A DNA stretch of 64,000 nt from Craspedostauros australis (lineage: Eukaryota > Bacillariophyta > Bacillariophyceae > Mastogloiales > Achnanthaceae): contig JAMXDE010000007.1 of the NCBI GenBank assembly GCA_026770025.1, forward strand, positions 2,294,001 through 2,358,000, written 5' to 3'. The translations under genes were made by a program, and so were the position numbers. A model generated the notes under the pieces. That model made no database searches. It was not told where the DNA came from and saw nothing but the letters and a program-made list of their open reading frames with translations. Below are positions 1-64,000 of this stretch, one piece after another. The stretch's first letter is position 1. Every line of letters begins with the position of its first letter.

Positions 1-2064
1 GCATCGCTCGGCACGGCACGGCTTGAAAGGTGTGAGGCGTGTCACGCTGTTAAGCATTGGAAGTACTCATTGCTGAGCGGTGTCACCCGAGTGCGTCCTT
101 CTCATTGTATAGTCCTCCTCTGCATCGTACGCGGGAGGCATTTTCGCCGATACGAAGACAGCATATCCCTGTCCGCACATGTTGCTTCATCGGCTTGGGG
201 TCATTTGAGCCTGATCCCCAACCCAACTCTTGCTTCATGCAGGCTGTCTCCGGACCATTCTGTTTCGAGGCCAATCCATCTCTGGATGAACATCCGTCGC
301 AACCAAGCGCTCAGCCTCAACCAGTGCAGAGTGGAATGGAGTGGATTACTCGTACACATAATACTTATAATCTGCTTGTACCCTCGTGCGGTTGGAGCTG
401 TCTGCTTTGTTGGGAACATGAAAGGTGAGCGACATCGAGTTGGTGGAATTGTGCTGCTCTGCTTGCTTTGTGGCTTTGTGGCCTTGTGAGTGCGCTGACA
501 TCATGTTTCTCTTCCGCAAAATTGTGGTTTCAGATTCTTCTTTGGGATGGAACAATCCTTCTTGGAGCTCATTTATGGAGAAGAGAGAATGACAACATGT
601 GCTGTCGCAGATCATGTCGCACTGGCTATCGAAAATGCCTCGCTCTCACAAACTGCACGGAGATGAGCAGTTTTGGACAAACAAAACGGCTCACCCTGCA
701 CAGAACGATATCTCTGCTACCTGCGTCCTTCGCACCGTGCTCAGAACGGCACAAATGACATTTGAGCATCCATCTGCTACAGCCTATCCGAATGGTTGTT
801 GATACCGTCCAGCGACCGACCATGGTTGCACCTTGGGAGTGGCTTTGCATCCTCACTGTGCCTGTCGGCCGTCGCACCTGCGAGTACCACGCGAGCGTCG
901 ATACAGTGTACTTGCTGTGCGGAGTATGTACTGGTACGTAGCTTTGCGAGCTAGAACCTACGCAGGCACCCTCCGTGGAATACGAACGTCCTTGATAAAT
1001 CAGAGAGCCATGGTCGGGGTTGGGCTGCGTTTGTGCCGCAGGTTCCTTTGGATCAGATCAGGGTGTCAGCAGAGTGAAGCGTTGGCAAAGCGGATTGCTC
1101 CACCCTACGAGTTTGTCCTTGTACCTGTGACGCCCAACCGCGAAGAACTATTATAGCCGCCAGTACCACACATGTACGCACATACATACTCATCAATGCG
1201 CCCCCAAACGAAACGAGGAGTGCCACAACGACACTCCAGACATTGCGCAATAGCGTTCATACCGGAGGTACGAGGAGTCGTACTCACACACTACGACTAG
1301 TATGGATGTACTCCGCCAGATGTGACGCAGTTGGATTGGCGTGGTAGGATCAGACAAGTTGCAACAGCAGCAGAGGAGAGCAGAGCAGAGCAGAGCAGAG
1401 CAGAGTAGAGTAGAGTAGAGCATGTGCTGGAGTGCTGTGGAGAGCAGAGTCCAGAGTCGTGGTACTATGCGTACGAACTCGCAACGACGGCTATGGGTGC
1501 TTTTGAATGTGTGGGTCGTTGCCATGACGTTGATAAGCCCTGGGCAGAACATTGACACGCCATCATTTGTCGCATCTTCTTCGTTCTTATTGCACAACCA
1601 CGAACCTATTTAGATTCTCCTTCTGTTCTCCACGCATTTTGCATTCGGATTATCCAGAAGTATCCCCACGTCATGCCTAAGCAGCCAAATCCCAAATCGA
1701 CACTGATCCTTCAGAGGGAATCAAGTGAGTGTGCAAGAAGCCCAACACCCGAAAAAACAACAACAACAAAAAACAGGACGGAGGAAGAGAAATATTTCTC
1801 CTCCGAAAATCAGCAGCCAGCAACAGCCAGCAACAACCAACCACGACCAATGATGGCCAGCAACATTCCATTCCACAACAACCAAGCACACTGGTACTTG
1901 TACGTATCAATACACGTAGTAACAATCGACCAACCACTGAACACACAGTCAGGCACGACACGAAGCATAAGACCAAACCGTAGGCTCTTCCTCAGCTCAC
2001 AATTCTTCCAAACAGCAACATGCTTCTTCTTGAGTTCGACCTCCTTCAGGCCCAAGCAACCACG
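1..2064. other. gene-poor left flank and 5' leader
   Basis: I see no convincing coding region. The open frames are short and overlap on both strands. A pentanucleotide array of AGAGC then TAGAG units lies at about 1372-1421. From about 1740 the plus strand becomes rich in A and C with CAA/AAC runs. That resembles the leaders in front of other start codons in this window, so it is probably the 5' UTR or promoter-proximal region of the gene starting at 2065. Confidence 0.5.
1372..1421. repeat. (AGAGC)n/(TAGAG)n microsatellite
   Basis: Tandem 5-bp units: five to six AGAGC-type units grade into three TAGAG units. The same TAGAG pentamer recurs at 5971-6004, 8667-8686, 61824-61841 and, as its complement, at 41500-41520. 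Confidence 0.9.
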
Positions 2065-4037
2065 ATGAGCGACAGCACCCCCACCAGACGTGAGACTTTC
2101 ACATCAGCATCCAAGAGGAGCTTCCACGAATTCTCCTCCGAGGATGACTCGTCAGAATCCATCTCCTCCAACACATCGGCATCAACGCTGACACAACAGC
2201 CAAGCAGCCAACGCCTCGTCACCGATCTGGACCGGCTCGTCAACCAAGAGATGAGCAAGATGTCTCTCGAGCAGCGCAGCAGGGTGTTCGAGGACGTCCA
2301 CGCCGTGTCCCAAGACAGAGAAGAGGACAGCAACGTGGCAGCTGAAAGCCTCGCCAAGCTGTCAGATCTGTTGCAGAAGCGCGGTGTTGACAAACAGGCA
2401 TACGACAAGGCCAACTTCCTCTGCCCTTCCTACGTTGGTAGTCAGGAGTTCCTCCTCCCGTTCCTCAGATCAGAACATTACGTCCTCAGGAAGACAAAGA
2501 ATAAGATTTACACCTACTTCAAAATCAAGCGAGAGCTATTCGGTGATGACCAGCTCGGTAGAGCAATCACCTTCAACGACCTCACAAGCTCCGAGCAGAA
2601 ACTTCTTCGAAACGGCGCCGGCATCTGTCATCCGAATCAGAAGGATATCGGCGGGCGTCTTTTCGGCGTGTACATGCTGAATAGAGCAGAAAGGGCAGAG
2701 AGCATCCTGAGTATGGTAAGTACACCTGTGCAGTACCGGTCTTGTCGGCATGCATCGTGCAAGAAGCGGACTCCGATATGCGCTACTGTACGCGCGAATT
2801 CATGATCCCTACCCACACATATGCACATATACTCATACACGCATCATTGCCCCGCTGCTTGCTCTGATCTACTGCCGTGTCCAATCATTCATGTTCGATT
2901 GCCTTTCAACACTATATTCAAACGCAGAAGAGGATCATGTGGTACGCAATGGAGTGGATGTGCAGCCTCAGCTCTCCGGCGGACCAACTGAAAGGGTTCG
3001 TCCACGTCCTATACGCCGTTGGCTCCAACCTGTCGCCGCAGTTGCTCGATGGGTATGTCAGCCTCACCAAGGCCATGCCAATGAGGCTCTGTGGTATCCA
3101 TTTCTGTGGCCACGACACAGGTGAGACCAAGGAGGTCACATCGTACCTGCAGCTCAACCTCAACCAATCCTGCAGACTGCGATTCCGATCTCACTATGGC
3201 AACTACCCAGCATGCATGTACTCCATCCATGGCTACGGCCTGCAGCTGCCAGTCATCGATCACGACGAGATCCATCTCGAGGATTTCACCAATCATCTCA
3301 GTAACAAGCTCCACAACGAAGTGGTGGCTGCCTCTCAACACGAGAGCGACAACAAGAAGATACCGTATCCACGCAAATTTGATGTGCTTCTCGGCCGTGG
3401 GATCCCGTACCAAAGGTACACCGGGAATGCCAGGCTGCAAGTATTCGTTGACATGTACAAGGAGCGGTACTTTGGTTCCAACGTGTACGGCGCCAAACTC
3501 ATAGTCTGCACAGAGATCCTGAAGTCTATCAAGGAATCATCGGGCCGCTTTCTGAGGCGCAGCAGTGACGGGGTGTACTGGGAATGCATCACTGACGACA
3601 TGGCCAAGGACAAGATCGGGCATGCGTTCAGAAGTACCCTCAGCGCTGAAACTAGCGCGAAGTCGAAGTTTGCACCCAAGGCAAAGACGAAGGAGAAGAC
3701 AAAGACAAAGGCTAACCCAAAGACGAAAGTAACCACGAAGACAAAGTCCGAAACGAAAGCACAGGCCAAGGGTAGCGCCACGGAGAAGGCCAAGAGTGCA
3801 AAGCCGTCGCAGCCGGCGCGCATCGAAGTTGCAACAGCTGTCACCGGTGCCGCCGCAAGGGTCCTGGCAGATCCTGTAGCGTCTACACAGGTTGAACTTT
3901 TTCCTGGCAATGCGATAGAAGGACCTTCGGCTCTGGAACTCGGCGATCTCCCCCTGCTTGCGTTCGATGACATGCGAGCAGGAACTGAGAAAGAGATATC
4001 CGAACAAGATACGAGTATGATGGTGCTGAAGAAGTGA
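2065..4037 (+). CDS. CRAL-TRIO-like / DUF6824 fusion protein
   Basis: Two exons, 2065-2715 and 2928-4037, separated by a 212-nt GT-AG intron (donor GTAAGT) and joined in phase 0 to give 586 residues. After a Ser/Thr-rich head, residues about 125-340 look like the CRAL-TRIO/Sec14-like region common in diatom proteins (FLRSEHY, KRELFGDDQLGRAIT, then a GIHFC segment). Residues about 361-455 form a DUF6824 domain with core DVLLGRGIPYQRYTGNAR and a later SSGRFLRR. A Lys/Thr-rich tract follows at about 461-504 and may bind nucleic acid or localise the protein. I chose the ATG at 2065 because it sits in an A/C-rich context; an in-frame ATG exists at 2020. A CRAL-TRIO fold suggests lipid binding. The DUF6824 function is unknown, though a DNA-binding role is often suspected. 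The 3' splice site is CAGAAG, so the acceptor may shift by one codon. Confidence 0.85.
2716..2927 (+). other. intron of the CRAL-TRIO/DUF6824 gene
   Basis: The donor GTAAGT follows ...AGT ATG and the acceptor is AACGCAG. Both flanks are phase 0, and splicing joins two frames that are each open and have family-like sequence. A second AG three bases downstream makes a NAGNAG acceptor. Confidence 0.8.
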
Positions 4038-4211
4038 AACTTCAGACCAGTGATTATCGCCTCGGCACGGCTCTTGTCGCAAGAAACAAACACAACCTTT
4101 GTGCAGCGCAGGTGTAGCCTTGCACAGCATAGTATGGTGCCATACACAACTAAACATTATATTCTCTTTGACGCAAATTCCAGCCCACTCCAGTACTCTT
4201 CTCTACAAGTG

Positions 4212-4214
<3 letters not shown>

Positions 4215-4243
<29 letters not shown>

Positions 4244-4264
4244 GGAAAGAGAGAGAGAGAGAGA
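4215..4264. repeat. (CT)n-(GA)n inverted repeat hairpin
   Basis: About 14 CT dinucleotides, a short TGGAAA-type spacer, then about eight GA dinucleotides. It can fold into a stem of roughly 16 bp. It lies 178 bp past the stop codon at 4037, possibly in the 3' UTR. Confidence 0.8.
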
Positions 4265-5970
4265 AATACCACCACTGTCCATTTGCATCAATGCATCATG
4301 CTTGTACTCGAATGACGCATCAGTCTCGTTGCAATAATTCCGCTGCGTCATTAGCATATCCCCGCCTGCGTAAACAAAGACAATTTCAGCAGCGCGCGCA
4401 TGGTACCATACTCGTACCACATCTTGGCAGAATCGTGGCTATAGTGTGTTGATTGCAACAATCAACATATGACTACGATTCAGATTGAAGCAGAGGAGTG
4501 GCAAGCAAGCAGCCAGAGGCCTCTTCTTGCGGATGCAGCGGAGTGCACGGGTTCGTATCCCTGCTCCATGCGGATCGCACGAACATTCGAATGGCTACTG
4601 ATATTCTACGTCGATCATACCATAGTCGTAGGCTTTACTCTGCGGAGGACTCGTCGGATGCGTGCGATGTCAGACAAACCATGATCGTAATTACGCTGCG
4701 CAGATTGTTGCGAACATCGCGAGTGGCGTAAAGGCCCTGTTCTGTTGGTTGGATTGTTCTCTCGCATGACTATCATACTAGCGACGTGCGCTTTGGCGTT
4801 GTTCATTCAGAACGACGAACAACAGAAAGGCTTGCCACTGTCGTTGACAACATTGCCAACGCACACTCGTGATCTGGGTTTTCGGTGTAGTTATTGTCAC
4901 GGGACTCATCACATGTCGCATCGCCGTTTGGATGACTGCACAGACCGAAAGCGCATGCATTATTGAAAGATGTTTGGGCCAAGCACCAAAATGATGCATG
5001 CAGATTCGTTGCGGAACGCAATACTTGATCGTCGTTTTTTTGGTGGACTTGCGGTTCCGATCTCGGCACGGCAATGAAGGATACGGCAGCTACCACAATT
5101 TCGCGGAATGGTGAAGCGTCGCGCACAGTTTTGCGGCGTACCACTTCGAACGCCACGAACAGTTGCATCTCGTGCGGTACACTTCCGTAGACAACAGCTC
5201 AGGTCGCCCTGTGTTGACTATTCATCGCATCAGGAGGCTTGTTCATTGCTGCATTCGATGTAGGGGATGCTCTCGTCGAACCTGGGACCACCGCATTGCT
5301 GCAAACCACAGACGGAATGCGCCAGTTGACAAGCGACAGAGCAAAGCTCAATACAGCACAACACAGCATGGAACAACACAGCCTGGAAGACGTCTCAGAC
5401 CATGCAGGGAATGCACAGCATTGATGGCATGTGAGCCAAGGTGAACAGTTGCATCAGATCGCCCCTGAGCTGTTGTTTGATGCTCCTCTGTTGGCTGGTG
5501 GCACTTCGTCTCAAGCTTGCTTTGCTGAGCAATGCTGTTGAGTATTGCACAGAGCAGAGGATAAGCCTTCTTTGGCAGGTGCATTCTCGATCGAAGATCT
5601 CTTCTGTGTCTGTCTGCTCATGTCGCGGATGTGTCTGTGCATGTATGCCGGTAGATGCGGAGGTAGGCACAGGTGTGTATGGTATGGAATGGAATGTATG
5701 GTACCACACGTCTGCATCTGACCCGAACGAAACACACGACCAACATACTCTCCATCATACGATTGGTCTTTCTATTCGCACGCACCTGGTTGGAGGTACC
5801 CTCTCTGTGACACCTCCACATTCACATTCTCGAGTTGGGAGACAGGACGCGGACAGAGCCCCAATTCTGGGGTTTGTCCGTCTGCTCCACACGGCCTGAA
5901 GACGGCCCCTCCTTCTATCTCTTTGTCTCCTTGGATCTGCACTCGCACGATACGCTATCGCGGCTCGGCG

Positions 5971-6004
5971 AAGAGTAGGGTAGAGTAGAGTAGAGTAGAG
6001 TAGG
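5971..6004. repeat. (TAGAG)n microsatellite
   Basis: AAGAGTAGGG followed by four to five perfect TAGAG units; same pentamer family as at 1372-1421. Confidence 0.85.
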
Positions 6005-6880
6005 ACTTCTTGCGAAGGATATTTGCAGCGAGGTGGTCTTCAACCAAGTGGATCGGCATGGCGCCTGGAGGCGCCCGATCATACCACGAAAGGAACCAAG
6101 CTTGAGCTCCATCCAGCATCATCGCAACTCGTTGCCACTGGGAGTCCCATGATCACATTGAGCCTATCGCGACGTAAGTCGCCCAGGTGTGCAAAAGCGT
6201 GCAAGAGATGGAGCCTGACTGTTACAAACGAATTACGAGCATCCCGCAAACCCAGGCTTAGTAGACTCAGAGCACAAGCAAAGAGAACAGCTCTCTAGCA
6301 CGCTCCGGCTCAAATTGCAAATGTGTCTCTGGAGAGAGTATGCTGGATCCTCAATGTATGATGCATGATAGGGTGCAGCTAGAACGTGCCTGTTCGTCGT
6401 CTTTGTCTCTGCAGATTCATCCGTGGGGGTATAGAAGCATTGGCATGATACGACCTACGAGTGGAAGTGGACTCCTCCGCATGCTCCTGTTCTCTGTCTC
6501 GCGGAGTTGCGGAGAAGTTCTGCATGAAGCACCAAATAATGTGTAGAGAGTCGACCAGTTCGACCACGATTCACGATACCATCACCAACAACAAGAAACA
6601 ACGTCACAAAAGAGAACACTTCGCCCAACCTCAGCCATCACGCACCACACTTCAAACACAACAACAGAGGCACAACGATCCTGTGGCTGTCTCCCATTCC
6701 GCATGAGTAGTCATATCCCACGCACCACGCTCGACGAGTGCGACTCGTACTGTCCATACTATTACGATCTGATCACAATAGTAGTGCAGTCTGCTGTCTC
6801 CACACGTGACGAATACGAGCTACCGAGGACAGTTACCATTGAAGCATCAGACCCAAGCGTGATTGCAGTTGCGACGATCG

Positions 6881-8569
6881 ATGAACACATTCCAACGCAG
6901 CAGTGCATGGGGTGCTGCGATGCATCGCTTGCTGATCCGCAGCGCATCTGCACAGCCAACGCGCGCCATTCGCAAGGCATCGAATGATGGTGCATCTCTT
7001 CCGACACGAAAGATGATCGGTTGGCACCAAGCCGTGTCGAACACGCGTGCAAATCGGACGCAGAGTCTCAGGCGTGGAAGAATAGCAACATGCTGTCAGC
7101 AGTGCGCGGGATCATTTGGAAGCCGCGGTTTTGCGGCCTCGAGTTCGTCGTCGCCGTTGTCAGCGGTAGGACCAGGAGTTGGAGCGAGTCCTGGCGCCTG
7201 TTCTGATTCTGATGCCGATTCTGATGCTTCTTCAACGTCATCATCGTCGCAGATGGCATTGACGGAAGACGAGTTGGAAAGGCATGAGCTGGAAGAACAT
7301 GAGATGGAGGAGGAATGCTGGGATGAAATCCCAGAGGACATACAGGCGCTGGTGAAGGAATACGCTGACAAGCCACAGACGACCATCAGCCTCCAGAAAT
7401 GGCTGCAGACCGCGAACGGTGAGATGGTCAACGAGACTGGAAAGACGCCGGCGTTGCTGGGGAGGCTGGGTGATCGGTTGCTCAAAGAACGCATCATCAT
7501 GCATCTCGCAGGCTTCCTCAAGGACGAGCTCCCCATCCGGCTGGCGCACCGCATTCAGGATCTTGACAACGTTCCCATGATGCGCGACATGCCGTCGGTC
7601 CAAACTGTCAAGGGCATCTACATCTCCTCCTTCCTGGAACTCCTGCGATTCTCGCCTTCCCCCACCACCTCCATCCATGTGGAGGCGGAGTTCGCGGAAC
7701 TTCTGCAATCGCTCTACTTGAACCACTCCAACGTACTCATACAGATGGCACAAGGGGCGTACGAGCTGCGAGAGCAGGTCCGGCAGGGACAAATCGATGG
7801 CAGCGAGGAGGACGGCGTCGTAACCAATTTCGAGCACATGGAATCCTGCCACCAGTTCTTGGATCGGTTCTACCTCTCCCGCGTCGGCATCCGCGTTCTG
7901 GCGGGACAGTATCTGGCCTTGCGCAGCCAGCTGCTGACGCACTCGTCCGCACCACGTCCGGATCCGTCCCAACTGCCGCCGCGATACGAGGATTACATCG
8001 GGATGATCTGCCGCACGACGTCACCGCATGAGGTGGTGCAGGTGGCGGCACGCGAAGCCAGCCGCATGTGCTTGCGCAAGTACGGCGACGTGCCGGTGGT
8101 CACGATCGAGGGGCGCCTGGACATGACGTTCCCCTACATCCCGTCCCACCTGCATTACATCCTGCTGGAGCTGCTGAAGAATGCCATGCGCGCCACGGTG
8201 GAGAATCACACCGGTTTCGACGCCACGAAGCTGCCTCCCGTGACGGTGATCATCGCGGACGGCGACGACAACGAGGACGTGGTCATCAAGATCGCCGATC
8301 AAGGTGGTGGCATCCCGCGGTCGCAGATGGATCAGATCTGGTCCTACCTCTTCACGACGGCCGGCGATTCCGTGCAGTACAACCAGCTGGTGCAGATGGA
8401 TCATTCGCACCAATCGCCCATCGCCGGGTTGGGTTACGGGTTGCCCATCAGCCGAGCGTACGTGCGCTACTTTGGCGGTGAGCTGGACATCGTCAGCATG
8501 GAGGGGTACGGGACGGACGCATTCTGCTACCTCGCGCGCATGGGCTCCAAGGTGCCTCTGCCTGTATAG
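6881..8569 (+). CDS. mitochondrial pyruvate dehydrogenase kinase (PDK/BCKDK family)
   Basis: 562 residues, one exon. Enzymes of this family phosphorylate and inactivate the E1 subunit of pyruvate (or branched-chain 2-oxoacid) dehydrogenase in the mitochondrial matrix. Residues 1 to about 85 are rich in Arg, Ser and Ala with few acids, as expected for a mitochondrial presequence, and an acidic Ser-rich linker follows. The alpha-helical BCDHK domain covers about 167-350. The GHKL ATPase domain covers about 420-560: N-box ELLKNAMR, G1 box DQGGGIP, and G2 box GLGYGLPISR followed by YFGG, all intact. The first ATG of the frame is at 6881. PDK fits better than BCKDK from overall look, but I cannot separate them securely by eye. 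Confidence 0.92.
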   Translation: MNTFQRSSAWGAAMHRLLIRSASAQPTRAIRKASNDGASLPTRKMIGWHQAVSNTRANRTQSLRRGRIATCCQQCAGSFGSRGFAASSSSSPLSAVGPGVGASPGACSDSDADSDASSTSSSSQMALTEDELERHELEEHEMEEECWDEIPEDIQALVKEYADKPQTTISLQKWLQTANGEMVNETGKTPALLGRLGDRLLKERIIMHLAGFLKDELPIRLAHRIQDLDNVPMMRDMPSVQTVKGIYISSFLELLRFSPSPTTSIHVEAEFAELLQSLYLNHSNVLIQMAQGAYELREQVRQGQIDGSEEDGVVTNFEHMESCHQFLDRFYLSRVGIRVLAGQYLALRSQLLTHSSAPRPDPSQLPPRYEDYIGMICRTTSPHEVVQVAAREASRMCLRKYGDVPVVTIEGRLDMTFPYIPSHLHYILLELLKNAMRATVENHTGFDATKLPPVTVIIADGDDNEDVVIKIADQGGGIPRSQMDQIWSYLFTTAGDSVQYNQLVQMDHSHQSPIAGLGYGLPISRAYVRYFGGELDIVSMEGYGTDAFCYLARMGSKVPLPV

Positions 8570-8666
8570 TGGGAGCCGCGTTACAACATGAGGCTCTTGC
8601 AAGAATACGACTACTACGCGTATAGTAGTATCATAACAAAGCAAGTATTGCAGCACTGAAAAGCTG

Positions 8667-8686
8667 TAGAATAGAGTAGAGTAGAA
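8667..8686. repeat. short TAGAG repeat
   Basis: GTAGAATAGAGTAGAGTAGA, about 100 bp after the PDK stop codon. Confidence 0.7.
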
Positions 8687-8856
8687 TTCGTTACACCCAT
8701 TATGACGGAGCAGCTATTGCAGACGTTATCTCCGAGTGCGATGTGATACGCGCACGATTCGGTGAATGGCTTACAAATATTAGCTACCAGTACGAAGAGT
8801 ACGTACACTATTTCCTGTTACATGTCGATTACCTGCCTCATGTGGAATCTCTTCCT

Positions 8857-9705
8857 TCAGTAGCGCTTTTCGAAGGACTCGCCCAAGCCATGGAAGACGC
8901 TGGGCGGTTGGAAGAAGGTGAACCACGCGTACCCCAGGGTCAAGGCGATCATGACGACGATCTTGAGGATGCCGAACATCTTTCCCGAGACGACGCCCAT
9001 GTTGCTCATGTGCTCGTAGATGACGGCGAAGGTGGAGAAGAGGAAGCAGAGGAAGTATGCCTGGACGAAGGCGCGCTTGATCTCACCCTCGTTGATGTTG
9101 CGCGCGCGCCAGATCATGATGCCCTGCGCCGCGATGAGGCAGCAGTAGAGACGGATGAGGACGCGGGCGACGCCCTCCTCCCTGCGGCTCTCCGTGAGGA
9201 AGAAGAGGGATCCTGCGGATGGGAAGACGTATCCCACCACTCCGATGAAGAGGCTGCATGCCGCGTGGATCGCAAACAGGGTGTCGAGACGCTGGCGCGG
9301 GGAGAGGTAGAAGTTGAGCTGATTCATGATCTGGGCCTGATCGAAGTTGAAGGAGGTGCCAGCACTGTCAGTTCTTCTGCTGCCACCGCCGCCACCGCCG
9401 CCACCGCCGCCACCATCCGACCGGATGTTGGAGGCAGAGGAGATCGAGGCCGTATCCAGGGAAGAAAACGAATACGAGGGCGCAGCGTAGGAATGGGAGG
9501 TGCCGATCCCACCAGCGGACGATGACGGAGTGTACGCTGGCGTGGGATGCGACTGCTGCTGGTACTGCTGCTGTTGGTAGTGCTGCTGCTGCTGGCTATG
9601 GCTTTGGCCACTGCTCTGGCTGTACTGGCCTCTTTGGTAAGGCTGCTGCTGCGATGGACCGCCCTGCTGTCCGTACTGCTGCGCGTACTGGCCGTTGGAG
9701 TACAT
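8857..9705 (-). CDS. Q-rich four-TM membrane protein, unknown
   Basis: 282 residues, one exon, minus strand. Residues 1-55 are dominated by Gln, Tyr and Ser, followed by a Ser-rich stretch and a run of about eleven Gly at 98-108. The second half has four hydrophobic segments at about 143-162, 179-200, 212-231 and 243-265. Polar positions stand out between them (LIRLYCCLIAAQG, RARN, AFVQAYFLC). The layout recalls small tetraspan vesicle proteins, but the SCAMP signature and NPF motifs are absent, so I give no family. The Q/Y/G-rich head is likely cytosolic and disordered. Confidence 0.75.
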   Translation of the reverse strand: MYSNGQYAQQYGQQGGPSQQQPYQRGQYSQSSGQSHSQQQQHYQQQQYQQQSHPTPAYTPSSSAGGIGTSHSYAAPSYSFSSLDTASISSASNIRSDGGGGGGGGGGGSRRTDSAGTSFNFDQAQIMNQLNFYLSPRQRLDTLFAIHAACSLFIGVVGYVFPSAGSLFFLTESRREEGVARVLIRLYCCLIAAQGIMIWRARNINEGEIKRAFVQAYFLCFLFSTFAVIYEHMSNMGVVSGKMFGILKIVVMIALTLGYAWFTFFQPPSVFHGLGESFEKRY

Positions 9706-9737
9706 GATGATTGTCTGTTCGTCTTCTGCCTGTCAGT

Positions 9738-9790
9738 TGTCTGCGATTGTGGTTATTGTGGTTATTGTGGTTATTGTGGTTGCTGTGGCT
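9738..9790. repeat. 9-bp ATTGTGGTT tandem repeat
   Basis: Four near-perfect units then degenerate GCTGTGG/GATGTGG units. Confidence 0.85.
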
Positions 9791-9887
9791 GATGTGGTTG
9801 CTGTGGACACCTGCGCTTGGGTGGAGGAGATGCTGAGAACTGAAGGAGCAGATGAAGCACGACCACGCCTGCGTCTCTATCTGCGTT

Positions 9888-9933
9888 TGTGATTGTGTCT
9901 GTGATTGTGTCTGTGATTGTGTCTGTGTTTGTG
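9888..9933. repeat. 12-bp GATTGTGTCTGT tandem repeat
   Basis: Three to four units, the last one diverged (GTGTTTGTGG). Confidence 0.85.
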
Positions 9934-12083
9934 GAAAGAAGAGTGAAGATGCGCTACGATGCAAGAAGGATGATGCGGAGCAGAAATGAGATGCACGACA
10001 GAAGTTGCCGAGGCCGTGAACAATGGTGGTATTGCTGTGCTTGGTATCGCAATGATCAACCAGCAACAGCACAGGCAGTTGTAGGTATGGTGATGCTTGT
10101 GGACATGGTGATGTTATCGCTGTTGTCGTTGTTGACCGTTGTTGTTGCAGGAAATCTGAATTTTGAATTCGGATGTGAATCGTGAACAACGATTGCGCGA
10201 GTCGTGAGAAAGCTCACCGATCACATGAGTCGACAAGCGAAGAAGTCGAACTGGTCGATAGTTGTGCACGACTCAACTAACACGTCTCAGCGTTCCTTGT
10301 TTTCGTCGCCATTTCTTGGTTGTTGTTCCAGACGGAAGCTGGATGCACAACGCGAACGGAGGCACTTGCCACTTCCTCTCTCTCTCTGTTCTCTTGTCTT
10401 CCTCAGCGCTCCTCGCTTTGCAGCAAGATGTTGGGGTTTCATCTGCCGCATTCTTTGAGGCGGTGGTAAGGCATCAGGGACGAGGGAACTCGCGCGTCAC
10501 CACCATGATGAGATGATGCGGCATCATCTGCAGCCCCTTTGGAAACGATCGGAGAGTAGAGAGCAGAATGTTCTTTACTTGTGTAACACTCCGATTGCAA
10601 GTGGAAATGTCAGAGATAGAGACACGAGTAGCGAAAGGGACAAGATGGTGCTCCAGGCAATGTGTTCTTGCGAAGTGGAGCACATGATTCCGCCCTTTGA
10701 CGGATGCCGACAGCCGGCAAGAAGAGAGGATGTATTATTCTACAAAGGTGAAGCGAGAGATACACACTCTCTGGCTTGCAATACTCTGGACGTGATGATG
10801 CGATGGCGACACTGGCGCTGTGCCTATCCGCCATTTGTGATGTTGCAACCAGCTCAGGCCTTCCACAACGAGCACCAAAGATGGTGACGCGTGATGGTTG
10901 TTTGGTTCGGTGGGAAATTCAAATGCCGAAAACGCAAGGCGATGCACGTGTTGTTGTGACCGACACGGACAAGCAATTCGTGGAAATTCTGCGAGATTGT
11001 TGTCGAGAACGTGCATGCGACATGTCGTATGTGACAATTGCACTGGAACACGTGTCACGGCTGTTTAAACGACGACATTTGCAAACAGAACCGTTGGCGC
11101 CAAGACTATCAAAATTGCACGAGTCAACGTAAAATTTCGAAATTTGTAAGGGGCTGGCATTTGCATTTGCCGATGAGAACGGAAACAGGAGAAGGCAAAA
11201 GCCGAGGTGATTCTTGGGAAGGATACATGGCACGCATCCGATAAAGCGAAGGCGCATCAACCAAGAAGGCCGCCAGGAGAGGTATGGACGAGGGCGGCAA
11301 TACTCTGGCACGACCAAGTGTCGATCAGTGGCTGGAACTGTCTGAGGCGAGGGTGCAGACCGCATGACGCGGTTCCACTGAGTCTCGTCGTGGTCGTGGC
11401 TCGTGCCACACGAGCGCGATCGATAGATACGAAGGAGACAACAATCACACGCAGCTCCGAACATCCCCATCAGTGGTCTTCATCGCCATCGCACACGAGG
11501 AGAGACCCTGCGTACTGTCCCACACTCTCTGAGCACCAGTTCGAATTGTGTCGGCCATTCCGTTCATCTGTCCTGTCTCAATTTGAATTGAATTGACGAT
11601 CGTGCAAGCGCAAGAGAGCGAGGACCACACAGTCCTCCTAATACAGCACCTTGCAAAGCAACAACAACACACGACACAATAGCAGCAAGATATTGGTATT
11701 AGTACAAGTGCGGGTCCTGCCACTCCGTTCTGTTCTGTTGTGGACACACCAAACGAGGAGACAACAAGCAGACGGCAAACAAATCAAAGACCGCACCTGC
11801 GAACAGAAGAGGGACAAGCACAAGCACAAGAGCAAGAGCAGGAGCGGCCTTCTCATTTCTGATTGAACGAAAGGGCGACAACTTCCGTGCGGAACATTTG
11901 AGGCACCAACCAGAAGGTTCCTGTCAACAACAAACGAACGCAGGCAGCAGCGTCAACGGCATCGCCACGATTGCCACAGCTCAGTGCCAGCGCGGACCCT
12001 GTTTGCAAACTCATGTCATACGCAGCAACAGTGTAGAAGCAACCACAGCGTAGAAGCAACCACAGCACAGACAGCACAGCACC

Positions 12084-14129
12084 ATGGTGTTCCGTCGCAA
12101 GCACCAGCAGCAGCCGGCGAAGCCATGCGTGATCACGGACATGGCAGCTCCAGGACAGCAGCAGAGCGTCGAGGTGGAGTGGAATGGCTACTCCTACGGT
12201 CGCCCCAACGAGAAGCAATACGCAACCAGGTTCCGCACGGAGCTCTCTGCGCTCAAGCAGCGCTTGGAGCAGATCAAGACGCGCAAGCGGGAAACTCAGC
12301 CTGACCATCCTCCACACCATCAACAGCCTGTTGGACATCGCAGCGGGACATCGCTGGAACACCTGTACGATTCGACAGACTCTCCGTCCTCGCAAATGCA
12401 GCAACCGATCGATGCGGAGGGACAGAGACACGGGCACACTCACACCCATGCTCACACCCATGTCCATGATGCCCAGGCTCATATTCATGCCCATACGCAT
12501 GTCCATGATGCTCAGGCCAGATCGATCCGCAACATCTCGCCACATGACGGCGCTGGCAGTTCGTCCGAATTCCAGATGCCGCCCTCTCCAAAGCGGCTGC
12601 ATCACCATCAACTGCAACAACAAGCTTCAGCGCAAGGTGCCGCTACTCAAATCAGAAATCAACCGCAGATCCCACTGTCATTGATCAAGAGGAAACGCCA
12701 GCAGGAGAACCGGCTCAGGCAAAGAATAGCGCTGCAACGCCAGAAATCGGACAGTTCCTCGGACAGTGTGCAGTCCGTCAAATCAACCGATGTGCAACAG
12801 GATCTTGAGGACATATCCGGCTCTCCAGATCGCCAAGCTCTCAATGACAATGCCCTCCACGTCCACGCAGATCCGAATCATGCCAATCCACGCAATCATC
12901 ATTTGAAGGAAATCTCTCCTCCGCAATCGCATCATCACCATGTCTCGTCCAAGGAAAAGCATCGGTTGGAGCAGGAGCGAATGAACCACTTCTTCCAGTC
13001 CACCCACGTCGACACCACAAAGCAGGAGCTCAACGATCTTCACAATCAGCAACAACAGCAGCAGAGGGCGATGGAAAGCGATCAGGATGGCATCAAGCAA
13101 TCGGTGCCACCATACTACAAAGCCGTGGATGACTCCCCGCTGGGTTGCGCAGGCTGCTGCACGCCAGATAGCCATGACCCCACCAGCGCGTCTTCGTGGC
13201 AGATGTGGTTGCCCGATCTCAGCCAGCCATTCGTCGCTCGTTCCAACATCATGCTTCCCAGAGTCTCATCGTCACCAGCGGCGTACCAGCAGCAGCAGCA
13301 GCAGCAGAAACAACAATCCAACCAACAACCTGACACTGCTGCAAGAGCTAAACCCAATAGCGCTGTCAGGGATACAGTTCCGCCGGCGCCGTCTTCGATC
13401 TCGATGAGACGATCGTACACTGCACCCAAGGCGAACAACCGATCGCACAGGTCGCCACCACGCGCGCAATCGAACGCCGATGGACACGCCAACCCAGCAG
13501 CGCCATCTTCGCCACTCTCATCGTTATCCTGCGGGTCTATCAGAGGGACGCCGCCCACGTCGCCGATCAACCCACCTTCGGCACCACACCAGCATTCCGC
13601 ATCGTCGCCTCACAAGTCATCCATGTCCTGCGACACGGCCCATGTCACCGACGCCTCCACGGATGCATCCGTCAACTCGTTGTCGCCGCCGATTCCACTG
13701 TTGCGACGTGCGCCTTTCGGCCGATCAAGGGGAGCAGCAGCCAAGTCCGATGCAACCAACGCGAGCGCCAAGACGAACTCAAAGACCAAGTCCAAAACAA
13801 AATCATCCTTCCGACAGTCACCGCATTCGGAGGAACCAACGCGCAGGAAGTTCTCGTTGCGAAAGTTGCTGCATCGCAATCGCAAGAAACACAACGACGA
13901 CGAAGACGATGACATTGATCAGGAGGAATACGAACGCAGCCTCTCGCCTCGCAGACGACCGCGCAAGAGGAATGATACATGGAGGATCCAACCGCAAGTC
14001 GAGACCACCGCCGAGCAACCAAAGGTGACGGTCGTCGCGGCACCGCACAAGTCGGAGGCCATCATCAACCACATGGAGATGATCTTCTTCGAGAATCATA
14101 CGGATGAGTACTTTGATGTCGTGCAGTGA
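12084..14129 (+). CDS. His/Gln-rich low-complexity protein, unknown
   Basis: 681 residues, one exon, with start context CAGCACCATGG. I recognise no catalytic domain. Residues 31-75 look folded (EVEWNGYSYGR, then a charged helix ALKQRLEQIKTRKRE). Residues 116-144 are an alternating His tract (HTHTHAHTHVHDAQ, nearly duplicated) that could bind metal. There is a Gln run near 403-412, long Ser/Pro-rich stretches, and two basic clusters in the last quarter (RRKFSLRKLLHRNRKKH, RRRPRKR). The final 30 residues are less biased and acidic (MEMIFFENHTDEYFDVV). It may be a disordered scaffold or nuclear protein. The even reading frame over 2 kb supports it as real. Confidence 0.7.
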   Translation: MVFRRKHQQQPAKPCVITDMAAPGQQQSVEVEWNGYSYGRPNEKQYATRFRTELSALKQRLEQIKTRKRETQPDHPPHHQQPVGHRSGTSLEHLYDSTDSPSSQMQQPIDAEGQRHGHTHTHAHTHVHDAQAHIHAHTHVHDAQARSIRNISPHDGAGSSSEFQMPPSPKRLHHHQLQQQASAQGAATQIRNQPQIPLSLIKRKRQQENRLRQRIALQRQKSDSSSDSVQSVKSTDVQQDLEDISGSPDRQALNDNALHVHADPNHANPRNHHLKEISPPQSHHHHVSSKEKHRLEQERMNHFFQSTHVDTTKQELNDLHNQQQQQQRAMESDQDGIKQSVPPYYKAVDDSPLGCAGCCTPDSHDPTSASSWQMWLPDLSQPFVARSNIMLPRVSSSPAAYQQQQQQQKQQSNQQPDTAARAKPNSAVRDTVPPAPSSISMRRSYTAPKANNRSHRSPPRAQSNADGHANPAAPSSPLSSLSCGSIRGTPPTSPINPPSAPHQHSASSPHKSSMSCDTAHVTDASTDASVNSLSPPIPLLRRAPFGRSRGAAAKSDATNASAKTNSKTKSKTKSSFRQSPHSEEPTRRKFSLRKLLHRNRKKHNDDEDDDIDQEEYERSLSPRRRPRKRNDTWRIQPQVETTAEQPKVTVVAAPHKSEAIINHMEMIFFENHTDEYFDVVQ

Positions 14130-15251
14130 GCAGTGCGGAACATGATGTGCGTAAGGTGGAATGCGCTGGATGGATATACATGGGAGTTGCACTACTGCAT
14201 GCATGATGGAATGTTATTGGACTGGAGCAAGAGCAAGTGAATGAGCTTGGGAGGGGGAAGAGGGGTTCCAAGCAGATGCGTTGTTCCCGAAGGTCAGGGG
14301 ATTTCCAACACTGCTTCTGCTCTAGTGTCATAGCAACAAGGTATCTGCAACATCACAACCAGATGATGGCCATTGATTAGCGTAGAGTACTCTAGCTCGT
14401 ACTTGCGCGAGTGTTCTGTTTGGGCAGCCTGCCTCTTGCGTGTCTGTCGGAAGATGGAACACAATTGTTGATGGATTGCATTGTGTGTTGCTCATCAACC
14501 ATCGGCTTCCATTTCTCAGAAGACCCGAAATCAGGCCTCTTGGATTCTACGTGATGTTTCGTGAAACATCGCAAGGGTTCTTGTTGCACTTAGGCATGCC
14601 ACAGTACGTGTACCAACTCCATCCACCAATGATTCACAACCCATCCATGCGTGAATATGCCGATGATTTGATCGGTTGTCCACGTAAGCGGCTGTCTCTG
14701 TTGTTGCTGAGGAGAAACAGTCGCCGGAACGGATGGTTGCGGAATTTGGTGGAGAGGTCCTTGTTTTGTGAGCGCTTCACTTCGCGGGTTCGTGTCGGAG
14801 AGTATGACGTCATGAACGATAATTATGAGTTTGTCGCTACGACATATTTTCGTTATGTATGATGTCCGTGCGAATGGAGTTCGAACGAAATGGAAAAGAG
14901 GACCTCACTGACAAGGCGATTGATTGGCGGGGAGGGTCGTGACAAGCAAAAGGTAACGTCCGAGGTCGGCAAAAGGTTGTCCACAAACGTGATGTTTCAC
15001 GGTGATTGCTCGTGCACAAACGCGTTGCAACGCACATTCTGAGAGTTTCTCCCACATCACGCAAACACGCCCACACAAACACGCAACAGTCGAGCGTTTG
15101 TGCACAAGCTCGCTTCCGATCAGCGTGGTGCCAAACAAGTGCGACCTGCATACTCCTGAATACCCATACAAAACAAGCTTGGGACACAATACTTCCACCT
15201 GTCGCACGCACAGCACATCCTTCCGAATCATTATACATTGTCCATACGAGC
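14130..15251. other. intergenic, no gene recognised
   Basis: No supported gene. It contains an 8-2-8 perfect inverted repeat, GATGTTTC-GT-GAAACATC, at 14553-14570. The last 250 bp are C/A rich with CACAAACAC runs, a probable leader for the gene at 15252. Confidence 0.45.
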
Positions 15252-18128
15252 ATGGTGGCGATAACCAACAACGCACAGCGCATGCAGCAGACACAAAGGA
15301 GCAGCAATATCAGTGGCAACAGTAGCAGTAACAGTAGCAGTAACAGTGACAGTAGCAACGTTGATGGCTGGAGTGGTGACAGTCGACCACAAATACGAGC
15401 ACGAGCAGACGTGGAGAATCCCGCAAGCAACCAACCAGCAAACTCAGGAGTTTTGCGGCCGTCCAACACCGTTGATGCTCACTCAATGCCTTCACATGCA
15501 TCATCGCAGTGCCCGGATTTGCGGCCTCCGCTGTCACCATCCTCGACGACCGCATTCCCACCACACACAGCAACACAAGCATCTGAGCCAGCATCAAGCA
15601 CGGCGTCGCAGCTGACACCGCGATCGGCCTCCGTCTCGCTCACCTCCCACAATCCCAAGATCAAGGCGAGATTCTCACCATTCGCGGATGACACCCTTCT
15701 GCCGATCCCGGGAAAACTCGTGATGGCCGCGTCAACGATGGCGACATCGCCGTACATTTCCGTTTCTCCCACAACATCAGGGACAACAACAGCAGCAGCA
15801 GACGGGCCGTTCATTACCAATGCCCAAAGCGAATGCATGCTCATGTCATTGCGAGGCAAGACGCAGAAGCACCCCATCATCATCCAGCCTGTGATGGAGC
15901 CTGTCTACTCCTACCTTCACGAACCACACCACGCAGCTTGCACATCACCAATCACAACACGATCGATACCGTGGGAACTTCTGCCGGCCACCATGGTTCC
16001 GAATGATGAGGGAGATCTGCAGCAACATCCCCAAAGTCAACGCAGAGGACGACGCCAGCATCATCTCGACTGCCACCACAACGCTACTGCGGATATCCAC
16101 AATCCAACAACGCCAAACAGACAGAGCAGCAAACGCTACACCAACGATGAAGTTCCATGCACCACAGCCAGCAACGGCGAGACTTCATCCGTTACCGCGC
16201 CAACCCAAGCAGCGACCACAAACGAATGTCATGTTCCGAAGCAGAATTCCAATTCCGGCGACGCGCCCGTTCTCAAATCTTGTCTCAAAACAGCTACTCC
16301 CACTGCTGCGGCGACGAGCCATGTTTCTCATCTTGCGCTGTCGCGGTCTCAAACCAGGACAAGTGCTGCTGCGGCTTTATCGCCACCCTCCATCAAATCC
16401 ATCGCCTTCACACGCACCAAGCCACCAACGGGACGGCGCGTGACGGGATTGTGGAATGCCGAATCATCGTTCACGCGTCTTGCGGAACACACTGTTTCGC
16501 ACACGCTGTCCTTCCTTCCCCTTCTGGATCAGCTCCGCTTCGGCAGGACCTGCTTGCGTCATTCCGCTATCGTCCACGAAGTTAAGGACCATTGGCGTCA
16601 CGTGGATGCCACCACGCTCGTGCAACGCCTGCATGCTCATTTCACCGTCAGCAGCGGTCACGCTTGTGCTGAGGCTACCACTACGAGTACGACTCTTGGC
16701 GACGGCTGCGGAAGCACAAGTGCGGATACCGATGCTCACATCGCCATCAACAATGCTGCTGCGGTCGACACCATCGCGCATGCATCAACTGCGAAACCGT
16801 TCCTGAGGCGATCCAAGTCCCAAGCAACAGCAGGAATATCGGCCGCTGCAGCTCGACCCATTGCGGAACGTGTGGGAAAGCAGCTGGAGAAGCTGCTGCA
16901 GCCCCATCTGTCGCACATCAACGCCCTTGTTGTCCGTCATATTGGTGACCGGCTGTCGGCCCACTCCTGGCTGCCCAACGCGACCAACCTCCGACACCTT
17001 ACGCTCACCCACTTCCGCGATCTCACGGACACGCATCTGCATGTCATGTGCATATCATCGACGCCCCACAACCAACGCATGCGTTCCAAGACGTTGCCTT
17101 TGAGGGAGCTCACCTTGTCGCACTGCCCCGCACTCACATCCATGGCATCCATCTCGCGCCATTGTCCCAGACTCGTCAAGCTCAACCTCCAGGGATGTCG
17201 CAAGATCCAGCGCATCGACAGCCTCAAACCGCTCCTGGCAACAGCTCAAGCGAACGGAGTCGCGCTGCGCGATGGAGGCGTTGCGAGGCCCAGTAATAGC
17301 GGCAACAAACTGAGCGGTCTATTCGCATCAGCGCCGTCCGACACGAACGCGACGTCAAAGCCGCTGCTGTCATCACTGTTCTCGGCTCCCAAACCACAGC
17401 CTCCTGCGCAGAACAAGTCGGGCATTTCATCGCTGTTCGCCCCGCCCAAGGCGCAGACACCGAATGCGTCTTTGGCGGCCTTGTTTGCGCAGCCATCATC
17501 ATCCAATCCTGCAACGCAGCCAACCAACACGAACATGTTCTCTGGGTTGTTTGCTGCGCCGCAGACTGCAACCCCAACCACATCATTGCCCTCCCTGTTC
17601 GATGCTCCATCTCAAGCAACGCAGCAACGGACCGAGCAAGCAGTTGGTGATGCAACTACTGCGAGCGTCAAAGCAACTACGAGTGGGGGGAAGGAAGATC
17701 CAAAAGCAACTCCCGTTGCAGAAGACGATGATGCCCCGCTTGCCACTACACCCCCACGCAACACGACTGCCAATCCGTTGGAGTCACTGTTTGCCCCTCC
17801 TGGCATGTCCCCATGCCGCAACCTGGCAGCCCGCAACACACCAACGACGAACACCTTTGGCACGAACGCAACTCCGCCCGGCCTCACCGAGCTCAACATC
17901 CTCGACACGGGCATCACGGTCTCACAATTTTGCAAGGACCTGCAGCCTCCGCACATCCTTCTGGAGCGTCTCCATATCCAGGGCCACAGCAACAAGAGCA
18001 ACACGGAACGGCTGTTGCAACTCATCCCGAACCTGTTGGTGCTCAACATTCAGCAGCAACCGCCCGTTCAGGAATGCCAGAGCCTCGCCACCAACGGGCG
18101 GTTGCTTGCGAACAGTCAATCGAGCTGA
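15252..18128 (+). CDS. F-box / leucine-rich repeat protein with SLF-repeat insertion
   Basis: 958 residues, one exon. Such proteins are typically substrate receptors of SCF ubiquitin ligases. The first 400 residues are Ser/Thr-rich low complexity. Residues about 409-450 fit an F-box (HTLSFLPLLDQLRFGRTC, then HWRHVD). Residues about 558-663 carry LRRs of the cysteine-containing type (LRHLTLTHFRDLTD, LRELTLSHCPALTS, LVKLNLQGCRKIQR). Residues about 686-850 are a low-complexity segment of repeated SGLFA/SSLFA/PSLFD motifs followed by AP, superficially like nucleoporin repeats. LRR-like strands resume at about 876-933 (LTELNILDTGIT, LERLHIQGHS, LLVLNIQQQ). The ATG at 15252 is the first in the frame. 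Confidence 0.75.
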   Translation: MVAITNNAQRMQQTQRSSNISGNSSSNSSSNSDSSNVDGWSGDSRPQIRARADVENPASNQPANSGVLRPSNTVDAHSMPSHASSQCPDLRPPLSPSSTTAFPPHTATQASEPASSTASQLTPRSASVSLTSHNPKIKARFSPFADDTLLPIPGKLVMAASTMATSPYISVSPTTSGTTTAAADGPFITNAQSECMLMSLRGKTQKHPIIIQPVMEPVYSYLHEPHHAACTSPITTRSIPWELLPATMVPNDEGDLQQHPQSQRRGRRQHHLDCHHNATADIHNPTTPNRQSSKRYTNDEVPCTTASNGETSSVTAPTQAATTNECHVPKQNSNSGDAPVLKSCLKTATPTAAATSHVSHLALSRSQTRTSAAAALSPPSIKSIAFTRTKPPTGRRVTGLWNAESSFTRLAEHTVSHTLSFLPLLDQLRFGRTCLRHSAIVHEVKDHWRHVDATTLVQRLHAHFTVSSGHACAEATTTSTTLGDGCGSTSADTDAHIAINNAAAVDTIAHASTAKPFLRRSKSQATAGISAAAARPIAERVGKQLEKLLQPHLSHINALVVRHIGDRLSAHSWLPNATNLRHLTLTHFRDLTDTHLHVMCISSTPHNQRMRSKTLPLRELTLSHCPALTSMASISRHCPRLVKLNLQGCRKIQRIDSLKPLLATAQANGVALRDGGVARPSNSGNKLSGLFASAPSDTNATSKPLLSSLFSAPKPQPPAQNKSGISSLFAPPKAQTPNASLAALFAQPSSSNPATQPTNTNMFSGLFAAPQTATPTTSLPSLFDAPSQATQQRTEQAVGDATTASVKATTSGGKEDPKATPVAEDDDAPLATTPPRNTTANPLESLFAPPGMSPCRNLAARNTPTTNTFGTNATPPGLTELNILDTGITVSQFCKDLQPPHILLERLHIQGHSNKSNTERLLQLIPNLLVLNIQQQPPVQECQSLATNGRLLANSQSS

Positions 18129-19059
18129 TGCTTTGTCCCAAGCGGACAATTTTGGGCGACGTCAAGGGTACTCAAACGTAATTGTAAAAGCACATAGGTA
18201 CACATAATAGACGAGCATAGATTCAATACGACACATTCATGTGCTGTTCCATTGCGATGACCAGCGTGGGACACGTACCCGTGCTCGTGCCGTAGCTGCA
18301 TCAGCATGCCGGAGGCCGTCCAGTAGCGCCGCCGTTTGCCAACTCTGCTTTAATTGATACACGACGTGCGAAAAGAGTTGTATCAAAGCTGCGCAAGGAC
18401 AGAATGGTGGGTCGCGATTTTCTCCTTTTTCCTCAGTTTGTGCGAGTGTGCGTCCTGTGCGCGTGTTTGAGTTTGGTTGGCTGGTTGGTTGATGGATCGA
18501 CTCAGAGTTCCCGCACATTTTGACCCGTGCCAGCAGAGGACATTGGATCCCTGATCATGATGGGTGTTGTCTTGTTTGTCTTTGTCTCTGTTTTTGCCTG
18601 TTCGTTGGATCCGCGAAGGAATTGATTTTGTGACCAGTCGCCAGGCATGCTGTGACACGCCCAGCGCAACATGACCATGCCGCCGTGTCCAAGACCGGAA
18701 ATCTCTCGCGAACACCAAACCGAAACATGTCGAGAGTCATTTGGAGAGGTTAAATGCTGCGGCCCACATCTCATAATTATTAAGCTCGGCCGTTCCACTT
18801 CAACTCCGTTCGTATGCCGACACCCAAGACCTCCCGCAAACCCATCGGTCGCTTTGTTGCGGCTCTTTTGTTCGTGTTACGCAACACAAAGTCTCTTTGC
18901 TGTGCGCGTGTTAGCGCTATGTGTTCATCCAACTGCTCGCACAAACACAAACACGAGTATTGGAATGATCGCGCCACAAAAACACAACTGACCACACAAG
19001 ACAGAGAAAGAGAGAAAGGGAGACGGACAGAGGAAGCTGAAGGCAGAGCAACAAGAACC
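18129..19059. other. intergenic, no gene recognised
   Basis: Nothing recognisable. The final 80 bp before 19060 are purine rich (GAGAAAGAGAGAAAGGGAG), a probable 5' leader. Confidence 0.45.
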
Positions 19060-20331
19060 ATGTCAATCGGACGACTGGAAGATGAAGCGTCTCAGCATGA
19101 ACGTCGCGATCTCGAAGATGTGCACGTGAAGCAGAGCGTCGACGCGGATGTAGAATTGGGCCGTGATGATGGTGGATGCCCGTCTTGTGATTTCGCGACA
19201 GCGTCTGCCACAGGTCCATTGTCCATGGACGATACCATCACGAGTAGGAGCGGTACGGAGATGAAGATGATGGCTTCTGGAAGCGGCCCCTGTTGGTTTG
19301 ATGACGACGATGTCGATGCTGAGGAGGGACACGGCTGCTCTGTTGACTCTGAATTCTCTGAATCAGATGCATCTGCTGCGGTGGCGCACGCTGGGAGCTG
19401 TGGACAAGCAAATGCCAAAGCATCTTCAACGATCCCTCACCAAAGTGAACACAAAAGTCAAGACGAAAGTCAACACAGAAGAGAGCAGGACGAGTGGAAC
19501 GGAGCGTGCTTCATCCAAAGGGACGACACCAACAAGAGCAACGACAACCTGGAAGAGTCATCGTGCTGGTCCGGCAGAACGTCGTCATCATCGCTATGGT
19601 CGTCCTTCTCCTCAATGCGCTCAATGCGATCATCCACCTCATCGCTACCATGCTGCATCTCAGACGATGATGTGCTCTCCAAATCGCCGATGCTGCCTAC
19701 GTTCGCCACACCACCACCACCAGTGGCACAGAATGTGTGTGCGTCAACACCCACAGTACCAACCGTTGCAGTCGATAAACAACACAAGAAAGCGCATTCC
19801 GCATTCCTGCACACCTTCCGCCATCAACTGCTAGTATTCGCAGCGGCATTCTGTTTGGATACGATCGCGACAACCGCATCAGGTGCGGCCGTGCTCGTCA
19901 CGCACGCCGTCTTGATCAGCACATGGCTGTACAGCCATCCCACAAGCAGTGATGTGAAGATCGTGGCAACAGCCGCGACGTATTTGGTGGGACAATGGGG
20001 TCAAACGTTGGTGGGTGAGATGCAGTCACAGTACCCACCGCTGGCATTACCAGGTGCAGCGTCTGCGACGGCGACAGCCATGATGACTATCATCATGGTA
20101 ATGTCGCTTGTCAGTTGCTTCTCTGCATGCATGATCACGATGTTCGCAGGAACTGAAGCTTCCAATACTCATGGATGTGATCTGGGGGACGACGACGATT
20201 GCGAGAACAGCAACAACAACTACATCTACAACAACGATGACATCAGCGATGATGGCATTTCAGCGGATCTTGCCCAAGGGGAATGGCAAGACCTGAGGGG
20301 TTGGGAGTATGAGAGCATGAATCAAGTCTAG
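19060..20331 (+). CDS. acidic three-TM membrane protein, unknown
   Basis: 423 residues from the ATG at 19060 (context AAGAACCATGT). An in-frame ATG at 18814 would add 82 residues of leader-like sequence, so I prefer the downstream start. The first 250 residues are acidic and Ser-rich, without a recognised domain. Three hydrophobic segments lie at about 258-290, 300-322 and 332-362, the first containing CLDTIATTASGAAVLVTHAV. The tail is Asp/Asn-rich. I recognise no family. It converges with the myosin gene on the opposite strand. Confidence 0.6.
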   Translation: MSIGRLEDEASQHERRDLEDVHVKQSVDADVELGRDDGGCPSCDFATASATGPLSMDDTITSRSGTEMKMMASGSGPCWFDDDDVDAEEGHGCSVDSEFSESDASAAVAHAGSCGQANAKASSTIPHQSEHKSQDESQHRREQDEWNGACFIQRDDTNKSNDNLEESSCWSGRTSSSSLWSSFSSMRSMRSSTSSLPCCISDDDVLSKSPMLPTFATPPPPVAQNVCASTPTVPTVAVDKQHKKAHSAFLHTFRHQLLVFAAAFCLDTIATTASGAAVLVTHAVLISTWLYSHPTSSDVKIVATAATYLVGQWGQTLVGEMQSQYPPLALPGAASATATAMMTIIMVMSLVSCFSACMITMFAGTEASNTHGCDLGDDDDCENSNNNYIYNNDDISDDGISADLAQGEWQDLRGWEYESMNQV

Positions 20332-20868
20332 AGAGTGATGCATTCCATACACACCATACTAGTAGAACAGACAATAGAGCATTCTTGCACAAGGCTATTG
20401 CAAACAACAGTTCCGCATGGTTGAAGTACCACTCAAATATTGTACATTGCATTCCCAACGAACGCGAGTGGAGGAAGGATGATGTACATACAAAGAGAGT
20501 TTGCTATTTCGTTTTGTTAGCGAGGATTGCGTTTGATGAATGTGTCGGCAGTGATCGATTGGAGTTGTGCTGATGAGATGGAGCAGCACGACGACGCCTG
20601 CTTTGCGTTTCTGAACTTGATTGTAGATGATCCTTCCAACTATCATCTCCGACAAGCCACGTCCATTGGCAACGCCGTGATGTTGCACAGCGAGAACGTC
20701 GTGCACGCCCTGACATCAACCAATCATTCATTCACCGATCCATTCACCCGATACAGATCAATGGACACAATCCTCTTCTTCGGTTGCGGTCAACCGCGTT
20801 CATTCTGTTCGTGTTTGTCGTTCATGTTCATGCTCATGTTCGCGTGGAGTGCGCAGAAGCCTCATTGC
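20332..20868. other. convergent intergenic region
   Basis: Lies between the 3' ends of the TM-protein gene and the minus-strand myosin gene. A plus-strand open frame at 20527-20976 runs into the myosin 3' end and has no family features, so I do not call it a gene. Confidence 0.45.
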
Positions 20869-23800
20869 TTAAGAGGTTTGCTGCGGTCGACGGAAGTTGT
20901 TGCGGAACTTGCGCAAGCCTCCAAAGCTGCGCGAGCCGCCGGATCCCTGAGATTCATCGCTCCGCCTGCCGGATGACGATCGCGAGCCGTTGCGCTTTGG
21001 CACTCCGTTCTCGCGATTCTCCTGGCTGCTCGTGCTCTCCTTGGAGCCGCTGAACTTCACATCCGGAAAGTCGGCGGAGAATCCTTGCGCTTGCTGCTGC
21101 TGCTGTTGTTGCTGCTGTTGTTGCTGCTGGTGGAATTGCTGCTGCTGCTGCATTGGGACACGGTGTCCATAGGATGCCTGGACGCGCTGCGTCGCCGCTG
21201 CGGCCTGTCCTGGACGGGATGCGGCGGAATGTCTGGTGGTCTGGGTGGTGCCGGAAGCAGCGGTGTTGCTTGGGGAGATGCCATCAGCTGGGGCGCTGGC
21301 AAAGTCCATCGCGCCCTGCGAGAAGAAGGCGTGCTCCAGGACATGTCTCATGGAGTTCAGGCGCTGGTGTGGGTCGTGGTGCAGCATCCTTCGGAGGAGG
21401 TCACGGCCGGCCTCGTTCTCAGGCGACACATGCTTCAGTGCCTTCTTGATGCTGTTCTCGTCCCACAGTCCGATCTTGGCGGTCTCCGTGTTGCTCATGG
21501 CGCGTTTGCCACGGCAGGCGTACGGTCCGAGCGGGACACCGGCGATGGCTTCGTACACAACAACACCGAAGGCCCAGATGTCGTACGTGGTGTGGGCTGG
21601 GATTGGCACGACGGTGGCGACGAAGTTCTTCTTGCCGACAGCTGGGCGTCGGTTCTCAACCTGGATGGACTCGGGAGGGTGGTAGAATCCACGGCTTGGG
21701 TCGGTGCCACCACCAAGTGGCACACTTCCGCCAACACCGAGCAGCTTCCAGCGGCTGCCGAACTTGCCGATGTTGTGGGTTCCGAAGTCCCCGTGGATGA
21801 TGCCATGCTCGTGCATGTGGAGGAGCGAGATACCGATCCTCTTGAGGGCCTTCGGTGGGAATGGCTTCCCGTTCTTCCTCATGTCAAGCATGAGATTCTC
21901 GGCGGTGGTGTCAGCGCCTTCCATCGTGATGCAGTAGCCTGGTTCGGCCATGGCCTCCGAGTATGCCGCATGCTGGACGGTGTGGTGCACGCTGATGATG
22001 GCGGGGACGTAGTGGCGCGACAGCTGGAACTCCTTGCGGATCTTGAGCTCGCGCTCGACGATCTCGGAGCGGGAGGTGAGCTTGGCGATGACCTGCTGTC
22101 CCTTCTCGCGTCGGATGTGGCGCAGCTTATCCTCGATGCTTTGCTGCGAGCGGCTGGTGAGAGTGGAGCGCATGCTCGTCTTGGAGGCACCGGAGATGTG
22201 GGAGGCGTCGTCGAACTCCTCGATGTAGTCGTCGGCTCCGTTGTCGTTCTTCTCCTCGTGCAGCACGGTGAAGGCGCCACCGCTGTTGGGTGGTGGGTCG
22301 TATCGCAGGGCGTAGAAGATCTGCGTGTCGGACACTGGGTTGGTGTATGCCGGCCTCTGGTTGACGACCTCAAGGGTGTTGAAGAGTCGCAGCATGACGC
22401 GCATCTCGTGCTTGCACACAGGGGTGGCAGCGGCGAGGGCAATCTTGCCATCCGGGCCTTCGATATGCGCCAAGGCCAGGACCTGCGGCTGGGTGCACGA
22501 CTGCAGGATCTTGGTGACGACCTGGTGGTACAGATCCTCGGTGTTGGCGATGATGTGATTCCACGAGTAGTGATGTGGGATCAGCTGCGCGCGCACCTTC
22601 TCCGAGATGTCGATGGGCATGTCGCGCTTCAGGAGGTTGTGGACGATGAAATGGGAGTGCTCCTTGTCTGTGGCAACCTGGATTGGCAGAAGTCCCGTGG
22701 GACGGTCCACCTGCGTGGCGAGGTCCGGCGCGTGGTTGAGAAGTCCCATGATGGTTCGATCGTCAGCGTTGTGCTTGAAGGCCAAGTGCAAAGGAGAATG
22801 GCCTTCCCCATTGAGGACCGCCGCACCCTCTGGGTATTGCATGAGGATGGCATTGGTCACGGCCGACGTGCACTGGAACTTAATGGCTGTGGCAACTGGC
22901 AGGTCTCCGTTCATGTCGGTCCTGGACACGGCTCCAGCGAAGCATGTGAGGAGGGTCTTGACGACCACAGGGTCGACGACTTCTCCGCATCGCAGCAACA
23001 GGTGCAGCGGGAGGTCGCCATTCTCGTCGGTGCGCTTGGCGGAGGCAAAATTCTCCGCCAGGAGTGCGGTGATGACACCGATGGAGGCGTGGTTGCGGCA
23101 GGCGATGTGCAGTGGCAGACCACCTCCGGAGTTGTTTGGCGGGCGGTACACCATCGTGTAGGCTCCCTCTGGCGATTTGGACAGGAGGAACTTGATGGCA
23201 TCGACCGCGTCGTAGTTGGCAGCGACGTGGATGGGCAGACGTCCCATCTTGTCGGTGTCGTTGATGCCCTCCTTGTAGGCGCTGTAGATGATCTCAAGCG
23301 CTGCGAGGTTGTCGTGCGCAGAGGCGTGGTGGATTGGCAAGGCGCCCATGTTGTCGCGGTGGATGAGTGCCTTGGGGTACAGGACCAGCACCATGTCGAT
23401 GAGGAGAGTCCACGCACCGTTGTGGCGCGCGATCTTGTGAAGGGCCAGCTCCCCGCTCTTGAGGTCTGGGGCCTCCGCCAGCTCCGGGTGCTTGTCGAGG
23501 ATGTTCTCGACCATGGCCCAGTTCTCTTCCTGGATCTCGCGGAAGAGCTCGGTGAGCTGCGCGCTGTCCACGTAGGCGGCCACCTGCCGGCCTGTCTGCG
23601 CTGGTGTGATCTGGCGTTCGCGGACGATGGGTGCTGCCTGTGGCTGCGGGGCCATGTGCTTTGGTGATTCGAGGTGCCTCATGACCTCCGGGCTCTGTCG
23701 TGCCATTGGCGGAGCCGACTTGCGGAATGGTGTCGTCTCGTTCTCGCGGGCTACATCGAGGTCATCGCGCGTCCTGCTGCCGCGGTACATGGCCTGCACG

Positions 23801-26800
23801 TTGGTGACGGCGCGCAGGACATCATCCTCGGATGGTCCTGGGATCGGCGAACTCTTGTAGTCGCGCCACGCACGCTGGATCATCATGGCGGCCGTGCGAC
23901 GTGCGAGGAGCATCTCGAAGACGTACATGCGAGACACGAAGACGCGCCATGCGCACTGGATGGTGAGTGCGGCTCCGTGGATGCGGCGGGATGCCACGAG
24001 ATCCATTGCCTGCTTCATGCGGTAGGTGCACTGGATGGTGATGGCGGCTTGGCGCATGTGTTGGAAGTAGTCACGGCAGAGCTTGCCGCGGACGATCTTC
24101 TGGATGGTGGAGACCGCCTTGAAGAACTTGGCGGAACGCATGGACTCGATGCGGTCGAAGGCCTCACGGCGCAGGAAGACCTTGGAGCGGCCGAGCTGGA
24201 GACCTGCGACGGCGCAACGCGAGGCGAAGTCGAGGGACATGAAGTCCTCGCGAGATTCTGGGCGTGCGACGTGGCCTGAGGACTCGCGACGGTGCTTGTC
24301 GGATTGCCTCTTCTTGAGGCGGCGGCGGTCCTCCGGGGTCATGACAGAGGATTCCACGACGGTGTTGAATGGGAGGTTGTGGATGCCTGTGACGATCTTG
24401 TTCTTGGCGCCGTTGTCGCGGGTCTTGCGGATGGCGTAGGCTGGGGAGGCGAGCGATTCGCGGCGTCTGCGCTCCTGTTCCAGAGCGGTCATCTGAAGAT
24501 CGTGGTCCATCTCCCAGAGGTTGAGGGCGATATTGCCGATGAGGCGCTTGAGCTCGGCGTCGGTGTCGTTCTCGACACGGTGGGCCAGAGAACCAGGCGC
24601 GAAGGATGGGCGACTGGATGCCTTCTCGCGTTGGTCACCAAGGATGTAGTACCGGGCGAGGAAGATGTCATGCGCGTAACGCGTGGGGTAACCGGCTCTG
24701 GAGACACGGACAGCCTCGAGGACACCACCGCAACGCAGCTGCTCGACGATGTTCTTTGGCTCGAAGAAGTCTGGGATGAGCTCGTCGTTTGGCTTGAGGC
24801 AGCGGATGTAATGCGGCACGGTCTTCTCGATGCGGCTGCGCAGGATGCGGAGCTGGCTGGAGAACTGCGAGGAGACGCTCTTGGTGGCGACGGTACCACG
24901 TCCGGCTCTGTCCTCGGATCGCACGAAGCGGTTGATCTCCTGCAAGAACTCGAAGTCGCTGGACTTGAGGAGCTCGGAGGAAGCGGCTGGGAGCTGATCC
25001 TTGTTCTTTTCGATCCATGATTCGGTGGTGTACTCGACGAGGCCGGCATAATGCTCGATGGAGAAGACGTGGTCGACGCGTTGGGCAGAGGTGGCGCTGA
25101 AGCGCTGGTGGCGGTCGCAGCGAGCGTAGAAGTATCGGCATAGCTTGGTGTCGGTGGTGCGTGGGAGGATGCACTGCTCATCGAGGAGGGCGAGGATACC
25201 GGTGTGCTTCTGGTCGATGAGGTCTAGGACGTCCTGGTTGTCTGGGAAGGAGATGAACTTCCACATGATGCCCTCGCGTTCGTACTCCTGCTGCTCTAGC
25301 TTGAAGACGTACCTGTTGAACTGCTGCTGCAGGGCCTCGTTGGTGTAGTTGATGCAGAGCTGCTCGAATGAGTTGACCTCGAAGGTTTCGAAGCCGAATA
25401 TATCTAGCACTCCGATGGAGGCCGCACCCTGGCCCTGTCCTCTGGTGTCGTCGTAGATGCTGGCGTTGATGCGCTCGACGAGGTAGTCGAATGCCGCGCC
25501 GTAGACCGCCTTGATGAGGGCCTCGCAGGCCTTGGCCGACTCCTCGATGGTGAGGGGCTTGTGCACCGTCTCCCCGCCTGCCAGGATGGCGCGGCTGGTG
25601 AGGGCCGCTGCCAATCCGTCAAAGGTGATTCCGAGGAGGGAGGCGCAGGCCAGGGCTGCCTTGGTCTTGTCTAGCTTGCATGAGTCGAAGTCCTTGGAGG
25701 GCGTGAAGCTCATGTTTCCGGCGAAGAGGACGGCGGAGATGAGACGCATGATGTGCTGGATGGTCTCTGGCATGAAGCCGATGGTGATCATGGCCTCGAG
25801 CATCTCGAAGTGGTTGTCCTCATCGGAGACGCCGTCGCGACGGTCGAAGGTTCCGGAGTCGCAGAGGAGGCGGAAGTCCTTGCAGGTCTTGCCGCCGATG
25901 TAGAAATCCTGGCGTTCCTTGGCCGTGGCGGCCTGGAGGAACTGGTAGAAGATGTGGTAGTTGCGCTCGCCCAGCGAAGGACGGATGAGACGGACCTTCT
26001 CCAGCAGGTAGGTCTCGATGGAGGCGCCCGAGAGCTTTCCTGACTTGTTGAAGGAGATGTCTATGTACTTTCCGAAGCGACTAGAGTTGTCGTTGCGGAT
26101 GGTGCGCGCGTTACCGAATGCCTCGAGGATTGGATTGGACTGCAGCACCTGCTGCTCGATGGAGACGCCCTGCACTCCGTTGGCGGGAGAGGCGGGGCTC
26201 ATGGAGGCCGGCTGACGCGGGGACTTGGAAGGCGTCGATCGCAGCGACTCGTCGGACCTGCGCTTGGAGAGCATGGCGAGGTAGTTGAGGACGATCTTGG
26301 TGGTGACCGTCTTTCCGGCGCCGGACTCCCCGGAGACCAGGATGGACTGGTTGGCCGGGATGACGGCCGGAGCGCCCCTCCCGCTGTAGAATTTCTGGTT
26401 CTCCAAGCCGCGGATCATCTGGCGGTAGGAGTCGTCGGCGGTGGAGTAGACGTGCGGCTGCAGGCGCTTGGAGGAGGGCTTGGCGGGGGCGCGGCCCTTC
26501 TTGGGCGTCTGGAACTTGGTGGGCGAGGCGCCCTGCGGCTCGTTGGGCTGGCCGATGCCCGACTCTCCCTGGATGCGGTAGTGCTCCATGATCTCCGGCG
26601 AGTAGAGGTCCATGCGCTTGAAGGGGTTGATGGCGATGAGGATGGGGCCGGTGGAGGTGTAGATGATGTCGGAGTCGTACCTGAGGCGCAGGGAGTGCAG
26701 AATGGCGGGCTCGTGCAGGTGCGTGAGCTCGATGAGGTCGTCCACGCCGCCGACGACGGAGCTGGATATCTGCGTGGAGGGCGAGGCCACGACGCCCGCT

Positions 26801-27147
26801 TCCGCGTCCTCCCCGCTGGCGCGGAAGGAGGAGGGGAGGTTGCGGAGCTTGATGTCGTCATGGTCTGCCGTCTTGAGCTGTTCCGGATCCACGGAGACCT
26901 CCACGCAGAAGTCCTCCTCGTCCTGGAAGTACTGCGATCCGCTGCGCTTGGGCGGTCCTGGCCGCGCTCCTGAGTGAGAGGGCCGGTGGATCGCGGCGCT
27001 GGTGGCCTCGATGCTCACGTCCTTCACCAGGGTCAGCACGATGGTGCCGTCGCCGGCTTCGGACTCCTTCTTCTCCACGATCACCGCGGGCACCCATCCC
27101 CAGTGGGACTCTTTGCGTCTCAGCCACACGTTCTGGTTCAGCTCCAT
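20869..27147 (-). CDS. unconventional myosin with IQ, ankyrin repeats and pseudokinase-like tail
   Basis: 2092 residues, one 6.3-kb exon. The actin motor domain covers about 140-1000: P-loop GESGAGKT near residue 273, switch I NDNSSRFGKY, relay region DIFGFETFEVNSFEQLCINY, and converter region RVSRAGYP. About four IQ motifs follow at about 1030-1130 (ITIQCTYRMKQ, LTIQCAWRVF, MMIQRAWRDY). Ankyrin-type repeats cover about 1200-1515 (LPIHHASAHDNLAALEII, LPIHVAANYDAVDAIKFL). A kinase-like domain covers about 1686-1935, with VIAK, catalytic loop HGDFGTHN and an APE-like HPPES. The DFG position reads GVG, so phosphotransfer is doubtful. The tail has a Gln run and a basic Ser/Arg-rich end. It is likely a motor tethered to a partner through the ankyrin region. 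Confidence 0.93.
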   Translation of the reverse strand: MELNQNVWLRRKESHWGWVPAVIVEKKESEAGDGTIVLTLVKDVSIEATSAAIHRPSHSGARPGPPKRSGSQYFQDEEDFCVEVSVDPEQLKTADHDDIKLRNLPSSFRASGEDAEAGVVASPSTQISSSVVGGVDDLIELTHLHEPAILHSLRLRYDSDIIYTSTGPILIAINPFKRMDLYSPEIMEHYRIQGESGIGQPNEPQGASPTKFQTPKKGRAPAKPSSKRLQPHVYSTADDSYRQMIRGLENQKFYSGRGAPAVIPANQSILVSGESGAGKTVTTKIVLNYLAMLSKRRSDESLRSTPSKSPRQPASMSPASPANGVQGVSIEQQVLQSNPILEAFGNARTIRNDNSSRFGKYIDISFNKSGKLSGASIETYLLEKVRLIRPSLGERNYHIFYQFLQAATAKERQDFYIGGKTCKDFRLLCDSGTFDRRDGVSDEDNHFEMLEAMITIGFMPETIQHIMRLISAVLFAGNMSFTPSKDFDSCKLDKTKAALACASLLGITFDGLAAALTSRAILAGGETVHKPLTIEESAKACEALIKAVYGAAFDYLVERINASIYDDTRGQGQGAASIGVLDIFGFETFEVNSFEQLCINYTNEALQQQFNRYVFKLEQQEYEREGIMWKFISFPDNQDVLDLIDQKHTGILALLDEQCILPRTTDTKLCRYFYARCDRHQRFSATSAQRVDHVFSIEHYAGLVEYTTESWIEKNKDQLPAASSELLKSSDFEFLQEINRFVRSEDRAGRGTVATKSVSSQFSSQLRILRSRIEKTVPHYIRCLKPNDELIPDFFEPKNIVEQLRCGGVLEAVRVSRAGYPTRYAHDIFLARYYILGDQREKASSRPSFAPGSLAHRVENDTDAELKRLIGNIALNLWEMDHDLQMTALEQERRRRESLASPAYAIRKTRDNGAKNKIVTGIHNLPFNTVVESSVMTPEDRRRLKKRQSDKHRRESSGHVARPESREDFMSLDFASRCAVAGLQLGRSKVFLRREAFDRIESMRSAKFFKAVSTIQKIVRGKLCRDYFQHMRQAAITIQCTYRMKQAMDLVASRRIHGAALTIQCAWRVFVSRMYVFEMLLARRTAAMMIQRAWRDYKSSPIPGPSEDDVLRAVTNVQAMYRGSRTRDDLDVARENETTPFRKSAPPMARQSPEVMRHLESPKHMAPQPQAAPIVRERQITPAQTGRQVAAYVDSAQLTELFREIQEENWAMVENILDKHPELAEAPDLKSGELALHKIARHNGAWTLLIDMVLVLYPKALIHRDNMGALPIHHASAHDNLAALEIIYSAYKEGINDTDKMGRLPIHVAANYDAVDAIKFLLSKSPEGAYTMVYRPPNNSGGGLPLHIACRNHASIGVITALLAENFASAKRTDENGDLPLHLLLRCGEVVDPVVVKTLLTCFAGAVSRTDMNGDLPVATAIKFQCTSAVTNAILMQYPEGAAVLNGEGHSPLHLAFKHNADDRTIMGLLNHAPDLATQVDRPTGLLPIQVATDKEHSHFIVHNLLKRDMPIDISEKVRAQLIPHHYSWNHIIANTEDLYHQVVTKILQSCTQPQVLALAHIEGPDGKIALAAATPVCKHEMRVMLRLFNTLEVVNQRPAYTNPVSDTQIFYALRYDPPPNSGGAFTVLHEEKNDNGADDYIEEFDDASHISGASKTSMRSTLTSRSQQSIEDKLRHIRREKGQQVIAKLTSRSEIVERELKIRKEFQLSRHYVPAIISVHHTVQHAAYSEAMAEPGYCITMEGADTTAENLMLDMRKNGKPFPPKALKRIGISLLHMHEHGIIHGDFGTHNIGKFGSRWKLLGVGGSVPLGGGTDPSRGFYHPPESIQVENRRPAVGKKNFVATVVPIPAHTTYDIWAFGVVVYEAIAGVPLGPYACRGKRAMSNTETAKIGLWDENSIKKALKHVSPENEAGRDLLRRMLHHDPHQRLNSMRHVLEHAFFSQGAMDFASAPADGISPSNTAASGTTQTTRHSAASRPGQAAAATQRVQASYGHRVPMQQQQQFHQQQQQQQQQQQQQAQGFSADFPDVKFSGSKESTSSQENRENGVPKRNGSRSSSGRRSDESQGSGGSRSFGGLRKFRNNFRRPQQTS
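21096..21152. repeat. CAG/CTG trinucleotide tract coding poly-Gln
   Basis: Gln run of the myosin tail on the minus strand: about 13 consecutive Gln codons plus a second short run. Confidence 0.85.
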
Positions 27148-29071
27148 CTTGCTATCTGTGTTTGTGGCTGTGTCTGCGTTTCTCTATGTCTGCGTTTGGC
27201 TTTGTTTCTCTGTTGCAGTGCAGTGCTTAGGATATCAATGTCGATGCCAATAGCGATACCAATAGCAATACCAATTGAATGAAAGGAAGGAAAGACCCGG
27301 AGCGCCACTAATCCACCAACCAAGAAAGTTTGGAAGGAAGGTTGTTCGGTGGAGAAAGGCTGCTTCTTGGTCTGCCTGTTGTTTCTTCTTGCTACGCTTG
27401 CTTGCTTGATGCGCTTGCTTGGTTGCTACGCTTGCTTGGTTGCTACGCTTGCTTTGCGATTGCCGTCGACTGGCTTGCCTCCTTGGTTTGGCTTCTGCCT
27501 TCGATTTGAATTTGTGTGAAAGGTGAAGACCAAAGACGACGCAGTTTCCTGATCCGTCTCGGAGCGGCTTCTTGGTGTGCTTGTGTCTTGGTTGTGTCCC
27601 GAGAGGGGGGCTGTGCTGTTTTGTGTGTTGTGTCACGATGGCGCGATGGCACGATACTGCTGCACTCTCTGTGTTGCGCTGTGTCGTCCTGTACCGCGAA
27701 GGCCCTGGTTTTGTGCAAAATGGTCGATTGGAGTTGGCGGACTGGTCTTTTTGTGTGCTTTTCTTGCCGCTTCTGCGTTCTTGTGAATGGGACGGAATTG
27801 GCTTGCGGTTGCGTTACGGTTGATCGTGCGGCGCACATCGACGAGAACAACTGTATCAACGACCTTTTTGAATCCGATCTGCTTAATGCGGGCAAGAGGA
27901 GTTGTCAACAACACAGTTTTATTCAGTTCTGAATAATTCAATAAATGAGTCTGAATAACTGTCAACGGCGAATCATTGGGATGGTCGTTATTTGCGCTCA
28001 GAACGACAACGACAACGACGAACAAACCGACTTCATTCACGTCACATCCTCTTCCGAACGATGTGACACCTGTCACAACGTGCAATCGCAACGTTAAAGT
28101 GGTTAAATGACGTTAATAGAGGTTATACATATGCCACCAACATGTGTCATCCAAATCCAACGCCAGATTCTGTCTGTCTCTCTTGCTGACAGGGACTCCC
28201 CCTCCTTTGCGTAGTCGTATTTGCACGAGCTCTTCGCATTCGTCGGTATCCACGCTCCCACTGCCAAGATGATACTCACCTCTCCGTCCTCAGCACAAAA
28301 GGTATCTCTTGAAACAGAACCGTACGTAAGCGCACGTACTATTATGAGTCGCCCACAGCCGTGCCCACAGTAGCAGCCACGGCAAGAGGGCAGCAGGAGC
28401 GCAGCTGCAGTTCTTGTTCTGTGGGAGTCTGAACCAGAAGCATGACCGCTCACATGGTTCTTATCACATGAATCTCTCACTCGTCGGACGCAGGCGTCAG
28501 GGAATTCTCGAGATCTTCGGTGTGGGAGAACAATAGATCGTGGGAGTCTCTGTGGTGGGTGGCATCATGCTCCACATGCCAAAGAGGAGGTGCACTCCCT
28601 TGGAGGAGTCGAACCAGACTTGATCAGCACATACTTCTTCCATCATCGCATCATCGTATCCGCACACCATTGCACCACCACGAGCGAGGCAACTATTGCA
28701 CCTTCAACTCCTTTCTCAATCACTGAGCACATCATCAAGCAACGTTAAGCAACGTTAAGCACAGGTCAGGCATCGTGGATCAAGCAACGTAACACAACGC
28801 AACGCAGCACTCCATCGGTTGAGACTGATACTGAGACCACTTGCGCCACTACTACCACTACTACTACCAGCACGCACAAGGCGACAACTCCCCTTCGTCT
28901 TGGTCGGAGAGACAGCTGCTGCCCAGCACAGCCATTAAACGAACGGTCAAGGTAACATCGCACCAGATCAGATCAGGCCACATCAGTGTCACAAGAACTC
29001 TTCGATTCAAGTCGCAACACGTTGGATCAGATCAGCGCAGATCTCTCTCTCTCTATACTCCAGAGCCAACC
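27148..29071. other. intergenic, no gene recognised
   Basis: Simple repeats include GCTTGCTTGGTTGCTAC units at about 27406-27465 and CAAGCAACGTTAAG units at about 28733-28760. No gene is supported on either strand. A tRNA-like B box at about 28605 was checked and rejected. Confidence 0.45.
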
Positions 29072-29455
29072 ATGATCCACTCTGTGCTTCTGCTCTTCGC
29101 CGATGACAGCATCAGCAATCGAAATGTCGTACGTGGTGAGAACAATCACAAAGACGATGACGGCAGCTTCGCACGATGGCATCTCTGTGCCAACTTCATT
29201 CGAGCAGCAAGATCGACGATTGCCGTTGTTGTCTTGCTCCCCTTCATCATAACTATGGGAATCTTCATGCTTCCGCTGGTTGTATTTGGCCGGTGCGCAT
29301 GTCGATGCATGGCCAGTTGCGATGCCTCGACGCATAATCGTTGGGCAATGAGGGAAGATTCTGGAAGCGACACGATGGAGGACGACACCGATTCGCCAAC
29401 CATTCAGTCGAGACGTTCGCCTGTTCATCACCGAAGGAGGTTACGGAGTCGATGA
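29072..29455 (+). CDS. possible small single-pass membrane protein
   Basis: 127 residues from the ATG at 29072 (context CCAACCATG). One strong hydrophobic segment in the middle (TIAVVVLLPFIITMGIFM) is followed by a Cys-rich juxtamembrane stretch (CACRCMASC) that could be palmitoylated, then an acidic and a basic tail. I know no family. The size is near what chance allows, so it needs transcript support. Confidence 0.35.
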   Translation: MIHSVLLLFADDSISNRNVVRGENNHKDDDGSFARWHLCANFIRAARSTIAVVVLLPFIITMGIFMLPLVVFGRCACRCMASCDASTHNRWAMREDSGSDTMEDDTDSPTIQSRRSPVHHRRRLRSR

Positions 29456-29947
29456 AGGCTGCATTACTTCAGAATGCAAGGAGCGTATTGTGGACGGGAT
29501 GGATCTACAATATTCCACTCAATTTCATATTCTGCCGAGGCAACACTGCCGATAGAGCGAGAATTGCTCTACTCCGCATCTGTTTCATCACATGCGGCAA
29601 GCGTCCCTCGTGGCAACCGCTGGCTCTTCTCCGTCTCAAGAGCATCATCATCAACATCGATGAAAACCTCCCCGCTTTCGAACCGGATTATGGTGGTGAT
29701 CGCAGTTGCACTCTTCACACAAGTATCCACGCACCATTCATCCACTCCATCGATAACAATCATTTATTTGCTCATGCATATGATGAATCATTTGATGGAC
29801 GAGCAATCATTACGCAGACTGGTATCTGGTTCTTCAAACTGCTCTCTATCCATCTCTGTCTCTAGAGAGAGATTAGCAGTCCGTGGTGTAATTTAAATAG
29901 AGTGCCTGTGGAGTACACGGTATTAACAACGATTATCGCAAATTATT
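29456..29947. other. intergenic, no gene recognised
   Basis: A short CT-rich/GA-rich inverted stretch near 29845-29875 (TCTCTGTCTCTAGAGAGAGA). Nothing else recognised. Confidence 0.4.
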
Positions 29948-30989
29948 CTAATTCAACAACGACTCGAGGTTCTCCAATGTTACACCAGTCGCTGCATCAT
30001 CGCCCAGCTCCTCCACGATCTTGTTGGCGCCCGTAAAGTCTTCTCCCGCCGTGTAGCTCGACTTCGTCACGATGCACGCAATGCCTGCCGCCATGGCAGC
30101 ACCCAGACCAATGTGCGAATCCTCCACGATCACGCATTTCGACTTGTCCAATCCCATCGTGTCGACCGCCAGGTTGTAGACATCTGGAGCAGGCTTCTTC
30201 TTCTGCACCATGTCGCCGGCGAAAATCTGGAACTTGGCGGCGCGGTCCGGTCCCATCAGTGTCTGGACAAGGTTGCGCACCTGGTGGCCGAGTACAGACA
30301 CAACCAAAGAAAAAGAAACGAAGAGCGTGATGGTGATGATGACGATGATTGGAAGAATAGAGAGGAAGTGGATGAGTCTACCAATGTACTGGTACTCCGT
30401 GGATGCCAACACCAAATCAAGCCCAATGAAAACAACTGCAAACCACCTCAATCATGTGCGCATGACGTACCGCCTTCTCGTTGCTGGTCGAGCAAACCGC
30501 CAGTCGCAAATCTGCGGCGATAGCATCATCGATGATACGCAGTACACCGGGACGCAATGGGACACCACCCGTCTTGATCATGTCCATGAAGATGTCGGTC
30601 TTGCGCAGATGCAGCTCCTTGACCTTGGCAGGTCGATCGTCGCCTTCGGGAAAGCCCTGCGGCCAACCAACTTCATTCCAATGCGCCGTCATGCGTTCCT
30701 TGCCGCCACCCACTTCCAGCAGCTTGCCGTAACGTTCCACGTCCCAGTCCGTGTTCAGGTTGTTCTCTTCGAACGCGATGTTGAAGGCAGGACGGTGCGC
30801 ATCCCTCTCCGTGTCTGCCAACACGCCGTCCATATCCCAAAGGATGGCCTCCAGCTCGGCATTCAGTGCCGTCGTGCCAGCACGGGCGCCCGTGGATCGG
30901 TGGGACTGCTGCTTCGAAATGGCGAATGCCTGAACGGAGCCAATAGAGCCAGCCAATGCGATCGCAGCAATTGTAATGGATTTCATCAT
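29948..30989 (-). CDS. plastid-targeted CbbY-like HAD hydrolase
   Basis: Two exons on the minus strand, 30989-30471 and 30280-29948, joined in phase 0 across a 190-nt intron (donor GTACGT, acceptor CACCAG); 283 residues. The N-terminus is a signal peptide ending GSVQAF|AIS, an ASAFAP-type site for import into a complex plastid. HAD motif I WDMDGVLADTE has the nucleophile Asp near 52 and the second Asp at 54. The cap domain follows, then motif II around CSTSN. Exon 2 carries motif III (KKKPAPDVY) and motif IV (VEDSHIGLGAAMAAG). CbbY relatives dephosphorylate xylulose-1,5-bisphosphate, a Rubisco inhibitor, which would fit a plastid location. The substrate here is an inference. Confidence 0.9.
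30281..30470 (-). other. intron of the HAD hydrolase gene
   Basis: GTACGT donor and a pyrimidine-rich tract before CACCAG on the minus strand. Splicing restores the usual STSNEKA-VRNLVQ continuity of the family. Confidence 0.85.
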
Positions 30990-31584
30990 CGTGAAGCAAA
31001 AGTGCATGGAGCAGAGCACTTCTCCCTGGAACAGTCTTCTTGTGTCAACGAAAAGAGGATCGGAAAAGATGAGGGAAAGGTATGTCCAGTGGCTTGGATT
31101 GCATGGCAGATGCAATTGTCCACACGAAGATCGGCGGATGGAGGATCTTGTTTCGTGCCGCCTCTGTTGTGTCGGATGATGTTGGACTGACGTTGCTTGG
31201 CCACTTCCGACTCACACGAATCAAATGGTATCTTTGTCCGAACACCCGATTCCGCAAGCTCCGGAAAGAAGTCGTCCACGAATGCTGGCACAGATCAATC
31301 ACATACTCTGCGGTGACAAGCGCGGCACACGCATTATATGCAATATGCCATTGCCGATGGCATCGATGCAGCATGCTGGGATACACCTCCCGTATTCTCG
31401 TAGTGTCCTTACATATAATAGTTCTATAATAGTTTACATCATCCTGCTTCGTCCAAGCCAATGGTGATGCTCTTCCCAAAGGTCGCGCATTTGCAGCCAT
31501 TTCACCATGTTGCTGTGTCTTTGCCACAGCATCTTTCTCAAACACGCAGTGTCAGCAACGCAATGCCCTGCAGTACATGGTTCC
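30990..31584. other. intergenic, no gene recognised
   Basis: Gap between two minus-strand genes. It should hold the promoter and leader of the HAD gene. No specific site recognised. Confidence 0.4.
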
Positions 31585-32058
31585 TCACACGGCGTATAGC
31601 TTCGTCACGCCATTTTCCTCCACAGGGATGATCTTGGCGTTGCTCTTGCGCAGGACCTTGTACTCGAAGGTTGCCAATTCGTATCTCCGTCGCAGCTCTT
31701 CCTGCTGCTGCTGCCGTATCTGCTCCCTCCATAGCACATCGTTCGGCACGGCGCCATTCGATGTGATTTGCTCTATCGCGACGACGAAGGAGATGGCGTA
31801 GAAGAAGATCCCGGCCGGCAGCAGATTGGCCGTGTCGACCACGGCAACTTCGCAGATCAGCGCGATGAGGCAGAACAGATACGATCTCCGCCTCAGCGAC
31901 ACCACGGGCACCTTCTCTCCCGCACCTTGTTCGAATCGCATCGTATTGTCGAGGTATCGTTCCATATCGAGCTGGCGCAGGGCGATGGCGGGGGCATCGC
32001 ATCGTCTGCTGCGTGTCGCTTGCGTCTGCAGGCTGTGCAAGGCGAGATCTTCCATCAT
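31585..32058 (-). CDS. small two-TM protein, unknown
   Basis: 157 residues, one exon, ATG ATG start. A charged N-terminal half with RRRSYLF leads into two adjacent hydrophobic segments at about residues 59-99 (LIALICEVAVVDTANLLPAGIFFYAISFVVAI without a charged break). A Gln/Glu/Arg-rich helix follows (IRQQQQEELRRRYELATFEY), and then a compact end (IIPVEENGVTKLYAV). No plastid leader is evident. No family recognised, but codon usage and the structured C-terminus look genuine. Confidence 0.6.
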   Translation of the reverse strand: MMEDLALHSLQTQATRSRRCDAPAIALRQLDMERYLDNTMRFEQGAGEKVPVVSLRRRSYLFCLIALICEVAVVDTANLLPAGIFFYAISFVVAIEQITSNGAVPNDVLWREQIRQQQQEELRRRYELATFEYKVLRKSNAKIIPVEENGVTKLYAV

Positions 32059-32779
32059 GCCTCTGTATTGTTGAGCGTCGGATGTATGTAAGTGGGTGTG
32101 CAGATGTGTTGCTGTTGTATGCTGTGGACGTCACAGTCGCAAACAGTCGTATCGTGTGATTTTATGGAACACACAGAATCCGGTTGGTCATTGTGTGATG
32201 TGCATGCCCTGCCGATCCACTGTTGGTGTCACCACAAGCAACGAGAACATTCAGAATTTCTCCCCCAGTCTGTTCGAGAGAACGATCGGCGCATTCTGCT
32301 CCCATCTCGCTTCGTCTCTTCCTCCGCTGTGCCACGCATACATGCCACATCTTGCACGAGTGTCAGTCCGGTGCATTTGTGCTCGTACCATCCCGTGGCG
32401 TACTCATACCGTACCATGGCTCTGCAACGGAACATTGCGTTGCGTTGTGTCACGTTGTTTTGTGTTTGTGACATCGATTTGACTTGCGACGCCTCACTTT
32501 TTCTGTCGTGTGAATGGATCACGCTGGACGAAAATGGCGTGTTTCCAACGCATCGTATTTGACTCAATCGACCACATTCGGTTTTGGCGCCAAGAAATCG
32601 GATGGTGATGACTTGGCTCTTCTCTGCCGTCCACCGAAACAGCGTCAGCTGATGTGCCGAAACACACATCAACGCTTCAGATGTTTGCGATCTCTCTCTC
32701 TTGTACGAGTACCAGACGGTAGACCAGAAAAAGATCCAACCCGACAGCAGTAGTCGTAAGGAAGGAAGAGAGAGAGAGA
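32059..32779. other. divergent intergenic region
   Basis: Shared upstream region of the minus-strand gene at 32058 and the plus-strand gene at 32780. A purine-rich stretch (GGAAGGAAGAGAGAGAGA) directly precedes the latter start. Nothing else recognised. Confidence 0.4.
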
Positions 32780-33853
32780 ATGACGATGATGAAGAGACCA
32801 GAACGATCCATGATTCTGTGGGCCATGGCGTTGTGCGTGCTGGTTACGAGTAGATGTGATACAACAGCAGCGTTCACGGCAAGCAAACAATCGCATCGAA
32901 GCCAGAGATATCACCATGCCAACTCAGCCGGCCATGCCTTCGGCGAGAAGCACGTTCTGTCCGGATCGTCTCTTCATGTCCCATCTCACAATTCAGGTTC
33001 CGCAGAGAGTTCATCATCGTTCGAATTGACAGCCACAACCAACAAACAAGCTTCTATGGGCATCCAGTCAGCTGCTTTCTCTGCACTGTTGGCATCGGCT
33101 TTGACGTCAGTCCTGGCATTTGCACCGTTGCCATCGCATGCTGCAGACGCTGCATCCGCCGTGCCAGCAGAACAGACCACCGCATCAACATCAGCAGCAA
33201 TCGAAACTGCGGAAGCCCTTGGATTTAAAGTGCGTACCGGTCGCCCGGATCGCACATCCATCAAGTTGCCAACTGGCGAGGGGATTGATCGGAATGTCCT
33301 GCAGAGGCAGAAATCTTCCCTCGGCGGACTCGTCTTCCTTTCCAACGCGCAGGAGCGTCCACCTTCCACTGGCGTCCTGTTCATTACCGTGCAGCAATGG
33401 GATGATGACGTCGATGGCAACAAGAACCGCATCCTGGCCGGCGCCAAGGTCCCCATGACGAAAGTCATCTTCCCGTTCCAATTCACGTTGGGTCCCCAGA
33501 ATGTCAAGAGCGGAGTCGCACTGGCGGATTGGACAACCGCTTTGGCCGGTGATGATCTGCTGGTGCAGACTTTCTCCTGCCCACCTGCGGCGACAAGCGG
33601 TGATAGAGCCGTCGCCACGAACATCTGCCCACCGAGTGAGCGCGAGTTTACTGGGAAGGGGATCTCAAAATGGTTGCCCGATGTTTCCTTCCTGCTGTCG
33701 TCTGGCGGAAAAGAAGACGGGGCAACGTCATCTTCCGAATCAGATGTGGAACCTGTGGGACTTCGAGCGGCCGTGGGCATGGGATTAAGCCGCCAGAACA
33801 TCGAGACGAAGCAACCAGCTGCTGAAGCGGTTCGTTCGGCCGATGATTTTTAG
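32780..33853 (+). CDS. plastid-targeted protein, unknown function
   Basis: 357 residues, one exon. A signal peptide (WAMALCVLVTSRCDT) ends in TTAAF|TAS, an ASAFAP-type plastid site at residues 31-32, followed by a Ser/His/Lys-rich transit-like stretch. A second hydrophobic Ala-rich segment at about 95-120 ending in SHAADAA resembles a thylakoid-lumen signal. The body has a beta-rich look, with LGGLVFLSNAQERPPS, GVLFITVQQWDDD and IFPFQFTLGPQN. The FPFQFTLG strand faintly recalls the C-terminal domain of cytochrome c biogenesis CcmH/CycH-type proteins, too weak to name. Acidic Ser-rich tail. Likely plastid, possibly lumenal. Confidence 0.72.
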   Translation: MTMMKRPERSMILWAMALCVLVTSRCDTTAAFTASKQSHRSQRYHHANSAGHAFGEKHVLSGSSLHVPSHNSGSAESSSSFELTATTNKQASMGIQSAAFSALLASALTSVLAFAPLPSHAADAASAVPAEQTTASTSAAIETAEALGFKVRTGRPDRTSIKLPTGEGIDRNVLQRQKSSLGGLVFLSNAQERPPSTGVLFITVQQWDDDVDGNKNRILAGAKVPMTKVIFPFQFTLGPQNVKSGVALADWTTALAGDDLLVQTFSCPPAATSGDRAVATNICPPSEREFTGKGISKWLPDVSFLLSSGGKEDGATSSSESDVEPVGLRAAVGMGLSRQNIETKQPAAEAVRSADDF

Positions 33854-34248
33854 AGAGAGTGCAACACATTCGTGGTGGACACCAATCGCAGGAACTCGCC
33901 TTTCAATGAATTGCGAAGTCGTTGAGTCGTTGAGTCGTTGAGTCGTTGAGTGATGGGAGTAAGTTTGTGTATCAACACGCATGGTCATGAAATCTCAAGG
34001 ACAACATCGAAGTACGTAATGGATCACAGTTGAAATCATATTATACAATCTACTTATGTCAACTTAGTGAAGCCTTTATGTATGTTTCATCCTGTGAAGA
34101 TGAATGGTTATTGATTGATCAACTAATATAAACCTATTCGGAGCTTACTCGTATGGTATGCCTGTTCGCAGAGATCGATCTACGTGCACATTATGGATGG
34201 GGAAGCTGGACAGAAATCACAATAGAAGCCGAGTGTACCACTCTCTTT
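33854..34248. other. convergent intergenic region with 8-bp repeat
   Basis: Between two convergent plastid-protein genes. Contains four GTCGTTGA units at about 33918-33951 and is AT-rich from 34020 to 34140. Confidence 0.5.
33918..33951. repeat. 8-bp GTCGTTGA tandem repeat
   Basis: Four perfect head-to-tail units, about 65 bp past the stop at 33853. Confidence 0.9.
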
Positions 34249-35658
34249 CTACACGCTCCTCAGCTCCGGGTAATCGGCAACAACGTCCCTGAGTGTGAGC
34301 GTCTCGAATCGATCCTCGGGCGTCCACAGAATCTCGGCACTCTGCAGGCTATCGCCGACCTTGACATCTGCCGCGATGCGTCGCAAGGCGTCTTCGACGT
34401 CCGCCCTGGTGTTTCCCGTGACCTTGGTCGAGTCACCGTCGATGGCGAGGATGATGGTGATGACCGCCATGGTGGCCTTGTCGGAGGAGGTGGGGAGGTT
34501 CGAGCTGGACTGTCGCCTTCCTGTGTAGTCCACGCCGCCGTACTTGGAGACCTGCTCTTGCTCAAACTTGCTTCTCTCCGTGACGGACTTGGTTTGGAAG
34601 TCACGGAGGGCCTTGTTGTTGTTGCGGTAGTGCTGGTAGGAGGTGGAGGCCGAGACGATGGACGACTTGCGTCGCAGCAGCTCGATGGCGACCTGGCTGG
34701 TCAAGGACTGGACGCCCATTCGGCTGTCGGTTTGAGCGGTGTCGCTGAGGCGCTTCAGGGCACTGAGGATGGAATTGGGATCATCCCTGTTGGGAACCTC
34801 CATGCCGATGGAAACCTGGACCAAGGAAGTGCCGGGTCCCAACGGCGTCACGACGTCGTCGTTATCGCCCCAAGACGAGCCCCAGGTGGACGTCGCCACG
34901 TTGCTGGCCGAGTTGGTGAAGCTCCTTGCGGCGCTCGCGATGACGTACAGCACGCCCCCGAAGAAGAGAAAATCGAAAAAGCTCGGTCCACGGCTGACCG
35001 CCATCACGCCGGCGCCACCATAGTACACAGGGGCGGGGGCATATCCGATTCCAGGAGTTGTGATGATTGGGCTGTAGGTCGGTGCTATGATCGTCCTGGG
35101 TCGCGTGTATCCGTATCCGCCTCTGGAGTAACCGCCGACGCGAGGTGAGGAGGATCGCATTGGACGAGACATGGAGGTTGATGATCGGGGCGATGAGAAG
35201 GATCCACCCATGCGACCGCCTGACATGGCAGCGTCGGCTTGAAGAGGAGATGCAAGCAGCGCAAACATGAGCGCCATCGTTGCTCCCATCATCACGGTCA
35301 TCTGCCTGTTTTCGTTGTTCTCCGACAAGGCTTGGATCATGGAGACGAGGGCAGGCTTTGGATTGTGTAGTGGCTTGTCCATCATCTCTGGTTCTGCATC
35401 CGCAGTCGCCATCAGGGCGGATGGTGCTGCTGAACTCTCAAGCTTTGGAAGCTGGCGTTGATGTCGTTGATGGCTGTGATCAGCGTGGTGGTTCCCACTC
35501 AGCCACGGACTCTGGACACCAAGCCTCATGGCTGGTCTCGAAGCCGTGGATGGCTTTGCGGCTCTCCATGCCGGTGTGAAAGCTGTTGCGTGTCGTGATG
35601 ACACAGCGAGGCAAGCGATGAACGCTGCGGCTGGTCCTGGTCTGGCAGAGAGTCTCAT
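34249..35658 (-). CDS. plastid DUF1517 membrane protein
   Basis: 469 residues, one exon, minus strand. The signal peptide ends HATAF|TPA (Ala26-Phe27), an ASAFAP-type site, and a long transit-like stretch follows. A hydrophobic segment (MMGATMALMFALLASPLQADA) is followed by a Gly/Arg/Ser-rich linker with RGGYGY. The DUF1517 domain begins with FFDFLFFGGVLYVIASAARSF and continues with VQVSIGMEVPNRDD, a KRLSDTAQTDSR helix, and KFEQEQVSKYGG. The plant and cyanobacterial relatives are thylakoid or envelope membrane proteins linked to acclimation to fluctuating light (FLAP1 type). A similar role here is inferred from family and targeting only. Confidence 0.88.
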   Translation of the reverse strand: MRLSARPGPAAAFIACLAVSSRHATAFTPAWRAAKPSTASRPAMRLGVQSPWLSGNHHADHSHQRHQRQLPKLESSAAPSALMATADAEPEMMDKPLHNPKPALVSMIQALSENNENRQMTVMMGATMALMFALLASPLQADAAMSGGRMGGSFSSPRSSTSMSRPMRSSSPRVGGYSRGGYGYTRPRTIIAPTYSPIITTPGIGYAPAPVYYGGAGVMAVSRGPSFFDFLFFGGVLYVIASAARSFTNSASNVATSTWGSSWGDNDDVVTPLGPGTSLVQVSIGMEVPNRDDPNSILSALKRLSDTAQTDSRMGVQSLTSQVAIELLRRKSSIVSASTSYQHYRNNNKALRDFQTKSVTERSKFEQEQVSKYGGVDYTGRRQSSSNLPTSSDKATMAVITIILAIDGDSTKVTGNTRADVEDALRRIAADVKVGDSLQSAEILWTPEDRFETLTLRDVVADYPELRSV

Positions 35659-35682
35659 GTTTGTTTCTTCTGGTTGACGTGT

Positions 35683-35722
35683 GTTGGTAGTATTGTTGGC
35701 AGTATTGTTGGTAGTATTGTTG
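35683..35722. repeat. 12-bp GTTGGTAGTATT tandem repeat
   Basis: Three and a half units in the likely leader of the DUF1517 gene. Confidence 0.85.
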
Positions 35723-36932
35723 TGTACTATGAGTACTATAATATCATATATGTTGGCAACCTTGTGAGTTTGTGAGTTTGTGAGCTCTATGGATGTATCG
35801 GTGCAGATGCACTAGTGAGGACTCAGCACTGCCCTGGCCTTGTCTCTATTGTGATGTAATATGGTCTGGTCTGGTATGGTACAACCAGAGGATCGAATTC
35901 TCTTCAGAGTAACCGACAGGATGGGATGGGCTACGGCTTGCACCAGTATTGGTACGAGTAGCTCGTGTGCAAGTGATCGTCCAAATGTGCCGTCTATGCT
36001 TGTCGTCGGTGTCAATGGAAGAGACCGGTGATGATGTGGTCTCCGACGTGGTCTTTGGTGCTGCTGCCTGGTGTTGATGTGATTGCCTTCGCTGATAGTG
36101 ACGACGATGACGATGGTGATGGTGATGGCGGCAATTGGACAAGGTTGGTCTTGCTCCTTGCCTCCATTCCGCTCTTGGTGGTTCCGTGGCGTGGATCCTG
36201 TGTCGTCCACGATCGCGGTGCGTGAGCGTGGGCTCGGTTTTGCTGTGTTCGCTCTTTTTCCTGACATCGTTGTTCGTCGTCCATGATGGTATCTTGTTTG
36301 CAACGTGTCCTTTCGGATTCGTTCGGCACACGATCCAGTCCCGTGTATGTTTGGGGTTCTCGGGAAAACTGTATCATATCCTCACTCATGAGTCAGCATG
36401 ATTGGAAATTGATGACAACAAATTCGTGTGATGAGGGACGCACTAATCGAATTCAATCTCTTTTCATTCACGACTCAGTGGGATGTTACCTTTCGTCACA
36501 ACCACTCCAAAACAACGAACGAGGAATGGCAAGAGACACCAATGATGCCAGTCCTTGCACTCCACTCTGCCATGCTCTGCCATACTCTGCTCTTGCTCCT
36601 ATGATTCTTCACCAACACCATCTCCTTCAAGTTTGTTGCTTTCTGCTAATCTACGATCTACTTGGGCAATCCTACCCTGTCCTGCCTCTCCATCCGTGTC
36701 GTCTCTCCCTCTCTCTCCTCCGATGAAGTATCCATCTGATTGATGTCAAGTCCGCGGGCAAAGGGATGGATTCGAGTTCGCAAGATTCTTCCTTGATACC
36801 AGAATAGCCTCTCTTGGTGTTCCTCTTCATCTCCTCCGTCTTGGTGCCGCCATTCGCAAACCCGATTGATCCTGCCTGGGCAAGTTTGGTCGTCATCGCT
36901 CGTTGGCGCTTGGGGGTTTCAACGACCCGCCT

Positions 36933-36947
36933 GGGGGGGGGGGGGGG
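36933..36947. repeat. poly-G homopolymer (15 G)
   Basis: Uninterrupted run of 15 G between ACCCGCCT and AAAGACGG, the longest homopolymer I noticed in the window. Confidence 0.9.
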
Positions 36948-37750
36948 AAAGACGGTAATTTTGCATTTCCCATGATAAGGCAACAACAGTTTCTTCCATA
37001 ATCAGCAGTTCAATAGTCAAAAACCAAACTGAAAATTTGCCATCTTTGAGCATTCTTCCTGTCAGTTGTTTGCACAATCATCCTGATTTATGCAAAACCC
37101 AGATTCGCGGCTCCATTTTTGACTTTTACACCCTGTTGCCTGTTCGTGCGTCTGCGGCGCAGATGATGTCGTGCCGCGTTGTGCTTGCCAAGGCATGTGG
37201 AAAGTGTCGTGCTTTGCCGCGAAAACGCCATCATCGCGCGATCGTCTCGCTGTGATGGCCATGGCGGCCATGGCATGCGCTGGTGTCTTGCACGCTTTCG
37301 GCGACAGAAACCCTTGTCTGTTCCGATGCAAAAAAGAGTTCTCAAGATGCGATTTGAACGGGTCGGAAATGTCTTTGCATTCCTTGATACGATTAAAAAT
37401 GTCACCACCAAGCAAGGGTGTACTGAATTCAGGTACATACCACAGCAATGGGTGATAACAAAGGGAGGCATAAGCAATAAATTGCAATCATGACACATCA
37501 ATCACGGAATGGCAATACACAAAGATAATTATTAATTCACATGAACCGGAAAATGCAATTAATACGATGTTAAATGCTAAACATGTCAAAGTGCATGACA
37601 TGGACAGACAGAGAAGCATACTTAACCAATGACATCATGACACAATAATGTTTAAGCTTCACTTGAACGCAATGAGTAAGGGTCATTGTTTGCTTATAAA
37701 CCCACATTCTATAAGCACAGTATCGATCCTTCATGCACACTGCATTATCG

Positions 37751-37984
37751 TGCTTGTGTTGAAGACCCAATTTGGTGCTCTGGGCATAACGCTTATTGTG
37801 CTTGTGTTAAAGACCCAATTTGGTGCTCTGGGCATAATGCTTATTGTGCTTGTATTGAAGACCCAATTTGGTGCTCTGGGCATAACGCTTATTGCGCTTG
37901 TATTGAAGACCCAATTTGGTGCTCTGGGCATAACGCTTATTGTGCTTGTGTGGAAGACCCAATTTGGTGCTCTGGGCATAATGC
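37751..37984. repeat. 48-bp tandem array A
   Basis: Nearly five units starting at 37751, 37799, 37847, 37895 and 37943, with few substitutions. The core is GACCCAATTTGGTGCTCTGG. The unit length is 16 codons, so several frames stay open on both strands. I do not read this as coding. Confidence 0.92.
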
Positions 37985-38398
37985 ACCTTTTCTTGCTTCA
38001 AGTGATGCAAGAATTGACGTTATGGGGCACTGCAAAGAATAAAAAACGCATCTATGCCGCCTTCAAGAGGGCGATTTCGGCCTTATGCATCGCTTTTAGG
38101 GGTCAGAATTGCGCTTATGAAAGCTCTATAAGCGCTTTTCTTGCTGTTTGGATTGATGTCACAAAGCACTCCAAATGATGCCTTTGTGATGTGGCATGTT
38201 TTGGCCTTATACATAGGCCAATTTGGTCACATTCGACTCGCATAATGCTTCAAATTAAGTCGAAGTGGTCATAAGAATCCATTTGGTCTTATGAGCGCCC
38301 CATAGTGTCGAAAACGCCTCTATGGGTGACTAAAAAGTGCTACTTCAGTCCTTTTTAACGATTAATATGAGGACTAATATAGCCCTTTGTTGGAATAA

Positions 38399-38766
38399 GA
38401 CTCATTTGGGCTTTATTGATAGTGCACAATTTGTTTTTTGGGATAAGACTCATTTGGGCTTTATGGATAGTGCACAATTTGTTTTTTGGGATAGGACTCA
38501 TTTGGGCTTTATGGATAGTGCACAATTTGTTTTTTGGGATAGGGCTCATTTGGGCTCTATGGATAGTGCACAATTTGTTTTTTGGGATAGGACTCATTTG
38601 GGCTCTATGGATAGTGCACAATTTGTTTTTTGGGATAGGACTCATTTGGGCTCTATGGATAGTGCACAATTTGTTTTTTGGAATAAGACTCATTTGGGCT
38701 TTATGGAAAGTGCACAATTTGTTTTTTGGGATATGACTCATTCGGGCTTTATGGAAAGTGCACAAA
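38399..38766. repeat. 48-bp tandem array B
   Basis: About 7.7 units starting at 38399 and every 48 bp to 38735. The core is GACTCATTTGGGCTTTATGG, with C/T variation in GGGCTCTATGG. The period equals that of array A and the units look distantly alike around CAATTTG. The frames are open because the period is a multiple of three. Confidence 0.92.
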
Positions 38767-40829
38767 GGGAAGAAATGAATCTGCATCTATTGGGATGAGC
38801 CTCATTTTGGCCTTAAGGATAGCGCATAAGGGTCAGAAACGCATCTGAATCTGTGCCATAGCCGCTGTTTTTCCCCTATCGTTGGTGCATAAGGGCAGAA
38901 CTGCACCTATTTCTGTGTGATAGGCACCGTTCCATCCATATAGATGGCGTTACAAGATCGAATCCGTGTCTGTGTGATAAACACTGTTTCAACCAAATGG
39001 AGTGCTTGCATAGATGAGCACGATTCTGTGTCAATGATTCATGCTGTTTCAACCCAATGAATAGCTAGTACGGATAAGGCTGAAAATTGTCATTGATAAA
39101 AGCTGTTTCTACGATTTGTAGGGGATAATGCTGAATATTTGTCATTGATAAAAGCTGTTTCAACGAATTGGAGGGCTTGCTTAGATGAGCACGCTTCTGT
39201 GTCAATGATTCATGCTGTTTCAACCCAATGAATAGCTAGTACAGATAAGGCTGAATATTTGTCATTGATAAAAGTTGCTTCAACAATGTTCGAGGAAGAA
39301 GAAAATGATCCGTGACAACTAACTCAAACAGAACAGCACACGAATGCTCTCATCAGCTAACGAATCACAGAGACAAAAACAGTGTTCCTTGTGTTCTGCG
39401 AAATCGTGCAATGCAAGTGGTTCATGTGCGAAGCAGCAAGGAGGCGTAATCTGCTCCTCGACATGGCGACGTTGATACGCACAGCGAACACGGACACAGT
39501 GTAAAGTGCACAAAAGGAGCAACAGCGAAGAGCGAGAGGACACCGACCAAATTCTGCGGAAAAGCACCAATTATCCAAAAAAGAACGAAAATTATATATT
39601 ATTCCGTCGAGGATAAGAACTAGGCGGAAACAAGTAATTTATGACTTAAGCGCTATGGAATAGAGCAAATTATTGCATTTTGAACTGCCCCCCTGGCGAC
39701 TTAACAAAGCGCATCGTCGTTGGCTCGTTATTATGGCGCGGCCACCTTCGCTCATGTTGTCGGAGATCTTGTGAGATTCGTTGGAGTGAAACCTGTTCTC
39801 ATTGCTGGTTTTGGCCACGCGTCTGCGCACTATGTCACGTGAAGTTCGATGTCGATGCCAACTCCGCTTCGTGCCAGCCGAAACGAGAACAGAACAGTAA
39901 AACAGACTGAGAGCAACCAGTGGACGCCAAGGAGCAGTAGGACCACTTGCCACCAGATCTCGAATCTCGTTGTATTCAAGAAGGATCGTGCGTATGATCA
40001 TCTCCACTGTGTCTGTAGGTCACAGCCAAGCGTTGCTTTCCCCCAGCGTTGCCGCTCTCTTCCGCGTCGCCTTCCGCTCTTTCCACTTTGCAGACCCGAA
40101 AGAGAAGGCGCATGGTGGTGCCATCTCCTCGCAAACACGTGCCATCACAGTCTTGGCACGCATTGACATCGACAAGATCACGCTGTTCTGATGCAAAGAG
40201 TGGAGCGATACTGCCATGCATCGGATTTGATTGGATGACGGAGATATCCTTTGTTCTTCATCATGGATGCGGGTACACATCCCAAGATCATCTGCTGAAC
40301 AACAGTAGTCGCGAGATCAGAGAAGAGAGACATTGGCTGCACGAGAGCAGGCACAGCGAATGAGAGAAGGGGCGCGCTGCCAACAAGCTTCCCCGCTTGC
40401 GCCAAAACGCTTTCTTGCCCTGTCTCGTTGCCAGAGTTTACGAGAGCACAGTACTCGTAGTCGTGTCTTGTATCAATAGTACCTCACGCTCGTAGCTCGC
40501 ACGTACGAGCGCATGATGAGAAGGCACATCGTGCTCCTTTTCCGTTCACAACTCTCGTTGCGCATCGGTGATAATGCGGGACAGCAGCCCGCCATTTTTT
40601 TGGCATGACCATTCGTTCTCGCGCAGTCTCGCTCCGCAGTGAAATGCCGTACACGACAGAGCGTGGAGTATCTTTGGTGCAACCTCGTTTTCGCCTTTGG
40701 ATGTGTGGGCAGGTATGGGAACCTCGGATCCTGTTGCGTTCGATGACATGACATGATCATAAATTTGAAGCCCGAGCAGCTCGCACACGCAGCAACTCGC
40801 CAAATCTTACTCATCAAGCAACAGCCACC
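38767..40829. other. repeat-derived and gene-poor region
   Basis: From 38.77 to 39.30 kb are degenerate repeats (GCATAAGGG, CTGTTTCAAC motifs), including the 171-bp duplication. From 39.3 kb base composition returns to the window norm, but I find no supported gene before 40830. Confidence 0.5.
39000..39290. repeat. 171-bp direct repeat with about 57-bp subunits
   Basis: The segment starting GAGTGCTTGCATAGATGAGC at 39000 recurs at 39171 as GAGGGCTTGCTTAGATGAGC and stays alike to about 39290. Inside, GTCATTGATAAAAGCTGTTTC occurs three times, suggesting a unit of about 57 bp. Confidence 0.85.
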
Positions 40830-41840
40830 ATGATGTTCAAGACAAGCACCCTCGCAATCCTCTTCGCTGCCACCATGGCCCTGGCCAGCCACAACGCCGC
40901 CTTCGTCGCCGCGGACGACAACATCGAGAAGGTGGATGACTTCGATACCTACAAGCCGCCACGCCAGCTCAAGGCCAAGGGCTCCAAATCCGACCCAAGC
41001 CCAGAGGCGGCAAACCTCATGGTCCGCGTCACCAACCTGACCTACCTCCAGCCATTCAGCGGCTTCTTCCTCATGGTCCACTCCAGGGCCGCCACCCCGC
41101 TCTTCACTTTGGGCTCGCCAGCCAGTTCTGCCTTGGGCACTCTCGCCGAGAACGGAGATCCATCCGCGCTGGTCGCCATGTACACGGGCCAGCCAGGTGT
41201 CTACTCCGCCATGGCTGTCCCTGGACCGCTCCCACCAGGCCAGTACCAGGATATCCCCGTCTCGGTCGGCAAGGGACAATACGTCACCATCGCCACTATG
41301 GCTGTCAACACCAACGACTGGTAAGTGGTGAAGCGTTATACATGCCGGACTCTACCAGATTGCTGCTGCCGTGTTCGACTTTGTTTTGCACCGTACGATG
41401 CCCAAGACGAGAATGGTGTCCGCGATTGCCTACTTCTTTCCGTTGACTCCCTGAATTCGCTTCACAATCTGACACTTTCTTGTCGCACCCAACTTTCACC
41501 TACTCTGCTCTACTCTACTGCCCTCTCCCGCCATGCTCCATGCTCTACCTCCACTTCTCCACGCACACACAGCTTCGTCGCTCTGAACGGTGCCAAGATC
41601 GAGCCAGGTGACATGTTCCGTGGTGTCGGATACGACTCGGGAACCGAGGCCAACAACCAGCTCTGCAACTCTATTCCAGGACCAGCCTGCCCAGCCGGAA
41701 ACAACGCTGATGGTGGCGGCGAGGGCTTTGTCCACATCCACCGCGGTATCCAGTCCGATGTCCCAGGATCCACCCTGCCAAACCTCCAGGGCTTGGACTG
41801 GCGCAACCCAATGGTCCAGTTCCGCGTCATGTGGGCATAA
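40830..41840 (+). CDS. secreted Spondin_N domain protein
   Basis: Two exons, 40830-41320 and 41573-41840, separated by a 252-nt intron (GTAAGT...ACACAG); 252 residues. The signal peptide MMFKTSTLAILFAATMALAS directs secretion. The mature protein is essentially one Spondin_N domain: VRVTNLTYLQPFSGFFLMVH near residues 66-85, PLFTLGSPAS, LAENGDPSALV, and VTIATMAVNTND. The intron falls exactly in the TND|CFVAL motif, and exon 2 supplies FVALNGAKI, YDSGTEANNQLC, SIPGPACP and EGFVHIHRGI. Spondin_N proteins are extracellular and often matrix-associated, and related single-domain secreted forms occur in algae and bacteria. A role at the cell surface or frustule is only a guess. Confidence 0.92.
41321..41572 (+). 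other. intron of the Spondin_N gene
   Basis: GTAAGT donor and ACACAG acceptor. The pyrimidine-rich region includes the complement of the TAGAG pentamer repeat at 41500-41520. Splicing restores TNDCFVAL. Confidence 0.9.
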
Positions 41841-42609
41841 GGCAAGCGATTTCGTGAACGCTTGACCTCACCAGTCAACTTCTTTGTCAAACCGTATCTT
41901 CTTGTCTGGAGAGTCCCCAACGGCATGCACATAAGCAGCACATGGCGACATCTGCCTCGCGCGCGCTAGCGACGGGCTCATCACCAGCAAGACGGCACGC
42001 ATATCATATTTTACAACCAACCCACGATCGTTGCCGCAGCCAGCGGTTGGGTGGATGCCGCCCCATTAACGACGGATCCTTCTTGTCTCGTAACGCACGC
42101 GTAACATACGACAATAATACAACTAAAGGGAGACCATTTTCATCCCGACACGAACAATCTTCGACGACTTGATGGGATGGAGCGCGACTGGTCTGGCCTC
42201 GCTCTTCGTCCGGCGAATCTGGCAATGGCCGCTGCGATGCCTGCCAGGAAAGACTTGTTTGGGCCGCCTCCCATCTCTCTAGCTTTGTCATCTTGGCCAC
42301 GCGAATCGTTGTTGTGTCGTGTCACAAACGTGGATCGAATCTTTTTCTCGTTTCTCGGCCCTGGCACGTCTGACGTGAAACACAACATCACCAATGCGCT
42401 TCTGTGCCTGCCCGCGCAGCACCACCACGATCGTGGGAACGACGAAGAAGGCATCAACATCAGCCCATAGCTCGCATAGGTAGTATGCATGTGGAGACAT
42501 ACAGATACGCGTAACATGATCTCATCGCCTGATCGTATCATAGCATATCATATCATACGAGTGAGATAGATCCATTGGAGCAAGCTACCATCCGATTGCG
42601 CCAAGAACC
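41841..42609. other. intergenic, no gene recognised
   Basis: No supported gene. ATCATA repeats occur just before 42560. Confidence 0.4.
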
Positions 42610-43851
42610 ATGCAGGCAAGTGCGGCCAACAACGAGACTGTGGACGCGTGCGAAAGAGCATGGAAGGTGCTCAAATGCGAGCCGGATCATGAGCCACCCG
42701 TGTACGAAGGTGGCACGCAGGAGAAGCAGCCGTTCATGCCGTCGCTGCGGACTCCCATTCGGTGCATGGATCTGACCCAGGATGTGTGGGACAGCATCCA
42801 GCAGAGAGGATACTCGTTCGATGATCTGCATGCATTCGCGCAGAAGTGGTCCACCGTGCAATTCGGCAACGATCTGCGGATCTCCAACAACGCATTCTAC
42901 GACAGGAGTCACTGGCAGGAAGTGGTCCGGACCCGCGACAAATACGTGCGAGTGTGCGTGCGAGTCCGCAAATCTGTGGCGCACGGCCATGGTGAGATCA
43001 CGGCTGCCCTGCGTCAAGACATGGCCGCCGTTCTGGAGCTGATCTCCCAGTGCACGAAGCCCACCGGCCTTCGTTTGGAAGGATCCATGAATCTGTACCG
43101 CGAGATCATCCACCCGGCAGGTATACAATTCACGAAGATGGAACTTCAAGCAATTCAGAACGTCGTCGCGGACGATCTCTTGGAGATCTCAAGCGCCACA
43201 ACCAACCTCCACATCAACTATGTCAGCTTTGCGGACGATGGAGACTCCCTCCTCACGCAGCTCACCGGGTTCCCGTCCACGCTGCAGGAGCTCTGCATCA
43301 ACAATAGCACGGGGATCTCGACGCAGAACATGTCCGCGATTCTGAGGCGCGCCAAGGCTCGGACGATTTGGTTGTGCGGCGCATTGTCCTTCGAGGAGGA
43401 GTTGGAATGCGTCTGTGCCAACAAGAATATTGTGAAAATCGCATCCGTGCAAGAGTTGAGACATCGAAGCCAGCTGCTTGATCTGCTTCTGCGCGTTTTG
43501 GGCACGGATAGCATTCGGGAGATCTTCTTCCTTTCGCCCGTACATGAATACCACCTTGACCCTGATATGATCAACGAGATCTACGACAAGACGAAGGCGA
43601 ACAAGGTCATCCAGCACATTTGGGTGGGCACCTTCGAGCAAATGCTCAAGTGGAGATCGAGAATCGTGCCTCTGCTCGCCGCCAATCGGCTCAGAAGCAG
43701 GCACATCGATCGTCTACAGGAGCTCGTCAAACACGGTGACTACTTGTCCAACTGTCTACTGGTGCTGCAGCGCCATGGAACTTTGCGCAGGGATGCCGAC
43801 TACCTCTTCGAGATGCTTCGAAAAGCTCCAGGGCATCTGCGTTATGCCTAA
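42610..43851 (+). CDS. hypothetical protein with leucine-rich central part
   Basis: 413 residues, one exon, start context AACCATGCAGG. The first 130 residues contain WDSIQQRGYSFDDLHAFAQKW and a basic region. Residues about 150-260 have LRR-like spacing (LLEISSATTNLHINYVSF, LTGFPSTLQELCINNST, ARTIWLCGALSF). The rest is helical and rich in charged residues, with no signal peptide or TM segment. I do not recognise the family. An LRR-type solenoid without a clear consensus is the best description. The uniform codon use and length support a real gene. Confidence 0.7.
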   Translation: MQASAANNETVDACERAWKVLKCEPDHEPPVYEGGTQEKQPFMPSLRTPIRCMDLTQDVWDSIQQRGYSFDDLHAFAQKWSTVQFGNDLRISNNAFYDRSHWQEVVRTRDKYVRVCVRVRKSVAHGHGEITAALRQDMAAVLELISQCTKPTGLRLEGSMNLYREIIHPAGIQFTKMELQAIQNVVADDLLEISSATTNLHINYVSFADDGDSLLTQLTGFPSTLQELCINNSTGISTQNMSAILRRAKARTIWLCGALSFEEELECVCANKNIVKIASVQELRHRSQLLDLLLRVLGTDSIREIFFLSPVHEYHLDPDMINEIYDKTKANKVIQHIWVGTFEQMLKWRSRIVPLLAANRLRSRHIDRLQELVKHGDYLSNCLLVLQRHGTLRRDADYLFEMLRKAPGHLRYA

Positions 43852-44243
43852 GGCGGCGATACTTGCATACAGAGCTGGAACGGGATGTAATTAACGTAGT
43901 CTTTGAGCCGTGTTCTGTTCTTCATACTTGTACTTGTACACACGCGCTCTCTCTCTCTCTCTCTGCCTGGAGAGAAAGAGTCCTTCCGCTTCGCAAGATC
44001 TATTCCAAGTACTCGCACTCGACTGATGCACTACTCTCTCTGGAGTGTGGTAATCAACATTACTCTGCTCTGAATTGGATCAAATAATATACTAGATGGG
44101 TCTTCTTCGCAGAACACGTTGCTCTGAAAATCTGAATGGAAATCACCAGCATTCGTGCATCATCTCCAAAGTCCGTAAGTACTCTCCCAGTACTCTACTG
44201 GTGCTCCTACGGGTATCCGTGCTCTTGTGGCACTCTGCTTGTC
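43852..44243. other. intergenic with CT/GA hairpin
   Basis: Convergent gap. A CT run at 43946-43964 followed by GCCTGG and AGAGAAAGAG can form a stem, 95 bp past the stop at 43851. AGTACTC motifs recur at 44005-44195. Confidence 0.5.
43946..43980. repeat. CT/GA inverted repeat hairpin
   Basis: Nine CT dinucleotides, spacer GCCTGG, then AGAGAAAGAG. Same design and position after a stop codon as 4215-4264. Confidence 0.7.
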
Positions 44244-45512
44244 TCATTCGTACTGGTTGCAATCATCTTGCCCGCCAATGAACATGCATTCGAACGCTCT
44301 CGCCATCGACTGGCCGATAAGCCAGTACGACTCAGCATTATCATTCCAATGGAACCCTCGTTTCGATGGTGACTCGGGGTATGGTTGCCGGTAAAAATGG
44401 CGTGTTTCGACAGTCGCCACGTTGCCCTTGAAATTTGCATACAATCGGGACACCGAGAATTGAGCATAGATGACCGCCTTGCGTTTTGGCTTCCGTCGGA
44501 TCACCCCGTACATTCCGGAGACACCGACAGCGACCTTCATGTCAGGTGCTCGGAATTCTGCACGCACATCCTTGATGAGGTTGACGAGGTTTGTCTGGTA
44601 ATGGCTGGAAGCCTCTTCGGTTTCCCCGTCATCGTATCCCTGGAACCAGGCAAAGCCGGCGATGTCGTAGGACCCAATCTCGCTGTACTGTGGGAAGAGA
44701 TCCTCCAGGTTGTCGAGGGCGTAGTGGAACGCAGTGACCATCGCTGTGTAGAAGGGACCCACGGTGCCGCCGGATGACGGTGGGCGGAAGTCCACGTCGA
44801 GAGACTTGCCACCCCACGCCGCCTTGACGAGGAGGATGGGTTGGTGCACCCGATCACCATCCTCGTCGACAAAGGCGTCCGATTTCGAAAGAGTGAGACC
44901 GAGACTCAGCTCGAGCCCGATCTTCTGCGAACTGGGGCTGTCACCTGCATAATTCACGGTCAGATTTCCGCGATATTCGAAGGTCGGCTGTTCGTTAGAC
45001 TCCTTGGGGTACTTGTACGCAATCCACACATCGTCGAACACGTTCCATTGGCCAGTTTGTGCGTCCTTCAGCATGCCAAAGTCTTCCGGACGATCTCGCA
45101 CCAGCTGTTCCAACGTCCCTTTTTTGTACGTCCCGTCTTGCTCCGTGGCACTGATGGAGCCTTGGCCAACCATGTTGGATTGCCCTGACATGAAGATGAC
45201 CTTCAGCGTTGGCTTCGTCTTGGGTTTGACAATTTTTTCTCGGAGCTGGAACTGTTCATTATCTGTTGCATCGGCAGTTGCGTTGTGCATCCGCAGTACC
45301 TGCACTTCCTGCTTCCCAAGACCCTCGGCCTCTGCAGTGCCACCCTCCAGTGTCGCCAATCCTACCTGAGACTTCTCATGCGTCGATAGAATGGGCAGAA
45401 AGCAGATGGTCACGACGAGTGCCGCCAGCACAGCCCACAGCATGCGCGTCCGGCCTCTCCGCAGGCTCTCCTCCATCTCGGCTCCCATCTCAACTTGCGT
45501 CGTCACTTCCAT
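44244..45512 (-). CDS. membrane-anchored SASA-type carbohydrate acetylesterase
   Basis: 422 residues, minus strand, one exon. The short basic N-terminus precedes a single TM anchor (MLWAVLAALVVTICFLPIL, about 24-42), so the catalytic domain should be lumenal or extracellular. The SASA/DUF303 (SGNH-like) domain begins with VIFMSGQSNMVGQG, with the nucleophile Ser near 112. It continues with LLVKAAWGGKSL, GPFYTAM, and AGFAWFQGYDDG, with conserved Trp and Gln. Family members remove O-acetyl groups from sialic acids or from xylan-type polysaccharides. The substrate here is unknown. I start at the first ATG, 45512. Confidence 0.87.
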   Translation of the reverse strand: MEVTTQVEMGAEMEESLRRGRTRMLWAVLAALVVTICFLPILSTHEKSQVGLATLEGGTAEAEGLGKQEVQVLRMHNATADATDNEQFQLREKIVKPKTKPTLKVIFMSGQSNMVGQGSISATEQDGTYKKGTLEQLVRDRPEDFGMLKDAQTGQWNVFDDVWIAYKYPKESNEQPTFEYRGNLTVNYAGDSPSSQKIGLELSLGLTLSKSDAFVDEDGDRVHQPILLVKAAWGGKSLDVDFRPPSSGGTVGPFYTAMVTAFHYALDNLEDLFPQYSEIGSYDIAGFAWFQGYDDGETEEASSHYQTNLVNLIKDVRAEFRAPDMKVAVGVSGMYGVIRRKPKRKAVIYAQFSVSRLYANFKGNVATVETRHFYRQPYPESPSKRGFHWNDNAESYWLIGQSMARAFECMFIGGQDDCNQYE

Positions 45513-46306
45513 CTTCAATGAATTCCGTCGTTGATCTGTTTGCGCTCGAACGGAATAATGTTCTCAGAGCCCTTGCTCACGTGCGATTGCATGTGTCGCC
45601 GCTTCTACTGTCACTGCCGTTACCGTTGTTGTCATTGTCACCGTCGTATCTTCCTGACATGGCCATTCACGCATTGTTCATGATCGTCGCCACTTCTCTC
45701 GCGAGAAGATCACGCAACACCTCATCGTTTCGTGGATTGCGTGATGATGGCTTTGGTTGCCTTTCTTCGGGCAAAAACTCATTGCCGCAGGCTTGTTCTT
45801 TTGTCGATGGTCTTCTGTGAATCGTGCAACAACAAACTCTTGTGACATGGTGTGTGAATTTGACGTTAAATTGCTTCGCATCTCAAACGTTCCACGACTG
45901 TTTCTTCCGGAGGGATCCAACAACTTTTCTTCTTCAACCATATCAATATAACGTTCTGTTAACGCTCTATGATTGCGTCGAGAACGAACAACGCACTCAC
46001 TTGTCAATATCCACGACTGGGGAGAATTCAAATTCAAATTCAAATTGATTTCACCAAAACAACAGAACAAAAAATGACACAACAACGACAACAAGCGAAG
46101 CTGGAAAAAAGGTGATTATCATCATGAGGAGCAGAAGCAGCAGCACCACAGGAGCTTCGAAGACAACAACAACAACATCATATCAGTAGGAGTGTCAACA
46201 TCAACATTGACATCAAAGATCGCACCGCAATCCGACAGTCCAAACCGCATCTGCACCCCAACTCGCAGAGCCGACCAACAGTTCACGACCACGAGATCCC
46301 ACAGCC
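45513..46306. other. divergent intergenic region
   Basis: Upstream of both the SASA gene and the plus-strand gene at 46307. TTCAAA repeats lie at 46026-46050, and AACAACAACAACA lies at about 46160 in the likely leader of the latter. Confidence 0.45.
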
Positions 46307-46759
46307 ATGCCCGTCGCATCAGAACAATTCAAGAACCAGATCGCGGCGACGCTCGACAAGCAACCGCAGTACGGAGCCGACGGCAGACGTCAAGATCGTG
46401 GCTGCGGCGGTGCGGCATGCGATTACAACTACTGGTGTGCCTCCGCACCAGAATCGACGACGGGTTCCACGCGAGATGAGGATGACGACGCAACAGAAAT
46501 CGCCGGCGTGCATCAGAAGGCGCGCGCCATGAAACCGCAGCACAATGCGATGGACTTCGCCATTGCTGCAGCCGCGGCGGAACGGTATCGCAAGAACCAG
46601 AAGACGATCCAATCCAAGTGCGGTGAATTGTCGCCGCGTCAAAACAAGGTTATACCGGAGCAGATGGACAAAACATTGACGGTACCGACGGCGACAATGG
46701 CTGTCGGCGCTCCTCAAAGCAATCAGGCCGGATGTGGCACGTCCTGCGTCATATCATAG
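46307..46759 (+). CDS. small protein with C-terminal CaaX box, unknown
   Basis: 150 residues, start context CAGCCATGCC. No TM segment and no known domain. A Cys/Gly patch (GCGGAACDYNYWC) lies at about 32-45, an acidic linker follows, and a helical segment (MDFAIAAAAAERYRKNQK) covers about 83-100. The protein ends GCGTSCVIS: the last four residues CVIS fit a CaaX box with Ser at the end, which favours farnesylation, and a further Cys five residues upstream could be palmitoylated. This suggests membrane attachment. The size would allow a G-gamma-like or scaffold protein, but there is no sequence basis for naming one. Confidence 0.6.
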   Translation: MPVASEQFKNQIAATLDKQPQYGADGRRQDRGCGGAACDYNYWCASAPESTTGSTRDEDDDATEIAGVHQKARAMKPQHNAMDFAIAAAAAERYRKNQKTIQSKCGELSPRQNKVIPEQMDKTLTVPTATMAVGAPQSNQAGCGTSCVIS

Positions 46760-47299
46760 GCGAAATAACCCACATCAACGAAGATCAAAGCAATTCAAAG
46801 CAATTTCAAGCGCGCTGCAGTTCCCGCTGCAGATGAAACGCGCTCATTGCATTGGAACTAGTTAGTGCAATGGATGGACCTGACTGTTTCCACCATCACA
46901 ACTGCAACAAGAAATGCGTCACAAAAGTTGAGGGTTCAGAGCAGATGGATTGGATGCGATCAGCTCCTGTGTCATTGGACGCACCAGTTGTGTGCATTGC
47001 ATCACGTGGCCACTTTGACCATGAGATGGTGCTGCTGCTATTCCGACAGCCAAGCAATTGAATCGCCATTCTCCTGTCGTATCCTCTGTTGGCCACGTTC
47101 ATCGAAACTATCAGGCTGAGCTGTTCGTCAGAGAATGAATACTCTGCGCACATACACGTGCCAGTAATAATAATTCATGTATGTATTCTATCCCCCTTTT
47201 TATTCTACTGTACGTGCTCGACAGCGGGTGAGGATCGATCCATTGGTTGCTTCCGTTCCATCATGAGTCCATCGTCTGGAAGCACTTCAGCATTGGCGG
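46760..47299. other. convergent intergenic region
   Basis: No supported gene; nothing recognised. Confidence 0.4.
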
Positions 47300-48232
47300 T
47301 CACAGCAACGGCTGGGCCTCTCCATGAACCACGATCAAGTCCTTCTGAGAAGAGTCTCGAGACGTGGTGTCGAAGCTGCTGTAGGATGTCGCCGCACCCA
47401 GAGTCTGCCGCATCTCTGGATTCGGATCCTGCGCACAGATTGCAGTCTCGCACCCGTGCTGCGTTGCGTTTGAAGTTTCTCGCCGCGGAATGTCTGTCAT
47501 CCCCATCTCCAAAGATAGGTACCATTCGGTCGTGAAGGTGGCGTGCAGAATGCCAAGCAGGAAGGCCCCAATGAGCATGTCGCTTGAAATTGCCTTGATC
47601 TGCTCGTCAGTCGCCTCTTCAGTGAGTGCAGGGAACAGGCCCGTCCATCCATACTTGTATGTGATGATGAAGGCCATGAGCCAGAAGCGCTGCAGGGTGA
47701 AGGCTTGGAGGTACCCGACCAACCGAATGGCCCAGAACTTGTGTCTTGGGATGTCCTTGTATACGGCAGCGTATCGCCATGCCATGTAGACGCAGTAGGA
47801 CACGACGATGGCGTATACGACGGAGATGATCTTGATGAAAGCAGCATCGCTGGTGGAGGCCATTCCGCACCCAGTAGCGATCTCCACCACAACGACCACC
47901 ATGAGGAATCTGCCGAGGTACCTGTGCATCCATGGGAACGTCTTGCGAATGTAAGGGATGAGCTGGAAGAAGTAGAGGTTCCACCAAAGGATGGCACAGA
48001 TGATATGCGGGAAGAAGTAGATGTACCTCCTCGGGCTGTAGCATGTGGGCGAGATGTTGGGGACGGCGGTGGAGTTGTAAAACGCACCATCGACTGGATG
48101 ACTGCGGAGCTGTTCCAGGCTGTGCTTGGGGTCCCAGAAGCGGTAGCCCACGAGACGTCCCAACGAGACGAACCAGGAGACGAAGAAGAGTATCACCAGC
48201 CAGGAGATTACGTAGATGTCGCGTCCTCTCAT
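47300..48232 (-). CDS. DUF2306-type multi-TM membrane protein (copy 1)
   Basis: 310 residues, one exon, minus strand. About seven hydrophobic segments. The pattern fits DUF2306: YFFPHIICAILWWNLYFFQL, HRYLGRFLMVVVVVE, and LGILHATFTTEWYL. The conserved His residues (PHI, HRYLGR, LHATF) could bind heme or metal; no activity is established. The cytosolic-type tail carries SYSSF and ends EAQPLL, matching YxxPhi and [DE]xxxL[LI] sorting signals. A paralogue lies about 750 bp away in the same orientation. The two share the start MRGRDIYVISWLV and most of the core, so this is a tandem duplication. Confidence 0.82.
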   Translation of the reverse strand: MRGRDIYVISWLVILFFVSWFVSLGRLVGYRFWDPKHSLEQLRSHPVDGAFYNSTAVPNISPTCYSPRRYIYFFPHIICAILWWNLYFFQLIPYIRKTFPWMHRYLGRFLMVVVVVEIATGCGMASTSDAAFIKIISVVYAIVVSYCVYMAWRYAAVYKDIPRHKFWAIRLVGYLQAFTLQRFWLMAFIITYKYGWTGLFPALTEEATDEQIKAISSDMLIGAFLLGILHATFTTEWYLSLEMGMTDIPRRETSNATQHGCETAICAQDPNPEMRQTLGAATSYSSFDTTSRDSSQKDLIVVHGEAQPLL

Positions 48233-48984
48233 CTTGTTGCTGATGGGTGTGGTGGTTGGGTGCCTTAGTCACCTGTGATCTTGCTTTTTATGGTGCTCGG
48301 TGTGCAGCACTTTCTCCAAGCCATGATGCTGCGACACTGCGATGATACGATGCTGCGATGCTGGGGTGCTGGACCCGTATTCGCAATGACACAGCAAAGT
48401 GCAGCCAAGGTCTCGCTCCGCAGGGAATGCGTGTGCCTGGCCCTGGCCGTTTCATTCCGTGGATGACTCGCGAAGTTACTCATTTCTCCCATCATTCACG
48501 ATTTCGGTTCGTCGCTTCGGCCGATTCGCGAAAGTTTCTCGTAACACAACCACATGCATGTTCGCCGGTACGTGTAAGCTACAGTGAGCCCCCCAGATCA
48601 GCATCTCCGACCAGCGTGCTTCACTCAAATACAAACTCCGGAGAGAGGAATTGGGTGGGCAACACCGCTCCTGTGGCATCACCGCGTTCGCAGATCACAC
48701 AAATCTTTCGAAACGAACCGTGCCTGTTGAGTGTGTGACACACGATCATCGAGAAGTTGAGAAATGAGCCTTTCGTGCAGCGCGAATGCGCAGATCTTAC
48801 ACGCATTGTGGTATGATGATCTATTATATGTTTGGTAAACTAGAATGTAATAGCATAATTCTTGCGCATGGTGTCAGCGATGTTCGGACCAATTTGAATT
48901 CCATGGAATGTACTTGCATGGCTCTCCTCGCACAGATCCGATCTAGATCCTGCCATTGTCCCATCAGCATCGCGTCGATGGTTC
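48233..48984. other. intergenic between tandem paralogues
   Basis: Presumed promoter region of copy 1 and 3' region of copy 2. No gene recognised. Confidence 0.4.
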
Positions 48985-49884
48985 TCACAGCAATGACTGC
49001 GCCTCGTCGCGACGCGGTTGCTGCGACGAAGCTTTCGCGTTGTCGCTGAAGCTGCTGTACGTCGTCGAACCTTGCGGGTTGCTGTCCGTGCCGATTGCTG
49101 ATTGCTGCGTCGCAGGCGACGCCGATGCTCCTGGCTGCACGACGTCGGACACCCCCATCTCCAAGGAGAGGTACCATTCGGTCGTGAGGATGGCATGGAG
49201 GATGCTGATGACGAAGGAATCATCGAACATGCGCAACACGAGGGTGCGGATGTCTTCGTCGCTGGTGTCGTCGGTGATGGCGGGATACAAGCCGGTCCAT
49301 CCGCTCTGATGGCTGATGATGACGAACATCAACCAGAAGCGTTGCAAAGCAATGGTCTGCAGGTACCCCACCAGTCGCATCACCCAGAACTTGTGCCTTG
49401 GGATATCTTTGTAGATCGCAGCGTGACGCCATGCCTTGTAGACGCAGTAGAACACGGCGGCGGCAAAGATGCACGAAACGATCTTGATGATGGAGGAATG
49501 GCTCGTGACCGCCAATCCGAATCCACTCCACGCCTGAATGAGGACGACGACCATCAGGAATCTTCCGAGATACCTGTGCGTGCTTCGGAACCTCTTTCGG
49601 ATGGATGGGATGAGTTGGAAGAAGTAGAGGTTCCACCAAAGGATAGCGCAGACGACGTGCGGGAGGAAGTAGACATACCGTCTCTGCGTGAAGTAGGACT
49701 TTGAGATCTCGGTGGTCGCAGTGGAATTGTAAAAGAGTTCCTCCGTCGGGTGTTCCTCAGCCTTTTCCAGGTTGTATTTGGCATCCCAGAAGTGGAGGCC
49801 GATGAGGCGTCCCAACGCGACGAACCAGGAGACGAAGAACAGCAGCACCAGCCATGAGATCACGTAAATGTCGCGTCCTCTCAT
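48985..49884 (-). CDS. DUF2306-type multi-TM membrane protein (copy 2)
   Basis: 299 residues, one exon, minus strand. Same architecture as copy 1: start MRGRDIYVISWLVLLFFVSW, YFLPHVVCAILWWNLYFFQL, HRYLGRFLMVVVLIQ, and ISILHAILTTEWYLSLEMG. The C-terminal tail has diverged in length and sequence but keeps TYSSF and the terminal DEAQSLL. Function unknown; the sorting motifs suggest vacuolar or endosomal membranes. Confidence 0.82.
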   Translation of the reverse strand: MRGRDIYVISWLVLLFFVSWFVALGRLIGLHFWDAKYNLEKAEEHPTEELFYNSTATTEISKSYFTQRRYVYFLPHVVCAILWWNLYFFQLIPSIRKRFRSTHRYLGRFLMVVVLIQAWSGFGLAVTSHSSIIKIVSCIFAAAVFYCVYKAWRHAAIYKDIPRHKFWVMRLVGYLQTIALQRFWLMFVIISHQSGWTGLYPAITDDTSDEDIRTLVLRMFDDSFVISILHAILTTEWYLSLEMGVSDVVQPGASASPATQQSAIGTDSNPQGSTTYSSFSDNAKASSQQPRRDEAQSLL

Positions 49885-50926
49885 CTTGCTCGATCGATCG
49901 TTTGTGTTGTTGGCTTTGTTGCTGCGTGTATGTATGTGTGCGTGCGTGTGCGTGCGTGGTGGCTTGGTTGCGTGATGGCTTGGTTGTGTTTACTTTTGCT
50001 TCTGTTGTTTTTGCGAGCGTGCGGCGACAACTTCCTGAGTGGTGGACTCTTTGCTCTCCTCACTCATCCGTCAAAGTTGCGATTGGAACTTCTCCTTCGT
50101 TCCACTTTGGAATCGAATAGAATGGCAGAGCAGAGCATGAACGATGCTGGGACATGATGATCATTTCATGACATTCAATGATGTGCAACAAGGAAGTCGT
50201 CCGGGTCTCGATTGCAGTCGGCATCAGCTTCCGTCATCATCGCCTTGTTCCGCGATGGAACATCAGGGATGTTGTTCATTTTGTGCGTTGAACGCAAACA
50301 GGAGGCGGAGAAGAGTTTGTTCCAGGTTGTTCCTGTGGCGCGAAGTGCATGTTTTGCTTCGATCCGCGTCATCCCACATCACAGGTATTGACATGACGTG
50401 GCGTCATCTTGGTCGTTTTGTTCTCCATCTTTTTCTCTAGACTTGCATCATAAGCTATACTTTGCATGTGTGTCTGATAAAATGGGTGTTAACTGACCGA
50501 CCAGACTATTGCACAGCCAATGTTTGAAATCAGTGGGAGTTGCGGTGATGAAATAAAATTTGACAAGACACTGAGCCCAAACAAGAACGAATACGCAAAA
50601 ATCGTGCCATTCGCGACAAAGAAAAACAAGAGACATCACCACCACCATCGCAATCACAATCACGATCACAACCACCATCAAAGATCCATTTGCAGCCCGC
50701 GGTGTGCTTCAGCAACAACAAAGTTAGGGGAGCAATTCTTTGGTGACTCCAATCAATCCAATCGAAATCAATCCAACCCAATCCAATCGAACCCAACCAC
50801 ACTGGTGCAGAGGCGGCAACGGAAGTAGCAGCAACAGATCCACGACAGTGCTTAGTTGAGGCTTGAGAGACGCGGGACCGATTGGGCGATACTGGTAGAG
50901 AAGTGGTCCGTTCATCAACATCCGCC
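49885..50926. other. divergent intergenic region
   Basis: Between copy 2 of the DUF2306 gene and the sulfatase gene. The plus strand near 50640-50690 has ATCACAA/CACCACCAT repeats, and 50753-50800 has repeated CCAATC/CCAACC, probably the sulfatase leader. No gene recognised. Confidence 0.45.
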
Positions 50927-53309
50927 ATGGATCCATCTATGGCGTCTGCACCGGCTTCGGCATCAGCGGCTGCGCCAAAGATCGAGAAACGAAACAAGGC
51001 AACATCGTTGGCAGCGAAAAGCGGAGGATCCGATGCACCAATAACAGACGGAGACAGATATCGAAACAATGTCTATGCATTCATGTTCATCGCGGTGTGC
51101 GCCTTTTTCCTCGGGCTCACCACCTTCCGTGCGGCTCCCATCATCTTCAACCCGGCACAGCTCATTGGAGATGACTTTCCTGACATACAATCGAATGACG
51201 ATGGGACGACGACGACAACGACCACAACGACGACAGCGGTAGATTCGCAAGCAGCTAAAGCATCGCCGTTGTCACCATCGATGTCATTCCAAAGGACATG
51301 GGTGGATAGCGACGAGGAAGAGTCCGAGGGTCCAAAGAAGCCGCTCAACATTCTCTTCCTCTACGCCGATGATTGGAGCTTCACGTCCCTCGGGGCTCTC
51401 GGCAACGATTACATCCAAACGCCCCGGCTGGATGAGATGGCACGGAATGGCACCCTCTTCACACACGCCTGCGTCACAACCTCCATCTGCATGGTCAGCC
51501 GTGCATCCATGTACACTGGTCAATACGCTGCAAAACATCGGACTTACAGGAGCTGGAAGGACCTCCACATGTACGACGATGACAACTGGAACTACACGGT
51601 GTTCCCGCAGCTCAAGCAGGCCGGCTACTACACCGGTCTCTTCGGCAAGTACCATCACACCAAGCCACCAAAGCAGATACCAACATTCGACAAATACGTC
51701 TCCTACCAGTTTGGCCACTACAAGACGCGGGATGGGGTCACGAAGCACATCACGGAATGGAACGAAATCGACGGTATGGGATTTTTGAAAGAGAGGCCGA
51801 AGGACCAGCCCTTCGCGCTCACGGTGGCTTTCTTCGCGACGCACGCCGAGGACGGCAGCCAGGAGCAGTACCGCCCCATGAACAGCAGCATGTGGATGTA
51901 TGCCAATTCGGAGGTACCCCGTGCCAAGACCTTCACACACAACCACACTTTCAGGATGCCGCATTTCATTTCCAGCAGTCGCAACTACGGCCGTGGCCGA
52001 TCGCTGAAGCGATACTATCCGGAGAGCAAGTACCAGCTCATGATGAAGAACACCTACCGGATGGCAAGCGAAGTCGATGCCGCATGCGGCCGTCTCATCG
52101 ACGAGCTTGAACGGCAGGGCGTGCTGAATGAAACTCTGGTGGTGTTCACAACAGGTGCGTGCAGGACAATTCTCGTTCGAATACAGTCGCATGCTGGCAT
52201 GCCGTGGTTGATGATGGATCGTGGAGACGAAGAATGACACCGGATAGTCGGGCTGGAAGGATCGATGAATCTACAGACAGTGCTCTTTAGTGAGCAGCAC
52301 AATTGTCGTCTGTTTTCGACTTTATTTCGCACATCTCACTTCGTCTTTTTGCCTTTGCCTTTGCGTCATCATCATCATCATCTTCTTCTTCTCCGTCTGA
52401 TCGTACGACTTCATCTTCCAATCACAATCGCAATCTCGACTCCACAGACAATGGCAATTTCCACGGTGAGTTGTGGCTGACTCCGCACTGCTCCACGTAG
52501 TGTGCTCTCGTGAAGGATGCAATCGCGAGCAGCACCATGCTTCATACCCACGATTGATTAGAATTCACGCATGTGTTTCCACCACCGCAAATCTTTTGGA
52601 TGCAATCGAATTGATTTGGATTGGATTGAATTGATCATTAAGTCGAGGCACAACTCCTGGCATGTTTCGTTCGTCATCGTGCCAACGCCGTATGCTTGGA
52701 TGCTTCTTGTGCTCACATTCACACTCACGCTTCACCCCTCGCCCTGCCTCTCTTTACCTTGCCATATCTTCTCTTACCCGTGTCTGTTGTATGTTTCGCA
52801 ACTGAGCAGGCCAGCATGGTTTGGCTGAGAAGTGGTACGCCTACGAAGAATCGCTGCGAGTCCCATTGATCATAATGGACCCACGTTTGAAGAAAACCAA
52901 GCGCGGCGGCAAAGTATCCGAATTCGCCCTCAACATCGACCTGGCACCCACGATGCTCGCGGCCGCAAAAGTCGACGTCCCCCAGCAGATGCAAGGTCGA
53001 GACTTGGCAAACCTCTACCTGAATCCAGAGGAAGCCAAGAAATCGTGGCGACAGGAGTTCTTTTACGAGTGGATCGGAGATATGACCGACTTACCATCAA
53101 ACAATGCTCTCGTTCGAAAGGACAAGAAGTATATCCAATGGCCGCAATGGACCACGGAACAGCTGTTCGACCTGGAGGCAGATCCGTATGAGGAGATGGA
53201 TCTGAACGACGAAAAATACAGGAACAACGCCAACAGCGCAATCATGGATGAAATGAGGACCCGCATGCTGGAGCTCCAACAGCTGGCCATCGCAGGAGCG
53301 AAGATGTAG
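50927..53309 (+). CDS. type II membrane sulfatase (three exons, one of 18 nt)
   Basis: Exons 50927-52154, 52448-52465 and 52810-53309, all GT-AG and phase 1, giving 581 residues. A basic/Ala-rich head precedes a signal-anchor at about 50-70, so the catalytic domain is lumenal or extracellular. The sulfatase fold starts at LNILFLYADDWSF with the metal-binding Asp pair. The active-site motif is CMVSRASMYTG with Cys near residue 188, the residue normally converted to formylglycine. GKYHHTKPP follows. The 18-nt exon encodes DNGNFH, the C-terminal metal-binding Asp-Asn. Exon 3 continues HGQHGLAEKWYAYEESLRVP and ends with the usual DLEADPYEEMDL. The third exon-2 motif residue is Val where Pro or Ala is common. 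The likely substrate is a sulfated polysaccharide. Confidence 0.9.
52448..52465 (+). other. 18-nt microexon of the sulfatase
   Basis: Flanked by CCACAG and GTGAGT. It supplies most of the DNGNFH motif, which neither neighbouring exon contains and which the enzyme needs. Phase 1 on both sides. Confidence 0.85.
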
Positions 53310-54475
53310 AGGAGTTGCTTCTTCTTGAATGGCATTTTCCTTACAAACATTCTATTCTAGGTGGGTGGCATGCATTAATATTCCTGCTCCACTCATTCTG
53401 TAAATTAGTCCACGGTATTGCGACGTTCGATGCATCACATCGCATCAAAGTAGGGCCGCGACACAACAGGCACAACAAGGCACAAGGCACAGCAGACACA
53501 GCAAACAAACAAGCAAGCGCTGTTGTTGGTGCTGGCGTTGTTTGTTGCTCTGCTGGTGTAGATGGCTCGCCTCGTAAGGTTGTCCCCAAACAGCCTAACT
53601 TGACTTGTCCTTGTGGACTCACAGTTTTCGCCATTGTCGCAACACGACCACCGCGACTCGTTAACGATCGAACGATTCCGTGAGATACCTTTCAGTCGCG
53701 TGATTGGGTGCCAAACGTGGTAGTTCTCAATCCCATATCATCGAAACGGGCAGTCGTGACAAGTGGAATGACCTCGGATGACATGTCACAACAGATTTGT
53801 CCTGGCAATCGCCCATCACTCTGTTTCGTTCTTCTTTGGTTTCTTCGTGACAGGATTCTTGCTGTGCCTGTATTCGCTTTGCTGGAGAGGAAAACTACCA
53901 CGAAGAATCGAGGTGTTGGGTGGCACTGTTAGGATCATCGCCTCAATAACATCGACACTCCTTCTCTCTCTCTCTCTTTCCCTCCAGATGGTTTCGTTAA
54001 AGCCTTGTCAAAGCGGCTCTTCGGCAGTGGGGCACCAACAGAATGAAGCGACACCGCATCGAAAATGCAAAAAGGCGAAAAGCTGACACAAACTGCGAAT
54101 CCAGAGTGGGAGGAGAGTTTGCTTCACATCGAAAATCTGCTCTTGGTCCACCTTGTTCTCCCAAAGCGAATGTGATCGAAAGATGAGATTTGTCGGCGCG
54201 GAGGTTCACGCTTTTTTTGCTTCGGCCAAAGAATGTCAAAATTCCTCTCTTGGCACATCTCTTTTGTTGCCGGGAGTTGAGGGAAATATGCATATATGTC
54301 ATTTCTATGGAAAATACGTTGTATCACTGTTCTACCAACAAACCCCGTTCGTGTTTGATTTCTGCTCGTCAGTCCAATGTCGAACGCATACTGTAGTCTG
54401 CGAAAAGGCAGCGCAGCTGTTGACGACACGATGAAGTGATTGTGGCATTCAATAGGATGTGGATCACTCTTGACT
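53310..54475. other. intergenic, no gene recognised
   Basis: Between the sulfatase and the transposase, which converge. A CT run lies at 53961-53990. No terminal inverted repeat of the transposon could be identified here by eye. Confidence 0.4.
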
Positions 54476-55560
54476 CTAGTAATTAACTTGGTATGGACTG
54501 AAGCCTCCAGATTGAATAGACAGTTGTGTGAGAAAGGCAATTGTTTTGAACACTGCCTTATGGCGTTCTCTATCTGACCTGTATGTGCTCCCCAAGATCG
54601 CCCATCTCTTGAATTGCCGATTGATCGTTTCATGGCGCGCACGAGCATTGGACTTAGCTCGTTTGTTTGACTTCGACACATAGCTGGTTGGCTTCAGCAC
54701 ATGGGGCCCACCATACCCCCCATCGGCCTCAACACATTCTCCCTCCATCAGTCGCTTCGCGAGGAAGGCATTGAATATCTTTTGATCCGACCACCTGCCA
54801 CAGGGAAAAGGTCCGACTGCCCAAACAATGTGGCCTGTTTGGATCGAGATCGCAACTTCATATCTCAGCCCCGATGTCTTGAACTTGTGACTGTACCATT
54901 TTGAGCTGAATGGTGTGGGCTCACGGATGCGGAAGTCAGTTCCATCCACAGTAACATGGCAAGTTCGAGGTTTAGACGAATTTAAGCGGTTGCGCCATTT
55001 GATCTGGAAGGAAAGGTGAGAAGATGTTGAATGCAATACAGGCATTGAACACATTGCGGAAGGCAGAACGAGCACAGCACAAAATCACTTACCACTTCTT
55101 TGTAGCATTGCTGAATGCAGGCAATCATTTGCCAGATCCACTTTCGAAGTGTGTGTGGATCTGCTCCGAAAGTTGCCTTCAATACATCGTAGGTGGGGTA
55201 GTTCTTGAGAAAGTGGAGAGCCCAGAATAGATGTTTTGGCTTTGCCTTGGCAGGCAGAACGCAGCGATCCCAGACCTCCTTGCAGAGCTTGGGCGTGACG
55301 CCGAACCATGCAATGAATGCTCTTTTTGATGTTTCTGATCCCCCATTCTTGGGGGGCAGGCTCCCCATGAGAAAGAAACCGATGGATTCGAAGTCAACCG
55401 AAGAATGCTTGGACCGAAGCAACTGTTGTTGTTGCCTGGTCATCCTGATGGTCTCATTCTTGTCCTTCAACCTTGATCTTCGATTGCTTGACTTGCCGGC
55501 CTTGCTGGCGGAGATGCTGTTGCAGGTCATGGTGATGGCGATGGACGACGAACCAGCCAA
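54476..55560 (-). mobile_element. PIF/Harbinger-like transposase gene (DDE_Tnp_4)
   Basis: Two exons on the minus strand, 55560-55093 and 55003-54476, with an 89-nt intron (GTAAGT...TTCCAG) in phase 0; 331 residues with no internal stop. Exon 1 carries a basic head and a helix-turn-helix-like region (KPKHLFWALHFLKNYPTYDV). Exon 2 carries the DDE nuclease: VTVDGTDFRI (first Asp), VEADGGYGG (second Asp) and RARHETINRQFKRW (Glu). GPFPCGRWSDQKIF is typical of this IS5/Harbinger relative. The catalytic residues look intact, so the gene may be active or recently active. The divergent gene at 57047 could be the accessory gene such elements often carry. Confidence 0.88.
55004..55092 (-). other. intron of the transposase gene
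   Basis: 89 nt, GTAAGTG donor and TTCCAG acceptor on the minus strand. Splicing joins CYKEV to IKWRNRL in phase 0. Confidence 0.85.
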
Positions 55561-57046
55561 TGGGCATTGTTCTCAAGACCGTGTGCGTTGGATGGAGCAG
55601 CACGTCTCTGATCAATTGCGGATGTTGATGGTTGTGTGTGTGTGTGTGTGTATGCGTGTGAACTGGTGGTGATGCCTCGGTTGATTGCCTTGGTGTTGCG
55701 AAGGTGCGGCGCTTGGTGATCATGCCATTTAGGTTTGATGGCGATGGAGGAAATTGAAATTGTGAGCAGAGTGTTGTTGTTGATGGTGTTGCATGGGTGT
55801 GACGCACTGCCAACTGATGTCATGATTCGCGATACACTTTTTTCACGTTGCACTGAGGAGGCTCGTGGGCGAAGTGCAGCGAGTGAAACGACTCGCATCA
55901 GTTCTCACGCGCCAATACAACGTGTGGAGAGTCCTTGTGCTGTCGCTTCTTTGGCTTGTTGTCAACCATCGGTCAGCAACCTCGCCAAATCACAGTCTTC
56001 CCTCTTGCTCTCGAGCGTTCAAGCCCGGAGCTTGCCCTGCTGACTCGGCTTGGCGGATACATTTTCACGCCAGCACATATTCGCAACTACAGCGACGAAG
56101 CTATTGTATCTATGTTTCTGTAGTATGGCAGGCGCATGCATCATTCAAATGCAGTATAGTACATGAAAACAAATGACGTTGATGTGTGTGGTTAAATTGT
56201 TTCGAACGCTGCAATCAACGGTTGTCTCATGTGCTCTGCTATATTATATTAGTACGACTGCTTCGTATGAACCAGATTAGTTACTCATGTCCGGTGCGCG
56301 GTATTGTCTTTGGTGGAGCGCCTGTGCTCTCACAACGGAATTAGTGAATGTTTGGTATATCTATTTTCGTGTCCAGGCGTTAGTCAATATGACAACGACC
56401 GTTACTTGTCATGACCGGTTCGGTGACACAATCGTGAGGGAAAAAAACGCTTTTGTGGGGGAAAAAACGGGGTCCGCAGGGGAAATAAACAACACCATCA
56501 GGGAAATAACTGCATCGTGGGGGAAATTTGTGCATCGTAAGGGAGTTTTGGGGAATAAAATTCCCTTGCAATTTCCCTCACGAATATGTCGTTGGCCTCG
56601 TTCATTTACGTGTAATTGTTGACATCATCATATTATTGCAGTTACAGAATTTCCCCTACAACTCCAAAATTTCCCTTACGATGCAGTAATTTCCCTTGCA
56701 TTCTCATAATTTCCCCTACGACCCCCAATCTTTCCCCTGCAATCTAGACAATTTCCCCTACGACACTGGGAATTCCCTTGCAACAATGCTTCCCGCCAAC
56801 CATGTACTGTGCACTGGATAGTGCTACACTTCTGATGTTAGTTAATCAATGCCTGCTCAGTTCTCACCTGGGTTTGCTCAACTTGGTGGGGATGGTTGCT
56901 TCTGAAGTGCCACGACAACGGCAAATTTGCGATGATGTTGCAGCAAATTCTGCAAGTTGCTTGACTTGTTGCGATTCTTCCCGTTCATACGCTGCTTTCT
57001 CATGCTTGGTTTGTGGTGTGAGGGATGGTCTCACAACACAACAACA
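55561..57046. other. divergent intergenic region with phased motif array
   Basis: Lies between the start of the transposase gene and the plus-strand gene at 57047. It contains a GT dinucleotide run at about 55629-55650 and the inverted GGGGAAAT array at 56436-56780. No coding region recognised. Confidence 0.5.
56436..56780. repeat. two-armed inverted array of GGGGAAAT motifs, 20-21 bp period
   Basis: The left arm has seven forward copies (last G at 56440, 56461, 56482, 56503, 56523, 56543 and 56553). The right arm has nine reverse copies (first C at 56563, 56575, 56653, 56673, 56693, 56713, 56734, 56755 and 56775). Spacing is 20 or 21 bp within each arm, apart from two short steps of 10 and 12 bp and one gap of 78 bp. 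The oriented consensus is roughly GTAGGGGAAATT. Sequence between the motifs is not conserved. Confidence 0.93.
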
Positions 57047-58734
57047 ATGACACCTCGCAACAACAACAACAAGCCAACTCGGCATAAAACACATCCCATC
57101 TTCAACAAATCCGGTTTCCGCAAATGGTACCGAGATTCTGACGACGCCGTATACATCATCAAAGGTCTCATCAACAACTCCATCCCACAGACCTTCAGCG
57201 AGTTCATCAAGACACACACCGACTGGGTTGATCCAAAGGGCAAGAACTACCTCCGCCGCAACCTCGCAAACAACTTCAAAAGCTGTGTCAATCGCTTCAA
57301 CAAGCATCAGTCTCGGCGAGAACGTAAGTGCCAACAGTGATGAGATGAATGATGGCATCATTTGTGTGGTGATGTGATTTTCCTGTCTTGCAGTGTGAAT
57401 TTTGTGGCAGCCACTCACATCCCTCCTGCTTCTCTTTCTCAGCCTTTGAGAAGACATTCCGACAACGTCTGGGATTGCCGGGAACACCCGAACGCAATCG
57501 AGACGTTCCAGGACTCGATCAGCTCTCCCTCCAGCCAGGAAGCGACAGCAGTCCTCCACGTGGAAACGAACAGAACAACAACAACAACACGGAAAATCAA
57601 AGCAACAACAACACACCATCCGCCAACGCCGACGAAAGCAGTGAAGACGAAGACTTCGAACTTGGCGACGACGACGACGATCAATCATTGATCACAACAG
57701 AGTCGTACGACACCATCGAAAGCGAGGACGGCGACCCCCACCAAGACAACATCCCTGCCATCACTCAAGACGCCAGTCCAGTTGCCCGCCTGCCATTCGC
57801 TTCCAACGAGCGCATCGACAGCAGTGACGAAGACGACGACGAGTACACGCTCGAGACCATCGAATCGAGCGACGGAGTCGAGGTCATTGCTACATCAGCA
57901 CCACCTCCTCGCGTCCTCTTCAAGGATCTCCCTCTCCAGTCCAAGCCCACAACGAGCACACAAGACGCCAAGATGCCTGCACAAAAGGCCGCCCCAAAGA
58001 AGCCCGCCGAGAACAACGACACGAATCTGGCTGTGTCTCAGAAGGTTCAGAGCTGCGGTGGGAAGATCTCAACTGAGATCCCTGGATTGCATTTCATCCC
58101 AATCCAGGTTCCAGATCCCAACTCTTCTGCAACCCACGCAAGCATGCGAACTGGATACATCGTGTACTTCGAGGTTCCTTTTGGAGTGACAATGGATTCT
58201 GTTGAATTCAAGATCGTTGACGAGAGCACCATCAGCGTCAGCTACGCCAAAAACGTGCGCAACTACAACACCAAATACAGGGTGACGGAGGAGCACCTCC
58301 AGGTTGGGAATCTGGACCCCCAGATCCAAAGCTACTTTGACATCTTCTGGGGCCACTTCAAGGCTGAGCATGACACTGAGAAACATGCGGTCAGTCTCAC
58401 GGACTCATTTCCGAGCAAGGTGGAGCTGGATTTTGTGGATCCTGAAAACGGGTACGCCAAGGTTGGCGAGGATGACGATCCCATCACTCTTCTTCATTTT
58501 CAAGCAGACCCTGATCGTGTTGTGAAGGTCTTCGAGGATGATTCTGATGACGATGACATGCCCATTTTCTATGTCATGTATGCATTTGCTCTTTGTGTCC
58601 GCGATACCAAGAAGGTGAAGGCGACGCCAATTGCGAAGAAAAAGGTGCGACGTGCTCGACGTGCTGCAGCGCACAAGCAGAAGGACATCACCAAGGATGA
58701 CATGTCCATCCATCCCAATGAAGCCACATCCTAG
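57047..58734 (+). CDS. acidic two-exon protein next to transposase, unknown
   Basis: Exons 57047-57323 and 57443-58734, joined in phase 1 over a 119-nt intron (GTAAGT...TTTCTCAG); 522 residues. A nearer AG at 57393 would shift the frame into a stop, so I prefer 57443, which has the better pyrimidine tract. Residues 1-92 are a compact basic domain (HPIFNKSGFRKWYRDSDDAV, LRRNLANNFKSCVNRF) that could bind DNA. An Asn/Asp/Glu/Ser-rich linker follows. Residues about 320-460 look like a beta-rich domain (GYIVYFEVPFGVTMDSVEFK). The end is strongly basic (AKKKVRRARRAAAHKQK). No family recognised. It may be the accessory gene of the adjacent transposon or a host gene. Confidence 0.68.
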
Positions 58735-60145
58735 TGCAAACAGTGCACAATCGCATCTTGCACCAACATCAACACCAAACATAACAGTAGTAGTAGTTCT
58801 CAACAACAATCAGTTTTGTGAAATCGAGACAGCTGATTTGTGTTGTGTTGCAAAACATTCGAGATTGTTCGATCCGATTCTGAGATGTCGAATCACGGGT
58901 GGAGATATGTCACGGATGTCAATTTCCCTCAACTCCCCGCAGATGGTGTCACGCCACACCACACAACACCGTGCATACCTTTGCGCCCCTCTTGTACCCC
59001 AACACATGCCATGGCTCGTACAACACGGATAGTCTGGCAGCGCCCACGCACACCCGCTGAATCTCCTGCTTCCTGTTTTGTCCCTCCTCGGAGTGATATT
59101 CTCCGCCGCAGGACTGTCCGTGGCACCGAGTGCACTTTCGTAGGCGTGTCCCACAGCAACTTCAACGAAGTGTATAAATTGTGTGTCTTGGGAGGATGGG
59201 AAGGTCTTGTGTGATGGTGGGCCATGAGGATTTTTTAGCGTTTGACGACCACATTCGTGATCATTGCTTGGACGGCAACTGCTCTTGTTGTACGAAAGCA
59301 GATGGTGTCCACGAACCACCAGCGACTACGGTGACATGGGGAATGCAGGACGGCAGAGCGGACAGAATGAAGACTGGAGCAGGGGACGATAGAGCAGAGC
59401 GCTCTGCCACGTTGTTAGTCTGGCTGCGAGATCTTCCGCTGGTAAGAAACCACGCACCCTGCCTGCTTACCGACAGAGTATTGGCACTTGCGAGTACATA
59501 CGTGCCCATTAGTTGTTCGCGTGGCACGCACGTACATGCAGGAGCCGTGTTATGGTGCGTGACATGTGCTAACTGTGGATTTGTGGGCACCTCACAATTC
59601 ATCTCTGATACGTGTGCTTAGTTCTTCGCGCTTCCACCTCCAAAGCATTGACAAAAATAAGTGCATAAGAGATGCGGGTAGGACCAACCGACAGGATGAT
59701 GACGATGGGAGTGAGCTGCGGTGGGGCCATAGCGAGGTCATTTCATTTTGTCGAACAGAAGACAGGAGTGTCAAAGGAGGATGGATGCATGAAGATGGAA
59801 GGGCGATTGATTGCGCCGATTTGTCACCACTACATCAATGTAGCAGCATTGCCAGCAATCGAGTGCACAACTCTACCACACTCTGCACTCTGAACTCTGC
59901 GCTGTGCATTGATATCTGTTCTTGCACCACGAACACGATCCACAGGTACCGGCGGGCTTGTACAGGTCGGCGAACTGTGCGTTTTCTCTCAGCAACCATG
60001 ACACCAAACTGCAAAGAAAGTGCAAGAAAGGAAGGAGGCACAAACAGGTTGCCTCCGATCTGCCGCTCCCCTTCTCAATGTGGAGCCAAGGCAGAGGAGG
60101 CCCGCCATGTCCACTCGCAGCAGAGTACCTGGAAATTGCCGAGAC
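58735..60145. other. intergenic, no gene recognised
   Basis: Only short overlapping open frames; nothing supported. Confidence 0.4.
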
Positions 60146-60149
60146 ATAG

Positions 60150-61115
60150 TGCCTCAAACAAACGGCTGTAGCCAACGCCATTGGCGATTTTTGGCGATTT
60201 TTGGATCACGAAAAATGGTCTGTAGAATCTAGTACATTTTCTACGTAAGTCCCGAACGAAAACAGGCCAGAAACAGCATCAACCGTGGTCCAACTCTCCG
60301 CACTCAGCTCGTATGGGCCATCCTGTACTCATATTTAAGTTATAGTATCGAATAGTGTTTATATATACCATCCTTAAGTTTGGTGGCTGTTGCTCTCTTT
60401 CTCGGTGAGCACTGATGCCATCCATCAAGCACCCCCATCATTCACGGACGTTTTTTGGCTTCTGGTTGGCGTGTTTTCATGGTCGAGTTGTTCCAAAGAA
60501 GTGTCCCAACCGTCCATGACGTCATAATGACGCAAGCGTTGGAACCAGAATTGACCAAACTTGCCACCGAAATTGGGGATCCGAGTGGTCAAATATCAAT
60601 CCGACCTCCATGGGAGCACTAAACGCAAGCATACCTCCATACCATCGCACTCAAACATAATATAGATCATATAGTTGTGACCGCCTCGGAGAGAGTATTC
60701 TGAAATGATATCTATTGTACAGATTGAGCCAAAGAATGCTCAGCGCGGAGACTTCAAAGATGGAGGGTCGAATTTCTCGAAACAAGAGGCCAGATCCTAC
60801 CAGACCCCTGTAGAATCCTACTTGTAGCCAAATGTAGCCAATGAAAACCCGGTCCGTCCTTCGTCCGAAGGCAAAACCACACCAAGGGGGTCAACAAACA
60901 CAAAAAGATCGATGAGATGGTAGTAACAACATTATAATGTTAACACTTGCCTGGATAGCCCTGGCTCTTAAGTTTACGTAGATGTGAAGAGATGTTGGAT
61001 TGAGTGTCTATAAAACGAAGGCGGAGTTTGGGAAAAACTGATCCAAAATCTGTAGCCAACTGTAGCCAATAATCGCCAATAATCGCCAATTTTTGGGGTC
61101 CGTTTGTTTGAGGCA
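60150..61115. mobile_element. 966-bp MITE-like element with 16-bp perfect TIRs
   Basis: The left end TGCCTCAAACAAACGG at 60150-60165 is exactly repeated in inverse at 61100-61115. The flanking ATAG at 60146-60149 and 61116-61119 is a candidate 4-bp target-site duplication. Inside the ends, imperfect subterminal repeats of TTGGCGATTTT/TTGGCGATTATT and CTGTAGCCAAC extend the similarity to about 70 bp. The interior has no coding capacity, so the element is non-autonomous. The family is uncertain: the CAAACAAAC end resembles neither a clear Harbinger nor a mariner end. Confidence 0.85.
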
Positions 61116-61119
61116 ATAG

Positions 61120-62847
61120 CCTCCCTTGTATCCGACGCCATAAAAACGAGAGGATTGCTTTGTCGTTTGTGAATCTCTGGCGCGTCGAACTTTGCTTTCT
61201 GTCCATTGTTGCGTGAGTCACCTTTGCGCCCCCCGAAAGATGCTGGTCGCGTTCTGTTGTTCTTGGGAGCTTGTCTCGAACCAAGGCGGGGTGTGCAAAA
61301 TAGCCAATCAATCACCATCCGGAAGGTGGCAAGAGCACCAGCATCGCCACCATGGCCAGCACCACCTGCTCAATTTGTGATGCTTGACGCGACGCGATGG
61401 AGGCAAACACCGCAACGACACCAACACAAGCCCTCAATTGCCGCTTCATTCTGCGCGATGGAACCTGACGTAATCGACGGAGTTTCACAAGCTCGTGCGC
61501 TCTCTGTTCATCAGCGCATGCTCACAGTGCAACTGATGTGCTGATACAGCTGCATTCAAAGACAAGACCGCCACACAGATAAATGTATGGCAGAGCAGGG
61601 AACTTCCCACTCGTACCACAAACAAGGCTATCGCTCATCCGGGCTTCGATCACACCAGAAGGAGCAGCTGATCTGTGGCCAACAATTCATCGGAAGCATG
61701 CCACGCAAGGGAGCACCATCCTAATACATACGGATACAGACTGAATGTAAGCGAACCAATCGTAGCGCAAGCGTGGAGTGTGTGCGAGTTATGGTACTTG
61801 GACCATACATGTATTACTCCGATAGGATAGAGTAGAGTAGTTCACTCTCGAGTATCCGTGTGTCCTTTCACCAGTAATGGAGTAAGTGTGGAGTCGCAGT
61901 ATAGGACCTACACAAGCCTCGGCTTTAGCGGCATCACCATTCATTGCATCCCTTGTTGAAGCACTCTTGCGCCAACAAGCGATTTGACTACACGCGCCTG
62001 TTGACGCCTCTTCAATTGTGGCCTTGTTTGCTCTGTAAATTAGTTTGCGCTGGTGTGCGCGAGTTTGTGCGCGAGGGTGTGTGGTCATGGTACGGCAGGT
62101 TCCAAACCGTGACAAACTGCACGCATGTGTCGGTCGCACACACATAGCACTTCAATCGCATGTGCGGCACTGCCCAAAGTGCTTCAGAGGAATATGAGCC
62201 ATTGGTACCAACAAATACGGAAGGTGCCCGTATGCAACTGTACTGCGCGCCAGTTGGCCTGTTTGTGCCTGTTCCATTTTGTCTTCGTGTCGTTACGTGG
62301 GCAAAAACGGCACTCAAGAGTTTTCACGGGGTTCGTCCCCATTCGTCGTCTAAACCTTTCGCTGGCGCTTTTGCCATCCGATTTCGCCACAAAATTCCGA
62401 AAGCAGAAATCAACTCTCGTCAACCAGGGAAGACGGCGACAAGTGCACACCCAGACCACCCACGCTGGAAACCCAACACACACATCCACGCTGGCATAAG
62501 CAAACACCAACAAACATCAACACACGCCCACTCATCTTCACCGGAAGAAGCACACAATCGTAGCCAGATCGCAGGTGACACAACATCAGCACGTAAATTC
62601 CCCTCGCGGAAAGCGATCGTTCCCAGTGAAAGCAACAGTATTCTCCTTCTGCCACACGACTATCCACGCGGCAACCATCAAGAGCCAAACCCGAATCTCT
62701 TCCGCCGATCATCTATCGCACAGGAGGCTTGACGGGGAAGCAGGAGAAGCCTCACGCATCAACGTCGACATCAGCGCCAGCATCGGCACCCACGCATCTA
62801 CAGCAAGCTTTTTCCGCATATCATTCTGCGAGACGTGGGCAAAGTAA
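61120..62847. other. intergenic, no gene recognised
   Basis: Contains a TAGAG repeat at 61824-61841. Towards 62450-62600 the plus strand is rich in CA/ACAC and AACACCAACAAACATCAACAC, a likely leader of the gene at 62848. No other gene supported. Confidence 0.45.
61824..61841. repeat. short TAGAG repeat
   Basis: GGATAGAGTAGAGTAG; dispersed pentamer family. Confidence 0.7.
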
Positions 62848-64000
62848 ATGGCTGCTACGAGGTTGCAAGTCAGGAAAGCGCACGGACATCGAACTCTCAT
62901 AAAAGGACGATACGGGCATTCCGCAAGTGCGAGCACGAGTACTCGAACAAGTGCGAGCACGAGCATCAGCAAAGCAAGAGGCGACACAGCGCGGCGACGA
63001 AGCACGGCACCGTGCGACAGCGCTATGCAAAGCACCGATGCTGCAAATGCATCCAGTGCACCCCTTGAGTCCGACGTATCAGAGACAGACGATGTATCTG
63101 GTGCAGGTGACACGCCTGACGATCGACGTCGACAAAGCTCGCCAGACGTCGACAGGAATGTGTTCACGGTGGGCAGCAGGAAGATCACCACCCACGTCAA
63201 GCAAAATGATGTTCTCCTGGGCAGGGGCACTGGCCCAAGTCTCCATGGTGGGAATGTCCTCTTCAGGTCGTTAGTGCGTGATGCACAGGCGGAATACACT
63301 GACTCTCAAATCAGAGGTGACAAGATCCGAATTGCAAGGGATGTGATCCGGGAGCTGCACGACCGCAATGCCCGCTTTCTGCGGAAGCTTGATCCCCACG
63401 AGATCCCAGACTCCATGTCCGATGTTGCTAGGGCGCATGAGCTCTACCTCATCATCGAAGACGATCCAACCTTGGTCCAAAAGACCAAGCAAGCCTTCCG
63501 GCACTTCATCAAGCAACAGGATCAGCCAGGGCACCACCAACACCAATCTACAGCGTTTGCGGGATTGGCGATGGCCGGGGGTGAGCTGAACGTTGCTTTT
63601 CCCACAGCTGTTGCATCCGACGGGGCGACTGCCATTGCAATTCCAGTGCATAACGCAGCCACAAGGAGACCTGTCGCCCCGCAGACGACCTACGTATCAT
63701 CCGATCCATCCACCTCCGGGGAGTACTTGTCAAGAGCGGTCGCGGAGATGGCAGCAACGTCGGCCATGTCGTCGTCAACATCTGCGCGATTCGCCATACC
63801 TTCGCACCATAGCAATGCTTCCGCGAACATATCGGCACCAGCTCCCACAGAACCACAGAGAGTGACGCCCGCATCAGCAACCATGTTCTCGTCAAGGTCC
63901 AGCATCATCTCGTATCTTCGGCATCAGCTTCAGGAACATCAGGCTGCCATACCAGCGTCAGCATCAGCGCCGATGCCAATGCCAATGCCAACGTCGATGC
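62848..64000 (+). CDS. DUF6824 domain protein, 3' end beyond window
   Basis: At least 384 residues, open to the right edge, so the C-terminus is missing. The ATG at 62848 directly follows an in-frame TAA. The first 110 residues are Ser/Arg/Ala-rich and then acidic. Residues about 118-225 form a DUF6824 domain: QNDVLLGRGTGPSLHGGN, LFRSLVRDAQAEYTD, KIRIARDVIRELHDRNARFL, then TKQAFRHFIKQQD. Compared with the gene at 2065, the core has an extra two or so residues between LLGRG and GGN, and there is no CRAL-TRIO part. A Ser/Ala/Pro-rich tail follows with short MPMPMP repeats. A nuclear or DNA-binding role is suspected for the family but not shown. Confidence 0.85.
   Translation, partial: MAATRLQVRKAHGHRTLIKGRYGHSASASTSTRTSASTSISKARGDTARRRSTAPCDSAMQSTDAANASSAPLESDVSETDDVSGAGDTPDDRRRQSSPDVDRNVFTVGSRKITTHVKQNDVLLGRGTGPSLHGGNVLFRSLVRDAQAEYTDSQIRGDKIRIARDVIRELHDRNARFLRKLDPHEIPDSMSDVARAHELYLIIEDDPTLVQKTKQAFRHFIKQQDQPGHHQHQSTAFAGLAMAGGELNVAFPTAVASDGATAIAIPVHNAATRRPVAPQTTYVSSDPSTSGEYLSRAVAEMAATSAMSSSTSARFAIPSHHSNASANISAPAPTEPQRVTPASATMFSSRSSIISYLRHQLQEHQAAIPASASAPMPMPMPTSM

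Follow-up and report, generated by a model that had tools for sequence, protein, structure and literature searches.

An array of 16 short GGGAR motifs, seven forward and nine reverse, spans positions 56438-56777 of the window (the whole stretch of 64,000 nucleotides analysed here) and lies inside a DNA transposon of 4,664 bp (54273-58936) that has inverted repeats of 15 bp and is flanked by the target-site duplication CCG. The host of the array is an autonomous-looking element of the PIF/Harbinger superfamily, and we consider the array to be probably an internal control region of this element, read by its own accessory protein, whose binding we infer. What the sequences show directly is the position of the array, the boundaries and copies of the element, a core shared with its ends and conserved relative to the spacers, and arrays of similar layout in two further families. 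The features of the element are as follows (window coordinates, strand).

54270..54272, no strand: left target-site duplication CCG
54273..54287, plus: left terminal inverted repeat (TIR) GGAGTTGAGGGAAAT, containing the array core GGGAAAT
54476..55560, minus: transposase gene, two overlapping open frames (Pfam DDE_Tnp_4, 3e-10)
54476-55075 and 54982-55560, minus: the predicted transposase frames, with the DDE domain and the N-terminal part, respectively
56438..56558, plus: left arm, seven forward GGGAR sites, steps 21, 21, 21, 20, 20, 10
56559..56579, minus: a pair of reverse sites at 56561 and 56573, step 12, facing the left arm
56580..56648, no strand: site-free centre between the arms
56649..56780, minus: right arm, seven reverse sites, steps 20, 20, 20, 21, 21, 20
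57047..57323, plus: accessory gene exon 1, N-terminal domain, three helices in the model; donor GT at 57324 placed by eye
57443..58734, plus: accessory gene exon 2, predicted, no Pfam family; acceptor AG at 57441-57442 placed by eye
58922..58936, minus: right TIR
58937..58939, no strand: right target-site duplication CCG

The forward sites start (first G of GGG, plus strand) at 56438, 56459, 56480, 56501, 56521, 56541 and 56551, and the reverse sites (start of TTCCC, minus strand) at 56561, 56573, 56651, 56671, 56691, 56711, 56732, 56753 and 56773, the 12-bp reverse step and the six of the right arm being separated by a gap of 78 bp. An earlier sequence-only reading had counted seven and nine sites at steps of 20-21 bp, with short steps of 10 and 12 bp, and we reproduce both the count and the steps; of its division into a left arm of seven and a right arm of nine the totals stand, two of the nine reverse sites lying to the left of the 78-bp gap. 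Its motif we correct, over all 16 sites, to the consensus TYGYRRGGGAAATT, in which GGG and the first A are invariant. Between 56436 and 56780, GGGGAAAT is matched 11 times at up to one mismatch; 1000 dinucleotide shuffles of that stretch gave 1.28 matches on average and never more than 7. The spacers, read earlier as unconserved, are freer than the cores and not all unrelated: Tandem Repeats Finder reports 2.2 and 5.6 copies in the array, some adjacent spacers being alike, and the two arms repeat each other imperfectly in inverted orientation (71-86 bp at 75-77% in 13 minus-strand matches to other copies), so that tandem and inverted duplication are part of the history of the array.

The core of the array recurs at both ends of the element. 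The 64-kb window has 13 exact GGGAAAT. Nine of them belong to the array and two lie elsewhere; each terminal repeat holds a further one, equally far from the end in both. With the full 14-position matrix of the array the match of the ends is weaker than that of the core, as they rank second and third among the non-array sites of the element and at least eight sites elsewhere in the window score above them. Two other regions of the window are recorded here in their own right: 37745-39284 is low in GC and contains units of 52/60 bp as well as tandem repeats of 48 bp (4.9 and 7.9 copies), and 47300-49884 holds two related open frames in tandem for membrane-type proteins, both starting with MRGRDIYVISWLV.

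Copies of the element were sought in the assembly of 74.8 Mb and 90 contigs, whose size and introns point to a eukaryote. The 401 bp around the array have 12 other full-length matches at 97-98%, a more distant one on C45 at 78% and pieces on C35 and C53, and the copies match the window between about 54272 and 58937, at 92-97% in 12 of them. With the array in the centre of this identity, a separate fold-back element that would have the array as the ends of the mobile unit, which had been proposed before, is not supported. Perfect 3-bp CNG duplications and inverted repeats flank 13 of 13 full copies of this family (family A; the window and the 12 others), a count outside which stands the copy on C45 (L022), an older relative at 22% divergence whose ends did not fit the pattern. 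Counting copies L017 and L018, which share flanks, as one, there are 12 independent insertions, at CTG (six), CAG (four), CCG (one) and CGG (one), which makes 10 of 12 CWG. These two copies, on C44 and C42, are the same insertion in the same flanks and represent either haplotype copies or a segmental duplication. On C35 (L021, about 221.5-229.9 kb) a family A copy is split by an insert of ~8.3 kb in the site-free centre of the array, with matches to window 56641 rightward and to 56594-56641 on either side. All 28 exact family A TIRs are in known copies, as judged by hand comparison, those at C44:115452 and C53:78706 adjoining right-gene fragments. A sequence one base off the TIR, GGAGTTGCGGGAAAT, forms same-orientation pairs about 6.7 kb apart (C1:1983587/1990244, C3:858030/864710, C9:1785213/1791920, C17:1310755/1317407), LTR-like of another element.

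The link of the motif to the two genes, for which a genome-wide search had been proposed, is borne out. The spaced-pair pattern GGGAAATN{12,14}GGGAAAT matches the genome 89 times and its reversed control not at all. By hand assignment 68 of these matches belong to family A, 19 to a second family (family B) and two to a relative on C53 that is broken, its right-gene pieces being 7.8 kb from them. Every one of the 89 spaced pairs thus falls within or next to such an element. The two outcomes named earlier as refuting, a common satellite unrelated to either gene and random drift of the spacing in other copies, did not occur.

Conserved cores with freer spacers had also been claimed, and comparison with L022 supports this: 18 of 128 motif positions (14%) differ from the window, against 46 of 160 spacer positions (29%; Fisher p 0.003). 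When four masks were slid from -10 to +10 over this divergence (21 shifts), divergence was lowest at the true register for the 8-base mask (0.141), whereas for the 6-base core mask it was 0.104 at -1, 0.115 at register and at least 0.156 at the other 19 shifts, and two longer masks reaching upstream had minima at +3 and +5; clear conservation is thus limited to the core. Within family A, three of 128 motif and nine of 160 spacer positions vary, with no clear separation. The array has one indel in 344 nt, compared with 10 in 845 nt to its left and none in 266 nt to its right, and since indels are also few to the right, their scarcity in the array says little. In window 57047-57443 L022 diverges less, by 7% over exon 1 and by 3% over the intron as compared with about 14-27% elsewhere, which suggests gene conversion or recombination between subfamilies.

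Families B and C carry arrays at 21-22-bp steps between the same pair of genes, less regular and with changed motifs, one of them wholly different. In family B, identity to family A is 63-66% for the transposase (among the matches listed) and 28-33% for the accessory protein. In the array of copy L054 nine TGGGA-type sites are forward and four reverse, six of the steps are 21 bp and the consensus is CCATGGGAAAACGA; the arms are not clean (seven forward, one reverse, two forward, three reverse). Its ends start with GGAGCCATGGTAAT and GGAGCAACGGTAAA within a CTG duplication; the copies on C9 and C14 have CAG and CTG on both sides, and the left flank of L045 is not CNG. The left TIR, CCATGGTAAT, resembles CCATGGGAAAACGA. 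When the 6.6 kb of L054 are scored with the array matrix, this TIR comes second among the sites outside the array, and the inward-facing site at the right end ranks 41st; the likeness makes the changed motif of family B common to the array and one end. Copy L056 differs from L054/L055 by one 21-bp and one 20-bp unit. Each of the 20 exact family B left ends has a listed transposase within 330 bp, and for 16 of them the contig also carries an exact spaced pair (at about 2.3 kb in 14 cases and about 11.5 kb in two); hand comparison found none on the same contig for those on C16, C36, C39 and C59. Three one-mismatch family B-like left ends (C2:1821669, C47:446190, C82:52537) have no transposase among the matches listed and may be short derivatives. 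Directly left of the family B insertion, at L054 633-828, is a 20-bp tandem repeat of the TGCATTTAATGCACTT type.

Family C has 52-54% transposase identity (among the matches listed) and an array of three forward TCCGACAAG-type sites at 22-bp steps with reverse sites beyond, as well as two more sites 22 bp apart that are ambiguous and read best in reverse. At up to two mismatches there are eight TCCGACAAG-type sites in 320 bp, against a mean of 0.73 and a maximum of 5 in 500 mononucleotide shuffles. The corresponding pair pattern, also at up to two mismatches, has 52 matches in 26 loci and none in the control; 25 of these loci are the 25 family C copies and the remaining one is on C46. The accessory domain is on the same contig in all 26, within 1 kb in 25 and about 7.6 kb away on C23. 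If the model of a site shared by array and ends is true, a CCGACAAG-like core would be expected in the ends of family C. Of the earlier proposals, the link to the element and the 21-22-bp arrays in two further families favour a binding platform or a bidirectional operator.

As to the protein that would read the array, the transposase match to DDE_Tnp_4 covers positions 1-157 of 158, with DDE_Tnp_1 matching also (Pfam, 2.5e-7), and for the accessory gene on the right no Pfam family of weight and no relation to a known family was detected; for Myb/SANT in particular Pfam gave no match up to an E-value of 5. The best conserved part of the accessory protein is its N-terminal domain, which over 66 residues is 50% identical to family B and over 90 residues 30% identical to family C, compared with 27% to family B for the remainder. 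An AlphaFold model (three sequences) predicts helices at 32-42, 50-56 and 70-92 with a mean pLDDT of 79.5, and its fold matches, all weak, are led by homeodomain and other helix-turn-helix, DNA-binding proteins. Beyond family C, the domain is found at five loci at 84% and three at 57%, each less than 4 kb from a listed transposase on the same contig, and at nine further loci at 41-45%. Families A and B, with the closer domains, have the GGGA core in common, and it is absent from family C; this likeness of domain and motif across families, three points in all, fits the N-terminal domain as the putative reader of the array.

We picture an array built from repeats of a core that is also in the element ends, in two inverted arms at steps of about two helix turns, to whose sites the N-terminal helical domain of the accessory protein would bind side by side. 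In characterised PIF/Harbinger elements the transposase is described as being without an obvious DNA-binding domain and ORF1 as the probable binder (PMC2836001), so by analogy the accessory protein here would bind the array as well as the ends. Distances of 0.27 kb between the array and the first accessory-gene ATG, and of 0.9 kb between the array and the transposase frame, make control of both divergent genes possible; binding could act through autoregulation or through VANC-like protection from silencing, and might also help to bring the element ends together. Cooperative binding and selection for one helix face, as proposed before, are not established by the steps, because unit duplication can give constant spacing, and within family B the copies do differ by entire units, one of 21 bp and one of 20 bp. 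Phase resultants at 10.5 bp are 0.915 for family A (13 steps), 0.748 for B (nine) and 0.873 for C (four), a rough measure from hand-entered step lists without the 78-bp gap, part of which follows from unit duplication alone.

Such duplication is the whole of the explanation if the array is a functionless minisatellite grown from a 20-21-bp unit, and the whole-unit indels of family B, the similarity of some adjacent spacers and the unclear separation of motif and spacer polymorphism within family A all agree with this; the contrast of core and spacer divergence from L022, the opposed arms, and the recurrence of a similar step at the same position with different motifs in three families make it very improbable. 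Sites for a host transcription factor driving both genes, with no protein of the element involved, would account for the place between divergent genes, and TTTCCC resembles host motifs such as E2F sites. However, the motif changes among the three families while position and step persist, and the core recurs in the ends of family A, where a host factor has no need of it, so that we regard this explanation as quite unlikely.

Two further explanations are special forms of control by the accessory protein. In one, the protein would bind the family-specific tandem motif in noncoding DNA as VANC does and clear silent chromatin from its own family only; the motifs differ between families, family B arrays gain and lose whole units (L054/L055 compared with L056), and VANC likewise targets short motifs, repeated in tandem, that vary from one related element to another (PMC10398659, PMC5735166). 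The accessory protein has no detected relation to a known family, though, and the available text on VANC mentions neither a helical step nor inverted arms (PMC10398659, PMC5735166); we judge this form possible, if on balance rather unlikely. In the other, the array is a transposition enhancer, an internal site that joins the two ends in a three-part complex as in phage Mu. This would suit the core shared with the ends, the family A arms, oriented like the nearer end, and the failure to see short array-less derivatives with exact ends among 28 family A TIRs and 20 family B left ends. Yet one-mismatch end matches number 39 in the family A TIR search and seven for family B, three of these seven without a listed transposase, and copy L036, in which the left end and some of the transposase survive, diverges after that and has no array in the next 1.2 kb; an array-less copy may thus have moved, which speaks mildly against a strict need for the array and leaves an enhancer improbable. 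Within control by the accessory protein we would weigh operator or anti-silencing first and enhancer third, a choice of role that sequence does not decide. Whether a phased central array, with opposed arms and sites like those of the ends, is a general feature of the two-gene Harbinger lineage, operator and assembly or anti-silencing platform in one, its motif co-evolving with the accessory domain and the ends, is a tentative idea that we hold to be unlikely as it stands.

Tandem motif repeats as such are already known from a Medicago Harbinger element, where they are subterminal, from VANDAL elements and from Galileo ends. VANDAL elements belong to the Mutator-like superfamily, another than PIF/Harbinger. 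They share with the element an accessory protein and short, family-specific noncoding tandem motifs with gain and loss of units, but VANC binding has been demonstrated, whereas that of the accessory protein here is a proposal, and no homology to VANC was found (PMC5735166, PMC10398659). Among the nearest known systems is the NuwaI group of the PIF/Harbinger superfamily (PHIS), which likewise has a DDE transposase, a second ORF and a 3-bp duplication that is mostly CWG, and its relative NuwaII is stated to have GG as the first TIR bases, as here (PMC4482050). The differences are that CCG and CGG are also used here, that the second ORF here has no detectable Myb/SANT, that NuwaI is described as occurring mainly in animals and that the available text on it does not mention an internal motif array (PMC4482050). 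The Medicago PIF/Harbinger element MtPH-A6-4 has tandem repeats in variable number, in opposite orientation when on both sides, with a 60-bp unit in which a short motif is triplicated, about 20 bp apart by our own division; these are subterminal and not between genes, and a match to the TIR, phase and binding are not discussed in the text available (PMC2213677). Galileo and P elements have several transposase-binding sites in repeats or inside their ends, that is, in or near the ends and not between two divergent genes as here (PMC3688188, PMC7776569).

The functions of second ORFs in the PIF/Harbinger superfamily have been called unknown (PMC4482050), and here the probable sites of such a protein are laid out in the sequence, with three families as natural variants among which protein domain, array motif and ends could be swapped. 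This would show how a two-gene transposon keeps its control private from relatives in one genome. For a central array with opposed arms and two-turn steps, fixed in place, variable in motif between families and with its core in the ends, we found no precedent in the literature searched, as far as the available texts go. In the bacterial phage Mu, the enhancer has its sites between divergent promoters, differing from the end sites, and meets the two ends in a three-part complex. If the tentative idea of a general, co-evolving array held, every family would run a private regulatory circuit of its own, and the enhancer-operator of phage Mu would have a counterpart in eukaryotes.
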